Shown piece by piece: positions 1 to 47,833 of a stretch of 47,833 nt of DNA. Position 1 is the stretch's first letter; each line of letters starts with the position of its first letter. Under the pieces are notes generated by a model, which was given only the letters and a program-made list of their open reading frames with translations, ran no database searches and was not told where the DNA came from. The translations under genes and the position numbers were made by a program. The DNA is taken from positions 1 to 47,833 of IMG/VR virus record IMGVR_UViG_3300010391_000158. The stretch is one strand, 5' to 3'. The stretch comes from a virus.

Positions 1-1
1 C

Positions 2-193
2 TCAGGTCGAGGGTATATCTTCCCGGATTACGCTTACCAGATCGGCAAGGGTGTCGTCCTCATGCAAACGTTCATCCAGGACGGCCAGGAGAGCAGCTAC
101 ATTCTCTATGCCCCACTGCCTGGTAATCTGATCGCCGACGACGTCGAGTACATCGACAGGCTCCATAGCTTTTCGCACGTAGGAGGCCAGTGA
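2..193 (+). CDS. C-terminal end of an unidentified protein, cut by the window edge
   Basis: The frame is already open at base 2 and runs to a TGA at 191-193, giving the last 63 residues of a protein. The peptide mixes aromatic and acidic residues (GYIFPDY, DDVEYIDRLHSF) and shows no motif I recognise. Its stop codon touches the ATG of the next gene, which suggests coupled translation. The start and true length lie outside the window, so no function is proposed. Confidence 0.55.
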   Translation, partial: SGRGYIFPDYAYQIGKGVVLMQTFIQDGQESSYILYAPLPGNLIADDVEYIDRLHSFSHVGGQ

Positions 194-520
194 ATGAAGC
201 GAACAGCTCAGGTCGAACTGATCCTCCCACGTTGGATGGGGACCATTGCAGGAGTGCTTCTCATTGTATCGATTGCCCTGGTGCTAGGGATGGTCGAGCA
301 AGCACGTACCATCGACCAGCAGACGGTGCGTCTCAGGGAGCTATATAGGACAGTCGATGAATTCGCTTCCAGGCTGGAAGAACTCGGCAAGGATCGCAAG
401 ATCTTGCGCGAGCTTCAGGACTGGCGTGTCGGCATTACCATCGCATCTCGTTCAGGTTGGGGCGCTGCGAACCGCTACATCCAGCAGAACCCTTTGCCCA
501 TGCCGGACGGGGAACAATGA
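194..520 (+). CDS. Small membrane-anchored coiled-coil protein
   Basis: A 108-residue protein starting at the ATG that abuts the previous stop. Residues about 14-35 form one hydrophobic helix (GTIAGVLLIVSIALVLG), followed by a charged heptad-like helix to about residue 75 (QQTVRLRELYRTVDEF, RLEELGKDRKIL). This is an N-in single-pass anchor with a coiled coil. Such architecture occurs in spanin-like and scaffolding-like phage proteins, but there is no second spanin gene beside it and no lysis gene nearby, so I do not assign it to lysis. Its stop is followed at once by the first copy of a palindromic repeat. Confidence 0.7.
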   Translation: MKRTAQVELILPRWMGTIAGVLLIVSIALVLGMVEQARTIDQQTVRLRELYRTVDEFASRLEELGKDRKILRELQDWRVGITIASRSGWGAANRYIQQNPLPMPDGEQ

Positions 521-521
521 T

Positions 522-541
522 GTCAACCAATATCGGTTGAT
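522..541 (+). repeat. Palindromic repeat, copy 1 of 3
   Basis: TCAACC (523-528) and GGTTGA (535-540) form an inverted repeat around AATATC. It begins two bases after the stop of the upstream gene and lies about 35 bases before the next small gene. The same arms recur at 1031-1050 and 1060-1079. It could be an operator on DNA or a small hairpin in the mRNA. Confidence 0.7.
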
Positions 542-576
542 CGTTTGTGTTATCCAATGACCAGACAGAAAGGACA

Positions 577-714
577 ATGGGTATATTCATGACTGACGAT
601 AGCGACGACGAAAAGCACACTGCGGAGGAATTGATCTGCCAACGGTGCGGATTTCCCCTCACAGAGAACGAGATCAAACACCTCATCTACGGATTCCACG
701 AGGAGTGCATGTGA
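577..714 (+). CDS. Small zinc-ribbon-like protein
   Basis: A 45-residue ORF. ATG 577 is preceded by GAAAGGA; an in-frame ATG at 589 is an alternative start. The N-terminus is very acidic (TDDSDDEKHTAEE) and the second half holds CQRCG followed by a spaced His and EC near the C-terminus, a plausible single zinc site. It is a likely DNA- or protein-binding microprotein; family not recognised. It follows palindrome copy 1. Confidence 0.55.
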   Translation: MGIFMTDDSDDEKHTAEELICQRCGFPLTENEIKHLIYGFHEECM

Positions 715-764
715 GGTCTTGGACTAAATAGGAGACTCAGCGTTGCAGAGATAACATAAGTGAA

Positions 765-902
765 ATGAGTTCCAATTATTACTGGGAGAGATACCTTACT
801 ATGTGTCTATACACAAAAGAATATCCCCTGGATCGAGCCAAGTGGTTAAGCGCGGCATTTCACTGGCGATACACCTATGGCGATGAAGGTGGGCACTCAT
901 GA
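765..902 (+). CDS. Small hypothetical protein
   Basis: A 45-residue ORF rich in aromatic residues (SSNYYWERYLT, AAFHWRYTYG). The Shine-Dalgarno is weak. Its TGA overlaps the ATG of the next ORF (ATGA), which supports it as a real gene in a coupled pair. No family recognised. Confidence 0.45.
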   Translation: MSSNYYWERYLTMCLYTKEYPLDRAKWLSAAFHWRYTYGDEGGHS

Positions 903-1078
903 AGGCCCGCTATCATATCATCGTGTGGCACGGTAAATGCGGATCAATCGGCCAAGTGATAGATAGAAAGACCGGCCGCACCAAAGGGATGACCTCGACA
1001 TTCCGCGACAAGGCAGGATGGCGAAACTATGTCAACCAATATCGGTTGATATCGACTATGTCAACCATTTTCGGTTGA
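899..1078 (+). CDS. Small basic hypothetical protein
   Basis: A 59-residue ORF coupled to the preceding one by an ATGA overlap, with GAAGGTGGG upstream. The protein is basic (RYHIIVWHGKCG, DRKTGRTKGMT, FRDKAGWRNYV). The last third is encoded through palindrome copies 2 and 3, so the two repeated units give related peptides, and the TGA stop lies inside copy 3. If the palindromes are regulatory, the C-terminal residues may be a by-product. Confidence 0.5.
   Translation: MKARYHIIVWHGKCGSIGQVIDRKTGRTKGMTSTFRDKAGWRNYVNQYRLISTMSTIFG
1031..1050 (+). repeat. Palindromic repeat, copy 2 of 3
   Basis: TCAACC (1032-1037), spacer AATATC, GGTTGA (1044-1049); the 18-bp core is identical to copy 1. It lies inside the 3' end of the preceding small ORF and 29 bp, centre to centre, from copy 3. 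Confidence 0.75.
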
Positions 1079-1079
1079 C
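1060..1079 (+). repeat. Palindromic repeat, copy 3 of 3, upstream of the DUF932 promoter
   Basis: GTCAACC (1060-1066), spacer ATTTTC, GGTTGAC (1073-1079): seven-base arms, the most perfect of the three copies. The spacer differs while the arms are kept, which argues for selection on the arms. It ends 45 bp before the -35 box at 1125. It also contains the stop codon of the upstream ORF. Confidence 0.75.
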
Positions 1080-1124
1080 ACAAGTTGGCGCACAACTGGG
1101 ATACCTGGAATAAGATAATAGGTA

Positions 1125-1153
1125 TTGACAGCTTGTTCCAGTTGTGGTATTCT
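1125..1153 (+). promoter_or_regulatory. Strong sigma70-type promoter of the DUF932 gene
   Basis: TTGACA (1125-1130), a 17-bp spacer and TATTCT (1148-1153) give a consensus -35 and a 5-of-6 -10 at ideal spacing. The predicted start near 1160 leaves a leader of about 45 bases before the ribosome site GGAGG at 1197-1201. Palindromes 2 and 3 lie upstream, where an activator would sit rather than a simple blocking repressor. Confidence 0.8.
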
Positions 1154-1206
1154 AGGCTCGTAACAGTAACACCAACATTCAATCACAGCAACAATTGGAG
1201 GTTCAA

Positions 1207-1950
1207 ATGAATCTAATTCTCAAGGCAAAACACAACGACAAGAGGGTCACCCTGGAAAGTCTCGGCAAGCTGTCCGACCCGGTTGCCCTCGGTTCCCGCC
1301 ATCATCCCTTCCGCTACGACGAGATCGTCAATGAGCTTCAGGACGGTGCTTCCCGCGCCGGATACGAAGTCGCCAGCACCGAACTGGCTCTCTCCCGCGG
1401 CCAGAAGATGCTCCTCGGCATCCTCCAGCTGGTCCGCAGTCGCGACTCCTACATCGGTGGGCTTCGCTCCAACATGGCGCTCGGCTTCCGTGCCTCCACG
1501 CACAGTCTCTCCGCTCTCAAGTGCGTCGCTGGCTCTCACGTCTTCCTCTGCTCGAACCTGATCATCTCCGGTGAGATGTTCATCGTGCAGCGCAAGTTCA
1601 CCACGGGCCTGCGTCTCAAGGTCGCTGTCGACACTGGGTACGACATGTTTCTCAATCAGCACAAGCAGATGACGGAGAAGGTCGCCCACCTCGAACGCTA
1701 CACTCTCGCCGATCCCGAGGCGAAGGCCATGACGTTCGACGCCGTCACCAAGTACAACATGCCGCTCACGATGACTCGTGACGTGGACAAGTGGTACTTC
1801 GGTACCAAGAACGAGGAAGGCATCACCGAGGATTGCGCTCCTCGCACCAAGTGGGGACTGCACAATGCGTTCACTCGCAGCCTTCGTGAGTTCCCCGCTC
1901 AGTCACGATTCGAGCACTCGCAGACCGTGGGCAGAATGTTCGGGCTCTAA
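1207..1950 (+). CDS. DUF932 (phage/plasmid-like) protein
   Basis: A 247-residue protein. ATG 1207 is chosen over an in-frame TTG at 1195 because GGAGG at 1197-1201 is correctly spaced. Hallmarks of the DUF932 family are visible: HHPFRYDEIVNEL near residue 30, the central LGFRASTHSLSALKC stretch, then GSHVFLCSNLIISGE. The family is common in large phages and plasmids; its biochemical role is unknown. The strong dedicated promoter suggests high early expression. A tiny membrane protein gene follows 29 bases downstream. Family call fairly sure; function not known. Confidence 0.85.
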   Translation: MNLILKAKHNDKRVTLESLGKLSDPVALGSRHHPFRYDEIVNELQDGASRAGYEVASTELALSRGQKMLLGILQLVRSRDSYIGGLRSNMALGFRASTHSLSALKCVAGSHVFLCSNLIISGEMFIVQRKFTTGLRLKVAVDTGYDMFLNQHKQMTEKVAHLERYTLADPEAKAMTFDAVTKYNMPLTMTRDVDKWYFGTKNEEGITEDCAPRTKWGLHNAFTRSLREFPAQSRFEHSQTVGRMFGL

Positions 1951-1979
1951 GTTTCCCCAACAAAAAGGAGGATAGAAAA

Positions 1980-2102
1980 ATGGTAGCACTCTTCATTCTC
2001 GCAATCGTGTTCCTGCTCCCCGCATTGTTCGTGGTTGGTTGCTGCAAACTCGGCTTGAAGGCCGCGAAGGATGGCAGCACCGTCGTGAACATCGGTCGGT
2101 AA
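1980..2102 (+). CDS. Single-pass membrane microprotein
   Basis: A 40-residue ORF behind a textbook AAGGAGG (1965-1971). Residues 2-22 are a hydrophobic helix (ALFILAIVFLLPALFVVG) ending in two cysteines, followed by a short basic tail. It is in the DUF932 transcription unit and is followed by a hairpin at 2140-2173. Function unknown. Confidence 0.65.
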   Translation: MVALFILAIVFLLPALFVVGCCKLGLKAAKDGSTVVNIGR

Positions 2103-2139
2103 CAGAGATCGCTAGCATCGTTGGTTAGGGCGACCAATC

Positions 2140-2173
2140 GCCGGGGTAGCAATCGTGTTGCCCCGGCTTCTCT
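2140..2173 (+). terminator. GC-rich hairpin, probable weak terminator or attenuator
   Basis: GCCGGGG (2140-2146) pairs perfectly with CCCCGGC (2161-2167) around a 14-base loop that can add CAA/TTG pairs, followed by TTCTCT. The T tract is poor, so read-through into the next operon is likely. The ribosome site of the next gene lies immediately downstream. Confidence 0.5.
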
Positions 2174-2186
2174 AAGGGAGGAAGAC

Positions 2187-2390
2187 ATGGGAGTTTTCGA
2201 TCAGCCAGTGAGCAGACCCGAGTTCGTGAAGGATGAACACCTGGAGTTCCTCGACGACCTCCGCGAGTCCGGTGTGACCAACATGTTCGGTGCAACGGTG
2301 TATCTGGTCGACGAGTTAGGACTCGACAAGAAGGTGGCACGTCAAGTCTTGGGGTACTGGATTAAGAGTTTCGGAAGGGCGGATCGATGA
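2187..2390 (+). CDS. Conserved small phage protein
   Basis: A 67-residue protein; ATG 2187 follows AGGGAGG (2175-2181). The core HLEFLDDLRESGVTNMFGAT, then LDKKVARQVLGYWIKSF, resembles a small helical protein widespread in phages (a 'LESGVTNMFGA...' type peptide). Function is not known to me. It heads a compact run of small genes, each overlapping the next by four bases. Confidence 0.7.
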   Translation: MGVFDQPVSRPEFVKDEHLEFLDDLRESGVTNMFGATVYLVDELGLDKKVARQVLGYWIKSFGRADR

Positions 2391-2569
2391 ACCAAGAACT
2401 GTGCAGCCCTCGTTGGGGCTGCGAATGCAGAGAACTCGGACGGATGCTCGACATCCACAACATCCACTGTCCTCGGTTCGAGGAGCAGGAGACCGCACGG
2501 CTGGCGGCGCTACGGGCCGACCTCGACGCGATGCAGGGGTTGATTCGAGTACCGAAGGAGAAGCTGTGA
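2387..2569 (+). CDS. Small Cys/His-containing protein
   Basis: A 60-residue protein coupled to the gene before it (ATGA). The N-terminal half has C-x6-C-x-C spacing followed by HNIHC, a plausible zinc site; the C-terminal half is a charged helix (EEQETARLAALRADLDAM). No named family recognised. Its stop overlaps the GTG of the next gene. Confidence 0.55.
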   Translation: MNQELCSPRWGCECRELGRMLDIHNIHCPRFEEQETARLAALRADLDAMQGLIRVPKEKL

Positions 2570-2880
2570 AGTTCATCAAACCTACTCTCACCGATATCCC
2601 TGGTGACACTTCCGATTTCGTCATGGGACGCTCGGGAGAACTCGTCGGGTTCAGCAAGAGGTTGGCCGTGTGGCGCTACGGCTTCCTCGGTGGCTCCGAT
2701 ATGGCTGCTGCCTTCCAAGTCTACACTGCCGGGTTCATCTGGATCATGGCAACTCACAAGGGGAAGATCGTGGACCGCACCGACAACATTCTCGCGTTCA
2801 GCCTGTCGCAAAGCTGGCATGACGTGATAGAAGAGGAGGTGACCTTTGCTCAAAGCCGGACAAATCATTCGGTTCACTAA
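2566..2880 (+). CDS. Hypothetical protein
   Basis: A 104-residue protein starting at GTG 2566, which overlaps the upstream TGA and has GAAGGAG (2554-2560) at good spacing. Earlier in-frame starts would overlap the upstream gene entirely and give a low-complexity Arg-rich N-terminus, so they are rejected. The sequence is mixed alpha/beta with a short hydrophobic segment (AAFQVYTAGFIWIMA). No family recognised. Confidence 0.6.
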   Translation: MKFIKPTLTDIPGDTSDFVMGRSGELVGFSKRLAVWRYGFLGGSDMAAAFQVYTAGFIWIMATHKGKIVDRTDNILAFSLSQSWHDVIEEEVTFAQSRTNHSVH

Positions 2881-3067
2881 GGATGACCCACAAACCTGGG
2901 AGGTTCTCCGCGTGAATCAGTGCGCTGCTACTGTTCGTTGTACATCAAAGCGTCCTCAGAGCTTCGTGACTAGAGAAGACGTGGAGGTCGAGTTCGATGC
3001 ACCCGGCAAGCGAACGACTATCTCGTCCAATTCCATGGTGGAGATCGTTGAAGATGTCCCAACGTAG
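2846..3067 (+). CDS. Small beta-rich hypothetical protein
   Basis: A 73-residue protein starting at TTG 2846, six bases after AGAGGAGG, and overlapping the previous gene by 35 bases. It alternates hydrophobic and charged residues as in a small barrel (GQIIRFTKDDPQTWEVLRV, EVEFDAPGKRTTIS). Function unknown. Confidence 0.6.
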   Translation: MLKAGQIIRFTKDDPQTWEVLRVNQCAATVRCTSKRPQSFVTREDVEVEFDAPGKRTTISSNSMVEIVEDVPT

Positions 3068-3230
3068 AGACGAACTGATTGCGGAAATTTCCTATCGCAT
3101 GAAGCAGAGTCATGAGACAATGATGATGCTGGAAGCGATGGAGATCAACAAGCAGCCGAACAACGCACTGGAGAACTGGCTGAAGTATTTGAAACGATCC
3201 AACATCACTGGACGGAAGGAGCAGGAATGA
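3054..3230 (+). CDS. Small helical hypothetical protein
   Basis: A 58-residue protein; ATG 3054 overlaps the end of the previous gene. It is Met-rich and helical (RRDELIAEISYRMKQSHETM). A longer in-frame start at 2997 is rejected because it lies deep inside the previous gene without a ribosome site. No family recognised. Confidence 0.5.
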   Translation: MSQRRDELIAEISYRMKQSHETMMMLEAMEINKQPNNALENWLKYLKRSNITGRKEQE

Positions 3231-3439
3231 TCAAGCTCAGGGCAACTATAACGGTTGAATACGAATTTGATTCGAACGCCTACAGTTGCTCTGTAGCCGA
3301 AATAGTAAAGTTTGAACAGGAGTACACCAATCCTCGCGACTTCCTGTTAATCGGCGGACGCTCGGTCTGGGTCAAAGTAGTGTTGGTAGAGGCACCGGAC
3401 CCAGGCCACAAGAACCCAGGCCGGAAGATTGAAGATTAA
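3227..3439 (+). CDS. Small beta-rich hypothetical protein
   Basis: A 70-residue protein linked to its upstream neighbour by ATGA, with GGAAGGAG before the start. The N-terminus alternates in a beta pattern (IKLRATITVEYEFDSNAY), the style of small phage DUFs of unknown role. The C-terminus is basic and Pro/Gly-rich. Confidence 0.6.
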   Translation: MIKLRATITVEYEFDSNAYSCSVAEIVKFEQEYTNPRDFLLIGGRSVWVKVVLVEAPDPGHKNPGRKIED

Positions 3440-3453
3440 GTGGAGGTAACGCC

Positions 3454-3669
3454 ATGAGAGTCAATATGGAGGAACTCAAAGCTGCCTACGCCAACACTCC
3501 TATTAACCGCGGGCAGCGCCTTGACTGGCTTCTCTCTCGCCGCGACGAACTGAACGTAGTCGATGACACCTCGTTACAGGAGTTCATGTTCATCGGTGAC
3601 GAGGTCTGTCGACTCCTAGGTGCACGTCTCTGTATCCTCGCTACCAAACAGGAAATCTATGGCAAATAA
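3454..3669 (+). CDS. Small hypothetical protein
   Basis: A 71-residue protein after GTGGAGG. It is mostly helical (VNMEELKAAYANTPINRGQR, LDWLLSRRDELN) with a hydrophobic C-terminal half. No recognisable domain. Its last codons overlap the start of the next zinc-finger gene. Confidence 0.6.
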   Translation: MRVNMEELKAAYANTPINRGQRLDWLLSRRDELNVVDDTSLQEFMFIGDEVCRLLGARLCILATKQEIYGK

Positions 3670-3895
3670 GGATCGCTCGGCTCTCATCGAGATGCCCGTC
3701 GGCCGCATGTCCGCCCCGAGGTTTTTTCCGAATCTGAAGATGTCACCGGTACGCGATGCTATCACTCGTTCTCTGCCTGCCTGTAGACTTTGTGGTGCTA
3801 TGCGTGGTGATCCGTGTCGGACTCCGCAGTGGAAGACCACCAAGCCCCATATGGTGAGGGAGAAGGAGAAGGAAGCGCAAGGGCGCAAGGGTTGA
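3659..3895 (+). CDS. Phage zinc-binding protein of the CxxCGA..GxPC type
   Basis: A 78-residue protein; ATG 3659 follows AGGAA and overlaps the previous gene by 11 bases. The motif CRLCGAMRGDPC, followed by TPQW and a His about 15 residues later, matches a small zinc-binding motif common in phage proteins. The C-terminus is a charged helix (REKEKEAQGRKG). Probable nucleic-acid or protein-binding microprotein. Confidence 0.6.
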   Translation: MANKDRSALIEMPVGRMSAPRFFPNLKMSPVRDAITRSLPACRLCGAMRGDPCRTPQWKTTKPHMVREKEKEAQGRKG

Positions 3896-3971
3896 TCAGC
3901 AGAGTCGACAGATTCTGAACTACGACACTGGACCGGGAAGGGAAGTACTTGTTCAAACGATGGAACCCTAT

Positions 3972-3999
3972 TTGCCGTGGTGAGATAACCGAGTATGAT
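3972..3999 (+). promoter_or_regulatory. Possible sigma70-type promoter
   Basis: TTGCCG (3972-3977), 16-bp spacer, TATGAT (3994-3999) in the 147-base gap between the zinc protein and the gene at 4043. The -10 is good and the -35 moderate. It would restart transcription of the second half of the small-gene cluster. Confidence 0.45.
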
Positions 4000-4042
4000 G
4001 AGGCATAGACTGCACCCCTGACAGTGGAAGGAGGAACGACCC

Positions 4043-4264
4043 ATGGCAAAGACGAACCTCGACGCTGATTTGTGGCACGGTAACGGACTCTCAACCAACA
4101 ACTGGCCGGACATCGAGGCGGCTCTCCGCATCGCGCAGGATGACCTCTCCGATGGACTCTCGAAGCGACAACTCTGGCAGATAAAACGTGCGCATCGGTG
4201 GATTCAATCCGTCGAGCATGTACTGGCCGAGACCATCGACTTGGTAGAAAGGAGTAAAGTGTGA
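4043..4264 (+). CDS. Small helical hypothetical protein
   Basis: A 73-residue protein after GGAAGGAGG. It is helical, with a Trp-containing basic segment (KRQLWQIKRAHRWIQSVEH). No family recognised. Its stop overlaps the GTG start of the next gene, placing both in one operon behind the possible promoter at 3972. Confidence 0.6.
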   Translation: MAKTNLDADLWHGNGLSTNNWPDIEAALRIAQDDLSDGLSKRQLWQIKRAHRWIQSVEHVLAETIDLVERSKV

Positions 4265-4521
4265 GCAAAAAAAGTATCAAGGTCAACTGTCATTCCTGCA
4301 ACGGCACCGGTATCTACTGTGGCTTCATGGAAAGGCCGGGAGAAGGTGTCGTCTGCGTTACCTGTAGTGGGCGTGGGTACGAAGTCCTCAAAGGTACTCA
4401 GTTCGTCGAACGCAAGCGTCGTGGCGGAGTCACCAAAGTCAGGGTCGGCAGTGGTATGATCCTCGACGACACCAGCAAGATCAACTGGATGTCCTACGAG
4501 GAGTTCCAGAAGCGGTATTGA
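4261..4521 (+). CDS. DnaJ-type CxxCxGxG zinc-finger protein
   Basis: An 86-residue protein starting at GTG 4261 (overlapping the upstream TGA) after GAAAGGAG. Two CxxCxGxG repeats are present, CHSCNGTG and CVTCSGRG, spaced as in one zinc module of the DnaJ cysteine-rich domain; the J domain and substrate domains are absent. Such stand-alone modules occur in phages and may bind partner proteins. The C-terminal half is basic, then ends in YEEFQKRY. Domain call sure, role unknown. Confidence 0.7.
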   Translation: MSKKSIKVNCHSCNGTGIYCGFMERPGEGVVCVTCSGRGYEVLKGTQFVERKRRGGVTKVRVGSGMILDDTSKINWMSYEEFQKRY

Positions 4522-4668
4522 ATGTTCTCTTTCAACGACGGCAAGCTTTTGATGATGCTTACAGGTTGCATCTGCTTGTCCATGTCTCATGAATTTACCG
4601 CTGGCTTAACTGGCATACTGTTGATCTTTCTCTCATTCGACATAAAGGAACCAGAGGAGAAACCCTAG
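4522..4668 (+). CDS. Membrane microprotein
   Basis: A 48-residue ORF beginning at the ATG directly after the previous stop. Two hydrophobic stretches (LLMMLTGCICL and LTGILLIFLSF) with a short polar turn suggest a hairpin or single-pass membrane peptide; the C-terminus is acidic. It overlaps the next GTG by one base, which supports expression in the operon. Confidence 0.5.
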   Translation: MFSFNDGKLLMMLTGCICLSMSHEFTAGLTGILLIFLSFDIKEPEEKP

Positions 4669-4850
4669 TGGAATGGCTCTGTCGCGATTGTTTCTTTCTC
4701 GTCTTCCCCAATCGTATCCGTATTGGTATGACGTCTCGTCGTCCACAGGAGTGCAAAGCCTGTGGTGAACCAGGTATCTGTGTACTCGACAACGGCCCAA
4801 CCATAGAAGAAGCACGTCAAATCTTGGCGTTGCAGAAGGATAAGAAATGA
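4668..4850 (+). CDS. Small zinc-ribbon protein
   Basis: A 60-residue protein from GTG 4668 with GAGGAG upstream. CRDC near the N-terminus and CKACGEPGIC in the middle form a four-cysteine ribbon. Function unknown; one of many zinc microproteins in this cluster. It ends in ATGA with the next gene. Confidence 0.55.
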   Translation: MEWLCRDCFFLVFPNRIRIGMTSRRPQECKACGEPGICVLDNGPTIEEARQILALQKDKK

Positions 4851-5131
4851 CTCATGACGAACTCTACAACGAAAGCAATATCCCTGCCCGAACCAAGAAG
4901 GAGATCGACGCCTGGATCCACTGCGGCGAAATCCCCAATCGGTTCCTCTGCTCCATCCTCGAAAACAATCTGAAGCAGTCCTACCAGAACGCCGACGAGG
5001 AGAACTTGGTCGCCATCCCTGCCATCGTCTCGTACCTCTGGAATAACGCTCCGGGTATCAGCTGGGGTTCTGTTGAGAAAGTCACCGAGTGGCGCGAGTC
5101 CGGTGGGATGCAGGGATTGACTCAGATGTAG
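4847..5131 (+). CDS. Conserved phage hypothetical protein
   Basis: A 94-residue protein coupled to its neighbour. The pattern IPARTKKEIDAWIHCGEIPN, FLCSILENNLKQSYQNAD, then a Trp-containing C-terminus (NAPGISWGS) matches a widespread small phage protein whose function is not known. The helical core probably folds as one domain. Confidence in the gene is high, in function nil. Confidence 0.7.
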   Translation: MTHDELYNESNIPARTKKEIDAWIHCGEIPNRFLCSILENNLKQSYQNADEENLVAIPAIVSYLWNNAPGISWGSVEKVTEWRESGGMQGLTQM

Positions 5132-5168
5132 TTTTCGTGATAACCTAACCGCCTAAGGAGAATTTACA

Positions 5169-5342
5169 ATGCCCAAGCTCGACAAAGACGAAGCCCTAAG
5201 AGAGTCGCGACTGCTTCTTGACAAGATCGCAGGACGCAAGATGACCATCTTCAAGAAGGAGATCTCGAACCTACCGATTGGTGCTCTGAACCAGCTGGTG
5301 GAGTTCTTGAGGGATCTCAAGCTCGACCTCGGTATGCAGTAA
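5169..5342 (+). CDS. Small charged helical protein
   Basis: A 57-residue protein after TAAGGAG. It is almost fully helical and charged (DKDEALRESRLLLDKIAG, QLVEFLRDLKLDL). No family recognised. It follows a 37-base gap after the preceding gene and starts a new set of overlapping genes. Confidence 0.55.
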   Translation: MPKLDKDEALRESRLLLDKIAGRKMTIFKKEISNLPIGALNQLVEFLRDLKLDLGMQ

Positions 5343-5359
5343 GCAGAAAGAGGGACACA

Positions 5360-5545
5360 TTGGACCCGAACAAGTGTTTGAAGGAGCTTCGCCTGCTCGT
5401 TTATGAAGATGCATCAGTTCATACTGCTGCATACAATTACGACGAGTTAGCTGAACGCTTCAAAGCTCTCGACGAGTGGATCATGAACGGTGGGTTACTG
5501 CCTGCCGACTGGGAAATCACCAAGCAGGAAAGGAAGTCAAAGTGA
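5360..5545 (+). CDS. Small phage protein with LxEWxxxGGxLPxxW motif
   Basis: A 61-residue protein from TTG 5360, after AGAAAGAGGG. The C-terminal LDEWIMNGGLLPADWE resembles a short motif seen repeatedly in small phage proteins. Function unknown. Its TGA overlaps the GTG start of the next gene. Confidence 0.6.
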   Translation: MDPNKCLKELRLLVYEDASVHTAAYNYDELAERFKALDEWIMNGGLLPADWEITKQERKSK

Positions 5546-6099
5546 TCGAAACGCGCTCCATGTTGTACAACATCTTCATTAAAGATGGTGAAGTGGTTCT
5601 GAGACTCAAGCTGAAAGACAAGCTTGATGACTGCGAACATCAAATATCGCTATCTCCCTGTGCCGCCACCGAGCTATCCCGCAAGCTTGAGAAATGGGCG
5701 AACGCCGCTAACAAGCCACCCGTCGCCAAAGCGGTAGTCGACAAGCAGAAGTTCTATACCTTGTTGCAATCCAGCGACGAGCGCAAACAAGAAGAAGCCA
5801 ATGTTCGCAAGGAAGTCGCGAACCTTGAACACTGCTCTCAATGCGGTGAACTCTTCATGGATACATTCTCCTGTGGTATCACCCACGGGATCATCAAGCA
5901 CCAGAAGGGACTCGTGAGACAGTGGGACGCACGCGCTGCCATCGCAGCCATGGACACCGAGATCGACCTCAAAGACGCTGAGATCTTGGCAGTTGAAGGC
6001 CAAGGCTTCACCGACTGGAGTGAGGAAGCTCCTGGACCTTGGGGCAACAACCCATCAGGCTTCGTTGATCCCATGAGCGGGATGGACAACGGTGAGTGA
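5542..6099 (+). CDS. Hypothetical protein with CxxC motif
   Basis: A 185-residue protein starting at GTG 5542, which overlaps the upstream stop and follows AGGAAAGGAAG. A beta-rich N-terminus (LYNIFIKDGEVVLRLKLKDK) is followed by a charged helix and CSQCGELF with further Cys and His (SCGITHGIIKHQKG), a likely zinc site. The C-terminus is acidic and Gly/Pro-rich. No family recognised. Confidence 0.6.
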   Translation: MIETRSMLYNIFIKDGEVVLRLKLKDKLDDCEHQISLSPCAATELSRKLEKWANAANKPPVAKAVVDKQKFYTLLQSSDERKQEEANVRKEVANLEHCSQCGELFMDTFSCGITHGIIKHQKGLVRQWDARAAIAAMDTEIDLKDAEILAVEGQGFTDWSEEAPGPWGNNPSGFVDPMSGMDNGE

Positions 6100-6337
6100 T
6101 CTGAAGGCCCTTACCGACGAGGAACTGATCGCGGCGGCGCGGACAGGCTACGCTAGCGCCGTGATCGTCTACGAACTCGCCTCCCGTCTCGAAGCAACAT
6201 TAGAACAAAAGGCTTCTGTAGAAAGACTCCAGCTTGCACAAATGGAAGTGCTACAAGCCATCGAGGATGCAATAGATGGCTATGACGGTACGAATGGGGG
6301 ACGCGACACGTTTTCCCGGCTGACGTTCGGTACTTAG
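6092..6337 (+). CDS. Small helical hypothetical protein
   Basis: An 81-residue protein from GTG 6092, overlapping the previous gene by 8 bases. The opening LTDEELIAAARTGYASAVIV resembles the start of small phage and plasmid helical proteins. Function unknown. Confidence 0.55.
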   Translation: MSDLKALTDEELIAAARTGYASAVIVYELASRLEATLEQKASVERLQLAQMEVLQAIEDAIDGYDGTNGGRDTFSRLTFGT

Positions 6338-6343
6338 AGGATA

Positions 6344-6553
6344 ATGAGTACCTCGATCCGCTGCCCGATCTGTGACGAGGAAGCCGAGTACTGCCGAGAA
6401 TCCTTCGTCTACTACGCGATTGGCTACGTCAATATCCCTGTATTCATCTGTGTACCATGCGCGCAGTTTCTAGCCAAGGATGCGACGAACCAGTTGCGAA
6501 GATCAAAGATCCGCGATACGATCAGAATTCTCCGTGGCAAGGACAAGTTGTGA
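6344..6553 (+). CDS. Small zinc-binding protein, last gene of the left rightward block
   Basis: A 69-residue protein after AGAGGA. CPICDEEAEYC and a later CVPC give a four-cysteine zinc site; the C-terminus is basic (NQLRRSKIRDTIRILRGK). It is the last gene before the structured, gene-free stretch at 6554-6846 and the leftward island. Confidence 0.6.
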   Translation: MSTSIRCPICDEEAEYCRESFVYYAIGYVNIPVFICVPCAQFLAKDATNQLRRSKIRDTIRILRGKDKL

Positions 6554-6560
6554 GCTCCGG

Positions 6561-6597
6561 GACGGTCTATGTCCGGGCGAACCGGACATGAGCCGTC
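6561..6597 (+). other. Long stem-loop in a gene-free convergent junction
   Basis: GACGG/CCGTC outer pairs and a perfect ATGTCCGG/CCGGACAT inner stem (6569-6576 with 6582-6589) close a GCGAA loop. No T tract follows, so this is not a clean intrinsic terminator. AGCTC just upstream and GGGCT at about 6617 could close a larger multibranch fold. The rest of 6554-6781 holds no credible gene; CCGGACATGA recurs near 6717, and GCTCGC/GCGAGC (6750-6769) forms another hairpin. Confidence 0.55.
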
Positions 6598-6781
6598 GGC
6601 AACCGGACGAGAACTCGGGCTGTGATTTGAACCTTATTACCACGCTAAGTGCTTGAGAAATGTTGGAGAAATTGGCCAATTTGTTGGCGGCGCGGCTCGT
6701 CTGCTCTTCGCTGATCCGGACATGAACCGGGACATCTCCGCGTCGAGTCGCTCGCTAACTGAGGCGAGCTACAATGAGCTA

Positions 6782-6843
6782 GAGTCGGTGACCGAGCGAC
6801 AGCAAAGCTGTTTAGGCGGGTTCGACTCCCGCCCGACTCTCCA
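6782..6843 (+). tRNA. Truncated, D-arm-less tRNA-like element (Cys-like 3' half)
   Basis: GAGTCGG (6782-6788) pairs with CCGACTC (6833-6839), followed by U73 and an encoded CCA (6841-6843). The T arm is canonical: GCGGG, TTCGACT, CCCGC (6816-6832). Between acceptor and T arm there are only about 27 bases, far too few for D and anticodon arms; instead ACAGC-AAA-GCTGT forms one short hairpin. U73, GCA and TTTAG before the T arm recall tRNA-Cys, but GCA is paired, not in a seven-base loop with U33. It may be a remnant, a tRNA mimic or a processing signal. Confidence 0.45.
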
Positions 6844-6846
6844 TCC

Positions 6847-7032
6847 TCAGTGCGTAATCTTCGGCGGGTTAGTAGAAGCAATCCAGTTGGGCTTCGTGCA
6901 CTTGCATCTTGCATAGTGCTTCTGGCAGACCAAGCACTTCTTGTACACGAAATTGGTTATCGAATCGAGGCGGATCTCCAGGTCTATGCAGGTGCACCCA
7001 GATAGGTCAGTCCGGCAGATCTCGCAGAACAT
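6847..7032 (-). CDS. Small double zinc-knuckle protein
   Basis: A 61-residue protein with two matching motifs, CEICRTDLSGCTC and CLVCQKHYARCKC, i.e. C-x2-C-x6/7-C-x-C twice. This internal repeat is a strong sign of a real zinc protein. It is the last gene of the leftward island and converges on the tRNA-like element. Function unknown. Confidence 0.65.
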   Translation of the reverse strand: MFCEICRTDLSGCTCIDLEIRLDSITNFVYKKCLVCQKHYARCKCTKPNWIASTNPPKITH

Positions 7033-7033
7033 C

Positions 7034-7249
7034 TCATATCCCAGGTGGTATGAAGAGCTTGCCTAGACTGTGGCGGATGAAGCCCGCGTCCCCTTCCGAC
7101 TCGTATTTGAGCTTGGTTTTCATGAGATCCGCAAGATCGTCGGCATACTCCGTTTCTGTCTGCGCCTTAACCCACCCGACGAAGTGTCCAAGCAGTGCCA
7201 TAGCTAATAAACTGGCAGGAATGATCCAAATGTGCCAGGATACTTCCAT
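7034..7249 (-). CDS. Small single-pass membrane protein
   Basis: A 71-residue protein with an N-terminal hydrophobic helix (WHIWIIPASLLAMALLGHFV) and a charged, soluble C-terminal part. It lies directly between a zinc protein and an HNH gene in the leftward unit. Function unknown. Confidence 0.55.
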   Translation of the reverse strand: MEVSWHIWIIPASLLAMALLGHFVGWVKAQTETEYADDLADLMKTKLKYESEGDAGFIRHSLGKLFIPPGI

Positions 7250-7250
7250 T

Positions 7251-7589
7251 TTAGAACGGTGCCTCTTCTAGCTCTAGCCCCACCTCGCCGCGGTCAAGCG
7301 CCACATGACATTCTCTACACAACCTCGCGTAGCACTCGATGTTCTCCAGGACGTCCTTCAAAGTCTCCGTATAGCCCCGAGACCTGCCTCTCAGCTGCGT
7401 CGGTTTGATGTGGGCGAACTCCAGAGGTTCATACCTATGGCAACGCTGACACGGCTCAGGGGGGAACAACTCGTCAACCCTGGCCCTTAGTTTAGCCCTT
7501 CTCCGCGCCTGGGATATTCTCCAGCACTCTCTCCTCTTCTCTCTTTTGAAAGCAGCATCGAGACTAATGGACTGGATATGGCCACCCAT
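7251..7589 (-). CDS. HNH endonuclease
   Basis: A 112-residue protein. After a basic N-terminal helix it has CQRCH at about residue 47, EFAHIKP with the first catalytic-type His, GRSRG, then RLCRECHVALD. This is the treble-clef HNH layout CxxC...H...CxxCH with metal ligands intact. Free-standing HNH enzymes of this size are frequent in phages, as homing or packaging nucleases. No terminase is nearby in the window, so a homing role is more likely. It overlaps the upstream ORF by 26 bases. Confidence 0.75.
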   Translation of the reverse strand: MGGHIQSISLDAAFKREKRRECWRISQARRRAKLRARVDELFPPEPCQRCHRYEPLEFAHIKPTQLRGRSRGYTETLKDVLENIECYARLCRECHVALDRGEVGLELEEAPF

Positions 7590-7740
7590 GCTCCGGATCC
7601 TTTCCGTAGTGCCACTGTGCGTCAGGCAAGGACTCTTCGATCAGCCGCCACTCGTAGTCACAACGGGGATAGGGGAACGGGTGAGTAGCCTCTTCCTTCT
7701 CGCGTTCACGTTCACGTTCAGCTACTACAAGACAACGCAT
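7564..7740 (-). CDS. Small charged hypothetical protein
   Basis: A 58-residue ORF between the HNH gene and the 321-residue protein. The N-terminus is a charged heptad-like helix (AERERERE), followed by an aromatic, Pro-rich tail (HPFPYPRCDYEWRL, WHYGKDPEHGWPYP). It overlaps the HNH start by 26 bases. No family recognised. Confidence 0.45.
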   Translation of the reverse strand: MRCLVVAEREREREKEEATHPFPYPRCDYEWRLIEESLPDAQWHYGKDPEHGWPYPVH

Positions 7741-7762
7741 CGTCCCACTCCCGGGACCTATT

Positions 7763-8728
7763 CTAGCTATGGATGATTTCTCCGTTCAGCGGTCCCCACT
7801 GCCAGAGTGTATCACGCCGCTCTTTGGGTCCGCTAGAGGGATGATGTCTCGCCATACCTCCGAGGCTCCACAGAGTATCCCAGAACTTCCCATCCGGTAC
7901 CCTGAACGTGAGCGCCTGCATCGATCCATAGGTGCGCGAGTAGATACTGTACGGGCTCGCCTTGATGCCCATGTTTTCTAGTGCCGTGAACAACTGAGAA
8001 AGCTCAGTAAATCTAAGTGAGTCAAGCGGCTGCCAGTTTACGTCCTGCTCCTCAGGCTCGATCTTCTTCTCATTCCAGTTTCTCGACTGACTCACCGGCT
8101 GTCTCGCAAACGCAGTCTTCATCAAGGCTTGCACCAGTTCGAACTCACGATCCTCAATGTTGATCTTCTCTCCACCGAGTCTCGCAGTTGTCAACAATAG
8201 GAGTTTCCCGTTGTGCTGCTCGTACTTCAGGTACTTACCGCCCTGCCGGTTGATCGTCCGGTGGTACGCCTGCCATTCATCCTTGTCGATGAAGATTCTC
8301 TCCAGGAACGGAGCCTCAGCCACGAAGTTGATGTGTCTCAGATACCACTTAAGCTTCAGCTTCGGGCCACATTTCTTGCATTCCCAGGACCCGCATGGAA
8401 GCTCAGCCGCCATGCACACGTTCTCCATTCTCGTCGAGATGAACGCTCGAACGAATGGCTTGCACGTCGGAAGTTCTTCTGCGTCTTCAGTAAACAGTTC
8501 CTTCAGGCCGCGAGTGATGTCCTCGGACGTCCTTGTCGCGATCTCCCTTTTAAGTATGGTAAAGGGAGATTCAGACAGAAGCTCGTCCGGCACCGCATGA
8601 GGGTCGAACCGAATGATATCGTTGTCTCTTGACGGCGCTTGGCCAGATCGCGACACCGGGACCAGGATGGGATTCCCGATGATCTCCTCGATCCGATCAC
8701 GCAACCGCGCTTGTGTTGGGGTTTGCAT
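7763..8728 (-). CDS. Hypothetical protein with zinc-knuckle, possibly replication-associated
   Basis: A 321-residue protein behind AAGGAG and a promoter at 8868-8897. Residues about 112-121 read CGSWECKKCG, and the following KLKLKWYLRHI helix is basic, as in zinc fingers next to DNA-binding segments. Cys89 and Cys105 could add ligands. No HUH, P-loop, primase or nuclease motif is visible, so a replication role is only a guess from the zinc module. The largest and first-positioned gene of this part of the leftward island. Confidence 0.6.
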   Translation of the reverse strand: MQTPTQARLRDRIEEIIGNPILVPVSRSGQAPSRDNDIIRFDPHAVPDELLSESPFTILKREIATRTSEDITRGLKELFTEDAEELPTCKPFVRAFISTRMENVCMAAELPCGSWECKKCGPKLKLKWYLRHINFVAEAPFLERIFIDKDEWQAYHRTINRQGGKYLKYEQHNGKLLLLTTARLGGEKINIEDREFELVQALMKTAFARQPVSQSRNWNEKKIEPEEQDVNWQPLDSLRFTELSQLFTALENMGIKASPYSIYSRTYGSMQALTFRVPDGKFWDTLWSLGGMARHHPSSGPKERRDTLWQWGPLNGEIIHS

Positions 8729-8867
8729 ACCCTATCTCCTTGAATTGCTTTAGTTGCTATTACCTACAATAACTGTAGATAAAAATGGTGAGTCGAAGTT
8801 GTGGGTTCGAAGTGAGGCAGTAGCCTTCCCGGGTTGCATTGGTTTCGCTTCCCACGAGCAAACTTAA

Positions 8868-8897
8868 AACATAGCAGAAAGCTCACAGACTTGTCTA
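8868..8897 (-). promoter_or_regulatory. Probable leftward sigma70-type promoter
   Basis: On the minus strand TAGACA (8897-8892), 18-bp spacer, TATGTT (8873-8868): 5 of 6 at -35 and 4 of 6 at -10. It lies in the 242-base gap upstream of the 321-residue gene. No gene is seen in the gap. Confidence 0.45.
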
Positions 8898-8970
8898 CAC
8901 CTATTTCCGCTACGAGCACTTGTTGCGTGCGTCACTTACCGAACGGTAGGTAAGTTAGGTAAGGGGGACT

Positions 8971-9189
8971 TCATATCGGGTCGTAGTAGCCGGTCATCAG
9001 GCCTGCCGAGATGCAACCGATCGCGTCCTGTAGCGTTACACACTGCTTACAGTGTCCTAGGCCAAAATGCGCTCTCGCTATCCTTCCAAGCTTGGCTAAA
9101 GCAGCATGTCTGGCTTTACTATTGACACGTGCTCGACCTCCCTTATGCCAGACGGATTCTCTTGTTCGGTGAGGATCGTTTCGTCTCAT
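8971..9189 (-). CDS. Small basic hypothetical protein
   Basis: A 72-residue protein, strongly basic in the first 40 residues (HRTRESVWHKGGRARVNSKA), then CKQC and a hydrophobic C-terminus. No clear ribosome site precedes the ATG, so the start is uncertain. No family recognised; it could bind nucleic acid. Confidence 0.45.
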   Translation of the reverse strand: MRRNDPHRTRESVWHKGGRARVNSKARHAALAKLGRIARAHFGLGHCKQCVTLQDAIGCISAGLMTGYYDPI

Positions 9190-9216
9190 GGTCTAATTAG
9201 GGAATTTCTGGTCTAG

Positions 9217-9465
9217 TCAGGGACTCCGCCTGTTCTCGATCAACCTCTTGTGGGCCGCCTCAAGGTTCTTCCCGAACCGTACGAAGGCGTCAATGCGGTC
9301 TTTTCCTTCAAGAGGTACACCGTGGGGACCAACGAGTTCTCTCGCGTAGTATTTACCATCGTATCCCTTTGGGCAGCACATGACGACAAGCAGCTTCGCA
9401 TCCTTCTCGTTGTCGCACGAGTAGACCGGAAGGAATCCTTCTGGACAGGCCTGACCGACCTGCAC
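9217..9465 (-). CDS. Small hypothetical protein
   Basis: An 82-residue protein from a GTG start with a GAG-type ribosome site. It contains three scattered cysteines (QACPEG, YSCDN, MCCPKGYDG) and a charged C-terminal helix (RFGKNLEAAHKRLIENRR). No recognised domain. Confidence 0.5.
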   Translation of the reverse strand: MQVGQACPEGFLPVYSCDNEKDAKLLVVMCCPKGYDGKYYARELVGPHGVPLEGKDRIDAFVRFGKNLEAAHKRLIENRRSP

Positions 9466-9521
9466 TTGAACCGCTCAGAAGATCTTCCACTCTCGGGTAT
9501 AGTCGGGCAGATCAGAGAAGT

Positions 9522-9761
9522 CTAGATGCACTGCGATTCCTCGCAGTCTTCCACCGCCGAGATGAAGTGATTGATGTCCTGCTGAGTAGTGTAAGGGAAG
9601 ACGGTGGTCTTTGAAAGTGCTTCCAAGATGCCGATCACTCTTCTCGATCGGCTGTAGAGCTTCTTCAGCTTATCAGCACACACCGGACACATCCATTTCT
9701 CGATACCCGAGGCTCCCTGTTGCCAATCACACTTTGGACAGTCTTCAAAATCAGCCACCAT
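9522..9761 (-). CDS. Small zinc-ribbon protein
   Basis: A 79-residue protein with CPKC and CPVC pairs 17 residues apart, a typical zinc ribbon, followed by a basic helix (KLKKLYSRSRRVIGIL) and an acidic tail with a final CI. Its start overlaps the end of the next-upstream ORF, so the two are coupled. Function unknown. Confidence 0.6.
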   Translation of the reverse strand: MVADFEDCPKCDWQQGASGIEKWMCPVCADKLKKLYSRSRRVIGILEALSKTTVFPYTTQQDINHFISAVEDCEESQCI

Positions 9762-9897
9762 GCACCTCTGGCATCGTCATCGAGAGCATTTCCAGCCGTC
9801 GCTCGTTCTCCCGAATCTCTTTCTCCAACTCCGCGTCGACCACTTTGGTGATCTCCTTGTTCAACTCATCCCTCAGTTCATCTTCGATCGATAGCAT
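9751..9897 (-). CDS. Coiled-coil microprotein
   Basis: A 48-residue ORF with a perfect AAGGAGG five bases before its ATG. It is a single charged helix (SIEDELRDELNKEI, ELEKEIRENERRLEML) ending in MPEVHGG. The strong ribosome site and the overlap with the downstream zinc gene support it. Function unknown. Confidence 0.55.
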   Translation of the reverse strand: MLSIEDELRDELNKEITKVVDAELEKEIRENERRLEMLSMTMPEVHGG

Positions 9898-9920
9898 TGG
9901 TGTCCTCCTTCAGTTTGGCC

Positions 9921-10124
9921 TCAGTCCTTTTTCTTGGAGTCTGGTGCTCCCTCAGACCGTCTCTCTAGCTCATTTCGGACTTCCTTAATGGCGCTCTCTA
10001 TACGCTGGACGTCACCTAGAGATTCCTGGTCTGTGTAAATCCACCCAGAGCCATTATCTAGATCGTACTGCAGCGTTATAGCCAAGGTACGAAGGACCAC
10101 CTTCTTCGCCTGTTGTTTCGTCAT
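9921..10124 (-). CDS. Small hypothetical protein
   Basis: A 67-residue protein starting MTKQQAKKVVLRTLAI, with an acidic middle and a charged helical C-terminus ending in SKKKD. No family recognised. Part of the compact leftward unit. Confidence 0.55.
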   Translation of the reverse strand: MTKQQAKKVVLRTLAITLQYDLDNGSGWIYTDQESLGDVQRIESAIKEVRNELERRSEGAPDSKKKD

Positions 10125-10138
10125 TCCTTGTTCTTCGC

Positions 10139-10351
10139 CTATAGTCTTCTCGCCAACTCGATCTCTTCCTTCGGCACTCTTACGCCTCTCGCTATTCTCC
10201 CGTACACCGATCCGATGAAACCGATCTCGCTCAGTCTCTCCTTCGGTGTCGTCCTCTTCCTCGCGTTGCCTCCCTTGGATCCCCCGAGTTTTCCAAGTGC
10301 AACCGCAGCAGGATTTCGTTTCTCGCTATTTTTCTTTACAGCCAATTCCAA
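10139..10351 (-). CDS. Small basic protein with GKLGGxKGG motif
   Basis: A 70-residue protein. The stretch VALGKLGGSKGGNARKRT, followed by TPKERLSEIGFIG, resembles small basic 'GKLGGKARA' phage and bacterial proteins of unknown role, probably nucleic-acid binding. Its 5' end is overlapped by 16 bases by the 3' end of the HNH gene, suggesting that the HNH gene was inserted against it. Confidence 0.55.
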   Translation of the reverse strand: MELAVKKNSEKRNPAAVALGKLGGSKGGNARKRTTPKERLSEIGFIGSVYGRIARGVRVPKEEIELARRL

Positions 10352-10884
10352 GCCTCCCTTTTGACAATCCTAGCAATGTGAATGTCAGAAACAGAATAAG
10401 CCCTTCCCAATGCCCGCATAGACTCACCTTCAGTGTGACGCTTTCTAATCTCACTCACCAAACTGGAATTGAGTTTGGAAAATCCGTTTGATTCACCACG
10501 TTGTTTGTAGTGTGGATTTCCTTTGGTGTTGTAGAAGTTTTTTGGGACGTTGCCTGGACGTCCTCTTCCTTTTCTATCGCGATCTTTCATGTTGTCTTGG
10601 TGTGTACCTAGCCAAAGGTGACTGGGCCTTATGCAACTTGGATTATCACAGGCGTGTAAAACGTGTTTGCTTTGATCGAACTCGGAGTTATGCAGCATGT
10701 ACGATAGACGGTGCGCGAGGATTCTTTGTTTGCCGCATTTCACAATGCCATAACCTTGAGGTTGTTTTATTCCTGTCCAAATCCAGCAACCTTTAGGCTC
10801 TGATCTTGAGACATGTCTCCAGAAGATATATGAGAGCAATCGCGTATCTATTGCTGGTATCCTAACTGGAGTACTTTTGCTCAT
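10336..10884 (-). CDS. HNH homing endonuclease with C-terminal HTH
   Basis: A 182-residue protein. GCWIWTG, then GYG and AHRLSYML, lead to the HNH core VLHACDNPSCIRPSHLWLGT followed by DNMKDRD-KGR, the classic free-standing phage homing endonuclease (HNH_3, I-HmuI-like) layout with catalytic His present. A C-terminal helix-turn-helix (LVSEIRKRHTEGESMRALGR) gives target recognition. The gene is visibly richer in A+T than its neighbours, a usual sign of a mobile gene. No ribosome site is seen; the predicted promoter places the transcript start at the ATG. Confidence 0.85.
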   Translation of the reverse strand: MSKSTPVRIPAIDTRLLSYIFWRHVSRSEPKGCWIWTGIKQPQGYGIVKCGKQRILAHRLSYMLHNSEFDQSKHVLHACDNPSCIRPSHLWLGTHQDNMKDRDRKGRGRPGNVPKNFYNTKGNPHYKQRGESNGFSKLNSSLVSEIRKRHTEGESMRALGRAYSVSDIHIARIVKREAWNWL

Positions 10885-10890
10885 GTCATA

Positions 10891-10919
10891 AGCCTATCAG
10901 AACAGGCGTTTGCCGTCAA
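10891..10919 (-). promoter_or_regulatory. Possible leftward promoter of the HNH gene
   Basis: On the minus strand TTGACG (10919-10914), 17-bp spacer, TAGGCT (10896-10891). The -35 is good, the -10 poor. The start would fall on or next to the HNH ATG at 10884, so the mRNA could be leaderless. It is divergent from the rightward promoter at 10943. Confidence 0.4.
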
Positions 10920-10942
10920 CCTAAGCGCCCATGAAAAAAGTG

Positions 10943-10971
10943 TTGACATTCTCCACACGAAGGATTACAGT
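10943..10971 (+). promoter_or_regulatory. Rightward promoter of the structured RNA region
   Basis: TTGACA (10943-10948), 17-bp spacer, TACAGT (10966-10971): consensus -35 and 4 of 6 at -10 with ideal spacing. Transcription would start near 10978 and enter about 600 bases of gene-free, strongly self-complementary sequence before the gene at 11591. Confidence 0.65.
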
Positions 10972-11053
10972 CGTGTTTGCGCATGAGACGTAAACAAGGA
11001 ACAGGTTTTAGCGAGGGGTCGTTTGATCCTGTTCTAGTTTCGAGCGCGGCGGG

Positions 11054-11126
11054 TGAGGGACCTGAGACAAGCGTTAAGTTGGTTAGCTTTGCGCAATTCA
11101 GCTTTACGTAACTCTCAGGTCCCTCA
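11054..11126 (+). other. Perfect 14-bp stem with a 45-base loop
   Basis: TGAGGGACCTGAGA at 11054-11067 is exactly complementary to 11113-11126. G-U pairs can extend the base. No T tract follows on the plus strand, so it is not an intrinsic terminator. It forms the second domain of the candidate RNA. Confidence 0.75.
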
Positions 11127-11139
11127 TTAAACAAAAAGG

Positions 11140-11296
11140 ATTGCGGCGGCGTGAAGGGACACGCGAGGGAAACTAACGGCCCGGCAGAAGCCCTCACGAA
11201 AGTGTATGGGTGCAAAAGCCTTGATGGCGACGGCCTGGGTGGGTGAACCTCCCCTGCCTCAGACGTGAGAAGCCGGTGTCGAGTCCGGTCCGCAAT
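11140..11296 (+). other. tRNA-like acceptor and T arm enclosing about 125 bases
   Basis: ATTGCGG (11140-11146) and CCGCAAT (11290-11296) form a seven-base acceptor-like stem. Directly before the 3' strand is a T-arm-like hairpin, GCCGG, loop TGTCGAGT, CCGGT (11272-11289). The arrangement imitates the coaxial acceptor and T arms of tRNA or tmRNA, but the enclosed part has GCGTG/CACGC and GAGGG/CCCTC hairpins instead of D and anticodon arms, and no encoded CCA. Confidence 0.45.
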
Positions 11297-11342
11297 TTAG
11301 TTTCAAGAGAGAAAACTATCTGGGCCATCAGGTCCAGGAGCA

Positions 11343-11505
11343 GCTGGCAGAGCGGATTCGAATCCCGTCGTTGGCGGTTGGAGGGCTCGGCACCACGAGT
11401 CAGGGTTAGGAAGTGTATCTTGTCCAGAGCCACTTCCCCAAACACTCAACCTGATTCGGGCTTCTTCTGATGGTCCACGACGGGACTCGAATCCGCTCTG
11501 CCAGC
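11343..11505 (+). repeat. 29-base inverted repeat resembling a fused tRNA D arm and T arm
   Basis: Arms 11343-11371 and 11477-11505 match at 28 of 29 positions. Each arm reads like GCTGGCAGAGCG (a D arm as in class II tRNAs) joined straight to GATTCGAATCCC (a T loop), without an anticodon arm. Inside the 105-base loop, CGAGTCAGG (11396-11404) pairs with CCTGATTCG (11450-11458), and GGAAGTG (11409-11415) with CACTTCC (11431-11437). Confidence 0.75.
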
Positions 11506-11590
11506 GAATGGGGGCGGCTCGGCAGGGTAGCTGGGTCGCCCCCTAAAAAAGTAGAAGCATGATCTGGAACGAACTCCAGGTGGTGAAAAA

Positions 11591-11824
11591 ATGATCTTCG
11601 TCGTCTTGCTTGGATTCGTGACGGGATTCTTGCTCGGCTATTTCGCTGGTGCAGAAGCGCAGAAGAAGCGCCACCAGCATGATTGGGAAAAGTGGGAAAC
11701 GGTATGCTGTATCGCCCGTAGATTCAAATTCGGGGTGATGACGGGAGAACACGAGATCACAAAGCTGGAACGCATCTGCAAGACATGTGGCAACAGAGAA
11801 TGGAAACCTTGGGGTGAAAATTGA
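11591..11824 (+). CDS. Membrane-anchored small protein with CxxC
   Basis: A 77-residue protein after AGGTGG. Residues about 2-22 form a Gly-zipper-like membrane helix (VVLLGFVTGFLLGYFAG); the cytoplasmic part is basic and contains HQHDWEKWETVCC and a later CKTC, a possible zinc site. Its TGA overlaps the TTG start of the VWA gene, so the two are one unit. Confidence 0.6.
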   Translation: MIFVVLLGFVTGFLLGYFAGAEAQKKRHQHDWEKWETVCCIARRFKFGVMTGEHEITKLERICKTCGNREWKPWGEN

Positions 11825-12852
11825 AACAGTACATCGGCTTCGTCAGGGATCACAGTGGCTCCATGGGTTCTCTCCGTAATGGAGCGGCTCAGGACTACAA
11901 CAACAACGTCAACGCCATCAAAGCTGCTTCCGAGCAGCATCAACTCGACACCATCGTCAACACCGTCAAGTGTGGTGTCGGCAGCAGAGGAACAGTCGAA
12001 CGTGAAACTGTCAACTCCACAGTTCACATGCTGAAGCCCCTCACCACCGCTCAGTACGACACAGATGGCTTTTATACTCCGCTCTTCGATTCCGTCGGCG
12101 AGGTCATCGACCTCATGTCTGAGGTCCCGGACTTCGACAGTCCCGACGTTGCCTTCCTCGTTGTCGTCATCACCGACGGCGCAGAGAACTCTTCGCACAA
12201 ATGGAATGGACGCACTCTCGCCAAGCGCATCAGTGAACTGCAGAAGACCGATCGTTGGACATTCACCTTTCGCGTTCCACAAGGCTACTCATACCAGTTG
12301 AGCAGCCTCGGCATCCCCGCGGGGAATATCCTGGAGTGGGAGCAGACAGAGCGTGGTCTTCGCATCTCCAGCGACATCACCGTCAAGGCAGTGGGCAACT
12401 ATTACACTCAGCGGTCACAGGGCGTTCGAAGCTCCTCGTCCTTCTACGCCGACCTCAGCGGTGTCACTTCACGCGATCTCAAACAGAACCTCGCCGACAT
12501 CTCCAAGCAAGTCATCGTCTGGCCGATCTCGAAGTTCTCGAATACCTCAGAGATTCGCACCTTCGTCGAGAGCAAGAACCGTGGTCAGTACCTCAAGGGC
12601 GCTGCTTTCTACCAGCTGACGAAAACGGAAGAAGTCCAGGACTACAAGAAGATCGTCATCCTCGACAAGCTCTCCTCCAAGTTCTACGGCGGTGCCGAGG
12701 CTCGACAGATGCTCAGTCTCCCCAACTTCGGCTACGTCAAGCTGAAGCCAGCTGATCACGATCAGTTCGAGATCTTCATCCAGTCGACGTCGGTCAACCG
12801 CAAGCTCGTCAGCGGGACCAAGCTGGTCTACTGGACTGGAGCGGTGACCTAA
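11821..12852 (+). CDS. von Willebrand factor type A domain protein
   Basis: A 343-residue protein starting at TTG 11821, overlapping the upstream stop by four bases. The MIDAS metal site is complete: DHSGS at residues 10-14, a Thr in FYTPLFD near 86, and VVITDG with Asp119. The VWA domain fills about residues 1-190; the rest (RSSSSFYADLSGVTSRDLKQ, FGYVKLKPADHDQFEIF) is unassigned. VWA proteins mediate metal-dependent protein contacts, and in bacteria they often pair with AAA ATPases or tellurite-type stress proteins; none is adjacent here. Next to it are small membrane proteins. Confidence 0.85.
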   Translation: MKQYIGFVRDHSGSMGSLRNGAAQDYNNNVNAIKAASEQHQLDTIVNTVKCGVGSRGTVERETVNSTVHMLKPLTTAQYDTDGFYTPLFDSVGEVIDLMSEVPDFDSPDVAFLVVVITDGAENSSHKWNGRTLAKRISELQKTDRWTFTFRVPQGYSYQLSSLGIPAGNILEWEQTERGLRISSDITVKAVGNYYTQRSQGVRSSSSFYADLSGVTSRDLKQNLADISKQVIVWPISKFSNTSEIRTFVESKNRGQYLKGAAFYQLTKTEEVQDYKKIVILDKLSSKFYGGAEARQMLSLPNFGYVKLKPADHDQFEIFIQSTSVNRKLVSGTKLVYWTGAVT

Positions 12853-12950
12853 TGGGCAAAAGCATCTGGCCTAACTGGCCACCGATCGTCTGGATCGTCG
12901 TCTGTCTCACGATCGTTACCATCGTTCTTGGAAAGTGCCCAATCTCATGA
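12852..12950 (+). CDS. Single-pass membrane microprotein
   Basis: A 32-residue ORF whose ATG shares a base with the VWA stop and whose TGA overlaps the start of the kinase gene. Residues 10-27 are a hydrophobic helix (PPIVWIVVCLTIVTIVLG). The double overlap supports it as expressed. Function unknown. Confidence 0.5.
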   Translation: MGKSIWPNWPPIVWIVVCLTIVTIVLGKCPIS

Positions 12951-13465
12951 TCTGCCCTTACGATCAAGCTCAGTGCGGACACCCGGGTTGTCTCTTCGTA
13001 GGCGCTGCCATATTCGATGTGGAGTGCTACAAGAACTACCGCGAGTCTATGGTCGAGTACACAGCTTGCATCATCAAACCCGACGCGTTTCCCAAGTACG
13101 CCGGAGAGATCCTGTCTCGACTTCTCGGCGAAGATTTCAACATCGTGCTCGCAGGCACGGTAAATCTTAGCGAGGCTGATGTCGCCGCTGTCTACGATCA
13201 ACACGTAGGAGCGGACTACTACGAGAAGCACAAGACCTTCATGATGTCGGGTCCTGTCTTCGCAATGGTTCTCGAACGCAACGAAGCTATCAAGTATTTG
13301 CGCTACGTCATGGGACCCACCAAGATCGACGCACGTCACACAGGAGAACTCCGCTACGAGTTCGGAGATCCCGAAAACATCACACGCAACGTCATCCATG
13401 GGTCCGATACCCTCGTTCGATCCTTCTACGAGATCAATCTGATAAGGAAGTGGCTGATAAAATGA
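12947..13465 (+). CDS. ndk: Nucleoside diphosphate kinase with N-terminal Cys-rich extension
   Basis: A 172-residue protein from ATG 12947 (an in-frame GTG at 12935 is possible). The NDPK fold starts near residue 36: YTACIIKPDA, FMMSGPVFAMVLE, the R-x-x-MGPT nucleotide loop, and NVIHGSD with the catalytic His near 151. It transfers the gamma-phosphate between NTPs and NDPs, supplying dNTPs for replication. It is about 30 residues longer than usual at the N-terminus, where CPYDQAQCGHPGC could bind zinc. Phage-encoded NDPKs are uncommon. Confidence 0.9.
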   Translation: MICPYDQAQCGHPGCLFVGAAIFDVECYKNYRESMVEYTACIIKPDAFPKYAGEILSRLLGEDFNIVLAGTVNLSEADVAAVYDQHVGADYYEKHKTFMMSGPVFAMVLERNEAIKYLRYVMGPTKIDARHTGELRYEFGDPENITRNVIHGSDTLVRSFYEINLIRKWLIK

Positions 13466-13776
13466 AGACACGAGAAGAGATCCTAAAGCTAGCGAAGAGC
13501 TATCTATTCAAAGCCTACTACCATCTAGAGCAAGCGTCATCCCTTCCCTCGAACAGGACCCACAACAAACTGTATCGGAGCCACATAGAACTATTCGAGA
13601 ATCTCGCTCTGATCCTCGACGAAAAGCCGTGGGACTTGCATCAGAAGCTGACAGGCATGCAGGGCTTCCAAAGAGACCTATGCCAAGAGACCTATGCCAT
13701 GAAACTGGCCCGGATTTCGCACTTGACAACCGATACGTACTCGGGTATGCTTCTACAACCAAAGCAGGAAGACTAG
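13462..13776 (+). CDS. Helical hypothetical protein
   Basis: A 104-residue protein; ATG 13462 overlaps the kinase stop (ATGA). An in-frame GTG at 13450 is possible. It is wholly helical and basic (REEILKLAKSYLFKAYYHLE, MQGFQRDLCQETYAM). No family recognised. It is the last gene before the tRNA pair. Confidence 0.55.
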   Translation: MKTREEILKLAKSYLFKAYYHLEQASSLPSNRTHNKLYRSHIELFENLALILDEKPWDLHQKLTGMQGFQRDLCQETYAMKLARISHLTTDTYSGMLLQPKQED

Positions 13777-13826
13777 CGATGAAACCAGTTCACCCATTGC
13801 CGCGACCCGAGATGCGGTAAGTGTGT

Positions 13827-13903
13827 CTGTGTATAGCTCAGTCTGGCAGAGCGCTCGGCTTGGGACCGAGAGGCCGGGGGTTCGAGTCCCTCTACACAGA
13901 CCA
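13827..13903 (+). tRNA. tRNA-Pro (UGG)
   Basis: A complete 77-base cloverleaf: acceptor CTGTGTA/TACACAG, D arm GCTC/GAGC, anticodon stem CTCGG/CCGAG with loop CTTGGGA (U33, anticodon TGG, G37), T arm GGGGG/CCCTC with TTCGAGT, A73 and encoded CCA. C1-G72, A73 and G37 fit proline identity. It starts the tRNA pair. Confidence 0.95.
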
Positions 13904-13906
13904 AAT

Positions 13907-13980
13907 CAGGGTCTGGTGTATGGGTGGCATCCGTGTTTTGGAAACATGTGGAAGCAGTTCAACTCTGCTGGCCCTGACCA
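13907..13980 (+). tRNA. Second tRNA with apparent UGG anticodon (tRNA-Pro-like)
   Basis: A complete 74-base cloverleaf three bases after the first: acceptor CAGGGTC/GGCCCTG (one G-U), three-pair D arm GTG/CAT, anticodon stem CGTGT/ACATG with loop TTTGGAA (U33, anticodon TGG, A37), T arm AGCAG/CTGCT with TTCAACT, A73 and CCA. Beyond the anticodon it shares little with its neighbour. A37 instead of G37 is unusual for tRNA-Pro, so its decoding identity is uncertain. Confidence 0.85.
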
Positions 13981-13992
13981 AACGTTTCATCA

Positions 13993-14017
13993 AAACCCCC
14001 CGATTAAGGGGGTTTTG
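13993..14017 (+). terminator. Intrinsic terminator after the tRNA pair
   Basis: CCCCC and GGGGG pair around a seven-base loop (CGATTAA), flanked by AAAA and TTTT, so it can act in either direction. It closes the unit 11591-13980. Position may be off by one base. Confidence 0.8.
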
Positions 14018-14026
14018 GTGAAGAGA

Positions 14027-14066
14027 ATGACAACAAGGAAGAGGGTATGACAACAAGGAAGAGGGT
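14027..14066 (+). repeat. Tandem 20-bp duplication over a start codon
   Basis: Two adjacent copies of ATGACAACAAGGAAGAGGGT. Each carries an ATG and an AAGGAAG ribosome site, so the first copy supplies the ribosome site for the second ATG (14047). The two ATGs are in different frames; the upstream one runs only 21 bases (stop at 14048-14050). Confidence 0.8.
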
Positions 14067-14259
14067 ACGCTTCTTCGTAAACAATCAAGACATCACCGTA
14101 CAGATGCCCTTCTTCAGCCTCACACCTGAAGATGCGTTCTCGCGCCACGGTGATTCACCAGGGATAGGTCGGCAGGTGTCAGAAGTGACCCGCTATATCC
14201 CTGCATCTGATCTGGTACCCATTGCCTCAGCAGGCGCGTGGGGTTGGAAGAGGAACTAG
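14047..14259 (+). CDS. Small hypothetical protein
   Basis: A 70-residue protein starting in the second copy of the tandem repeat, with AAGGAAG of the first copy as ribosome site. A basic start (TTRKRVRFFVNN) leads to a mixed sequence with no recognised motif. It overlaps the next gene by 22 bases. Confidence 0.55.
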   Translation: MTTRKRVRFFVNNQDITVQMPFFSLTPEDAFSRHGDSPGIGRQVSEVTRYIPASDLVPIASAGAWGWKRN

Positions 14260-14450
14260 CCTTGCTATCGAGCGAAATCAAGCTCCGAAAAAAGTATCAC
14301 AAGGGCGATAACGAGAGCGGCTCCAAGTCCATCGCTCTCGAACCTGAAGTGTACGCTCTTCTAAAAGAGAAGGCCGACGAGCTTGGTGTCACGATCAAGT
14401 CTCTCCTCTCAGTCCTCATCAAGCGTCACATCTCCAACTTCGAACCATAG
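14238..14450 (+). CDS. Ribbon-helix-helix-like protein
   Basis: A 70-residue protein from GTG 14238. The C-terminal half, KSIALEPEVYALLKEKADEL then TIKSLLSVLIKRHI, has the strand-helix-helix pattern of small RHH/Arc-type repressors; the N-terminus is a charged helix. It is a candidate DNA-binding regulator of the phage. Whether it binds the 20-bp palindromes is unknown. Confidence 0.6.
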   Translation: MGLEEELALLSSEIKLRKKYHKGDNESGSKSIALEPEVYALLKEKADELGVTIKSLLSVLIKRHISNFEP

Positions 14451-14464
14451 GAAGGAGTGTCTCA

Positions 14465-14629
14465 ATGATCTTTCTGACTGCTGGTTACCAGGGCAACTGG
14501 GTCCCAGGCGTTCAGATGGGCGCTGGTGATCAGCCTGGTGGAGCAGCTGCGGACCTGGTGAATCTCCTCACCGCCAAGACGGCACGTGAGATCGGTCTAG
14601 ACCTATCGACACAGGTGCCCAAGAAGTAA
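14465..14629 (+). CDS. Small hypothetical protein
   Basis: A 54-residue ORF after AAGGAG. Gly/Ala-rich first half (GYQGNWVPGVQMGAGDQPGG), then an amphipathic helix (LVNLLTAKTAREIGLDL) and a basic end. It abuts the next ATG. No family recognised. Confidence 0.55.
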   Translation: MIFLTAGYQGNWVPGVQMGAGDQPGGAAADLVNLLTAKTAREIGLDLSTQVPKK

Positions 14630-14815
14630 ATGGCCAAGACGGAACTGTTCGACCCGGCTGAGTTCTCCTACAGGGTCTCTATCCTGAAGGCGACGAACAA
14701 GCAGGCGAAGATCCCAACGTCAGCTATTCTAGAAGAGGAACAGAAGTACCAGGAGACAACCAGGATCATCTACGACGACTACATGGCGTACTGGCCGAAA
14801 GTTCACAGTTACTGA
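14630..14815 (+). CDS. Small hypothetical protein
   Basis: A 61-residue protein starting directly after the previous stop. Helical, charged, with a tyrosine-rich C-terminus (RIIYDDYMAYWPKVHSY). Function unknown. A 69-base gap with GGTCC/GGACC complementarity follows. Confidence 0.5.
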   Translation: MAKTELFDPAEFSYRVSILKATNKQAKIPTSAILEEEQKYQETTRIIYDDYMAYWPKVHSY

Positions 14816-14884
14816 GTCGGACCGTTGCCGATAACCCCCAACCTCAGCCTGGTCCTCTGAGACAACAAAAGGACCAACCCAACA

Positions 14885-15235
14885 ATGGACTTCAACGATT
14901 ACCAGCATCTAGCAACAAAGACCGCCGTCTTCTCTCATGGTGCAACCGAAAAAGAACGCGACACGTTCGGCCTTGCCTATACCGCTCTCGGCCTCAATGG
15001 TGAAGCAGGTGAGGTAGCGGAACTCATCAAGAAGATGATCCGCGATGAAGCAGGAGTATTATCTGATGATCGCCGTGAGAAGCTGAAGAAAGAGCTTGGA
15101 GATGTACTGTGGTACCTCTCGCAGCACGCCCGTCTCGCTGGACTCAGCCTAAACGAAGTTGCAGAGGGTAACCTCGCAAAGCTTGCATCTCGCGCTGACC
15201 GCAATAAGATTCACGGAGATGGGAGTGATCGGTAA
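14885..15235 (+). CDS. MazG-type nucleotide pyrophosphohydrolase
   Basis: A 116-residue protein with the full MazG signature: DYQHLATKTA at the start, LGLNGEAGEVAELIKKM with the EAGE metal-binding Glu residues, and KELGDVLWYLSQHARLAG with the ExxD pair. It hydrolyses NTPs to NMP and PPi. In phages MazG is thought to lower alarmone or aberrant nucleotide pools during infection. A TAATG junction couples it to the next gene. Confidence 0.85.
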   Translation: MDFNDYQHLATKTAVFSHGATEKERDTFGLAYTALGLNGEAGEVAELIKKMIRDEAGVLSDDRREKLKKELGDVLWYLSQHARLAGLSLNEVAEGNLAKLASRADRNKIHGDGSDR

Positions 15236-15435
15236 TGACACCCATAAAAGCCAGTGTGTACACGAACGATCTGGATCTAACCACCGTCAAGATCAGGGTC
15301 GGTGGGGCAATCTTCGTGCTCGAACTAGGTGAGGCTATGCCTTTCGCCGAGCTTCTATTGGCACGCATTGAAGAGAAGCGGAAGATGATCGTTGCAGAGA
15401 AACAGAAAGAGATAGCAGATGGCCAAGAAGTTTGA
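15235..15435 (+). CDS. Small hypothetical protein
   Basis: A 66-residue protein coupled to mazG by a one-base overlap. A beta-rich N-terminal half (DLDLTTVKIRVGGAIFVLEL) precedes a charged helix (ARIEEKRKMIVAEKQKEIAD). Function unknown; it overlaps the exonuclease start by 17 bases. Confidence 0.55.
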   Translation: MTPIKASVYTNDLDLTTVKIRVGGAIFVLELGEAMPFAELLLARIEEKRKMIVAEKQKEIADGQEV

Positions 15436-15985
15436 CAAGATCATCGTCGTCGATCTCGAAGCGACCTGTTGGGACGAAGACACCGACGCAGGTAAGGCAG
15501 AGAAGGGCGATCAGGAAGCCGAGATCATCGAGTTCGGTGTAGCCGCCTACTACCCGGCCTCAGGTACCATCTCCAGCCCGAAGTCTATCTACATCCGTCC
15601 CACAACCTCAAAGATCTCTCAGTACTGTACCGACCTCACAGGCATCACCTGGGACTCTCTCCGCAAGGACGGTCTCACCTTCGCGAGCGGCTTGAACCGT
15701 CTCAGGAAGGAGTTTGGCCCTAAGCACCGCGTCATGGCGGCTTGGGGCAATTACGATTGGTACATGATCAGTCACCAGTGCCTGAGAGAGGATGTCCAGT
15801 TCCCTTTTGGCAAGTCGCACATCAACATCAAGGAACTCTACACGATCAAGAGGAAGCTTGAGAAAGGTCTCGGGCTTGAGGCAGCGTTGGCAGTTGAGGG
15901 CATGGAGTTCATCGGTAGGCCTCATTGCGGTGCCGATGACGCATTCAACGCAGCGCGCATTCTGAAGAAGCTACTGGAGGAGTAG
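15419..15985 (+). CDS. DEDDh 3'-5' exonuclease
   Basis: A 188-residue protein of the RNase T/ERI1-like DEDDh superfamily. All catalytic residues are visible: Asp12 and Glu14 in VVDLEATCW, Asp113 in WGNYDWYMI, His169 and Asp174 in RPHCGADDAFNA. It is a stand-alone exonuclease of one domain, acting on DNA or RNA 3' ends; a role in nucleotide scavenging or repair is likely. It is separate from the proofreading domain of the polymerase. Confidence 0.85.
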   Translation: MAKKFDKIIVVDLEATCWDEDTDAGKAEKGDQEAEIIEFGVAAYYPASGTISSPKSIYIRPTTSKISQYCTDLTGITWDSLRKDGLTFASGLNRLRKEFGPKHRVMAAWGNYDWYMISHQCLREDVQFPFGKSHINIKELYTIKRKLEKGLGLEAALAVEGMEFIGRPHCGADDAFNAARILKKLLEE

Positions 15986-16078
15986 GTGCTATCGCCCTAC
16001 TTTGACCTACTCATAGGGATCACACTATTACTTGTTTTGCTCACTGGAGTAATCCTGATTTTCAAAAAAAGATCTTGA
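15986..16078 (+). CDS. Membrane microprotein
   Basis: A 30-residue ORF from GTG 15986 right after the exonuclease stop; CTGGAGGAG lies at ribosome-site distance. Almost all of it is one hydrophobic helix (LLIGITLLLVLLTGVILIF) with a KKRS tail. Plausible, but too short to be sure. Confidence 0.4.
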   Translation: MLSPYFDLLIGITLLLVLLTGVILIFKKRS

Positions 16079-16125
16079 CATGCTTGTCTGAGATCGCTTA
16101 ACCTACCTCCCCCCAAGGAACGTTA

Positions 16126-17556
16126 ATGGCATTGCTTTACGTAGACCGTACCCGTTACCAGACCGGACTGGCTGATTGTATGATGGCCCGCTTCCTCGGT
16201 CATCATTATCTGAACACCGGTATCCACCTGAAGGGTAACTCGATCCCTCTCACCACCGGTACGTCCGTGCACTCTCCTCTAGAAGACATCTGTCTCTACT
16301 GCAAGGCTCGCAGAGAAGAGAATCCAGACTTGCCCACCGTCGACCTTCTTCGCGAAGTCGAAGATCTAAGTGTCGTACGCAACGCTATCGAGACCTCGAT
16401 CAAAGAGTACGTTGACGTTGTCGATGAAACCGGTCTTAAGGGTCTCACTGAGAACCCCGAAGACATCGATACCATCGTCACCGAGCAATGCTCTCTCATC
16501 GGTGGTCTCGTTTGGGTCTGGGTTCGCAAGTGCCTCCCTTGGATCCTAGACAACTATGAGATCCTCGCCGTCGAGCAAGAGTTCGAATTGATCCTCGCGT
16601 GCACCTGTGGTCTAGGTGAAGGCGGCACTACCCACGACCACGAGGAGCGCAGCTGCAACGGCGTCTGTCTCATGACTCGCCCTGACCTTATCCTCCGTCA
16701 CAAGGCCTCTGGCATCCTCGTCTACGTCGAGTTCAAGACCGGCGCTGATGTCATGAACTGGAACTACTCGATGCAGTTCGAGGATAACATCCAGTTCGCC
16801 CTCGGTGCCGCTGCAACCGAGCGCTACTTCGGGGAACCAGTCACCGAGTTGTACGTTCACGCACTACACAAAGGCAAGCGTGATCGTGCGTACGACTCCT
16901 ATACCAAGGAATACAGCGGACCGAAGCTGCAAGCTTCTCCGTTCTGCTACGTCTACTACAAGTCCGCCATACCGCCGATGATTCCTGAGGATGTTCGAGG
17001 CTCCTACTGGAACAATGATCCTCTCACTGGCTCCCGCTGGGGCGCTACAGAGAACCGCGGCTACCACAAGATGCCCCTCTGGGAAGTGAAGTGGCAGGAC
17101 ATCAAAGACGGCGTTCCCTACTACGAACACTTCACTCTCAACAAGCTCGATGATGCGGAACTGGAAAAGCATATCAAATTCCTGGGGCCGATCCCGAATC
17201 CGAAATTTCTCGTAGACCGTCTCATCATCGTGATGGTCGCCGAGGAACAGCGCTGGGCCGAACGCATAGCCTATCTCGATGACATTCTCGCAGCAGCTGG
17301 CGGTAACGTTGCCCATGAAGATTACCAGTTGGCCCTCAATGAGATCATCCCACGCTCCTGGAAGTGCCACAACTACGGTGGCTGGTGTGAATTCCTGAAC
17401 ATTTGCTTCCAGAAAGAAGGCTGGGAAGATCCTCTCGGCCTCAAGAGCAACTTGATTCAAGCACGATACACACGACGTACACCAAATCATCCAATCGAAC
17501 TAAATTCAAAGGCGTTCAAGAATGATCATCAAATCGAAGTCGAACCTGGCTCTTGA
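16126..17556 (+). CDS. PD-(D/E)XK nuclease with Fe-S-type cysteines (Cas4/AddB-like)
   Basis: A 476-residue protein. The nuclease core is Glu150 region, RPDLIL with Asp187, and VYVEFKTG with Glu202 and Lys204, followed by QFEDNIQFALG as in the RecB-family helix. Cys18 near the N-terminus plus Cys414, Cys421 and Cys427 (CHNYGGWCEFLNIC) match the 4Fe-4S arrangement of Cas4 and AddB nucleases. It heads the replication and recombination module and likely resects DNA ends for the ATPase and SSB-like proteins downstream. TTGACA at 16075-16080 may be part of its promoter. Confidence 0.85.
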   Translation: MALLYVDRTRYQTGLADCMMARFLGHHYLNTGIHLKGNSIPLTTGTSVHSPLEDICLYCKARREENPDLPTVDLLREVEDLSVVRNAIETSIKEYVDVVDETGLKGLTENPEDIDTIVTEQCSLIGGLVWVWVRKCLPWILDNYEILAVEQEFELILACTCGLGEGGTTHDHEERSCNGVCLMTRPDLILRHKASGILVYVEFKTGADVMNWNYSMQFEDNIQFALGAAATERYFGEPVTELYVHALHKGKRDRAYDSYTKEYSGPKLQASPFCYVYYKSAIPPMIPEDVRGSYWNNDPLTGSRWGATENRGYHKMPLWEVKWQDIKDGVPYYEHFTLNKLDDAELEKHIKFLGPIPNPKFLVDRLIIVMVAEEQRWAERIAYLDDILAAAGGNVAHEDYQLALNEIIPRSWKCHNYGGWCEFLNICFQKEGWEDPLGLKSNLIQARYTRRTPNHPIELNSKAFKNDHQIEVEPGS

Positions 17557-17836
17557 AGATCCGTCAAACAAGTTCCCGACTAAAGAACAAGCTCATCAGA
17601 TCGTCAATGAGCTTCTCACTCTATCTGGTATCGACGATCCAGAGAACTCCTGCGAGATCTTGAACGAGCCGTTCAATCTGGTGGCACCGTCCGAACTGGA
17701 GGGCTACGCGAAGCAGATCCCCTGCTACGTCGCAGTCGCCAAGTCCACTGGCATGATGCTCCTCTTCGTCTGCACCGGTCCCTACGGTGTATATGCACGT
17801 TTCCGTGAACACCCGATGGCACAGGTCATCAACTAG
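17522..17836 (+). CDS. Hypothetical protein
   Basis: A 104-residue protein that overlaps the end of the nuclease gene by 35 bases. Helical N-terminal half (TKEQAHQIVNELLTL) and a hydrophobic beta-rich C-terminal half (YVAVAKSTGMMLLFVCTG). No recognised domain. Confidence 0.55.
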   Translation: MIIKSKSNLALEDPSNKFPTKEQAHQIVNELLTLSGIDDPENSCEILNEPFNLVAPSELEGYAKQIPCYVAVAKSTGMMLLFVCTGPYGVYARFREHPMAQVIN

Positions 17837-17838
17837 TC

Positions 17839-18159
17839 ATGAAGAACGAGCGCATCCTCGGTGGTGCCAGAAGCACTGGCATCTTTCTGACCAAAAGTGA
17901 CTTTGGTCAACTCACCGAGGTCATAGCAAAGGCGTGGGCGAAGGACAAACTACTCAGGGAGGTAGGCGTAGCAGTCCAAGGTGTATCCGGTATCGGCACT
18001 GCACCGACCATGGGTACCATTGCGATTCAAAGTTTCGTTCGTAAGCTCGCACAGACCTATGGACTCCCACTCGACCACGGGGAGTTCTACGGTATCAACA
18101 AACACGGAGAGTTTCTCAAGTGGGCCTCCGTAAACGAGCTTGGGCAAAAGAGTAATTAA
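17839..18159 (+). CDS. Hypothetical protein
   Basis: A 106-residue protein two bases after the previous stop. Gly-rich central part (GVAVQGVSGIGTAPTMGT) flanked by helices. No recognised family. After its TAA the same frame stays open for a further 47 codons (see 18168-18303). Confidence 0.6.
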   Translation: MKNERILGGARSTGIFLTKSDFGQLTEVIAKAWAKDKLLREVGVAVQGVSGIGTAPTMGTIAIQSFVRKLAQTYGLPLDHGEFYGINKHGEFLKWASVNELGQKSN

Positions 18160-18167
18160 AGGAGTAA

Positions 18168-18303
18168 ATGTGAATGGCTTGGCTACGAAGACCCTTCGCC
18201 TAAGATGTCCTGCACCCAGCTCGGCGTTGCGGTTGTTCCAGCAATGGCAGCGTTCGCATTCAACAATTTGATGGAGGAAATTTATGCCACAGATCAGAAA
18301 TAA
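18168..18303 (+). pseudogene. Small ORF with an apparent frameshift at its start codon
   Basis: AAAGGAG at 18158-18164 is followed by ATGTGAATGG. The ATG is out of frame with, and separated by TGA from, a convincing coding stretch beginning CEWLGYEDPSPK and ending EEIYATDQK at 18303. Restoring one lost TG dinucleotide would give a 45-residue protein in frame with that ribosome site. As it stands, translation could begin only at the internal ATG 18205 (32 residues). It overlaps the ATPase start by 20 bases. Confidence 0.4.
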
Positions 18304-19558
18304 CAGCGCCACCTTAATTTTCGGAGATACAGGGACAGGCAAATCCTCTCTCATTGCCACGTTCGCCGAGTACGTTTGGGAAAAGCACCAGAAGATCACT
18401 CTCCTCTACTCCGTCGATGGTGGAGGCTTCGGTACCAGTATCGAGGCTCTCGTACACGCCGGTATCATCTGGAACTGGAAGCTGCGCTCCCGTGGTTTCG
18501 CTTTCGAGACCTGTGCACGTGCCTCTCAGGGTTACTGGCCACAACAGATCCTGAACCCTATCACTGGTGAAGTAGCTCCGGGCTGCAAGCTCCTTCCCCC
18601 AGTCAGTACTGAGTACACTCTGTTCTGCCCGAACAACCATGAGTTGAGGAAGACGAACGATCGTCGTATCTTCTCTTCCGCCATCCTCTGCACCAAGTGC
18701 AACACCAATACCGGAATCAAGAACGGGCGTATCGAATCCGCCTCCGTTCGTACCGCCGGTCTCGAAAACGTAGGTGCAGCAGCTTTCGACGGGCTCACTT
18801 CGATGCAGGGCTGGATCATGATCGACATGGGTCAGCGCACCGCAACAGGAGAACTCAAAGGTGAAGAAACCGCTCTCGGAGGAAAGATCACTAGCGGAGA
18901 TATGTCGTTCGGTGGATCTAATAGAGCCCACTATGGTCAGGCACAACTCAGAGCCGAAGACTGGGTCCTTGACAGCACGGCTATCCCTGGACTCGTCGCA
19001 CCTCCAGTCTGGACTGCGCTTGAGCAGCGAGCAAATGACCGCGATACAAAGCTCCCTGTTTACGGTCCCAAGGTTGCAGGTGCCGCGAAGACATCCGACG
19101 TACCGTCTTGGGTAGGTAACTGCCTTGGTACTCGTATCGCGATAAACGAGAAGGGTCACAAGGAATGGCGGCTCTATCTCTCCGAGTACCGTGAAGACGA
19201 CAACGTGCCTCACCTCTGCAAGACTCGCGCTGTCCCCGGGTCGATGCCGGAGTACCTGTACGATAAGGAAGGCGATCCAGCATTCACCGGATTCAACCTC
19301 GGCGTGTTCCACGACAAGCTTGACGTAGCTCTAGAGAAGGCAATGAAGGACACCGCCAACAGGTTCAGAAACGCCCCCGGTTTGCCTACAGGGACGATCG
19401 GTGGGGTCGCAGCTGTAGTACCTACACCCGTAGTAACAATATCCGAAGGCAACGGTAGCAGTGGACCTGCTTCTACCGTACCTCCGGTAGTAAGGAAAGC
19501 GGCACCTGTGATTGTCAGACCTAAACCGTCTGTGATCCCGAGTGCCCGAAGAAGCTAA
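18284..19558 (+). CDS. P-loop ATPase, Sak4-like recombinase candidate
   Basis: A 424-residue protein after GGAGG. Walker A is GDTGTGKS (residues 14-21); a Walker B-like FDGLTSMQGWIMIDM lies near 168-182. Between them is a zinc insertion (C115, H119, C136, C139). The C-terminal 60 residues are Pro/Val/Thr-rich and probably disordered, as in SSB-interacting tails. Position between a RecB-like nuclease and a probable SSB fits a Sak4-type annealing ATPase of the RecA superfamily. The zinc insert and length are atypical, so this remains a family-level guess. Confidence 0.65.
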   Translation: MPQIRNNSATLIFGDTGTGKSSLIATFAEYVWEKHQKITLLYSVDGGGFGTSIEALVHAGIIWNWKLRSRGFAFETCARASQGYWPQQILNPITGEVAPGCKLLPPVSTEYTLFCPNNHELRKTNDRRIFSSAILCTKCNTNTGIKNGRIESASVRTAGLENVGAAAFDGLTSMQGWIMIDMGQRTATGELKGEETALGGKITSGDMSFGGSNRAHYGQAQLRAEDWVLDSTAIPGLVAPPVWTALEQRANDRDTKLPVYGPKVAGAAKTSDVPSWVGNCLGTRIAINEKGHKEWRLYLSEYREDDNVPHLCKTRAVPGSMPEYLYDKEGDPAFTGFNLGVFHDKLDVALEKAMKDTANRFRNAPGLPTGTIGGVAAVVPTPVVTISEGNGSSGPASTVPPVVRKAAPVIVRPKPSVIPSARRS

Positions 19559-19628
19559 CCCGCAGCGGGTTGGTGTTGTTAACAACAAGAAAAATCTCTG
19601 AATTTCTCAGGGATAAGGAGAAGTAAAA

Positions 19629-20297
19629 TTGGCCAATCTGAATGAGCTACAGGGACTCGGCGATGACGCCGGGTTCGCAGTCGACTACGACAACGTTCCC
19701 GACCAGCCAGGTGGGTTCACTCCTCAGCCGCCGCCGGGTGCATACCGGTTCAAGCTGGCGGGTGATCTCGCAAACGTCTGGGAGCAATTCGACATCACCA
19801 TCGGCGACAAGAAGGTAAAGCGCCTTCGTGCCAACCTGGAGGATACGGCGGCTCTCACCATCACGTCCTCTCCGTCCGGCGCGCAGGATGGCGATTCCTT
19901 CCGCACTCGCATCTCCAACGCGGAACGGAAGCGCAACAAAGAGGGCCTGATGGCCTCCGACATGCTCTACCTCCTCCGCGCTCTCGGTGACGACGGTGCG
20001 TACAAGAGCAACCTCGAATACGCACAGGCACTCACCAAGCACGCTGGACGCGAGTTCGTAGCCGACATCGAATGGTCCGCATGGTGCTCCGATCAGAAGG
20101 ACATCCGCGGCATCGACGAGAACGGTAACGTTCAGGTGATCGAAGGACAGAAGGGTTGCGGTGAACGCGTCTACCAGAGGGACATCCCGAAGGTCGACGG
20201 TCAGTACGCTTCCAACTTCAGCTGCCCGACCTGCAACGCGCACCTCCGTGCGTTCGCGAATCCCGCTAGGTTCCGGGCCATCCCAACAGAGGCGTAA
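19629..20297 (+). CDS. Probable single-stranded DNA-binding protein
   Basis: A 222-residue protein from TTG 19629 after AAGGAG. It begins with an acidic low-complexity segment, then PPPGAYRFKLAGD, and has a C-terminal zinc ribbon (WSAWCSDQKD, KGCGERVY, SCPTCNAHLRAF). The order ATPase then this protein, and the length, match phage SSB-like proteins in comparable modules. No OB fold can be proven by eye. A strong terminator follows, so it ends a unit. Confidence 0.5.
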   Translation: MANLNELQGLGDDAGFAVDYDNVPDQPGGFTPQPPPGAYRFKLAGDLANVWEQFDITIGDKKVKRLRANLEDTAALTITSSPSGAQDGDSFRTRISNAERKRNKEGLMASDMLYLLRALGDDGAYKSNLEYAQALTKHAGREFVADIEWSAWCSDQKDIRGIDENGNVQVIEGQKGCGERVYQRDIPKVDGQYASNFSCPTCNAHLRAFANPARFRAIPTEA

Positions 20298-20317
20298 TCC
20301 GCGCTGACGTTTCACGA

Positions 20318-20350
20318 GTGGGGGATCTTTGGGTCCCCCACCTATTTTTT
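20318..20350 (+). terminator. Strong intrinsic terminator after the SSB-like gene
   Basis: GTGGGGGA (20318-20325) pairs perfectly with TCCCCCAC (20334-20341), followed by CTA and six Ts. It separates the nuclease-ATPase-SSB genes from the helicase genes. Confidence 0.9.
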
Positions 20351-20362
20351 CGTTGGGGGCGC

Positions 20363-20593
20363 ATGAAGCAAACATTGAAACGCTATCGTGCAGATCATGA
20401 GAGTACAGTTGTCCCATGTCCTGCATGTGGGCATCAGATGTCCGGCTGGACCTACGAGATGGGTTGGAAGCTCTATTGGATCAACCACACTGTCAATGAG
20501 AGTGGCAACAAGTGCTGGGTTGAAGAAGCTGACATGAAGCAGGCAGCTACACTCTGGGAAAAGAAGTACGAGTTAGTAGAGTTCATTACATGA
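20363..20593 (+). CDS. Small zinc-ribbon protein
   Basis: A 76-residue protein; ATG 20363 follows GGGGG. An earlier in-frame start would run through the terminator and is rejected. CPACGH near residue 20, then a His and NKCW, make a probable zinc site. It is joined to the helicase gene by ATGA. Confidence 0.6.
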   Translation: MKQTLKRYRADHESTVVPCPACGHQMSGWTYEMGWKLYWINHTVNESGNKCWVEEADMKQAATLWEKKYELVEFIT

Positions 20594-21810
20594 CGGTGAT
20601 CGAAAACGCAGGTCTCTATAAGTACATCGGCGGCGCTGCCGGTTGCGGGAAGTCTTGGGAAGCACGCGAGAGAGTTCGCAGATCCCCGTCCACCGTGCGA
20701 ATGACCGCTTCTACGGGAATCGCGGCCATTAATCTAGGCCAGTCTGAATTCACCTGCACCACTATCAACTCTTTGCTCTGGTACTACAACACCAAGAGTC
20801 TCGAAGACGCATGGACCACTGGCAAGCTCGATATCGCCATGCGGCGCATTCAAGAGCAAGGCATCAACGAGATTATCATCGATGAAGTCTCCATGATGTC
20901 AGGTCGTCAGATTGATCTCATCTGCAAGGGTCTCGACTACGCGAATGATCGCAGCAACTATCAGTCTCCAATCGGTCTCACACTGGTCGGCGATTTTCTC
21001 CAGCTACCCCCCGTAGAAGAGAAAGCGGAAGGTTTCGCCTTTGAAGCAACACATTGGGATCGCTTCGAATCTGACACCACCATCCTCACTGAGATAAAAC
21101 GTCAGGCAGATCCAGCATTCATAGAAGCACTACATGCTGTACGCAAGGGTGATGGAGCATCTGCAGTTGACTTCTTCAGACCACACATGAAAAAGCATCT
21201 CGATGTTGACTTCGAAGGCACTACCATCATGGCCAAGAACCTCGAAGTTGATCGTTTCAACGAGTTGCGCCTCGAACGCCTCAAAACACCGTGGATACGC
21301 TTCCCGTCGCATAGGTTCGGCGATCAACTGAAGGAATGGGAAAAGATCCCTCAGGTTCTCGATGTGAAGATGGATGCCCTGGTCATGGTCTTGGTGAACA
21401 AAGCCTTCGAAGGTGAGTTTGAGTATGTGAATGGTGACCTAGGTTTCATCCGTGACTACGATAACGAACATTGCACAGTAGAACTCATGCGCACTGGACA
21501 GACAATCGCCATTGAATACACTACCAAAGAGAACAAGGTTCGTCAGAAGGGCGGTGGCGAACAGACTCTTGGTACCTGCGAGCACATGCCTCTCCGAGTC
21601 GCCTACGCTACCACATGTCACAAAGTCCAAGGGCTCACTTTGGACAGGGTTCAGATCAACCTGAATGCTCAGTTCTTCAGCTACCCTGGAATGGGGTATG
21701 TAGGTCTGAGCAGAGCACGGACAGCTGAAGGTCTGGAGATTGTAGTGGGCAACGACAACACGTTCATTAAGCGTTGCAATACAAACCCTCGGGTCGCACG
21801 GTGGCTATGA
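20590..21810 (+). CDS. SF1B DNA helicase (PIF1/RecD2/Dda-like)
   Basis: A 406-residue helicase with all main motifs: I, GGAAGCGKS (14-22); Ia, TASTGIAA; II, IIIDEVSMM (95-103); III, GDFLQLPP (134-141); V, ATTCHKVQGLTLD; VI, YVGLSRART near the C-terminus. Size and motif spelling match the compact Pif1/Dda group that unwinds DNA 5' to 3'. It likely serves the replication fork together with the polymerase downstream. Confidence 0.9.
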   Translation: MTVIENAGLYKYIGGAAGCGKSWEARERVRRSPSTVRMTASTGIAAINLGQSEFTCTTINSLLWYYNTKSLEDAWTTGKLDIAMRRIQEQGINEIIIDEVSMMSGRQIDLICKGLDYANDRSNYQSPIGLTLVGDFLQLPPVEEKAEGFAFEATHWDRFESDTTILTEIKRQADPAFIEALHAVRKGDGASAVDFFRPHMKKHLDVDFEGTTIMAKNLEVDRFNELRLERLKTPWIRFPSHRFGDQLKEWEKIPQVLDVKMDALVMVLVNKAFEGEFEYVNGDLGFIRDYDNEHCTVELMRTGQTIAIEYTTKENKVRQKGGGEQTLGTCEHMPLRVAYATTCHKVQGLTLDRVQINLNAQFFSYPGMGYVGLSRARTAEGLEIVVGNDNTFIKRCNTNPRVARWL

Positions 21811-21871
21811 AAGTAAGTGTGTACTTTTGGCGGAACCTGTGTTAAGGTAGCCACTCTTCCATAGACTTACA

Positions 21872-22324
21872 ATGCTTCAAGAGTATGGCGACTTTTGGTC
21901 CTTCCTAGGCGACATCCACGTCCTTACCACGAACGGAACCCTCAAGAGCAACGGTGCCTGCGTCATGGGCCGGGGCATCGCTAGAGAGGCCAAAATCCGC
22001 TTCCCTGGCCTCGACAAGGCGCTCGGACGCGAGATCAATAGCCACGGCAACCGAGTGCACAAACTAGGCCGCTGGACCCGTGCAGACGGCGCTACGTTCA
22101 ACCTTATGTCCTTCCCTGTCAAGCACCAGTGGTTTGATAAGGCTGACATCGAGTTGATCAAAGACTCAGCTGCCCGCCTTGCTTTCGACTTGCAGGGCGT
22201 AAATAGGGTGATACTGGTTCGTCCTGGCTGTGGTAACGGTGGACTCAACTGGGGCGTCGTCAAGCCTGTGATCGAGGAATATCTCGACGATCGCTTCATC
22301 ATTGTAGAAAGGAACAAGCCTTGA
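21872..22324 (+). CDS. Macro domain protein
   Basis: A 150-residue protein with macro-domain features: TTNGTLKSNGACVMGRGIAR (substrate loop with N-G-A), a central FNLMSFPVKHQW, and VRPGCGNGGLNWGVVKPVI forming the second ADP-ribose loop. Macro domains bind or remove ADP-ribose from proteins or nucleic acids. In a phage this could counter ADP-ribosylating host defences or recycle NAD products; this is inference. The next gene overlaps by four bases. Confidence 0.75.
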   Translation: MLQEYGDFWSFLGDIHVLTTNGTLKSNGACVMGRGIAREAKIRFPGLDKALGREINSHGNRVHKLGRWTRADGATFNLMSFPVKHQWFDKADIELIKDSAARLAFDLQGVNRVILVRPGCGNGGLNWGVVKPVIEEYLDDRFIIVERNKP

Positions 22325-22584
22325 AAAATGAAACTACTCAGAAGGCTAGTAATGGTGTTGGCTGTCTCACAATCCTAGGTCTCATCCTCATTACTCTGAA
22401 GCTCGCCGAGATCGGAGTTGTAGCTCAGTGGTCTTGGTGGTGGGTGCTCGCACCATTCTGGGTCGCCCCAGTGCTGATCATTGTCCTCTTGATAGTTGGT
22501 GGCGTAGGAGTTGGACTAGTGTTCCTCTTTGCCGCGATCGTGAAACGTTTCCGTCGCGGACGCCGTCCTCTGAAGAGGTACTAA
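22321..22584 (+). CDS. Two-helix membrane protein
   Basis: An 87-residue protein from TTG 22321 (overlap with the previous stop). Two membrane helices: VGCLTILGLILITLKLA and APFWVAPVLIIVLLIVGG, with a WSWWW segment between and a basic C-terminus (RFRRGRRPLKR). Similar small proteins are common in phages; role unknown. Confidence 0.65.
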   Translation: MKNETTQKASNGVGCLTILGLILITLKLAEIGVVAQWSWWWVLAPFWVAPVLIIVLLIVGGVGVGLVFLFAAIVKRFRRGRRPLKRY

Positions 22585-22585
22585 G

Positions 22586-22756
22586 ATGATCAGGTGGATA
22601 CTGAGACAATTCGGCTACGTACCAGAACCAAAACTACCCGCAGTAGAAGCCCTGAACCGTCTCAATGAACAAATGGTCGGAACTCGCTGCTGGATCTGCA
22701 AAGAGACGTACGTTGGTCTTGCGCTGGACTGCGCCTGTACGAACTGGGGTAACTAA
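22586..22756 (+). CDS. Small Cys-containing hypothetical protein
   Basis: A 56-residue ORF just after the membrane protein. Helical N-terminus (RWILRQFGYVPEP), then CWIC and CAC, a possible four-ligand zinc site. It abuts the GTG of the Dam gene. No family recognised. Confidence 0.5.
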   Translation: MIRWILRQFGYVPEPKLPAVEALNRLNEQMVGTRCWICKETYVGLALDCACTNWGN

Positions 22757-23290
22757 GTGAACAAGAAAACCATGGACGTCATGTTCAGTAGTGAGGACAT
22801 GGACGCCGTCACTCCTCAAGACTTCTTCGACCAACTGAACGAGGAGTTTCAGTTCACTTTCGATGCTGCTGCTTCCGTTGGCGATGCGAAGTGTAAACAC
22901 TACTACACCAAGCAAGACAATGCTCTCATTCAACCATGGCTTGGCCGCATCTGGGTGAATCCTCCCTATGGGCGCACCATCGGTCAGTGGGTGGACAAAG
23001 CTGTAAAGGAAACTAGTGGTCCATCTCCTGAGTGTTGTATTGTCATGCTTCTTCCTGCACGCACCGATACCAAGTGGTTCAATACGATCGCCGAGACAGC
23101 CGATCAGATTCGCTTCGTCAAGGGTCGTTTGAAGTTCAGCAACAAAGACGCCGCGCCGTTCCCTTCAATGATTGCTATCTGGTACGGCAAGCTGTATCTG
23201 AACGTTCGTATGTCCTCATGTTCACGATTCGTTCGTATGAACACTCCACCAGATGGTCCGTACCGGTGGAATTTGATCTGGAGATCATAG
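22757..23290 (+). CDS. dam: DNA N6-adenine methyltransferase (phage Dam family)
   Basis: A 177-residue protein from GTG 22757. The family pattern is clear: an N-terminal TPQDFFDQLNEEF, FTFDAAAS (33-40), WVNPPYG with the catalytic NPPY (68-71), and VMLLPARTDTKWF. It transfers a methyl group from S-adenosylmethionine to adenine, probably to protect phage DNA from restriction or to time replication. Target site cannot be read from the sequence. Confidence 0.85.
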   Translation: MNKKTMDVMFSSEDMDAVTPQDFFDQLNEEFQFTFDAAASVGDAKCKHYYTKQDNALIQPWLGRIWVNPPYGRTIGQWVDKAVKETSGPSPECCIVMLLPARTDTKWFNTIAETADQIRFVKGRLKFSNKDAAPFPSMIAIWYGKLYLNVRMSSCSRFVRMNTPPDGPYRWNLIWRS

Positions 23291-23562
23291 TGATTCCAGT
23301 AGTGAGAATCAACGGCATTGGCCTCTTCTTTGAACTCGGTCACCAAGATTATCTCTGTGGTTCACCGATCGAAGGAACACGCGTCATTGAGGTTCGTCAG
23401 ACAGTCCTCGGCGACATCGAGATCGAAGAGTACAAGCGTCTCGGTTTCGATACCTACTACAAGCTCGTGGCATATCTGGAAGCAAACGGTCATCCAGGTG
23501 TCCACACCGCATTCCCAATCACAATCGTCTATCACACAACAGAAGGAGAATCGAAATCTTGA
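23290..23562 (+). CDS. Hypothetical protein
   Basis: A 90-residue protein from GTG 23290, sharing one base with the Dam stop and preceded by GGAG. Beta-rich and hydrophobic (IPVVRINGIGLFFELG) with a charged middle. A longer in-frame start at 23218 lies inside dam and lacks a ribosome site. No family recognised. Confidence 0.5.
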   Translation: MIPVVRINGIGLFFELGHQDYLCGSPIEGTRVIEVRQTVLGDIEIEEYKRLGFDTYYKLVAYLEANGHPGVHTAFPITIVYHTTEGESKS

Positions 23563-24953
23563 ACACCCCGGTCAATCCACGCAATGTCGGAGTTGGACTC
23601 CTCATCGGAATCCTACTCGGCCTTGTTGCAGTCGTAGCTACTCGATGTAGCGAAGGTGAATCCCCCAGTCCTTTCGGGCCGAGTGGGCTACCAGTTCCTA
23701 CACTTCCAAGTTCCATAGCAACTTCATCTACAAATCCTCCGATACCAACTCCAGGAGTTAACGAAGACACCCCGCAAGGTTGTGGCTTCAATCTTCTCCG
23801 TGCTGGAATCAAGGACGATGGCGGACATTTCTACGTTCCTGTAGAAGGTGCTGCTCTCGATGAGATCATCATCTATGTCTGGATTGAGCGCGTCAACGAC
23901 GGGACTCAGTACGGACCATTCGATCCCAATGCCTGGTTCGACGTCAATCCAGGCTACGGTACCTTCAAATATCAGCTAGCAGTAGAACGTGACCGAGATG
24001 GAGATGGCAAAGCAGACGACAACTGTCAGGATGATCGCCATCACGGAACGTTCACCATTGTGCCCCCTCCACCGCCGCCTGGGTGTCAGGGAGAGGGCTG
24101 CAATCCTCCGCCGAGTTGCGACGTTGAGAAGCTCTCTTCGGAAGCTAGTGAGGAATGCTCCTACGGGTACTCGCTGAATCAGCAGGAGTGCTCCTTCACG
24201 TGCAATCCGCCTCCAAGCTGCGACTTGGAAGATCTCGCATCCGAGGCCGACGAGGAATGCTCTTACGGCTTCAGCTTGAACGAGCAGCAGTGCAGCTTTA
24301 CGTGCAACCCGCCGCCTCCGCCATGCCCGTTCAATCCACAGATCCCTATCACGGACCCTGCGTGTATCCCTCCTCCTCCGTGTCCGTTCAACCCAGCCAT
24401 ACCGATCACCGACCCGGCGTGCGTTCCGCCTCCGCCAGGCTGCGACGTGGAGGAGCTTACGGCCTCCGCCATCCTTGAGTGCGAGAATCTTGGCTACACG
24501 CTCGATACCGAGGTCTGCGAATTCTCGTGCAATCCTCCGCCGCAGTGCGACATCGCTGGACTCGAATCTCTGCTCGCCTCCGACGAGCGATGCGTGCCAC
24601 CGCCGGAGTGCACGTTCGGTGATGCCTTCCTCGATCAAGGACTGATCTGGGAATGCCCTCCTCCACCGCCTTCCTGTAAAACAGATCCCGACCTTTGTCC
24701 ATGCGAATTCAACTCGCAGATCCTAGCGGGTGATCCAGCCTGTGTACCTCCAGAAGAGCATGGTCAGTGCTTCTACGAGGTGTCCGGCAAGAATAAGCAG
24801 GCTGACTGCACCGCCGCTGGGGGGACGTTCAGCTCCCACGACGGCTCAGACCACTGCGTCTTCGAGTTCCCCGGCATCTCGCAGAACGGCTTCAACCTCA
24901 ACCCCGGAATCTCCGATCCCGATTGCTTGAGAAAACAGGATTCGCTTCAGTAG
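23559..24953 (+). CDS. Membrane-anchored Cys- and Pro-rich repeat protein
   Basis: A 464-residue protein from TTG 23559. Residues 11-28 form a signal-anchor helix (GVGLLIGILLGLVAVVA), so the rest likely faces the periplasm or outside. After a beta-type domain (75-170) come repeats: two units of CD-[VL]-E-x-L...EECSYG...CSFTC joined by CNPPP, two units of CPFNPxIPITDPAC, and two looser copies, all linked by runs of 3-7 prolines. More than 35 cysteines imply disulphides. Such architecture is foreign to replication genes and looks like a surface or secreted adhesin or inhibitor. No known family recognised. Confidence 0.7.
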   Translation: MNTPVNPRNVGVGLLIGILLGLVAVVATRCSEGESPSPFGPSGLPVPTLPSSIATSSTNPPIPTPGVNEDTPQGCGFNLLRAGIKDDGGHFYVPVEGAALDEIIIYVWIERVNDGTQYGPFDPNAWFDVNPGYGTFKYQLAVERDRDGDGKADDNCQDDRHHGTFTIVPPPPPPGCQGEGCNPPPSCDVEKLSSEASEECSYGYSLNQQECSFTCNPPPSCDLEDLASEADEECSYGFSLNEQQCSFTCNPPPPPCPFNPQIPITDPACIPPPPCPFNPAIPITDPACVPPPPGCDVEELTASAILECENLGYTLDTEVCEFSCNPPPQCDIAGLESLLASDERCVPPPECTFGDAFLDQGLIWECPPPPPSCKTDPDLCPCEFNSQILAGDPACVPPEEHGQCFYEVSGKNKQADCTAAGGTFSSHDGSDHCVFEFPGISQNGFNLNPGISDPDCLRKQDSLQ

Positions 24954-24959
24954 GATCTA

Positions 24960-25127
24960 GTGCCTCCGGTATGCCCGGTTTGTGACATGGAAGAGGGAGA
25001 GGCATACTCTCCTTTTTCTCCTCATCAAGAGTTGATCTGCTGGAACTGCTGGCGGTGGGTCCTCAGATTCATGTTGACAAAGGGACCAGAGCTACGGTAT
25101 AAACTAAGTCGTTTAGGAGCGTTGTGA
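24960..25127 (+). CDS. Small zinc-ribbon protein
   Basis: A 55-residue ORF from GTG 24960 after AGTAGGA. CPVC and CWNC pairs 19 residues apart form a zinc ribbon, followed by a basic helix (WRWVLRFMLTKGPELRYKL). Its stop touches the next ATG. The promoter at 25074 lies within it. Confidence 0.5.
   Translation: MPPVCPVCDMEEGEAYSPFSPHQELICWNCWRWVLRFMLTKGPELRYKLSRLGAL
25074..25103 (+). promoter_or_regulatory. Strong sigma70-type promoter for the polymerase genes
   Basis: TTGACA (25074-25079), 18-bp spacer, TATAAA (25098-25103). Transcription would begin near 25110, just before the ATG at 25128, and cover the UDG-polymerase gene. Confidence 0.75.
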
Positions 25128-25367
25128 ATGGCCCACCTTTCAGACCTCGACGACAACTCCCTTCTCAATGAGGATGCCGAGAACTTCCTCGCCTACGCCG
25201 AATCACTGCTCGACGAAGACCACGTCCAGTACGCCCGTGAGACCATAGAAGGAATCATGGAAACCGTCAAGAAGCGTAACTTCGTGTCCGAAGCGCAGTG
25301 GAAGGCGATCGAGAACATTGACGCAGGTGGGCAGCGTGGACAGTACAGAAAAGATCGAGACAGATAA
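25128..25367 (+). CDS. Small acidic helical protein
   Basis: A 79-residue protein after TTTAGGAG. Highly acidic first half (SDLDDNSLLNEDAENF, ESLLDEDHVQYA), then a charged helix and a basic tail. It resembles small helical phage proteins but shows no known motif. First gene behind the 25074 promoter. Confidence 0.55.
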   Translation: MAHLSDLDDNSLLNEDAENFLAYAESLLDEDHVQYARETIEGIMETVKKRNFVSEAQWKAIENIDAGGQRGQYRKDRDR

Positions 25368-25385
25368 CAACATGGGAGGAAAGAC

Positions 25386-25613
25386 TTGGTTACCACCCCA
25401 GCCAACGTCGGTCAATTGTTCCTCTGCGATGAAGGACATATAGATCCAACAGCATTGCAGGAACGTGCGCATAAGCCGTATCAGTGCGCAAAAGTCAATT
25501 GTTTAAGTCACACCCGTCAGGTATCTAAGTATGCCTTACGTGGTGTAGCTCTCAGAAGTAGGATCAACCACGAACGCCTAATCAGATCAGTTTTGTTGGG
25601 CGATCCTCTATGA
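25386..25613 (+). CDS. Small hypothetical protein
   Basis: A 75-residue protein from TTG 25386 after GGGAGGA. It has CDEGHID and CAKVNC, perhaps a loose zinc site, and a basic C-terminal helix (RGVALRSRINHERLIRSV). It overlaps the polymerase start by four bases. Confidence 0.5.
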   Translation: MVTTPANVGQLFLCDEGHIDPTALQERAHKPYQCAKVNCLSHTRQVSKYALRGVALRSRINHERLIRSVLLGDPL

Positions 25614-28600
25614 AGAAACCCGACACTTGTTCGGGTTGCGCGCTCTACTACAAAGGATTCGGTTACGGTCCAGCTGTTGGCCCTGTCAACGCTAAGATCC
25701 TTCTAGTAGGCGAAGCACTCGGCGTACAAGAAGCCATCCTCGGTAAGCCTTTCGTCGGTCAAGCAGGTGCCATGCTTGATCGCATACTGCGTCTCTGCGG
25801 TTTCTCTCGCGATCAATTCCGCATCGACAATACCATTCGCTGTCAGCCACCTAACAACTGGCTATCAGGTGCACCGTGGGAACACGAGGCAGTAGAACAC
25901 TGCTCTCAGTATATCGGTGAGACTCTCAATGAGAAGCACACCGTTGTCATGCCTCTCGGTGCTGTTGCCGCCCGTCGTCTACTCGGTCTAGCCCCAGGTC
26001 GCGGAAAGATGCAAGACCTCCACGGCACAGTCACCAGGGATGCCCAAGACCGCTTCTGGATCGTTCCCACATTCCACCCCTCGTACATCCAGCGTGGAGC
26101 GCACAACATCATCGGTGTTGCCATCCATGATTTCAAGCTCACCGCCGAGATAGCCCTCAAGGGCAGAATACCTGATCCAGGAAAGATCACCGTCGATCCT
26201 TCGATTCAGTGGTTCGGTACCTGGGCAGACGAAGCTTTCCGCTATGCCTCCAAGGTTATCGCATCAGGTGGTATACCTCCCTGGCTCTCCATCGACATCG
26301 AGACTCCGGAGAAGGCCAGAGGCGTAGACGAAGACGAACTAACGATCGGTAAGTCCTCTGTCATCGACCTTGGTGATCTACCCACCCTTGGCGACATAGA
26401 GAAGCCTAAAGCTCTGAAGGACAAGCGTAACGTCATCCTTCGGGTCAACTTCGCCTACGACAAGGACCACGGTATCACCGTCCCGTTCTATGGCGGCTAC
26501 ACTGACATCATCCGCCAACTCTGTGCTACACCTCTCTTCTCCAAAGCCTTCTGGAACATTGCCTATGACCGTCCGCGGCTAGAGATCAACGAGTGTCCTG
26601 TCGGTGAACCAGCGCACGACTTCATGGATGCCTGGCACATGCTGCAGTCCGACGTCCCACGTGGTCTAGGCTTCGTAGCGCCATTCTATAGTCAGTGGGG
26701 ACCATGGAAGCACCTCTCTGACGAGAAGCCAGGTGAGTACGCCGCAATCGACGCCATTCAGACTACCCGAATCGCATACGGTGTCGAAGCAGATCTAAAG
26801 AAGCTCGGCATGTGGGATACCTACTATCGCCACATGTACAAACTGGACGTTCTCGCTCTCAAGCCCGCTGAGGAAGTCGGACTCCTTGTTGATCCAGGAG
26901 ACAGAGAGAAAGAAGAAGGTGGTCTGTCCGGCTTCAGGAAGCTCCTCACCGACACGAAGGAAGAGATCGTAGAGAAGATCCGTACTCACGTCCCTGAAAT
27001 TCTCCGTCCTATAGAGAAGGTCTACAAAACCCGTCGTGCTATCACTGACGAGAACGATCAACTCCTCCCAGAACTAGCTCCCAGACTGGAAGAGTTCAAC
27101 GAAACGGAAATCCAGAATCAGTGTTCCAAGTGTGAAAAAATCGGAGTCCGAGCGGGGCATGCATCTGTCAAGAAGTGTTTCGGTGCAACTATCACCATGC
27201 TAGAAGTAGACGTCCCACGCTGGCGTCTGTGGGGCGAGTTCAATCCATCCTCTGCTCAACAGATGCTCGTCTACATCAAGCACAAGGGGCATGCTCCAGG
27301 TAAGAACAAGAAGACGAAAGCTGACTCATCTGACGCTGCGGCTCTAGAAGCACTAGCGAAGAGACACAAGAGCGACCCGGTCTACCCTCTCTGCCTCGAC
27401 CTCCGCAAAGTCGACAAGATGAAGGGCACCTACGCAGACGGGATGCTCAAGCGTATGGACGAGAACAACCGCGTTCACACTACCTTCACGCACAAGCCAT
27501 CGACTCTTCGTCTCTCTTCCGGTGATCCCAACCTCCAGAACCTGGTAAAGCGTGGTGACGATGAAACTGCCTATGCCAAGAAGTTCCGTGAATGTGTCAT
27601 CGCTGGTCCTGGCAATGTCCTCATCGAAGCCGACTACGCTGGTATCGAGGCCGTTGAGGTAGGCTGGTTCTCCGGCGATCCGAGCTACATTCGCCTGGCC
27701 ACGATCGGTGTGCACTCCTTCCTCTGTTCGCATCTTCTGAACAACCCAGCGGATCTATCCTGGGATGACCAGAAGCTCGGTGAGTTCCTGTCTCAGTTCA
27801 AGAAGTCGAAGGATCCCAAGGTCAAGGAACTCTACGCACGATCAAAGCGCTGCGTCCATGGGTGCCTAGGCCCGGATCATGAAGTACTAACTCCCATGGG
27901 TTGGGTACGGTTAGATCAATATTCAGAAGGTACACCAGTTGCTCAATGGGATGCAGGTAAATTGTCCTTTGTTATTCCAAGCAAATTAACTAGAGTACCC
28001 AACCAAAATCCGAACATGCTAAAACTGCATGGTCGTAGCCTGTCTGCAGTAATGACGTTGGACCACAGACTCCCATTCAAATACTCTTATGAAGATGCCT
28101 GGAGAGAGGTAACAGCATCCACGCTTCCAAATCAAGGCCGGATACCAACAAGTGGAGTATTAGAAGGTATAGAGGAGATTGATCATGATTTTCTTCGTCT
28201 AGTAGTGGCGACACAAGCAGACGCAGCTATTGGCGGCGATGGCCGTTTTGGAATCGTATTTCATCTTACCAAGAGCCGAAAGATTACTAGGCTTGAAGAG
28301 ATATTGGGAAGATTACACATAGGATACAGCAAAGTTTCTTGTGCATGCCACGATGCTGGTGTCAGGATTCGTATCGGCACGGAATGTGCCAACTTGGTGC
28401 TAGCTTGGTTGGATGGTAAAGAAAAGACATTCAATCTCTCCGCATTTCTTCGTCTTAGTAAGACTTGCAGAGAAGTTGTGATTGAGGAGCTGCCTTTGTG
28501 GGATGGCCACAGGGTGGAGAAAAAACGTTATGTTTACTTTACTACCAATAGGAGACAAGCCGATATAGTACAAACGCTAGCCACAACCATTGGTAAGCAA

Positions 28601-29482
28601 GCACTGCTTAGAATTGCGATAAAGGGCGAAGGACACTACGGAGATAAAGATTGTTACAGTGTATCCATGAATGTGCGTAAAGGAGCTGCCGTAGACCGTC
28701 TTGATAGATCGGAAATTCCATATACCGGTTTTGTTTATTGTCTAACAGTCCCATCCTCATACTTCATGATCAAGCACGATGATCGTATCTCTATCACAGG
28801 AAACACCAACTATGGAATGACGCCTCCAGGCATGCACGCCAACTATCCTGACACCTTCAAGACGGTGAAAGATGCTTCGAAGGTCCAGGACCTATACATG
28901 GCCGTCTGCCCCAAGCTTCACGAGTGGCAGAAGTCTCTCATCCAACGCGCTCATCGCTACGGCTACCTAGGCGGCGACGAGCACCCATTCAAGTACCGTC
29001 ATTGGTTCTGGAATGTGATCAACCACAAGCGTATCACTAGACCTCAATTCCTAGCTGCACGGCGAAACGGTACCCAAGTCATAGAAAACGAATCAGGCTA
29101 CTGGTCCGTACAGTACGGTGAAGACGCCAAACGTGCGATCGCCTTCTTCCCTCAGTCCACCGCTGGAGGCATTCTCAAAGAGACCATGCTTCATCTCTTC
29201 GACCCCGAGATTCCCGACACTTACATCGGTGACGTATACTACGGCAGGACCCCTCTCCGGATGCCGATTCATGACTCACTCGTCCTTGAGGTCCCATCTG
29301 CGAGGGCAGATTTCGTGCTCGAACGTCTCACCAAAGTGATGTCCACTCCGGTGAAGCAGCAACCGTGTCCTGAATCCTGGGGCATAGGCCAGACCGATGG
29401 CATCAAGATCGGCATCGAAGTCGAGATGGGTTCCAACTGGGCAGAGATGCGCGCTGTCGACATCAAGCAGTATGGAGGGTAG
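25610..29482 (+). CDS. Uracil-DNA glycosylase (family 4)-DNA polymerase I fusion, interrupted by an intein
   Basis: A 1290-residue precursor. Residues 1-190: family 4 UDG with Fe-S cysteines C7, C10, C78, C98, GEALG...GKPFVGQAG (34-53) and HPSY (156). Residues 225-395: DEDDy proofreading exonuclease (D229/E231, D320, Y377/D381). A Cys/His cluster (C505, C508, H517, C523) follows. Residues 590-1290: family A polymerase with motif A DYAGIE (675-680), motif B split by an intein (752-1065), and motif C MPIHDS (H1221, D1222). After splicing the enzyme is 976 residues. It should replicate DNA and excise or sense uracil. No 5'-3' exonuclease domain is present. Confidence 0.95.
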   Translation: MKKPDTCSGCALYYKGFGYGPAVGPVNAKILLVGEALGVQEAILGKPFVGQAGAMLDRILRLCGFSRDQFRIDNTIRCQPPNNWLSGAPWEHEAVEHCSQYIGETLNEKHTVVMPLGAVAARRLLGLAPGRGKMQDLHGTVTRDAQDRFWIVPTFHPSYIQRGAHNIIGVAIHDFKLTAEIALKGRIPDPGKITVDPSIQWFGTWADEAFRYASKVIASGGIPPWLSIDIETPEKARGVDEDELTIGKSSVIDLGDLPTLGDIEKPKALKDKRNVILRVNFAYDKDHGITVPFYGGYTDIIRQLCATPLFSKAFWNIAYDRPRLEINECPVGEPAHDFMDAWHMLQSDVPRGLGFVAPFYSQWGPWKHLSDEKPGEYAAIDAIQTTRIAYGVEADLKKLGMWDTYYRHMYKLDVLALKPAEEVGLLVDPGDREKEEGGLSGFRKLLTDTKEEIVEKIRTHVPEILRPIEKVYKTRRAITDENDQLLPELAPRLEEFNETEIQNQCSKCEKIGVRAGHASVKKCFGATITMLEVDVPRWRLWGEFNPSSAQQMLVYIKHKGHAPGKNKKTKADSSDAAALEALAKRHKSDPVYPLCLDLRKVDKMKGTYADGMLKRMDENNRVHTTFTHKPSTLRLSSGDPNLQNLVKRGDDETAYAKKFRECVIAGPGNVLIEADYAGIEAVEVGWFSGDPSYIRLATIGVHSFLCSHLLNNPADLSWDDQKLGEFLSQFKKSKDPKVKELYARSKRCVHGCLGPDHEVLTPMGWVRLDQYSEGTPVAQWDAGKLSFVIPSKLTRVPNQNPNMLKLHGRSLSAVMTLDHRLPFKYSYEDAWREVTASTLPNQGRIPTSGVLEGIEEIDHDFLRLVVATQADAAIGGDGRFGIVFHLTKSRKITRLEEILGRLHIGYSKVSCACHDAGVRIRIGTECANLVLAWLDGKEKTFNLSAFLRLSKTCREVVIEELPLWDGHRVEKKRYVYFTTNRRQADIVQTLATTIGKQALLRIAIKGEGHYGDKDCYSVSMNVRKGAAVDRLDRSEIPYTGFVYCLTVPSSYFMIKHDDRISITGNTNYGMTPPGMHANYPDTFKTVKDASKVQDLYMAVCPKLHEWQKSLIQRAHRYGYLGGDEHPFKYRHWFWNVINHKRITRPQFLAARRNGTQVIENESGYWSVQYGEDAKRAIAFFPQSTAGGILKETMLHLFDPEIPDTYIGDVYYGRTPLRMPIHDSLVLEVPSARADFVLERLTKVMSTPVKQQPCPESWGIGQTDGIKIGIEVEMGSNWAEMRAVDIKQYGG
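27863..28804 (+). mobile_element. Intein in polymerase motif B, with degenerate LAGLIDADG domain
   Basis: A 314-residue in-frame insertion. It begins CLGPDHEVLTPMGWV (block A with Cys1) and ends RISITGN followed by Thr as the +1 residue. The penultimate residue is Gly, not the usual His. A middle section with LVVATQADAAIGGDGRFG and, 90 residues on, ELPLWDG resembles the two DOD/LAGLIDADG motifs; the first lacks the usual Gly-rich spelling, so homing activity is uncertain. Codon use is clearly richer in A+T than the flanks. Removing it joins VHG to TNYGM and restores the O-helix motif. Confidence 0.9.
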
Positions 29483-29484
29483 TG

Positions 29485-29742
29485 ATGAAGGACTGGACAG
29501 GAATAGTTCTCTCGGTTCTGACTACCCTTGTCTTCTCTCTTGGTGGAGCTTAACTGGCTTTCATCAAGTCCACGGCTGCCCTCGAAGCTCAGAACCTGGC
29601 GCTTAAGGATGCTTTCTCGATTGTGCTGGATAACATTGAGGCTACGGATAACAGAGCCGAGAAGCTAGATGAACGCCTCAGAAGGATCGAGGAAAACACA
29701 GCAGCCATCATCCGAGAACTCGAACTGACCAGGCAACGTTGA
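29485..29742 (+). pseudogene. Membrane coiled-coil protein interrupted by an in-frame TAA
   Basis: ATG 29485 opens a 22-codon frame with a membrane helix (GIVLSVLTTLVFSLGG), stopped by TAA at 29551-29553. The same frame then stays open for 62 codons with a coding-like helix (LEAQNLALKDAFSIVLDN, LDERLRRIEENTAAIIREL) to TGA 29740. The two parts read as one membrane-anchored coiled-coil protein of 85 residues. The stop could be a nonsense mutation, a sequence error or a readthrough site. It directly follows the polymerase stop. Confidence 0.55.
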
Positions 29743-29751
29743 AACTGGAGA

Positions 29752-30117
29752 ATGACCGTGAATCATGCATTGGTAGTAAAGATGGCGCTCAAGTACCGTG
29801 AAGCCGTGCGTCAGGAGCACGAACTAGCGATTCGTTATTCGCAAGCACGGGAAGACGGCGAAACGCTCCGCAAAGAACGAGACGTGGCATGGATGAGGGC
29901 AGAGGAAGCCCGTAATGATCTCATTCAAGTAGTGGTTGGAGACATCGATGACGCGTTCAACGCCACGCTATTCGGAACTGTCCGGCCTCACTCCGGACTC
30001 AACTCGATCGATGCAATCGCAAAGCAGATCAAGAGTGAACCCGAATGGGACATAGCACGCGCTCTGGACGACGTGCAGGAGTCAACTCGTCCGAGGCAGA
30101 GGAGCAACAGAATATGA
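29752..30117 (+). CDS. Helical hypothetical protein
   Basis: A 121-residue protein after CTGGAG. A long charged helix (YREAVRQEHELAIRYSQARE, ETLRKERDVAWMRAEEARN) precedes a mixed C-terminal part. Probably an oligomeric coiled coil. No family recognised. It overlaps the next gene (ATGA). Confidence 0.55.
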   Translation: MTVNHALVVKMALKYREAVRQEHELAIRYSQAREDGETLRKERDVAWMRAEEARNDLIQVVVGDIDDAFNATLFGTVRPHSGLNSIDAIAKQIKSEPEWDIARALDDVQESTRPRQRSNRI

Positions 30118-30371
30118 CGAGTAGCCTACAAGTGGACAACCACAAACTGCGTACTCCGGTTGTGCATGGGCAGAAGCGCAAGCGCCCCGCATGGACTAAC
30201 TGGAATTTCGAACTTCCAACACACAAACCTTCAACGCCTCAAGTGTGCTCCAATTGTGGTACTGTGGGCATTCCTCTTGCTCATTACATGAAGAAACGCT
30301 TCTGCACCTTTCAGTGTGGGAAAGCATATATGAAGAAGAGGCAAAATGCCAAAGAAGGCCAGGCGTCCTAG
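30114..30371 (+). CDS. Small basic zinc-finger protein
   Basis: An 85-residue protein; ATG 30114 follows GAGGAGC and overlaps the previous stop. CSNCGTVG and, 20 residues later, FCTFQCGKAY resemble a TRASH/MYM-type treble-clef zinc finger. The N-terminal half is basic (VHGQKRKRPAWTNWN). It overlaps the IS110-like gene by 26 bases. Confidence 0.55.
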   Translation: MTSSLQVDNHKLRTPVVHGQKRKRPAWTNWNFELPTHKPSTPQVCSNCGTVGIPLAHYMKKRFCTFQCGKAYMKKRQNAKEGQAS

Positions 30372-31389
30372 ACTTCCTAAGGTCAAACGGATCAAGCTGG
30401 AGGAACAACTTATCCTCCAGGCAGCAGACCTCACACGTAGGGAAGCTAAAATCTTCGGGCGCTATCACAAGCATCTCCGCATCTGCAGGAACCAAATCAA
30501 GCGTGCAGCAGAGGTTCTCGCGGAAGAAGGTGTAGCACCGCCCGAGCTATTCCGTCAGATCCGTCTCGGTGTGACCCGTATAGAGAAGCAGGTCAACGTC
30601 GCACTGGACGTCTACATAGATCAGCATCCTTCTTCCAGGTGGATGCGTTCTGTTGGATTGGGCATCGAACAGTCGGTGATGATCTACACTCTGATCGATC
30701 CCGACAAGCTGACCACGCCTTCTAGTTTGTACCGATTCGCCGGTCTAGACCCCGCACAGATGAAGATCACCCCTAGAGAGACTTGGGAGGTGGTTAAATT
30801 CTTACGCGAGAAGTACGGTACGGAACTGGTCAACATAGGTACACTACGCGAGGTCTCCGCCCAGTTGCACCGTAATCCAGAGCAGATCATTTACGTCTCA
30901 CGCATACGCCAGCGAGGAGGAGAGATCTCTTGGGGGCAACTGCACAAAGCTCTACGCACCCCCGGCTGGTGCAGAGAACTCAAAGAAGTCTTGTATCGCG
31001 CTGGCAAGGACATGAAGCGCAGTCGGTTTAACGGACCTGTATCTTCATACACTTCGATCTACCAGTACCGCAAGGCCTACGAGGACATGCGGAACACTCG
31101 TGGTGATCATTCTGATCGGGCCTACAAAATATTTCATGCTGGGCGCTTCGATAAAAACAGCAGGTCCTACGCTACTTACTCCAAGGGTATGCTTGCACAA
31201 CGACACATTGACGTGCGAGCGCGCCGCTGGACGGTGAAGGTATTTCTCTCTCATGCATTCGAGGTTCTATACTATGAGAGACACGGAGTACGGCCAACAG
31301 TGAAGCCATACGTCCTTGATGTGCTTGGGAAGCGCCACGAGATCGTGTGTCCCAAGTGGCCGTTCAAAGGTGGAGTAGATGCATCATGA
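30346..31389 (+). CDS. IS110/IS116-like protein lacking a recognisable catalytic half
   Basis: A 347-residue protein. Residues 99-136 (WMRSVGLGIEQS, then LTTPSSLYRFAGLDP) match the helix-hairpin-helix of the Transposase_20 (IS110/IS116/IS902) domain, and the far C-terminus, ARRWTVKVFLSHAFEVLYYE, fits its last helix. The N-terminal RuvC-like DEDD motif of IS110 enzymes is not visible; instead there is a basic helical region. No terminal repeats flank it. It is more likely a phage DNA-binding protein derived from this family than an active transposase. Confidence 0.65.
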   Translation: MPKKARRPRLPKVKRIKLEEQLILQAADLTRREAKIFGRYHKHLRICRNQIKRAAEVLAEEGVAPPELFRQIRLGVTRIEKQVNVALDVYIDQHPSSRWMRSVGLGIEQSVMIYTLIDPDKLTTPSSLYRFAGLDPAQMKITPRETWEVVKFLREKYGTELVNIGTLREVSAQLHRNPEQIIYVSRIRQRGGEISWGQLHKALRTPGWCRELKEVLYRAGKDMKRSRFNGPVSSYTSIYQYRKAYEDMRNTRGDHSDRAYKIFHAGRFDKNSRSYATYSKGMLAQRHIDVRARRWTVKVFLSHAFEVLYYERHGVRPTVKPYVLDVLGKRHEIVCPKWPFKGGVDAS

Positions 31390-31523
31390 ATGACTGGTTG
31401 CTAAACCTGGGTCCGCTCGGTTGGATGATCCTGGCCACCCTAGCAGTGCCTGTGTCCGCACTGATTTTCGTTACGACCTGGTGGCTCGCGGACCTTATCT
31501 TCGGTATAGAGCCTTTCCCATGA
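31386..31523 (+). CDS. Membrane microprotein
   Basis: A 45-residue ORF coupled to the previous gene by ATGA. One or two hydrophobic stretches (LGWMILATLAVPVSALIFV, WWLADLIFG). It is the last rightward gene before the convergent junction. Function unknown. Confidence 0.55.
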   Translation: MNDWLLNLGPLGWMILATLAVPVSALIFVTTWWLADLIFGIEPFP

Positions 31524-31549
31524 ACGATTAAGACCTCAGCGGTGGGTCT

Positions 31550-31642
31550 AGCGGAGCCGACGAGAACCAAAGCCACATTGCTTATACGATCGGTCCTGAA
31601 AAGGACTAAAATCTAAGAGAGCGTGTTCTCGTTGGCTCCGCT
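31550..31642. terminator. 18-bp inverted repeat at the convergent junction, candidate bidirectional terminator
   Basis: AGCGGAGCC-g-ACGAGAAC (31550-31567) pairs with GTTCTCGT-t-GGCTCCGCT (31625-31642) with a single G-U. The 57-base loop contains a GTCCT-GAAA-AGGAC tetraloop hairpin followed by TAAAA. It sits exactly where the rightward and leftward blocks converge. No long T tract lies outside the stem on either side, so termination may need Rho or the structure may have another role. Confidence 0.6.
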
Positions 31643-31654
31643 TAGCTCATTCCC

Positions 31655-31861
31655 TTAGTTACTCGTGATACCTGGCTGGCTGGTCTCTTGCTGCACCGCC
31701 CAAAGATGCTGTTCTAGGACATAGTGACAGTAGTCGGACAAGGACCTGCGGCTTTCCAGTGCAAGGTCACCTAGACCCTTCTTCAGTACGTCTTCGATGC
31801 AGATCACTATCTTCGCATCACGGCTCTCTTTACCCTTGAGCGGTCTGCCTCTTTGACTCAT
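31655..31861 (-). CDS. Small ribbon-helix-helix-like protein
   Basis: A 68-residue protein with a basic start (SQRGRPLKGKESRDAKIVI), a beta strand, and two helices (IEDVLKKGLGDLALESRRSL, SDYCHYVLEQHL), the pattern of small RHH-type regulators. It is the last gene of the leftward block. The DNA target is unknown. Confidence 0.55.
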   Translation of the reverse strand: MSQRGRPLKGKESRDAKIVICIEDVLKKGLGDLALESRRSLSDYCHYVLEQHLWAVQQETSQPGITSN

Positions 31862-32098
31862 TTATGGCCCCATTACTACAAACTGTTCTATGTCACAGCG
31901 AATCCAGACCTGTCGTAGCTCTCCCATCACTTCTGGCTTTGGGCCGGAATCGCTTGGGACTCGCTTGAAATCCTCAGCCTCAATCCACCCAGCTTTGACC
32001 TTACATGCCGGATCGATCAGTAGATAGAGAGGATCTTCTGGCATTGGTGTGATGACTTTCAAGATACCGTAGGCGAATAGGACAACTAGGAGTTTCAT
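31862..32098 (-). CDS. Small protein with N-terminal hydrophobic segment
   Basis: A 78-residue protein coupled to the SPFH gene by a four-base overlap. The first 16 residues (KLLVVLFAYGILKVI) look like a signal or anchor; the remainder is mixed. It may act at the membrane with its SPFH neighbour, an inference from position only. Confidence 0.55.
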   Translation of the reverse strand: MKLLVVLFAYGILKVITPMPEDPLYLLIDPACKVKAGWIEAEDFKRVPSDSGPKPEVMGELRQVWIRCDIEQFVVMGP

Positions 32099-32721
32099 TT
32101 CGCTACCTTAATCACACCTGTTTTCAGTCCCATCGGGATCAGTGCATGGAAGTACAGAGACTCTACCTCAATGCCGAACCGCTCGCTCGCCCGTTTGCGC
32201 ACAGCTGTAAGGACCTTCCTTGTGAAGTTAGGATCGCTCCTAATATCTGCTATGGTTCTCTGGCGCACAGCTTCAAATATCGCGCCACCCAGGGCATCTG
32301 ATACAGCATCAGTTGCGTTCTCTACTTCCAGTAGGAACTTCCGAACATCAGACACAGAGTAGCCGATAACAGGAACAACATCTATAGCTACCCCATCTTG
32401 GGTCTCTAGTTGAATGTCATCAAGTGCCTGTGTCTCAAACACTATGTTGGTAGTAAGCTTGACCTCATCAATCCTGAATGGCCAGTGCCAAATGAGTCCA
32501 GGTCCTACTACAGTGTCTTCCTTTGCCTCCCCATGACGCAGTTTCCATCGTAGGATCGGATGGCGAATCCACCACCATCCTGGAGTCTTGCGCATTCTCG
32601 GTCTGCCCAACCGTAGCAAGGTCCCACGTTCATAGTATTGGAGGATCGTCCAGGGGAGAAAGAAGTTGACTGAATCTTTCAGTAGCTCTATGAGCGAACC
32701 GAAGAGATCTAGTCCTGTCAT
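32095..32721 (-). CDS. SPFH/Band 7 (stomatin-like) membrane protein
   Basis: A 208-residue protein. An N-terminal membrane-proximal segment (LLKDSVNFFLPWTILQYYER) is followed by the SPFH core: GPGLIWHWPFRIDEV, then ETQALDDIQLETQDGVAIDV with the conserved 'D-G-v' strand, and EAVRQRTIADI in the first long helix, ending in ERFGIEVESLYFHALIP. SPFH proteins form membrane scaffolds; bacterial HflKC restrains the FtsH protease. In phage it may shield phage proteins or organise the membrane. The usual long C-terminal coiled coil is missing. Confidence 0.85.
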   Translation of the reverse strand: MTGLDLFGSLIELLKDSVNFFLPWTILQYYERGTLLRLGRPRMRKTPGWWWIRHPILRWKLRHGEAKEDTVVGPGLIWHWPFRIDEVKLTTNIVFETQALDDIQLETQDGVAIDVVPVIGYSVSDVRKFLLEVENATDAVSDALGGAIFEAVRQRTIADIRSDPNFTRKVLTAVRKRASERFGIEVESLYFHALIPMGLKTGVIKVAK

Positions 32722-32723
32722 CT

Positions 32724-33302
32724 TTATCCCTCACGTACCAGTTCTAGGACCTCCGTATAGTTGTCTACACGCTCCCAGGCATTGTTCACCGTCAGACACT
32801 GCTTGTTCCATGGACGGGTCAGCAGGAATGATCTAGCGCCGCCATCAAGCTTGCATTGCATCGCGTTCTTCGGGTTGTCCTCGACGATGTACCGTGCACC
32901 GGATGCGCGTATTATCTTGACCTTGTCCACATGATGATCCACCAAATAGACCTCATCAAAAGGTAGCTGTGGGAAGTCACGAAGGGCGGCATCTCTGGCT
33001 AGGCTGCCAATGCCTTTCCACTGGGCTGGTCTGGTACTGATGGCGATCACACGGAATTCGAGATCCTTTAGGTCCTGGATGAAGTCGATCGCTCCTGGAT
33101 AAGGAGTAGCGGGCTTATTCCAGACAGCTGTCCAGAAGTTGGCATCTAGCCCATTTGGTAGGCTCCAGATGTAGTCCCAGTCCCAATCAGTGACGTCATT
33201 CTCGAACAGATGGACTCCATACGTGTCGCGCACGTAATCAAGGGACCCGCCTATGATGTCCAGAACGACGCCATCGACGTCAAGTGCAAAGACTTCTTTC
33301 AC
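32724..33302 (-). CDS. HAD-like 5'(3')-deoxyribonucleotidase
   Basis: A 192-residue protein; GTG 33302 has GGAAAGGAA upstream, while the longer TTG start at 33338 does not. Motif I is FALDVDGVVLD (both aspartates), motif II ISTRPAQW, and the last motif YIVEDNPKNA supplies the acidic pair. This is the NT5C-type deoxyribonucleotidase pattern of phages: it dephosphorylates deoxynucleoside monophosphates and adjusts dNTP pools. Fits with MazG and NDPK elsewhere in the window. Confidence 0.8.
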   Translation of the reverse strand: MKEVFALDVDGVVLDIIGGSLDYVRDTYGVHLFENDVTDWDWDYIWSLPNGLDANFWTAVWNKPATPYPGAIDFIQDLKDLEFRVIAISTRPAQWKGIGSLARDAALRDFPQLPFDEVYLVDHHVDKVKIIRASGARYIVEDNPKNAMQCKLDGGARSFLLTRPWNKQCLTVNNAWERVDNYTEVLELVREG

Positions 33303-33319
33303 GCAAGATTCCTTTCCCT

Positions 33320-33409
33320 TTAGATGACTTTCAACCAACGCAGCAGGCGGCAGAAGCTATGGCTACAGTAGCTGCGAACATTGGCTCGTAGCGCCAAGCA
33401 GTAAGCCAT
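33320..33409 (-). CDS. Possible small peptide
   Basis: A 29-residue ORF filling the gap between the metallophosphoesterase and the nucleotidase, with GAGCGGG four bases before its ATG. The composition is Cys/Arg-rich and has no motif. It may be only a chance frame. Confidence 0.25.
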   Translation of the reverse strand: MAYCLALRANVRSYCSHSFCRLLRWLKVI

Positions 33410-34629
33410 TATACCCGCTCAAAATTCTGAAAATAACCCCTGTCGAAAAAGTGTGCGAACTCCACTCGGAAGGTTACGATCGCTCCATCATCACCGATCT
33501 TGATCTCCGCGATGTGGTAACCAACCTCTGCAGGGATCAGCAACTTCCGCATGAAGATGCTCTGGTCACTCGTGCAAGCCGCAAGCACGCAGTGGATATT
33601 CCGTTCCAGGAAGTATCCCTGCTTGTGGTAGTGACCAATAAGCGCTACTTGAGGTTTTTCTCCGCCTTGTAATGAGGCGGCCCATTTCTGAGTCTTATAC
33701 GATTTCGCGTACGCGGTTCCTCCACCAGGGTGCGTCATTCTCAGAATCGGACCCTGCGCGTGCTTCGAGATGTTCGGGGTGCGCAGTTCTACGTCACCCT
33801 CGATGTTGCCGGTGTAGACGAAGTCTTTGCGTCCGTTCTCTTCGAAGATCCTTTGCATGGCCTTTCCGACGTTCAAGCCGGTGGACCTGGCATACCAACC
33901 TTCGTGGCACTCACCCGTGACGTAGTAGGTGGTTATCCCCTTCTTCTGCGGATAGACCTTCGCCGCATACCTAACCTGTGCCTCAATCGATGGTCCTGAA
34001 TCTGTCACAATTTCAAACGCATTGATGTGCGGCAAGTACCCATCAATGATGTTACCGGCATGATAGACAGTAGTGATCCCTTCTGCCTCGAAGTGTTCAT
34101 ACGCGGTGTTGAGGACGTCCAGACGCGAGGACTTGTTGCCCAGCTGATTGTCCGAGATCATTCCGACCTTGATCGTTCCTGCTTTCGAGATGCGCTCAAA
34201 GTGGTTGGTAAGCACCTTGCCAGGAGACGCTACCATCTCTCTGTTGACTATTCCATGTTCTTCTTGCAGGCTGATCTCATAACCTTCTTGCTCAAGCTCA
34301 TAGATCGCTTGTGTCAATTCACCGTACGTGGTGTCCAACGCACGCAGAAGATCCAGGAGATGAAGCTGACCCTTGTTTTTGGTCTCCTTGAGGATCTTAT
34401 CTTTCAGTTCTTTGTGAGGATCTTCAGGAATGAGAGGTGTAATGGCAGTGCGTGCTGCCTGTGGCGGTGCCTCCAGCGGGCGATCATCTAGCATCAAGCC
34501 CTTGATCTTGTTGTCCACCGAGTAGTAGGATCTTCCCAGCACCTCAGAGATGTACTTGTTACCCCTACCTTCCGCGATCAGCTTACTAAGCTTTGCCTCT
34601 TCTGCAGCAGTCCACTTGGTTCCAGCCAT
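33409..34629 (-). CDS. Metallophosphoesterase with N-terminal SANT/HTH-like domain
   Basis: A 406-residue protein. The N-terminus, WTAAEEAKLSKLIAEGRG, NKYISEVLGRSYYSVDNKI, reads as a Myb/SANT-like helix-turn-helix. Residues about 150-370 carry calcineurin-type motifs: KVGMISDNQLGNK, YHAGNIIDGY, VTGECHEG in place of GNHE, MTHPGGG and LIGHYHKQG. This is a Mre11/YfcE-superfamily phosphoesterase, perhaps a nuclease or phosphatase. The HTH suggests it is brought to DNA. The unusual GECHE spelling is common in phage members. Confidence 0.75.
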   Translation of the reverse strand: MAGTKWTAAEEAKLSKLIAEGRGNKYISEVLGRSYYSVDNKIKGLMLDDRPLEAPPQAARTAITPLIPEDPHKELKDKILKETKNKGQLHLLDLLRALDTTYGELTQAIYELEQEGYEISLQEEHGIVNREMVASPGKVLTNHFERISKAGTIKVGMISDNQLGNKSSRLDVLNTAYEHFEAEGITTVYHAGNIIDGYLPHINAFEIVTDSGPSIEAQVRYAAKVYPQKKGITTYYVTGECHEGWYARSTGLNVGKAMQRIFEENGRKDFVYTGNIEGDVELRTPNISKHAQGPILRMTHPGGGTAYAKSYKTQKWAASLQGGEKPQVALIGHYHKQGYFLERNIHCVLAACTSDQSIFMRKLLIPAEVGYHIAEIKIGDDGAIVTFRVEFAHFFDRGYFQNFERV

Positions 34630-35000
34630 TAGTTCTCCTTCTCAGGAGTACCCTCCTCATTCCCGACTCTGAGAATGTTAAGGGCACGCCTTATCGCATC
34701 CATTGCCTGGTTTGCGCTGCCGTCCTGACCTTTCTCTAGGATCTCTTCGACCCTATTCAGCTGTGGTGCCAGTACACCCACATAGCTGACGAAATCGAGA
34801 ACCTCATCTACCAGGAAGTCCGTCGTTCTCTTCCTCCAGAGCCGTCCACCGTGCTCACGTTGACCCTTCATGTACTTCTCTTCCCAGGCAGCGCGGAAGG
34901 TGTCCATGAGCACTTCCATGTGCTCTTCGGGGGTTTCGATTTGATCCAAGCCAACTATGTCACCGAGCGTTGTTTTCACGTTCTTTTCCTTTTTCGTCAA
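34629..35000 (-). CDS. Hypothetical protein
   Basis: A 123-residue charged helical protein (PEEHMEVLMDTFRAAWEEKY, FLVDEVLDFVSYVGVL, AMDAIRRALNILRVG). The helical pattern with ExxxD pairs weakly recalls all-alpha NTP hydrolases, but key residues are not clear. Its stop shares one base with the start of the metallophosphoesterase gene. Confidence 0.6.
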   Translation of the reverse strand: MTKKEKNVKTTLGDIVGLDQIETPEEHMEVLMDTFRAAWEEKYMKGQREHGGRLWRKRTTDFLVDEVLDFVSYVGVLAPQLNRVEEILEKGQDGSANQAMDAIRRALNILRVGNEEGTPEKEN

Positions 35001-35079
35001 CCCAATTCTCGAAGGCCTTGATGATCCCCTTGAGGAGGCGTGTAAGTTGTTTCAGAAAGCTGACTGTAACTGGACTCAT
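34960..35079 (-). CDS. Small basic helical peptide
   Basis: A 39-residue ORF starting at 35079; the longer in-frame ORF to 35205 lies inside the upstream gene and is rejected. One amphipathic helix (VTVSFLKQLTRLLKGIIKAF) with a charged tail. It overlaps the start of the downstream gene by 41 bases and has a weak ribosome site. Confidence 0.4.
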   Translation of the reverse strand: MSPVTVSFLKQLTRLLKGIIKAFENWVDEKGKERENNAR

Positions 35080-35086
35080 GTCTGTT

Positions 35087-35494
35087 TTACGGCACCTGAT
35101 CCAGATTGTGGACAATGAGGTCCACCCGCTTCTTGCCTTGCAGATCTGTAGCCATCCTAGTGAACTCAAACAAAGCTCTGTGGATCTCCCTCTCATTGTC
35201 CGCATCTGCGATCAGTATCTCAGTGTCCTCAGGCTGTACGGTCCATGTGAGTAGCCCAGCGGCGCTTATCACTACATCATTAGCGTTCTTGACGTCCTGA
35301 GCATCACGCAAGTTCACGATGAGCCCAGTCTTAGGAATGTACAGCGTAAGTGTGATCGTATTCAGATTGGCCAGTGTCAGGTTGGTACCATCAGAATCCT
35401 TTAGCTGTGCTGTAAGGATAGGAGTGGTGTCTTCGAGGACGTCGAAGTCAGGAATCGAGATTGGAGAGTTTGCATCGTTTATGGTTGTCGCCAT
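35087..35494 (-). CDS. Probable virion-associated beta protein (BppU-like fold)
   Basis: A 135-residue beta-rich protein (TPILTAQLKDSDGTNLTLAN, NTITLTLYIPKTG, LLTWTVQPEDTEIL) of the kind found at the N-terminus of baseplate upper and tail-appendage proteins. No catalytic motif. Its location at the edge of the late genes fits a structural or accessory virion role. Confidence 0.55.
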   Translation of the reverse strand: MATTINDANSPISIPDFDVLEDTTPILTAQLKDSDGTNLTLANLNTITLTLYIPKTGLIVNLRDAQDVKNANDVVISAAGLLTWTVQPEDTEILIADADNEREIHRALFEFTRMATDLQGKKRVDLIVHNLDQVP

Positions 35495-35499
35495 GGATT

Positions 35500-35601
35500 T
35501 TACTCCGGTAGCATCTCTATATCTTCAAGGGTGAGTTGGATGACGTCGGCGTCTTCCAAGGTGAGTTCGGTAACGGAGATGTCTTCTAGCTCTATGGCCA
35601 T
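35500..35601 (-). CDS. Acidic repeat microprotein
   Basis: A 33-residue ORF with a strong GGAGGGAG ribosome site. It is a repeat of xLTLEDxxV units (ISVTELTLEDADVIQLTLED), ending MLPE. A TATAAT lies upstream on the minus strand (35625-35620) without a convincing -35. Function unknown. Confidence 0.5.
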   Translation of the reverse strand: MAIELEDISVTELTLEDADVIQLTLEDIEMLPE

Positions 35602-35680
35602 AACTCCCTCCGGTGTAGGATTATACCCCGCACCTTCATCAATCTAGCGAAAAAACATTGTGTTGATGTTGATGTTTGAT

Positions 35681-36592
35681 CTACTTGATCGCAGCATGGA
35701 TCGCTGGGAATCCGTTGGCGATCACCTTCAGCGCACCGTCCGCCTTCCTGATACCGTAGTTGTCTAACGGCTCATTCGGGTCAGGGCCGTCATTGATCTG
35801 ATACCAGGTAATCGCGGAGACATTCGTTTCTTTGGCCCACCAGCCGTATTCCCAGGCAGCGAATTGAAGCTGCTCGGCCTCTCCAACGCGGAAGTTCTCC
35901 TTGGTGAAACAGAGTGGAAACGGCTTACTCCGACGTTGAGCTTGGCTATAACCGGTCTCAGTAAGCCAGAATTCACGCTGGACAGCTCCGTCACTCACAG
36001 CCAGGACAAAGCTCGCAAACTCGTCTCCGCGGTCCTTGTAGGGCTTGTGTGTCCCATGGTGATTACCTGCAGGGTATCTATGGAGGGACACGGCGTAATC
36101 CGAAGCCTTCTTCTTGATAGGTATAAACAATCTCCGAGCATAACCCTGCTCAGTCGGCCCCAGGTTGGATACCGATGGAGTCAGAATCGTGATGTTCTTT
36201 GCCCACTTTCTGATGAGCGGAACGGCCTTACAGAACGTCTCACCAAGCTCTTCTGGATTCGCACGCCACATATCACTGAAGATGTTTGGCTCGTTGCAGA
36301 ACTCCAGCGCTACTCCAGGCCGATCGAACCCATACTCTGCAACCATGTTGGCCACCGTTTCGGTGAAGTCCAACATGTCATTGATATCAGGGTTGTCCTC
36401 CTCGAAAGGCAGGAGGAAGAGGAGAGAAGCTAGTTCCGGAACCTGTTGATAGGTCTGCAGCACCATCCTAATGTGAGACCAGTCGTGCTTCATTCTGATG
36501 TCCTGCCGAGTTCCATCGAACCCAAGCGAAGACACCCAACGCAGCACACCTGCATCAGGACTGTCGATACTGCAATTCAGATAGCTTCTCAT
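35681..36592 (-). CDS. Glycoside hydrolase, TIM-barrel type (clan GH-A-like)
   Basis: A 303-residue protein. VALEFCNEPNIF holds the acid/base Glu101 after Asn, and EFWLTETGYS the nucleophile Glu212, spaced as in clan GH-A families (GH5, GH39, GH53-like). AITWYQINDGP supplies the aromatic end of the barrel. No signal peptide. Located just before lysis and tail genes, it probably cuts a host surface polysaccharide or acts in lysis. Exact family and substrate cannot be read. Confidence 0.75.
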   Translation of the reverse strand: MRSYLNCSIDSPDAGVLRWVSSLGFDGTRQDIRMKHDWSHIRMVLQTYQQVPELASLLFLLPFEEDNPDINDMLDFTETVANMVAEYGFDRPGVALEFCNEPNIFSDMWRANPEELGETFCKAVPLIRKWAKNITILTPSVSNLGPTEQGYARRLFIPIKKKASDYAVSLHRYPAGNHHGTHKPYKDRGDEFASFVLAVSDGAVQREFWLTETGYSQAQRRSKPFPLCFTKENFRVGEAEQLQFAAWEYGWWAKETNVSAITWYQINDGPDPNEPLDNYGIRKADGALKVIANGFPAIHAAIK

Positions 36593-36651
36593 CCCTCTTC
36601 CACCGTTACTGTTCCTACGCTTGGTAGGTCAGCTAAGTCTTGTTTTCGACC

Positions 36652-37158
36652 TTAGAAGCCGTACAGAACTGCAAACGACATCGGACGGTTCTCTTCGATG
36701 AAACGTATCTCGAATCGAAGCTGCCCCGGGCCGATCTTGCCTAGCCGGTAACCAGTAACGATCCGTACGTCGAAGTTCGCATCCGCCCCACCGTCATTGG
36801 TGCTTTGGAGTAGCTTCAGGTCGCTTCCACCGTAGAGTCGTCCACTCGTTCCAGGTACTGTCGCTCTGTTGAGGCTCCATACTTGATATTGAAGTGTGTC
36901 ACTGCCAAGCTGAACTTCCACGCCTACACCAGAAGTCGAATCGAATAGATCGACGCTGAGAACATCGACGTGTCCGGCGACGAACTGAGCATCTTGGCTG
37001 AAGGTCTCGCTCTCTTCAGCGAGCATCGATCCGTAGCCGACTGCGTATTCAGCGGTGAATTCGAGGAACGGATCTGGTGCAACCACAACCGGTTCTTGTG
37101 CGAAAGTACTTGCAGCTAGCAGCATGATCGCAACTGCGATCGTCAGCATCTTCTTCAT
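36652..37158 (-). CDS. Secreted beta-rich protein, outer-membrane-protein-like
   Basis: A 168-residue protein with a classic signal peptide (KKMLTIAVAIMLLAASTFAQ, cleavage after AQ or FA). The mature part alternates as amphipathic beta strands and ends in Tyr-Gly-Phe, like the C-terminal Phe of outer-membrane barrels. At about 148 mature residues it could be an eight-strand barrel. A phage-encoded surface protein might exclude other phages. It is linked to the next gene by a four-base overlap. Confidence 0.6.
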   Translation of the reverse strand: MKKMLTIAVAIMLLAASTFAQEPVVVAPDPFLEFTAEYAVGYGSMLAEESETFSQDAQFVAGHVDVLSVDLFDSTSGVGVEVQLGSDTLQYQVWSLNRATVPGTSGRLYGGSDLKLLQSTNDGGADANFDVRIVTGYRLGKIGPGQLRFEIRFIEENRPMSFAVLYGF

Positions 37159-37376
37159 CTTCTTTGTCTCCTATGTAGGTGTACGATCTGTTCGTACAAC
37201 CTTCTGAACGTTTCCAACCACAGTTTGCCTGGGGCATCAGGTCTCAGTGGTGCCTCGACAAACACTCTCACACCATTCCGCTTAGTCGGTATGGTGAGTC
37301 TCAAGAAACTTCTGCGATCTCCTCTATTGATGAACTGGAGATCTAGTTCACCTTGTCCGAACTCGACTGGAGGCAA
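37155..37376 (-). CDS. Small beta-rich hypothetical protein
   Basis: A 73-residue protein from a TTG start, overlapping both neighbours. PVEFGQGELDLQFINRGD and RSFLRLTIPTKRNGVRVFVE suggest beta strands; the C-terminus is basic (VHLHRRQRR). No family recognised. Confidence 0.5.
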   Translation of the reverse strand: MPPVEFGQGELDLQFINRGDRRSFLRLTIPTKRNGVRVFVEAPLRPDAPGKLWLETFRRLYEQIVHLHRRQRR

Positions 37377-37846
37377 TTTTCAGATCCTATCTTGATGATC
37401 AGCTGCATGTTCCTGTCAGCGTGCCACAGCATCATATTGAACTCTTTGAAGAACGCTTTGGTAGAGAACTGATGCTCTCTCATGTACCAGTTCTGCAACG
37501 CCCGCCAATCATCCTCATTCCACGCTGCTGTGTCCAAATCGCGCAAAGGTGCTAGCTTGATCGGCTTGTTGGAGAACCCAGCAGGACTCACCCACAGGTT
37601 CTTTATGAATACGGCACCGCTTTTTCCATGCCCACGTACCTGGACAATGTAGCGTGTCTGTGCCATGTCCCCGAGCAGGTCATAGACACCGTAGTTCCTT
37701 TCAGCTGTTATAGGATCGAATGTCCATTGGATGATCAGTAGCTCGTTGTTAGCTTCCTGCCAAAGATCCAGGCTACCGTCTTCTTTGATCCTAGCTACCT
37801 GTACTCTGTCAATTTGTACACCGCAAGGACGGAAGTTCAGCCACAC
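37343..37846 (-). CDS. Hypothetical protein of the late region
   Basis: A 167-residue protein from a GTG start; it overlaps the upstream signal-peptide ORF. Trp-rich (WLNFRPCG, IIQWTFDP, WNEDDWRALQNWYM) with beta-like spacing. No recognised domain; could be a virion accessory or lysis-associated protein. Confidence 0.5.
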   Translation of the reverse strand: MWLNFRPCGVQIDRVQVARIKEDGSLDLWQEANNELLIIQWTFDPITAERNYGVYDLLGDMAQTRYIVQVRGHGKSGAVFIKNLWVSPAGFSNKPIKLAPLRDLDTAAWNEDDWRALQNWYMREHQFSTKAFFKEFNMMLWHADRNMQLIIKIGSENCLQSSSDKVN

Positions 37847-37953
37847 AGACCAGACAGGTTCTTTCTCGCTTCATGTTGAGTGGACTTCTTCTCTTCTGCC
37901 AAGGTGCTACCCGCCAGTGACGCCACTAGCACAAGGGATAGCACCCTGAGCAT
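37837..37953 (-). CDS. Small secreted peptide
   Basis: A 38-residue ORF after AGAGG. The first 20 residues are a signal peptide (LRVLSLVLVASLAGSTLA) followed by a charged mature part of about 18 residues ending in CG. There is no lipobox. It sits next to the endolysin gene, where spanin components are often found, but it is too short for a spanin. Confidence 0.45.
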   Translation of the reverse strand: MLRVLSLVLVASLAGSTLAEEKKSTQHEARKNLSGLCG

Positions 37954-38421
37954 TTATACCTCTTCTGCGTCCGCCACAAGCTTCCTGAAGAAGTCCATAT
38001 CTAGATCAGGACATGTCTTACCATCGAACAGTTCAAAGTGTCCTACGATTTGTGTAACCTTGTGGAACTTCTTTTTCAGTTCCAGGCACAGATCACGAGC
38101 AGCCTCAATCTGTTTGGCAGAGTACGCGCCCTTCTTTCCTACCAGGGCAACACCAGCCGTGTGCCAGTTGTGTCCCTCTACGTGTGCACCACAGAAGACA
38201 GTCGGCCTTCCCAAGTGTACCTTGCCGTCGGATTCCAGATCAGGCTTCTTGGTCTCCCACCGATACACCGTCGGGAAGCAGTTGGTGATCAGATAATGGT
38301 ATCCAATCGTCTCCCAGCTGCGGTCCTTGTGCCACTTAGTTACCAGTGCCACGTCACCAAAGTCAGATACAGTAATGTGAATGACTATGGTGTCTACCTT
38401 GTCCGGATCTAGTGGAGTCAT
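37954..38421 (-). CDS. Endolysin: N-acetylmuramoyl-L-alanine amidase (T7 lysozyme-like)
   Basis: A 155-residue Amidase_2 protein. Zinc ligands are His15 (VIHITVSD), His128 and Cys137 (VGHFELFDGKTCPD), as in T7 lysozyme; IGYHYLI and GHNWHTAGVALVG are the conserved core. It cleaves the amide bond between muramic acid and the peptide stem. No signal peptide, so release depends on a holin; a candidate holin is two genes upstream in the transcription direction. Confidence 0.9.
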   Translation of the reverse strand: MTPLDPDKVDTIVIHITVSDFGDVALVTKWHKDRSWETIGYHYLITNCFPTVYRWETKKPDLESDGKVHLGRPTVFCGAHVEGHNWHTAGVALVGKKGAYSAKQIEAARDLCLELKKKFHKVTQIVGHFELFDGKTCPDLDMDFFRKLVADAEEV

Positions 38422-38425
38422 CGGC

Positions 38426-38680
38426 TTAGATCAGGTTGTTGTCGCGCTTCAGCATCACACCGAGGTCGATGAGCTTGCTTGCGAACTGTTCCTTCGTTCC
38501 GCCTGCCAGATAGGACCACAGCTTCATGGAAGGCTGTAGAATCTGGAACGCCACTGCAGCATCTGCAGTATTTAGCCCATCCGCCACCGCTACAGATACA
38601 GCCTCGTACACCTTGTCAGCGTTCTCAGCTGCATCATGCTCTTCTGGACTCCAGTTAACCTTGCTCTCGTCATATGCCAT
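38426..38680 (-). CDS. Small hypothetical protein near the lysis genes
   Basis: An 84-residue Ala-rich, acidic helical protein (ENADKVYEAVSVAVADGLN, DAAVAFQILQPSMKLWSYL). It lies four bases from the endolysin in the transcription direction. Small proteins of this type occur beside phage lysis cassettes; role unknown. Confidence 0.6.
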   Translation of the reverse strand: MAYDESKVNWSPEEHDAAENADKVYEAVSVAVADGLNTADAAVAFQILQPSMKLWSYLAGGTKEQFASKLIDLGVMLKRDNNLI

Positions 38681-38694
38681 TGTCGTTTCCTCCG

Positions 38695-39063
38695 TTACTC
38701 GACACCGAGCTTTCCTTTGATCTTTCCAAGGTCACTATGAACCTTGTCGAATCGTGCATTGGTTTCTTTCTTGTGTGCCTGAAGATCCTCATGGACGATT
38801 TCCACCAACTGTGATGTGGTCCGACCTGGATTCTTGCTTCCAGTTAGAGTTGAATCTCCATTGGACCAGTCTTCTTCAAGCCGCTTCTCTACACGAGTTC
38901 TGTGCTTGAGGTCTGTACGCGACTTCCACCAAGTTCGTATCGCCCATGTAGCGATAGACAGAATCGTTGCCCAGATACCGAACTCATTCGGCTCGTTTAA
39001 GGCGCTCGGTAGCAGATCCACTACTGTTGCTTGTGCTGCTTGTGCTTGAAATAGGATCCACAT
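38695..39063 (-). CDS. Holin candidate
   Basis: A 122-residue protein after AAGGAGA. The N-terminal part has a membrane helix (EFGIWATILSIATWAIRTWW) followed by a basic segment, and the C-terminal half is a charged coiled coil (DLQAHKKETNARFDKVHSDL). One-helix, coiled-coil proteins beside an endolysin are usual holin or antiholin candidates. Assignment rests on position and topology only. Confidence 0.5.
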   Translation of the reverse strand: MWILFQAQAAQATVVDLLPSALNEPNEFGIWATILSIATWAIRTWWKSRTDLKHRTRVEKRLEEDWSNGDSTLTGSKNPGRTTSQLVEIVHEDLQAHKKETNARFDKVHSDLGKIKGKLGVE

Positions 39064-39073
39064 GGTAATCTCC

Positions 39074-39790
39074 TTAGAACGCGTACGCCCTTTCAGTGAA
39101 CAACTCTCTCAACATCAATTCACGTTCTTCACGCAGCACCATCGCCGGATAGACCCTGATACCGTACTGGCGCATGAGCTTCCTATACACCATGACGTCG
39201 AAGATCTTGTACCATTCCTTCGATTCATGGAAGAGATTAAGTCCCTTTAGACCAGCTAGGATCAGTGGTGGCAACCACGAGCATCCGAGAATGTCTTGAG
39301 ATGCTCCAGCACCTGTGTACGTGATGTGCAACTGTTGAAACCAAACGTTCACACCGCTGCCCCCTCCATCGTAAATCTCGCCGACTTCGATGGCGTCCAC
39401 GTTTGGCTGCGTCCAGGCTGCGAGGTTGGGGTCCAGAGCGAACACGTCGAAGAATCTGTCAGGTGGGGAGTTGGCACTGGCAATTCGTGCGGGACCAAAG
39501 ATTTGTGCAGGGGTGACGGAATCGCGCACCAGCGGACGCCACTGAGCACCTATAGCACCACCGGCACGCCTCACCAAGGTCTCGACCTGGAACTGAATGA
39601 TCACTCCGCCCCTGACGTCGCTCGGGAGGTCCGTCCAGGTGTACGTCTGCGCTGTCCCAGGAATGCCGGAGGTTATGCAGCTTATCGGGTAGTCATCGGT
39701 GTTGACCGCGATTACCTCGGTAGGGCCAAGCAGCAGTAGCCAAGACGTGTGGAAGCCCTCGGCAACTGCGATCAAATTTGCAATTGGCAT
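39074..39790 (-). CDS. Tail or virion-associated protein
   Basis: A 238-residue protein with a beta-rich first half (GFHTSWLLLLGPTEVIAV, GVIIQFQVETLVRR) and a helical, charged C-terminus (EERELMLRELFTERAYAF). It follows two tail-associated genes in one leftward run, so a virion role is inferred. No known domain recognised. Confidence 0.5.
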   Translation of the reverse strand: MPIANLIAVAEGFHTSWLLLLGPTEVIAVNTDDYPISCITSGIPGTAQTYTWTDLPSDVRGGVIIQFQVETLVRRAGGAIGAQWRPLVRDSVTPAQIFGPARIASANSPPDRFFDVFALDPNLAAWTQPNVDAIEVGEIYDGGGSGVNVWFQQLHITYTGAGASQDILGCSWLPPLILAGLKGLNLFHESKEWYKIFDVMVYRKLMRQYGIRVYPAMVLREERELMLRELFTERAYAF

Positions 39791-40804
39791 TTAATTCACC
39801 ATCGCAAAGTCGGCGAAGATCTCCTGTGCACGGAGCCACGTCTTGTACCGAATGTAAGCGTTTAGGTCGTTACCGACGATCGTCGATCCAACCTGGGTGA
39901 TCTGAGTTCTGAGTCTCTGTCCAGCTGCAATAGCCCCACTACCGAAGTAACCATTGAAGCAGCGACTATTGTAGGTACTATCCGGTGCGGTACCGCCAGT
40001 GAAACCAGCGATCGCAACCGTTGGAAGCACTGTGAACATGGAAGTGAAAGCCGCACCGTCCCATTGGCGGACATCACAGATAGCCGCAGCACCAGTCGGA
40101 GCAGTGAACATCGAAAGCTGTACATGTTCTACGATGAAAGCTCTCTGTGGGAAGTAGTCATCCACACGCCCAACGAAGATGTCTCCACGGCGAGCATGAA
40201 CGATCGTTCCCCTTGCGGATACCGGCATAACGAATCGGTCCGGCTTGATATCACTGAAGAGGAACACCGCACCGCTGAAGATCGCGTTACCTGCGGCCTC
40301 AACGCGCAGTTGCAGTTCAAGGTTGGTTGCTGCAAGGTCCACTACGCGCTCAACGGACAGGAACTCGAAGACACCACTACCAGTGTGGAAGGAAGAATCT
40401 GTGGTTCCAGCACCATCAGCGATTCGCACGCGAGCAATGCCAGCCGTGGAGGTCTTCACGAAACAACCAGCCGTCACGACACGTCCATCAAAGAACGGAT
40501 TGTAGCCAAGTGTATCCAGAATCGACTGCGCAAGTACCGCTGGAGCCGCACCGAACGTTACCAGAGCAGACATGTCTCCTACAGCCACATTTGCAGCTAG
40601 CGTCTGCCTAGCGATAGCCGCGCCTCCCCCAGACAGCCTCCAGGTCGACGGCACGAGGGCATCAGTACTCGGCCAGCACTCGAACAACGGATCCTGCAAC
40701 AGATTCACCGAGGCCATATGCCGACGCGTCGCGAGGAAGTTCGCACGCATATCTCCGGAGACCAGCAGCGAGCTAGTAGCCGGATTTGCTTCGTTGAAGG
40801 ACAT
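39791..40804 (-). CDS. Probable tail appendage or receptor-binding-region protein
   Basis: A 337-residue protein. The opening NLLQDPLFECWPSTDALVPSTW and the later jelly-roll pattern (SALVTFGAAPAVLAQSILD, NLELQLRVEAAGNAIFSG) are typical of phage tail proteins with carbohydrate-binding, galactose-binding-like beta sandwiches. It starts directly after a tiny ORF behind a strong late promoter. Receptor binding is inferred, not shown. Confidence 0.6.
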   Translation of the reverse strand: MSFNEANPATSSLLVSGDMRANFLATRRHMASVNLLQDPLFECWPSTDALVPSTWRLSGGGAAIARQTLAANVAVGDMSALVTFGAAPAVLAQSILDTLGYNPFFDGRVVTAGCFVKTSTAGIARVRIADGAGTTDSSFHTGSGVFEFLSVERVVDLAATNLELQLRVEAAGNAIFSGAVFLFSDIKPDRFVMPVSARGTIVHARRGDIFVGRVDDYFPQRAFIVEHVQLSMFTAPTGAAAICDVRQWDGAAFTSMFTVLPTVAIAGFTGGTAPDSTYNSRCFNGYFGSGAIAAGQRLRTQITQVGSTIVGNDLNAYIRYKTWLRAQEIFADFAMVN

Positions 40805-40805
40805 G

Positions 40806-40913
40806 TTAAACTCCTACGGAACAGTACAGTCCGTACGGGTTCATGACTCCCGCGCTCGCGTTTCCCGCCACCACCAAGCCAACGGCCTGGAACAATCCTC
40901 TTTGTGTAACCAT
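40806..40913 (-). CDS. Virion-region microprotein
   Basis: A 35-residue ORF with GAGAGGA before its ATG. Small and Gly/Val-rich (LFQAVGLVVAGNASAGVM), ending in CSVGV. It is the first frame behind the late promoter at 40939-40966 and lies two bases from the next gene, which supports its translation. Function unknown. Confidence 0.5.
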   Translation of the reverse strand: MVTQRGLFQAVGLVVAGNASAGVMNPYGLYCSVGV

Positions 40914-40938
40914 GTGGGTATTTCCTCTCAGCTCCTGA

Positions 40939-40966
40939 ATTATAGGCGTAAACTGTTGATAGTCAA
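40939..40966 (-). promoter_or_regulatory. Strong leftward promoter inside the tail cluster
   Basis: On the minus strand TTGACT (40966-40961), 16-bp spacer, TATAAT (40944-40939): 5 of 6 and 6 of 6. It would drive the tail-appendage, lysis and glycosidase genes to the left, separately from the tape measure unit. Confidence 0.8.
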
Positions 40967-40976
40967 GTACCAAATC

Positions 40977-43826
40977 TCACTCATTATCAGTGAGTTCCAG
41001 GTTAACCCGGCCTGTTTGCGGTTGCTTCCTTATCGAGACAATCCGCTGGATCGAGTTCTGAATGGTGCCATCGATGCCCAAAGCGTTGTTTCTGGAGAAG
41101 TCGATCTTGTCTCCGACATCCAACCTGATGTACTTTCCACCGAGCAGGTTGACCGTGATCTTCCGCGGTGCAGTATTTGCAAGCTCCAGGAACGAAACAG
41201 CACGTATTAAGGCATCATCGCTACGCTTCAAGAAAGTGTTGAACGTACGGCTGTCCGGACGCCCGAGACGGATGACCACACTGGGATCTGTTTGCTCGTT
41301 CACCAAGTACTTGTTGGTTGTCGGGTCCTGATCATATGCGATTCGAATCGTCTGGTAGATGTCCTGCACGTTGTATTCACCAACGAACTGCTGAATCTCC
41401 TTGTCGTCTGCGGTGAGCAGCTGACCCGGTCCTATCGCCGTAATGTTGACCTTGTAGAACACCTTTCCATCTGCGTCAACAACGATACTGGCTTCGTTTG
41501 AAGCTTCAAGACCATCGAAGATGTCCTTGGTTGAATCGAAGGCGTTAAGGTATATAGCCATTTCTTCTGGTGCATTAGCTCGTGCATCCAAGAAGGAATC
41601 CTCATCGATCAGCGTTGTCGACTTCTTCATGTAGTTCCGAAGAACCACGCGGAGAATATCCGCACCGATGGTGATCAGCTGCTCCGGAACGCCTGTGAAA
41701 GAGCCTTGTATGTCATCCAAGAATCCGTGAGCATCTACCCTGAGAATGTGGTTCTCATCTGCGCTATCGAACACAGACTCACTCGACGAGTAAGTAGTAG
41801 CACCAGTCAGGTCCGCACTTGGGTTGAATCCAATAGTCTTCCAGATAGACGTAGCAGCACTGGTACCAGTCTTTATTAGTAGAGCCAATGTTACAGACGT
41901 CGTCGAGATCGTGAAGAAGTGCGTAGTATTGCTGTACGTCACAGTGACGATCCCAGGAGCCACTGCGTCCATCTTCGTCTGAAGTTCTGCCGCAAGTGCC
42001 CTAGCTGTGTATAGTCCAGAGGTCACCGTAGCCAACTCCACAGCACCACCACCATCATTGAAGTCAACCAGATTGTTCGTGTTGTCGATGAGGATTGGTT
42101 GAACGTCGGAGATGACGGTGAACTGCGCCATATCCAGATCCTCTGTGTAATCTGTTCCTAGTGTGAGCAGGATTCTGTTTGCAATGACTTGTCCAGTTGC
42201 AGAAGCAGAATCCAAGTAAGAATAGACCGCATCTATAGCTTGGATCTTGTTGGGAGCGTCGGTTATGTCGGCGATCTCATACATTCCGTACCCAGTCGTA
42301 GGATCTCCTACTATTCTAGCTGGAGTGATGTTGCTCTTCTCTCCAAAGAAGAGCGGACGAGGTTCCCCCTCTAGATCCGGGTTCATTGTTGGAAACTCAG
42401 TGATAGCGTACTGCTTCAGAGGCAATGTGCTGTGGAAGAAGGATCTCAAGTCTTGTAGATCCGTTCTGAAGTCCGCATCTTCTACTTCCTGCCCCTGGAT
42501 CAATCCAGTGAAGGCACGCTCGAAATTCTCCAACAGGATCTCCTGTGACGTATCATCCTGATGCTGTGGTGGGAATTCTCCGCCGTACATCACGATACAG
42601 TTCTGGTTCATCCATTCCAGTTCGGGCAACAATGCGTAGAAGTAGTTGTTGGCGTTGATGAGCTTCACAGATCCTACACCGATGTTCTTCCGCCCAAAGA
42701 AGATGTCGTGTGAACCTACACGTGTCTCAGGGATAGCCGATGGTTGGACTCGCGGCTCGTAGTAGTCGTACGACCAGATTCTCCGTACGTCCGTATCATC
42801 CCAGCACACTTCTCCATTCGTCGCACCACCAGAGGCTCTGATCATGAACTCTAGAGTGTCATCAAATGCCATGAAGTCGAATGAGAATCTGCGCCACGCT
42901 TCTCCAGTAGACCGAAGATTGATGTACACTGTAGAACCTATTGCGGTGGTTCTACCATCCAAGTAGATCGAATCCCCAGGACCAGCGAAGCTGCTAGAGA
43001 TCGAAATCTGGGCTGTGCCACCACCGCCTGTTCTATAGGCTCCGTAGTACCTGTAGATCTTCCCAGGTGTGAACCCGTTGAAAATCGTCTGCTTTACGCT
43101 GATGATGTTTCCGGCAAGAACACTCATGCACAGAGCAGAACTACCTTCTCTGAATTCGGTAGTGTCTTGGAATAGTGCTTGAAGAAGCTCATCCCACTCA
43201 ACCAAGCTGTCCCACGTAGATAGACCGTCATCCCACTCAGTGAACCCGGTACCTTCTACGATGTCCCAAAACTCTGCTTGATCACCAACGAACGACTCAA
43301 AGCCTCCATTGAGAAGTTTGGACGGGCCGAACCGCGGTTGTACCATTCCCTTCGGGGCGAAGTTGAAGGAATGCACAGCAACGATGGTGGTGTTGTCTGG
43401 GTTAGCCCCACCAGTGAGATGCACATACAGAAGTGAGTACTGATCCCACTGATGAGTGGAATCCCATTGAGAAATCCCGTCGTCCCACAGCAGTACACCC
43501 TGCGTGAACAACTCTTCAGGATCATAGAAGTACGTACCCTCAGTCGCTCGGCATTTGGCAGCCGTTTCAACACGCACGAGAGATGGATCAATCAAACTCT
43601 TGACGTCAACAATGTCTCGCCGGATCCCATCAAAGACAAATTCGACGAAGGAGATATAGGCACCATCTACGTCAGGTGACCACTCTGTAATCTCTCGTAC
43701 TGGTTGCATCTCCACGACTACTGTACGTTCCGCGTGGGTTGCGTCGAGCAGATCGACGAAGTCCCGCATGCGATCACGGAGTCCCATCGCTCCATGACCT
43801 TTGTTATCGTGGTGGAATGCGAGCAT
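40977..43826 (-). CDS. Large tail hub/tip protein with carbohydrate-binding-like modules
   Basis: A 949-residue protein. An N-terminal domain is followed by beta sandwich repeats with LLNGGFESFVGD and GFTPGKIYRYYGAYRTGG (residues 180-320), typical of carbohydrate-binding modules. GLIQGQEVEDADFRTDLQDLR and later parts resemble tail-tip attachment proteins. Residues about 585-685 form a module also present in the next upstream gene. Order tape measure, then two tail proteins, then this one matches distal tail and tail-tip genes of long-tailed phages. Confidence 0.7.
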   Translation of the reverse strand: MLAFHHDNKGHGAMGLRDRMRDFVDLLDATHAERTVVVEMQPVREITEWSPDVDGAYISFVEFVFDGIRRDIVDVKSLIDPSLVRVETAAKCRATEGTYFYDPEELFTQGVLLWDDGISQWDSTHQWDQYSLLYVHLTGGANPDNTTIVAVHSFNFAPKGMVQPRFGPSKLLNGGFESFVGDQAEFWDIVEGTGFTEWDDGLSTWDSLVEWDELLQALFQDTTEFREGSSALCMSVLAGNIISVKQTIFNGFTPGKIYRYYGAYRTGGGGTAQISISSSFAGPGDSIYLDGRTTAIGSTVYINLRSTGEAWRRFSFDFMAFDDTLEFMIRASGGATNGEVCWDDTDVRRIWSYDYYEPRVQPSAIPETRVGSHDIFFGRKNIGVGSVKLINANNYFYALLPELEWMNQNCIVMYGGEFPPQHQDDTSQEILLENFERAFTGLIQGQEVEDADFRTDLQDLRSFFHSTLPLKQYAITEFPTMNPDLEGEPRPLFFGEKSNITPARIVGDPTTGYGMYEIADITDAPNKIQAIDAVYSYLDSASATGQVIANRILLTLGTDYTEDLDMAQFTVISDVQPILIDNTNNLVDFNDGGGAVELATVTSGLYTARALAAELQTKMDAVAPGIVTVTYSNTTHFFTISTTSVTLALLIKTGTSAATSIWKTIGFNPSADLTGATTYSSSESVFDSADENHILRVDAHGFLDDIQGSFTGVPEQLITIGADILRVVLRNYMKKSTTLIDEDSFLDARANAPEEMAIYLNAFDSTKDIFDGLEASNEASIVVDADGKVFYKVNITAIGPGQLLTADDKEIQQFVGEYNVQDIYQTIRIAYDQDPTTNKYLVNEQTDPSVVIRLGRPDSRTFNTFLKRSDDALIRAVSFLELANTAPRKITVNLLGGKYIRLDVGDKIDFSRNNALGIDGTIQNSIQRIVSIRKQPQTGRVNLELTDNE

Positions 43827-44926
43827 TACCCAAGGACCTCAGCCATATCTGTGCTGAATCTCCAGTGTGACGGTGCCTGGAAGACGCGTTGCATTGGTGT
43901 ACCAAGGATGACGTAGAGAGTGTTCTGGATATCCACGTCAGGTTCGAATGCCATGAAGAATGGTCGGCCCACCTGGACAAGCTCAGCGAAGTCGATGAAG
44001 ATCTCCTTATCTGCCTCGGTCTCTCCAAGCCACTGCAACGGGTATTCCCTGCTTGTCTTGCGTACATGCTGGAACGTCGCACCCTGCTCCGCCCTTTCCA
44101 CCACCGATAGTTCAGCCCTGTCCTCAGTAAACGCGGCGGAGTAGCCATTCTCAGGTTCGAAGTAGCTTCCTATGTAAGGCACTCCAAGCTCAGTGAACCC
44201 ATCGGGATTCTGTACATCGTCAATCACCATTCTCCAATAGCGGAAGGTCTGTGCCGTTGTGAGAAAGGCGATATGTTTCACAAAAGTGTCGGTGTCCTCA
44301 GTGAGCGCCTGATTGAACGTCGGAGCGGTCCACACATCAGTAGCGTTTCCTTGTAGACGTACATCTGCTCCAGAGATGAAGTTGCCGTCAAAGGCAATCG
44401 CGACCAATACTGTCATAGCCGTTTGTAGATCGTACTTGATCCATTCTCTAGAATGGTACGAGGCAAAATCAGCTAGATAGCTAGCTGCACCGGTATCGTC
44501 AGCTGATATGTCAAATCCGATATCGATTCCGGCGGAGAAGGACGTCGCATTCGGACCAGTAAACCAACGAAGCTCGAAGACACCAGATGCAGCGATCGTG
44601 AACTTGTTCGTGACCCCACTGTAGGTAACGGTGTAAGTGAGCGCACCTATTGCGTCAAGCTGTATCTTGATCTCCGCCGCTAACAGTGCACCAGTAGCAT
44701 AACTACCAGATGTCAATGTCGCAGTAAGCGTAGGCCCACCTTCGCTGAAATCAATCTTGTTGTTCAGCTCAGAGTTGATGTTCCACCCGAGGTCAGATCT
44801 CCAACGCTTAGATCTCAGAGGATCTATGAGGAACGTCTTTGGATGCTGCAGCTGCTCCGAACTCACGAAGACGAATGTATCGTCCAGAAGTGTGAAGTTC
44901 TCGAACAGGATCCTTCCGCATGCCAT
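43826..44926 (-). CDS. Distal tail-type protein
   Basis: A 366-residue protein directly downstream of the tape measure gene, the place of distal tail proteins in siphoviruses. N-terminal FENFTLLDDTFVFVSSEQ, then a module at about 60-155 (LTSGSYATGALLAAEIKIQL and IGFDISADDTGAASYLADF) that recurs in the hub protein, and a C-terminal beta domain (EYPLQWLGETEADKEIFIDF). It shares one base with the next gene (TAATG). Confidence 0.65.
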   Translation of the reverse strand: MACGRILFENFTLLDDTFVFVSSEQLQHPKTFLIDPLRSKRWRSDLGWNINSELNNKIDFSEGGPTLTATLTSGSYATGALLAAEIKIQLDAIGALTYTVTYSGVTNKFTIAASGVFELRWFTGPNATSFSAGIDIGFDISADDTGAASYLADFASYHSREWIKYDLQTAMTVLVAIAFDGNFISGADVRLQGNATDVWTAPTFNQALTEDTDTFVKHIAFLTTAQTFRYWRMVIDDVQNPDGFTELGVPYIGSYFEPENGYSAAFTEDRAELSVVERAEQGATFQHVRKTSREYPLQWLGETEADKEIFIDFAELVQVGRPFFMAFEPDVDIQNTLYVILGTPMQRVFQAPSHWRFSTDMAEVLG

Positions 44927-44937
44927 GTTGCTTCTCC

Positions 44938-47832
44938 TTAACCGAACGAGTTCACAGCATCGGGATGGATACGCACATCCCCTGTTCTGCTCAAGTCACC
45001 GATGATCTTACCGATGGTCTTGCCGTCGATCTGTAGGATGACGCCACCACCGTTGCCCCCGCCGCCGCCGCCACGTCCACCACCAGGAGTGATCTCGACA
45101 CGTTCTGTACCACTCTCACCAGCGAGGAAGGAAGTAGGCTCATGAACGGTCATAGCGAGACCGAACTGACCACCGTGTGGTCCACCACCATCACCGCCAC
45201 CAGCATTGGCAGCACCGGCAGCTGATGCAGCCTCACCTGCTGCCTGTGCAAGTGCATTGAATCCAGCAACCGCACCGAATGCAGTTTCACCAAGGCTCAT
45301 GACTGAGTTAACAGCCATCTCCGTGGACATGACCACACTCTGGAAGTCGAGTGCAACTTGGTCCTTCAACTCGGTCATCTGAGTCTCAATACCAGTTGCA
45401 GCCGTTATCCACTGTGCCTTGGTCTCTTCAGCAGCAGCAGTCGTTGCTGCAGTAGCCTCTTCTGACGCAACCTTTGTGCTATCAGCGAATTCTTTACTAG
45501 CCTCGCTTGCACCTGTAGCCATGGAATCAAAGGCCGCAGATGTATCATCAGCCAATTGGTTCATGGCCTCACCTACAGTTTCAGGAAGCTCCTCACCGAA
45601 CGCAGTTCTGAGCCGCTCACCGGTCTCAACAGCCTTCCCACCGATTCCACCCAGAGCTTCTTGGGTTACGCCGAGCTGAATTGCGATGAGCCCCAACACG
45701 TCGACCATCTGCTGCATGGGATCCGTCTTGAATCCTATACCTGCAGCTTCAGCCTGATCGATCAAGGCCTGGGTGTTAGCATCAATCTCAAACCCGAATG
45801 TCTGACTTGCGTTGATCACTTCCTGCAGGAACGGAGCCATCTGCTGTAGAGCTTCATTAGAAGTCAAACCGGCAGCAACCAATTGATCGAACGCGGCACT
45901 ACCCTGCTGTTGGAACGCGGTGAACGTGTCAGCAGTCAAGAACCCAGCATTGCCAAGTCCGGTCATAGCGTCTTTCAATCCTTGCACGCCTTCTAGCAGC
46001 GGTCCGAATTTAGGATCTGCTGCCATCTCGAAGAATCTTTCCACGCCACCGAAGTCGATCGAGGTACCGAAGTCCTGGAACTTCGCTTTCATTTCCGCGA
46101 AGGCCGGGCCGAAGACATCGACTGCCGCCGCCAAGCCCTCCGTTTCCAGCGTGGCAAAGAATGCGGCTGCGAAAATAGTAGCCTGCGCGTTGGCATCTTC
46201 GGGGGTCGCGACCTGGATGCCGCCGAATATCTTCTCTCCCTCTTTTCCTTCCACATCCATCGACTGTCCGATAATCGCTGATACACCTTCCGCAGCTTGT
46301 GCAAGCTGTTCACTAACGAATGCCATGATCTCAGGAACCTCTTGTCCCAGTTCCCGAGCACGCACCACGATCTGTAGAAGCGCCGCATCAGCAAGACCAC
46401 CCGCCGCGGTAGCCTCTTCAGCCATCAGACCGAAGACCTCTCCCACCTGTGCCAAGCCTTCAGCAGCTGGGATCGCCCCCATCTCAATGGCGTTCTGTAG
46501 ATCACCTACAGCATCAGCAGCCTTCTGCATGCCAAATTCAGCGATACCACCAGCTTCCCCGATGATGTCACCGAGGTGGAGGAGGTTTGCCTCAAACCTG
46601 CCTAGATCAAGTTCATCGGCGGTTGCTTCGATGGCCTTTGCAAGCTCTTCGGAGATCTCAACCCCGAAGTCCCGCATGACCTCGTCGGCGATCTTCTCAC
46701 TCTCAGTCTTGAAGATGGCTCTGACGATACCCATAGCAGCACCAGCAGCAGCACCAAGAGCCTTACCCCAGGCCTCGCCGACAGGACCGAACATTGCTCC
46801 GATCTGCCCACCGATCTCCATCCCAGCCATAGCACCGCCGATAACACCAGCAATGCCACCAGCACCAGAAGCACTCCATACAGTGGCCGCACCCTGTACC
46901 ATGGCAGCACCGAACGCAATACCAGCGGACAAGCCTTGCTTGGACATCAGTCCTTCATCGCTTAACTTGACCTCCTTGAGTTTGAGGAATGTAGATTTTA
47001 TCTGTGAACCGGCTAGATTTGCCGCAGCAAGCCCACCTAGAATCTTGCCAATCGAGGAGTTAGCATCCATGCCAAGGACTTCGAAGACAGCAGAGAGAGC
47101 TTTGATGTTCTCTTGGAACATTTTGGTTTCTTCATCAGCCGCTTTAATCTGCTCCGCAATTGCGTTTCTCTGTGCTGCTAACGGATCTCCGATACCTGCA
47201 GGCAGCGTTGGGATTGGCATGTCTGCTGGTGCACCTGCGTCCAAGCCAGCAAGGAAGTCTTTTGTTCCAATGTCAAGCAACTCATCCATTGGAGTACGCA
47301 TACCCTCCATGATGCCGATGAGGTCCTTGTAAGCCTTACCAGTGTCGAATGCGGCAAGCTTCTGATCGACCCACATGGAAATGAGTTTCTGTCCAGCGGG
47401 TTCGATCTGCTGACCGCTGACTTCGGCCTGTCTGATCAGCTCGGTGGTTATCTTATCAAGGCCTTCTTTGGTGAACTCTGCTCCGCTCTTCGTAGCCTCT
47501 GCCAAAGCCTTCTGATATTTGGCGAACTCAGTGACAGCAGCACCGACAGTAAGTGCCTTGAAGGACTCGACAAGCTTCTTGTGTTCTTCGACGAGTTCCT
47601 TTGTAGCTTTCTTAGCTACATCAGCTGCCTTAGCGGACTCCATCATGGCCCTTGCCTGTTCAAGGACCTCTGGCGTAAACTCAGCAGAACGCTCAGTTAG
47701 TTCCTTCACACTAACGCCGAGGAACTTGGCTACTTCAGCGAATTCTTTACTAGCTTTGCTATCCGCAAGGATTGACTGAAGGAACACCTCTCCTGACACT
47801 GCAGCTGTTTTGATAGTTTCAGCCTGATTCTT
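44938..47832 (-). CDS. Tape measure protein, N-terminus outside the window
   Basis: At least 964 residues; the frame is open through the right edge, so GTG 47799 is not necessarily the start. It shows tape-measure features: charged helices (EVAKFLGVSVKELTERSAEF), Ala/Gly-rich hydrophobic stretches mid-protein (AGVIGGAMAGMEIGGQIGAM), and a Gly-rich C-terminus with FLAGESGTERVEITP, the usual 'GE.G.E.V' tail motif. It sets tail length and is injected with DNA. The visible part alone would imply a tail of at least about 140 nm by the 0.15 nm per residue rule. Confidence 0.85.
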   Translation of the reverse strand, partial: KNQAETIKTAAVSGEVFLQSILADSKASKEFAEVAKFLGVSVKELTERSAEFTPEVLEQARAMMESAKAADVAKKATKELVEEHKKLVESFKALTVGAAVTEFAKYQKALAEATKSGAEFTKEGLDKITTELIRQAEVSGQQIEPAGQKLISMWVDQKLAAFDTGKAYKDLIGIMEGMRTPMDELLDIGTKDFLAGLDAGAPADMPIPTLPAGIGDPLAAQRNAIAEQIKAADEETKMFQENIKALSAVFEVLGMDANSSIGKILGGLAAANLAGSQIKSTFLKLKEVKLSDEGLMSKQGLSAGIAFGAAMVQGAATVWSASGAGGIAGVIGGAMAGMEIGGQIGAMFGPVGEAWGKALGAAAGAAMGIVRAIFKTESEKIADEVMRDFGVEISEELAKAIEATADELDLGRFEANLLHLGDIIGEAGGIAEFGMQKAADAVGDLQNAIEMGAIPAAEGLAQVGEVFGLMAEEATAAGGLADAALLQIVVRARELGQEVPEIMAFVSEQLAQAAEGVSAIIGQSMDVEGKEGEKIFGGIQVATPEDANAQATIFAAAFFATLETEGLAAAVDVFGPAFAEMKAKFQDFGTSIDFGGVERFFEMAADPKFGPLLEGVQGLKDAMTGLGNAGFLTADTFTAFQQQGSAAFDQLVAAGLTSNEALQQMAPFLQEVINASQTFGFEIDANTQALIDQAEAAGIGFKTDPMQQMVDVLGLIAIQLGVTQEALGGIGGKAVETGERLRTAFGEELPETVGEAMNQLADDTSAAFDSMATGASEASKEFADSTKVASEEATAATTAAAEETKAQWITAATGIETQMTELKDQVALDFQSVVMSTEMAVNSVMSLGETAFGAVAGFNALAQAAGEAASAAGAANAGGGDGGGPHGGQFGLAMTVHEPTSFLAGESGTERVEITPGGGRGGGGGGNGGGVILQIDGKTIGKIIGDLSRTGDVRIHPDAVNSFG

Positions 47833-47833
47833 A

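What the first reader, a model, noticed from the sequence alone, without database searches (positions are those of the whole stretch)
10978..11560. Candidate large ornate RNA between divergent promoters
About 700 bp carry no credible gene yet hold at least five long complementary arm pairs, including a perfect 14-bp stem, a 28-of-29-base inverted repeat and two tRNA-like arm arrangements, behind a near-consensus promoter. Size, complexity and position near tRNA genes recall the phage GOLLD and ROOL RNA classes, but I cannot assign it to either. It may be a new class or a long regulatory leader of the VWA operon.
Basis: partly seen in the sequence, partly recalled or inferred. Interest (0 to 1): 0.78.

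Follow-up and report, generated by a model that had tools for sequence, protein, structure and literature searches.

The report
Orphan structured phage RNA beside vWA-gene operon
A 570-base stretch of a phage genome that codes for no protein looks like a large, elaborately folded RNA with tRNA-like pieces; it has no known relatives, and it sits next to a gene whose relatives in other phages often lie beside tRNA arrays and sometimes near the giant GOLLD RNA.

Summary
Window 10978-11552 has no coding signal and folds far better than chance on the + strand (-281 kcal/mol, z about -10 to -11). It contains the strongest hairpin of the window and begins where a near-consensus promoter (TTGACA-17-TACAGT) would start transcription. 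Imperfect pairs in its hairpins favour G.U over A.C (12:1, against 50:50 elsewhere in the window), so RNA rather than DNA was probably selected, although two other scoring schemes gave weaker 11:4 and 15:7. T-arm-like motifs are about ten-fold over-represented. It is not GOLLD, ROOL or any other Rfam family. No homologue was found in phage, plasmid or viral-contig collections, so covariation cannot be tested. New here: relatives of the downstream vWA gene often lie in tRNA arrays, and 6 of 50 such phage records carry a genuine GOLLD, in two of them about 2 kb upstream of the vWA gene on the same strand. The window RNA thus occupies a GOLLD-like neighbourhood but differs in sequence and texture (long near-perfect hairpins). 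Most likely it is an orphan structured phage ncRNA, transcribed as the 5' part of the vWA operon. A cis-acting leader is the main rival. Transcription is not shown.

The parts
10943..10971 (+). Sigma-70-like promoter TTGACA-17-TACAGT; the start expected near 10978 coincides with the first base of the structured region
   Evidence: consensus match only, no transcript data
10978..11048 (+). Domain A: 5' hairpin, 26 pairs including 6 G.U; -29.0 kcal/mol on + against -18.0 on -
11052..11128 (+). Domain B: hairpin with a perfect 14-bp core (11054-11067/11113-11126); apical loop 11083-11097 contains the 8-nt palindrome UUGCGCAA (11089-11096)
   Evidence: palindrome read from the sequence
11139..11298 (+). 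Domain C: tRNA/tmRNA-like topology: 7-bp acceptor-like helix (11140-11146/11290-11296), 2-nt linker, 5-bp D-arm-like hairpin (11149-11164), ~107-nt insert with a GAAA-capped hairpin, T-arm-like 5-bp stem with 8-nt loop UGUCGAGU (11272-11289)
   Evidence: plus manual inspection; for the T-arm motif; folding energy not unusual (z -0.49); ARAGORN does not call a tRNA or tmRNA
11320..11337 (+). Small 7-bp hairpin between domains C and D
11343..11505 (+). Domain D: long hairpin, about 66 pairs; 28-of-29 inverted arms carry fused D-arm-like (CUGGCAGAGCGG) and T-arm-like (AUUCGAAUCCCGUCG) sequence; strongest hairpin of the window
11510..11543 (+). Domain E: 14-bp hairpin (3 G.U) followed by UAAAAAAG, so not an intrinsic terminator
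   Evidence: not listed among terminators
11591..11824 (+). 77-aa ORF directly downstream; overlaps the vWA start by 4 bp
   Evidence: codon score +0.19; no family; no relative found
11821..12852 (+). vWA-fold protein, 343 aa (phrog_26613), the marker used to find related phages
   Evidence: AlphaFold2 model pLDDT 89.9, Foldseek matches to vWA/I domains

Best explanation
The + strand from about 10978 to 11550 encodes a structured, non-coding phage RNA. Shown from sequence: no coding signal, extreme folding on the + strand, a string of hairpins with a tRNA-like domain in the middle, T-arm-like motifs, and strand-asymmetric G.U pairing. Inferred: transcription starts at the TTGACA promoter, the RNA forms the 5' part of the transcript of the 77-aa/vWA operon, and it is cut from that transcript or persists as a structured RNA by RNase processing at the hairpins. 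Inferred function: it acts in trans during infection in the kind of role GOLLD has in tRNA-array phages (as a structural or scaffold RNA), with its T-arm and D-arm mimicry engaging tRNA-handling factors and its palindromic loop allowing self-association. It is not homologous to GOLLD at detectable level.
For: Fold z -11.2 on + against -7.9 on -; strongest tile of 16,924; no coding signal; hairpins found with a strand-neutral score have 12 G.U to 1 A.C (p 0.003) against 50:50 in the rest of the window; T-arm motif 7 against 0.65 expected; the promoter is placed so that the start falls on the first paired base; relatives of the adjacent vWA gene lie in tRNA arrays and 6 of 50 such records carry genuine GOLLD, two of them about 2 kb upstream of the vWA gene on the same strand (with contig ranges), one with a promoter-like site in front and a tRNA-Pro right behind it.
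Against: No homologue was found, so no covariation. No transcript evidence. No terminator behind the last hairpin. The G.U excess depends on the scoring scheme (11:4, p 0.12, and 15:7, p 0.13, in two other schemes). Verified GOLLDs fold with z of only -0.8 to -3.4 and a different texture, so long near-perfect hairpins are not typical of that kind of RNA. Domain C alone is not unusually stable.
Confidence: 0.48

Rival explanations
1. Cis-acting leader: a ~610-nt structured 5' UTR that controls the 77-aa/vWA operon (for example RNase III processing, mRNA stability or translation), with no life of its own.
For: No U-tract follows domain E, so transcription should read into the gene at 11591; the 77-aa ORF starts 48 nt after domain E and overlaps the vWA start; the RNA and the operon share one promoter. 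OLE-size leaders are rare, but phage leaders with RNase III hairpins are well known (general knowledge).
Against: Size and the six-domain layout exceed usual leaders; no sign of an anti-terminator/terminator pair or of an SD-masking helix in the MFE; no Rfam riboswitch or leader match. vWA relatives up to 61% identical lack it: no nucleotide match in the fetched loci or in the 41 records searched, so the vWA gene does not need it.
Confidence: 0.27
2. DNA element: a cluster of inverted repeats at a divergent gene junction acting as a replication origin, recombination site or protein-binding site.
For: It lies between divergent genes (HNH on -, vWA operon on +); arms of domain D contain the 12-bp palindrome GGATTCGAATCC, the kind of T-loop sequence used by integrases (general knowledge); the - strand also folds well (z -7.9).
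Against: Strand-asymmetric G.U pairing; all domains are more stable on +; no direct repeats or iterons; no clear GC-skew turn at the locus; no integrase identified among the window proteins searched.
Confidence: 0.1
3. Debris of a tRNA array: rearranged tRNA fragments, including an inverted duplication of a D-arm/T-arm fusion, with no present function.
For: Related phages have large tRNA arrays here; the domain D arms match tRNA T-arms of relatives at 18-22 nt and share CTGGCAGAGCG with the phage's own tRNA-Pro; odd tRNA-like genes occur elsewhere in the window.
Against: Decay would not leave four consecutive near-perfect hairpins with G.U bias; phage genomes rarely keep 600 bp of inert sequence.
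Confidence: 0.1

Closest known systems
GOLLD RNA (RF02032)
   Same: Large phage ncRNA near tRNA genes; in vWA-bearing relatives a genuine GOLLD lies in the same neighbourhood, upstream of tRNA and vWA genes on the same strand; it may contain tRNA in its linker (PMC12286853; L234 has a tRNA match inside the GOLLD match).
   Different: No match to the model up to E 10; lacks the repeated CUCGCAAGG hairpin loops seen in all six GOLLDs; much more stable, with long near-perfect hairpins (z -10 against -0.8 to -3.4).
ROOL RNA (RF03087)
   Same: About 570-600 nt, phage-borne, near tRNA islands (PMC12286853).
   Different: No match up to E 10, and none in 50 vWA-bearing records (no positive control rang).
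YrlA / bacterial Y RNA with Rsr (Ro60)
   Same: ncRNA with a tRNA-like module made of D, T and acceptor arms, encoded near a protein with a vWA domain (PMC8394870 for YrlA; the vWA part of Ro60 from general knowledge).
   Different: YrlA is 90-150 nt; no Rfam match; the window protein has a vWA fold but no TROVE domain.
tmRNA and intron-bearing tRNA
   Same: Domain C has a 7-bp acceptor-like helix, 2-nt linker, D-arm-like hairpin and abutting T-arm-like hairpin around a ~107-nt insert.
   Different: ARAGORN and Rfam find neither tRNA nor tmRNA; no encoded CCA; T-loop of 8 nt; no G-U at the third acceptor pair.

Membership tests
GOLLD (RF02032) | Match to the covariance model of the conserved 3' region | tested here: not met
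   none up to E 10; the same model finds six genuine GOLLDs at 188-219 bits in relatives, so the search works
GOLLD (RF02032) | Phage or prophage location near tRNA genes | tested here: met
   virus record; tRNA-Pro x2 at 2.3 kb; vWA relatives in tRNA arrays
GOLLD (RF02032) | Homo-multimeric cage, expression during lysis | not testable with these tools
   needs cryo-EM and infection RNA-seq
ROOL (RF03087) | Match to the covariance model | tested here: not met
   no positive control rang, so the negative rests on standard cmscan
Y RNA / YrlA with Ro60 | Partner protein with TROVE domain | tested here: not met
   Pfam finds no TROVE at E 1; structure matches are vWA/I domains, no Ro60 among the 50 listed
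Y RNA / YrlA with Ro60 | tRNA-like module with D-arm, T-arm and acceptor but no anticodon arm | tested here: inconclusive
   T-arm-like motifs are enriched and the domain D arms fuse D-arm-like and T-arm-like sequence, but they are paired with each other in the MFE
tmRNA | ARAGORN or Rfam tmRNA detection; G-U at the third acceptor pair | tested here: not met
   acceptor ATTGCGG/CCGCAAT has no G-U
Structured ncRNA in general | Compensatory base changes in homologues | tested here: inconclusive
   no homologue found

The most novel reading that the evidence does not exclude
A new class of large phage RNA, unrelated to GOLLD and ROOL, that takes their place beside the vWA gene and carries tRNA-elbow (D-arm plus T-arm) mimicry to bind tRNA-handling proteins or defence enzymes.
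Probability: 0.25. Interest if true: 0.75.

Novelty: new variant of a known kind. Interest (0 to 1): 0.5.

Why it matters
Very few large structured phage RNAs are known, and the roles of GOLLD and ROOL are unsolved. A second, unrelated RNA in the same vWA/tRNA neighbourhood would suggest that the site selects for a large structured RNA whatever its sequence, and would point to the vWA protein (phrog_26613) as a candidate partner or functional link that can be tested directly.

Tried and rejected
Rfam at gathering score and at E up to 10: only microRNA and lncRNA noise. BLASTn in phages and plasmids: nothing beyond a 22-nt chance match. Exact seeds in IMG/VR: a 20-mer gave 0, 15-mers gave 15 and 113 stretches, none alike beyond the seed. 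Exact seeds in GTDB genomes: 0 for a 20-mer; one 21-nt match lies in ORFs of a deltaproteobacterial contig with no other shared DNA or protein, so taken as chance. Single-sequence covariance model of domain C over 79 sources and 50 whole records: two weak matches (19.4 bits in L003, 16.7 in L098), both judged chance because they fail most helices or follow the seed. Neighbour genes as anchors: 77-aa ORF, polymerase and the 953-aa protein found no relatives; the vWA gene found 80 loci, none with a similar RNA. tRNA with intron or tmRNA at relaxed thresholds: only unconvincing folds. A first version of the strand-neutral hairpin score was too lenient and is not used; an earlier count on arms taken from the + fold (21:6, p 0.006) is biased towards G.U and is not relied on. 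Ro60/Y RNA: rejected as membership because no TROVE domain was found. A profile of the vWA family against PDB sequences found nothing useful.

Full report
WHAT IS THERE. The window is a 47,833-bp linear IMG/VR virus record. Between an HNH endonuclease gene on the - strand (10336-10884) and a 77-aa ORF on the + strand (11591-11824) lie about 700 bp with no coding signal: the ORFs there score -0.03 to -0.13 for codon usage, against +0.19 to +0.24 for the 77-aa, vWA and NDK genes downstream. The HNH gene scores about 0, as a recently acquired gene might.

IS IT MORE THAN CHANCE. The + strand of 10978-11552 folds at -281.3 kcal/mol, z -11.2, with none of 100 shuffles as good; a second run gave -9.6. 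The - strand gives z -7.9 and -7.0. The 200-nt tile at 11301(+) is the most extreme of 16,924 tiles from the window and about 80 viral loci. The signal comes from the hairpins A, B, D and E; the middle domain C is not unusually stable (z -0.49).

RNA OR DNA. Inverted repeats would also give good folds if the DNA were the selected molecule. Hairpins found with a score that treats G.T and A.C juxtapositions alike show 12 G.U and 1 A.C (p 0.003); 30 hairpins from the rest of the window show 50 and 50. Two other scoring schemes give 11:4 and 15:7 (p 0.12, 0.13), so the direction is stable but the strength is not. All six domains are more stable on + than on -. I read this as support, not proof, for + strand RNA.

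ANATOMY. A promoter-like TTGACA-17-TACAGT (10943-10971) puts the start at about 10978, the first paired base. Domain A (10978-11048) is a 26-pair hairpin. Domain B (11052-11128) has a perfect 14-bp core and an apical loop with the 8-nt palindrome UUGCGCAA, which could allow kissing self-association (inference; such a palindrome has roughly a 3% chance in a loop of that size). Domain C (11139-11298) has tRNA-like topology: a 7-bp acceptor-like helix, a 2-nt linker, a 5-bp hairpin, a ~107-nt insert, and a T-arm-like hairpin abutting the acceptor. ARAGORN does not accept it as a tRNA or tmRNA even at relaxed thresholds. Domain D (11343-11505) is a ~66-pair hairpin whose 29-nt arms (28 complementary) read like a D-arm fused to a T-arm; the arms match T-arms of tRNA genes in related phages (four of the matched sites lie in tRNAs called) and share CTGGCAGAGCG with the phage's own tRNA-Pro. 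Domain E (11510-11543) is a 14-bp hairpin followed by UAAAAAAG, so it is not an intrinsic terminator. The T-arm motif GGNNTCGANTCC occurs 7 times in the window against 0.65 expected, 5 of them here; because domain D holds a palindrome and its inverted mate, these are two independent sites.

RELATIVES. No nucleotide relative was found in phage or plasmid records, by exact seeds in IMG/VR or GTDB, in loci anchored on the vWA gene, in 41 and 50 whole records of such phages, or with a covariance model of domain C. The covariation test is therefore impossible with the data at hand, and this is the largest gap.

THE NEIGHBOURHOOD. The vWA gene (11821-12852, phrog_26613) has many relatives: 80 IMG/VR loci and Caulobacter phage Cr30 at 51%. 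Of 71 non-duplicate loci, 43 have tRNAs in the fetched flank and 23 have one within 1 kb of the vWA gene. Searching 50 vWA-bearing records with the GOLLD model found six genuine GOLLDs at 188-219 bits. Two lie about 2.0 and 2.3 kb upstream of the vWA gene on the same strand (G033, G018; positions), three lie 8-12 kb downstream and one is far away. In L048 the GOLLD is preceded by TTGACT-type promoter-like sequence and followed at once by a tRNA-Pro(TGG) gene. The window RNA thus sits in the same kind of place. I have no base rate for GOLLD in phages of similar size without the vWA gene, so the association is an observation, not a test.

WHAT IT IS NOT. The GOLLD and ROOL models do not match the window at E up to 10. 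For GOLLD the search is controlled by the six positives; for ROOL no positive control rang. The six GOLLDs have z of only -0.8 to -3.4 and repeated CUCGCAAGG loops, so the window RNA differs in texture as well as in sequence. The vWA protein has a vWA/I-domain fold and no TROVE domain, so this is not a Ro60/Y RNA pair by definition, although the combination of a tRNA-like RNA and a vWA protein recalls it (PMC8394870).

MECHANISM. Most likely the RNA is transcribed from 10978 as the 5' part of the 77-aa/vWA transcript and persists or is cut out as a structured RNA acting in trans, in the manner proposed for GOLLD (PMC12286853: encapsulation of tRNAs, ribosomes or other factors); its T-arm mimicry may engage tRNA-handling proteins. 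Only the sequence features are shown; transcription, processing and trans action are inferred. The main rival is a cis-acting leader, favoured by the missing terminator. DNA-element and decayed-array readings are less likely.

VERDICT. Real, unusual and unassigned; most likely a new orphan of the large-phage-RNA kind. Without homologues or transcripts the claim of a new class is premature.

Noticed in passing
L231-L236; records G033, G042, G018, G012, G032, G004: Six IMG/VR phage records that carry the phrog_26613 vWA gene also encode genuine GOLLD RNA (188-219 bits), two of them about 2 kb upstream of the vWA gene on the same strand; in L234 a tRNA match lies inside the GOLLD match.
   Followed up: partly
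window 6745-6843 (+): Unannotated tRNA-like gene with a perfect T-arm (GGCGGGTTCGACTCCCGCC) and a 3' CCA; ARAGORN calls it only at an 80% threshold (tRNA-Leu/Ser); an alternative 61-nt reading from 6783 (GAGTCGG...CCGACTCTCCA) lacks arms.
   Followed up: partly
window 13827-13980; L016 6451-6615; L221 975-1163: Pairs of neighbouring tRNA-Pro(TGG) genes recur in this phage and in several vWA relatives (L016, L039, L044, L071 have two); the second copy in the window has an odd sequence.
   Followed up: no
L006 5821-5938: tRNA-like sequence directly upstream of the vWA gene, with acceptor GTCGC/GCGAC, T-arm GGTGCAAATCC and terminal CCA around a long insert; not called by ARAGORN.
   Followed up: no
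L012 1475-1657 (Caulobacter phage Cr30): Hairpin with a long near-perfect closing stem (CATATTGGTTAGGACATGG / CCATGTCCTAACCAATATG) in a gap near tRNA-Gly and tRNA-Asn, upstream of the vWA gene; possible structured RNA.
   Followed up: no
window 36401-36600 (-): Second-strongest folding tile of the window (z -4.3 on the - strand), inside a - strand gene region.
   Followed up: no
window 25610-29482 (+): 1290-aa protein matching phage DNA polymerase over residues 27-691 and PhoH/primase-polymerase-type proteins over 749-1087, an unusual fusion or readthrough arrangement.
   Followed up: no
L026 2779-2888: Match exactly at the gathering score to Rhizobiales sRNA Atu_At1 in a vWA-bearing phage record of 368 kb.
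   Followed up: no
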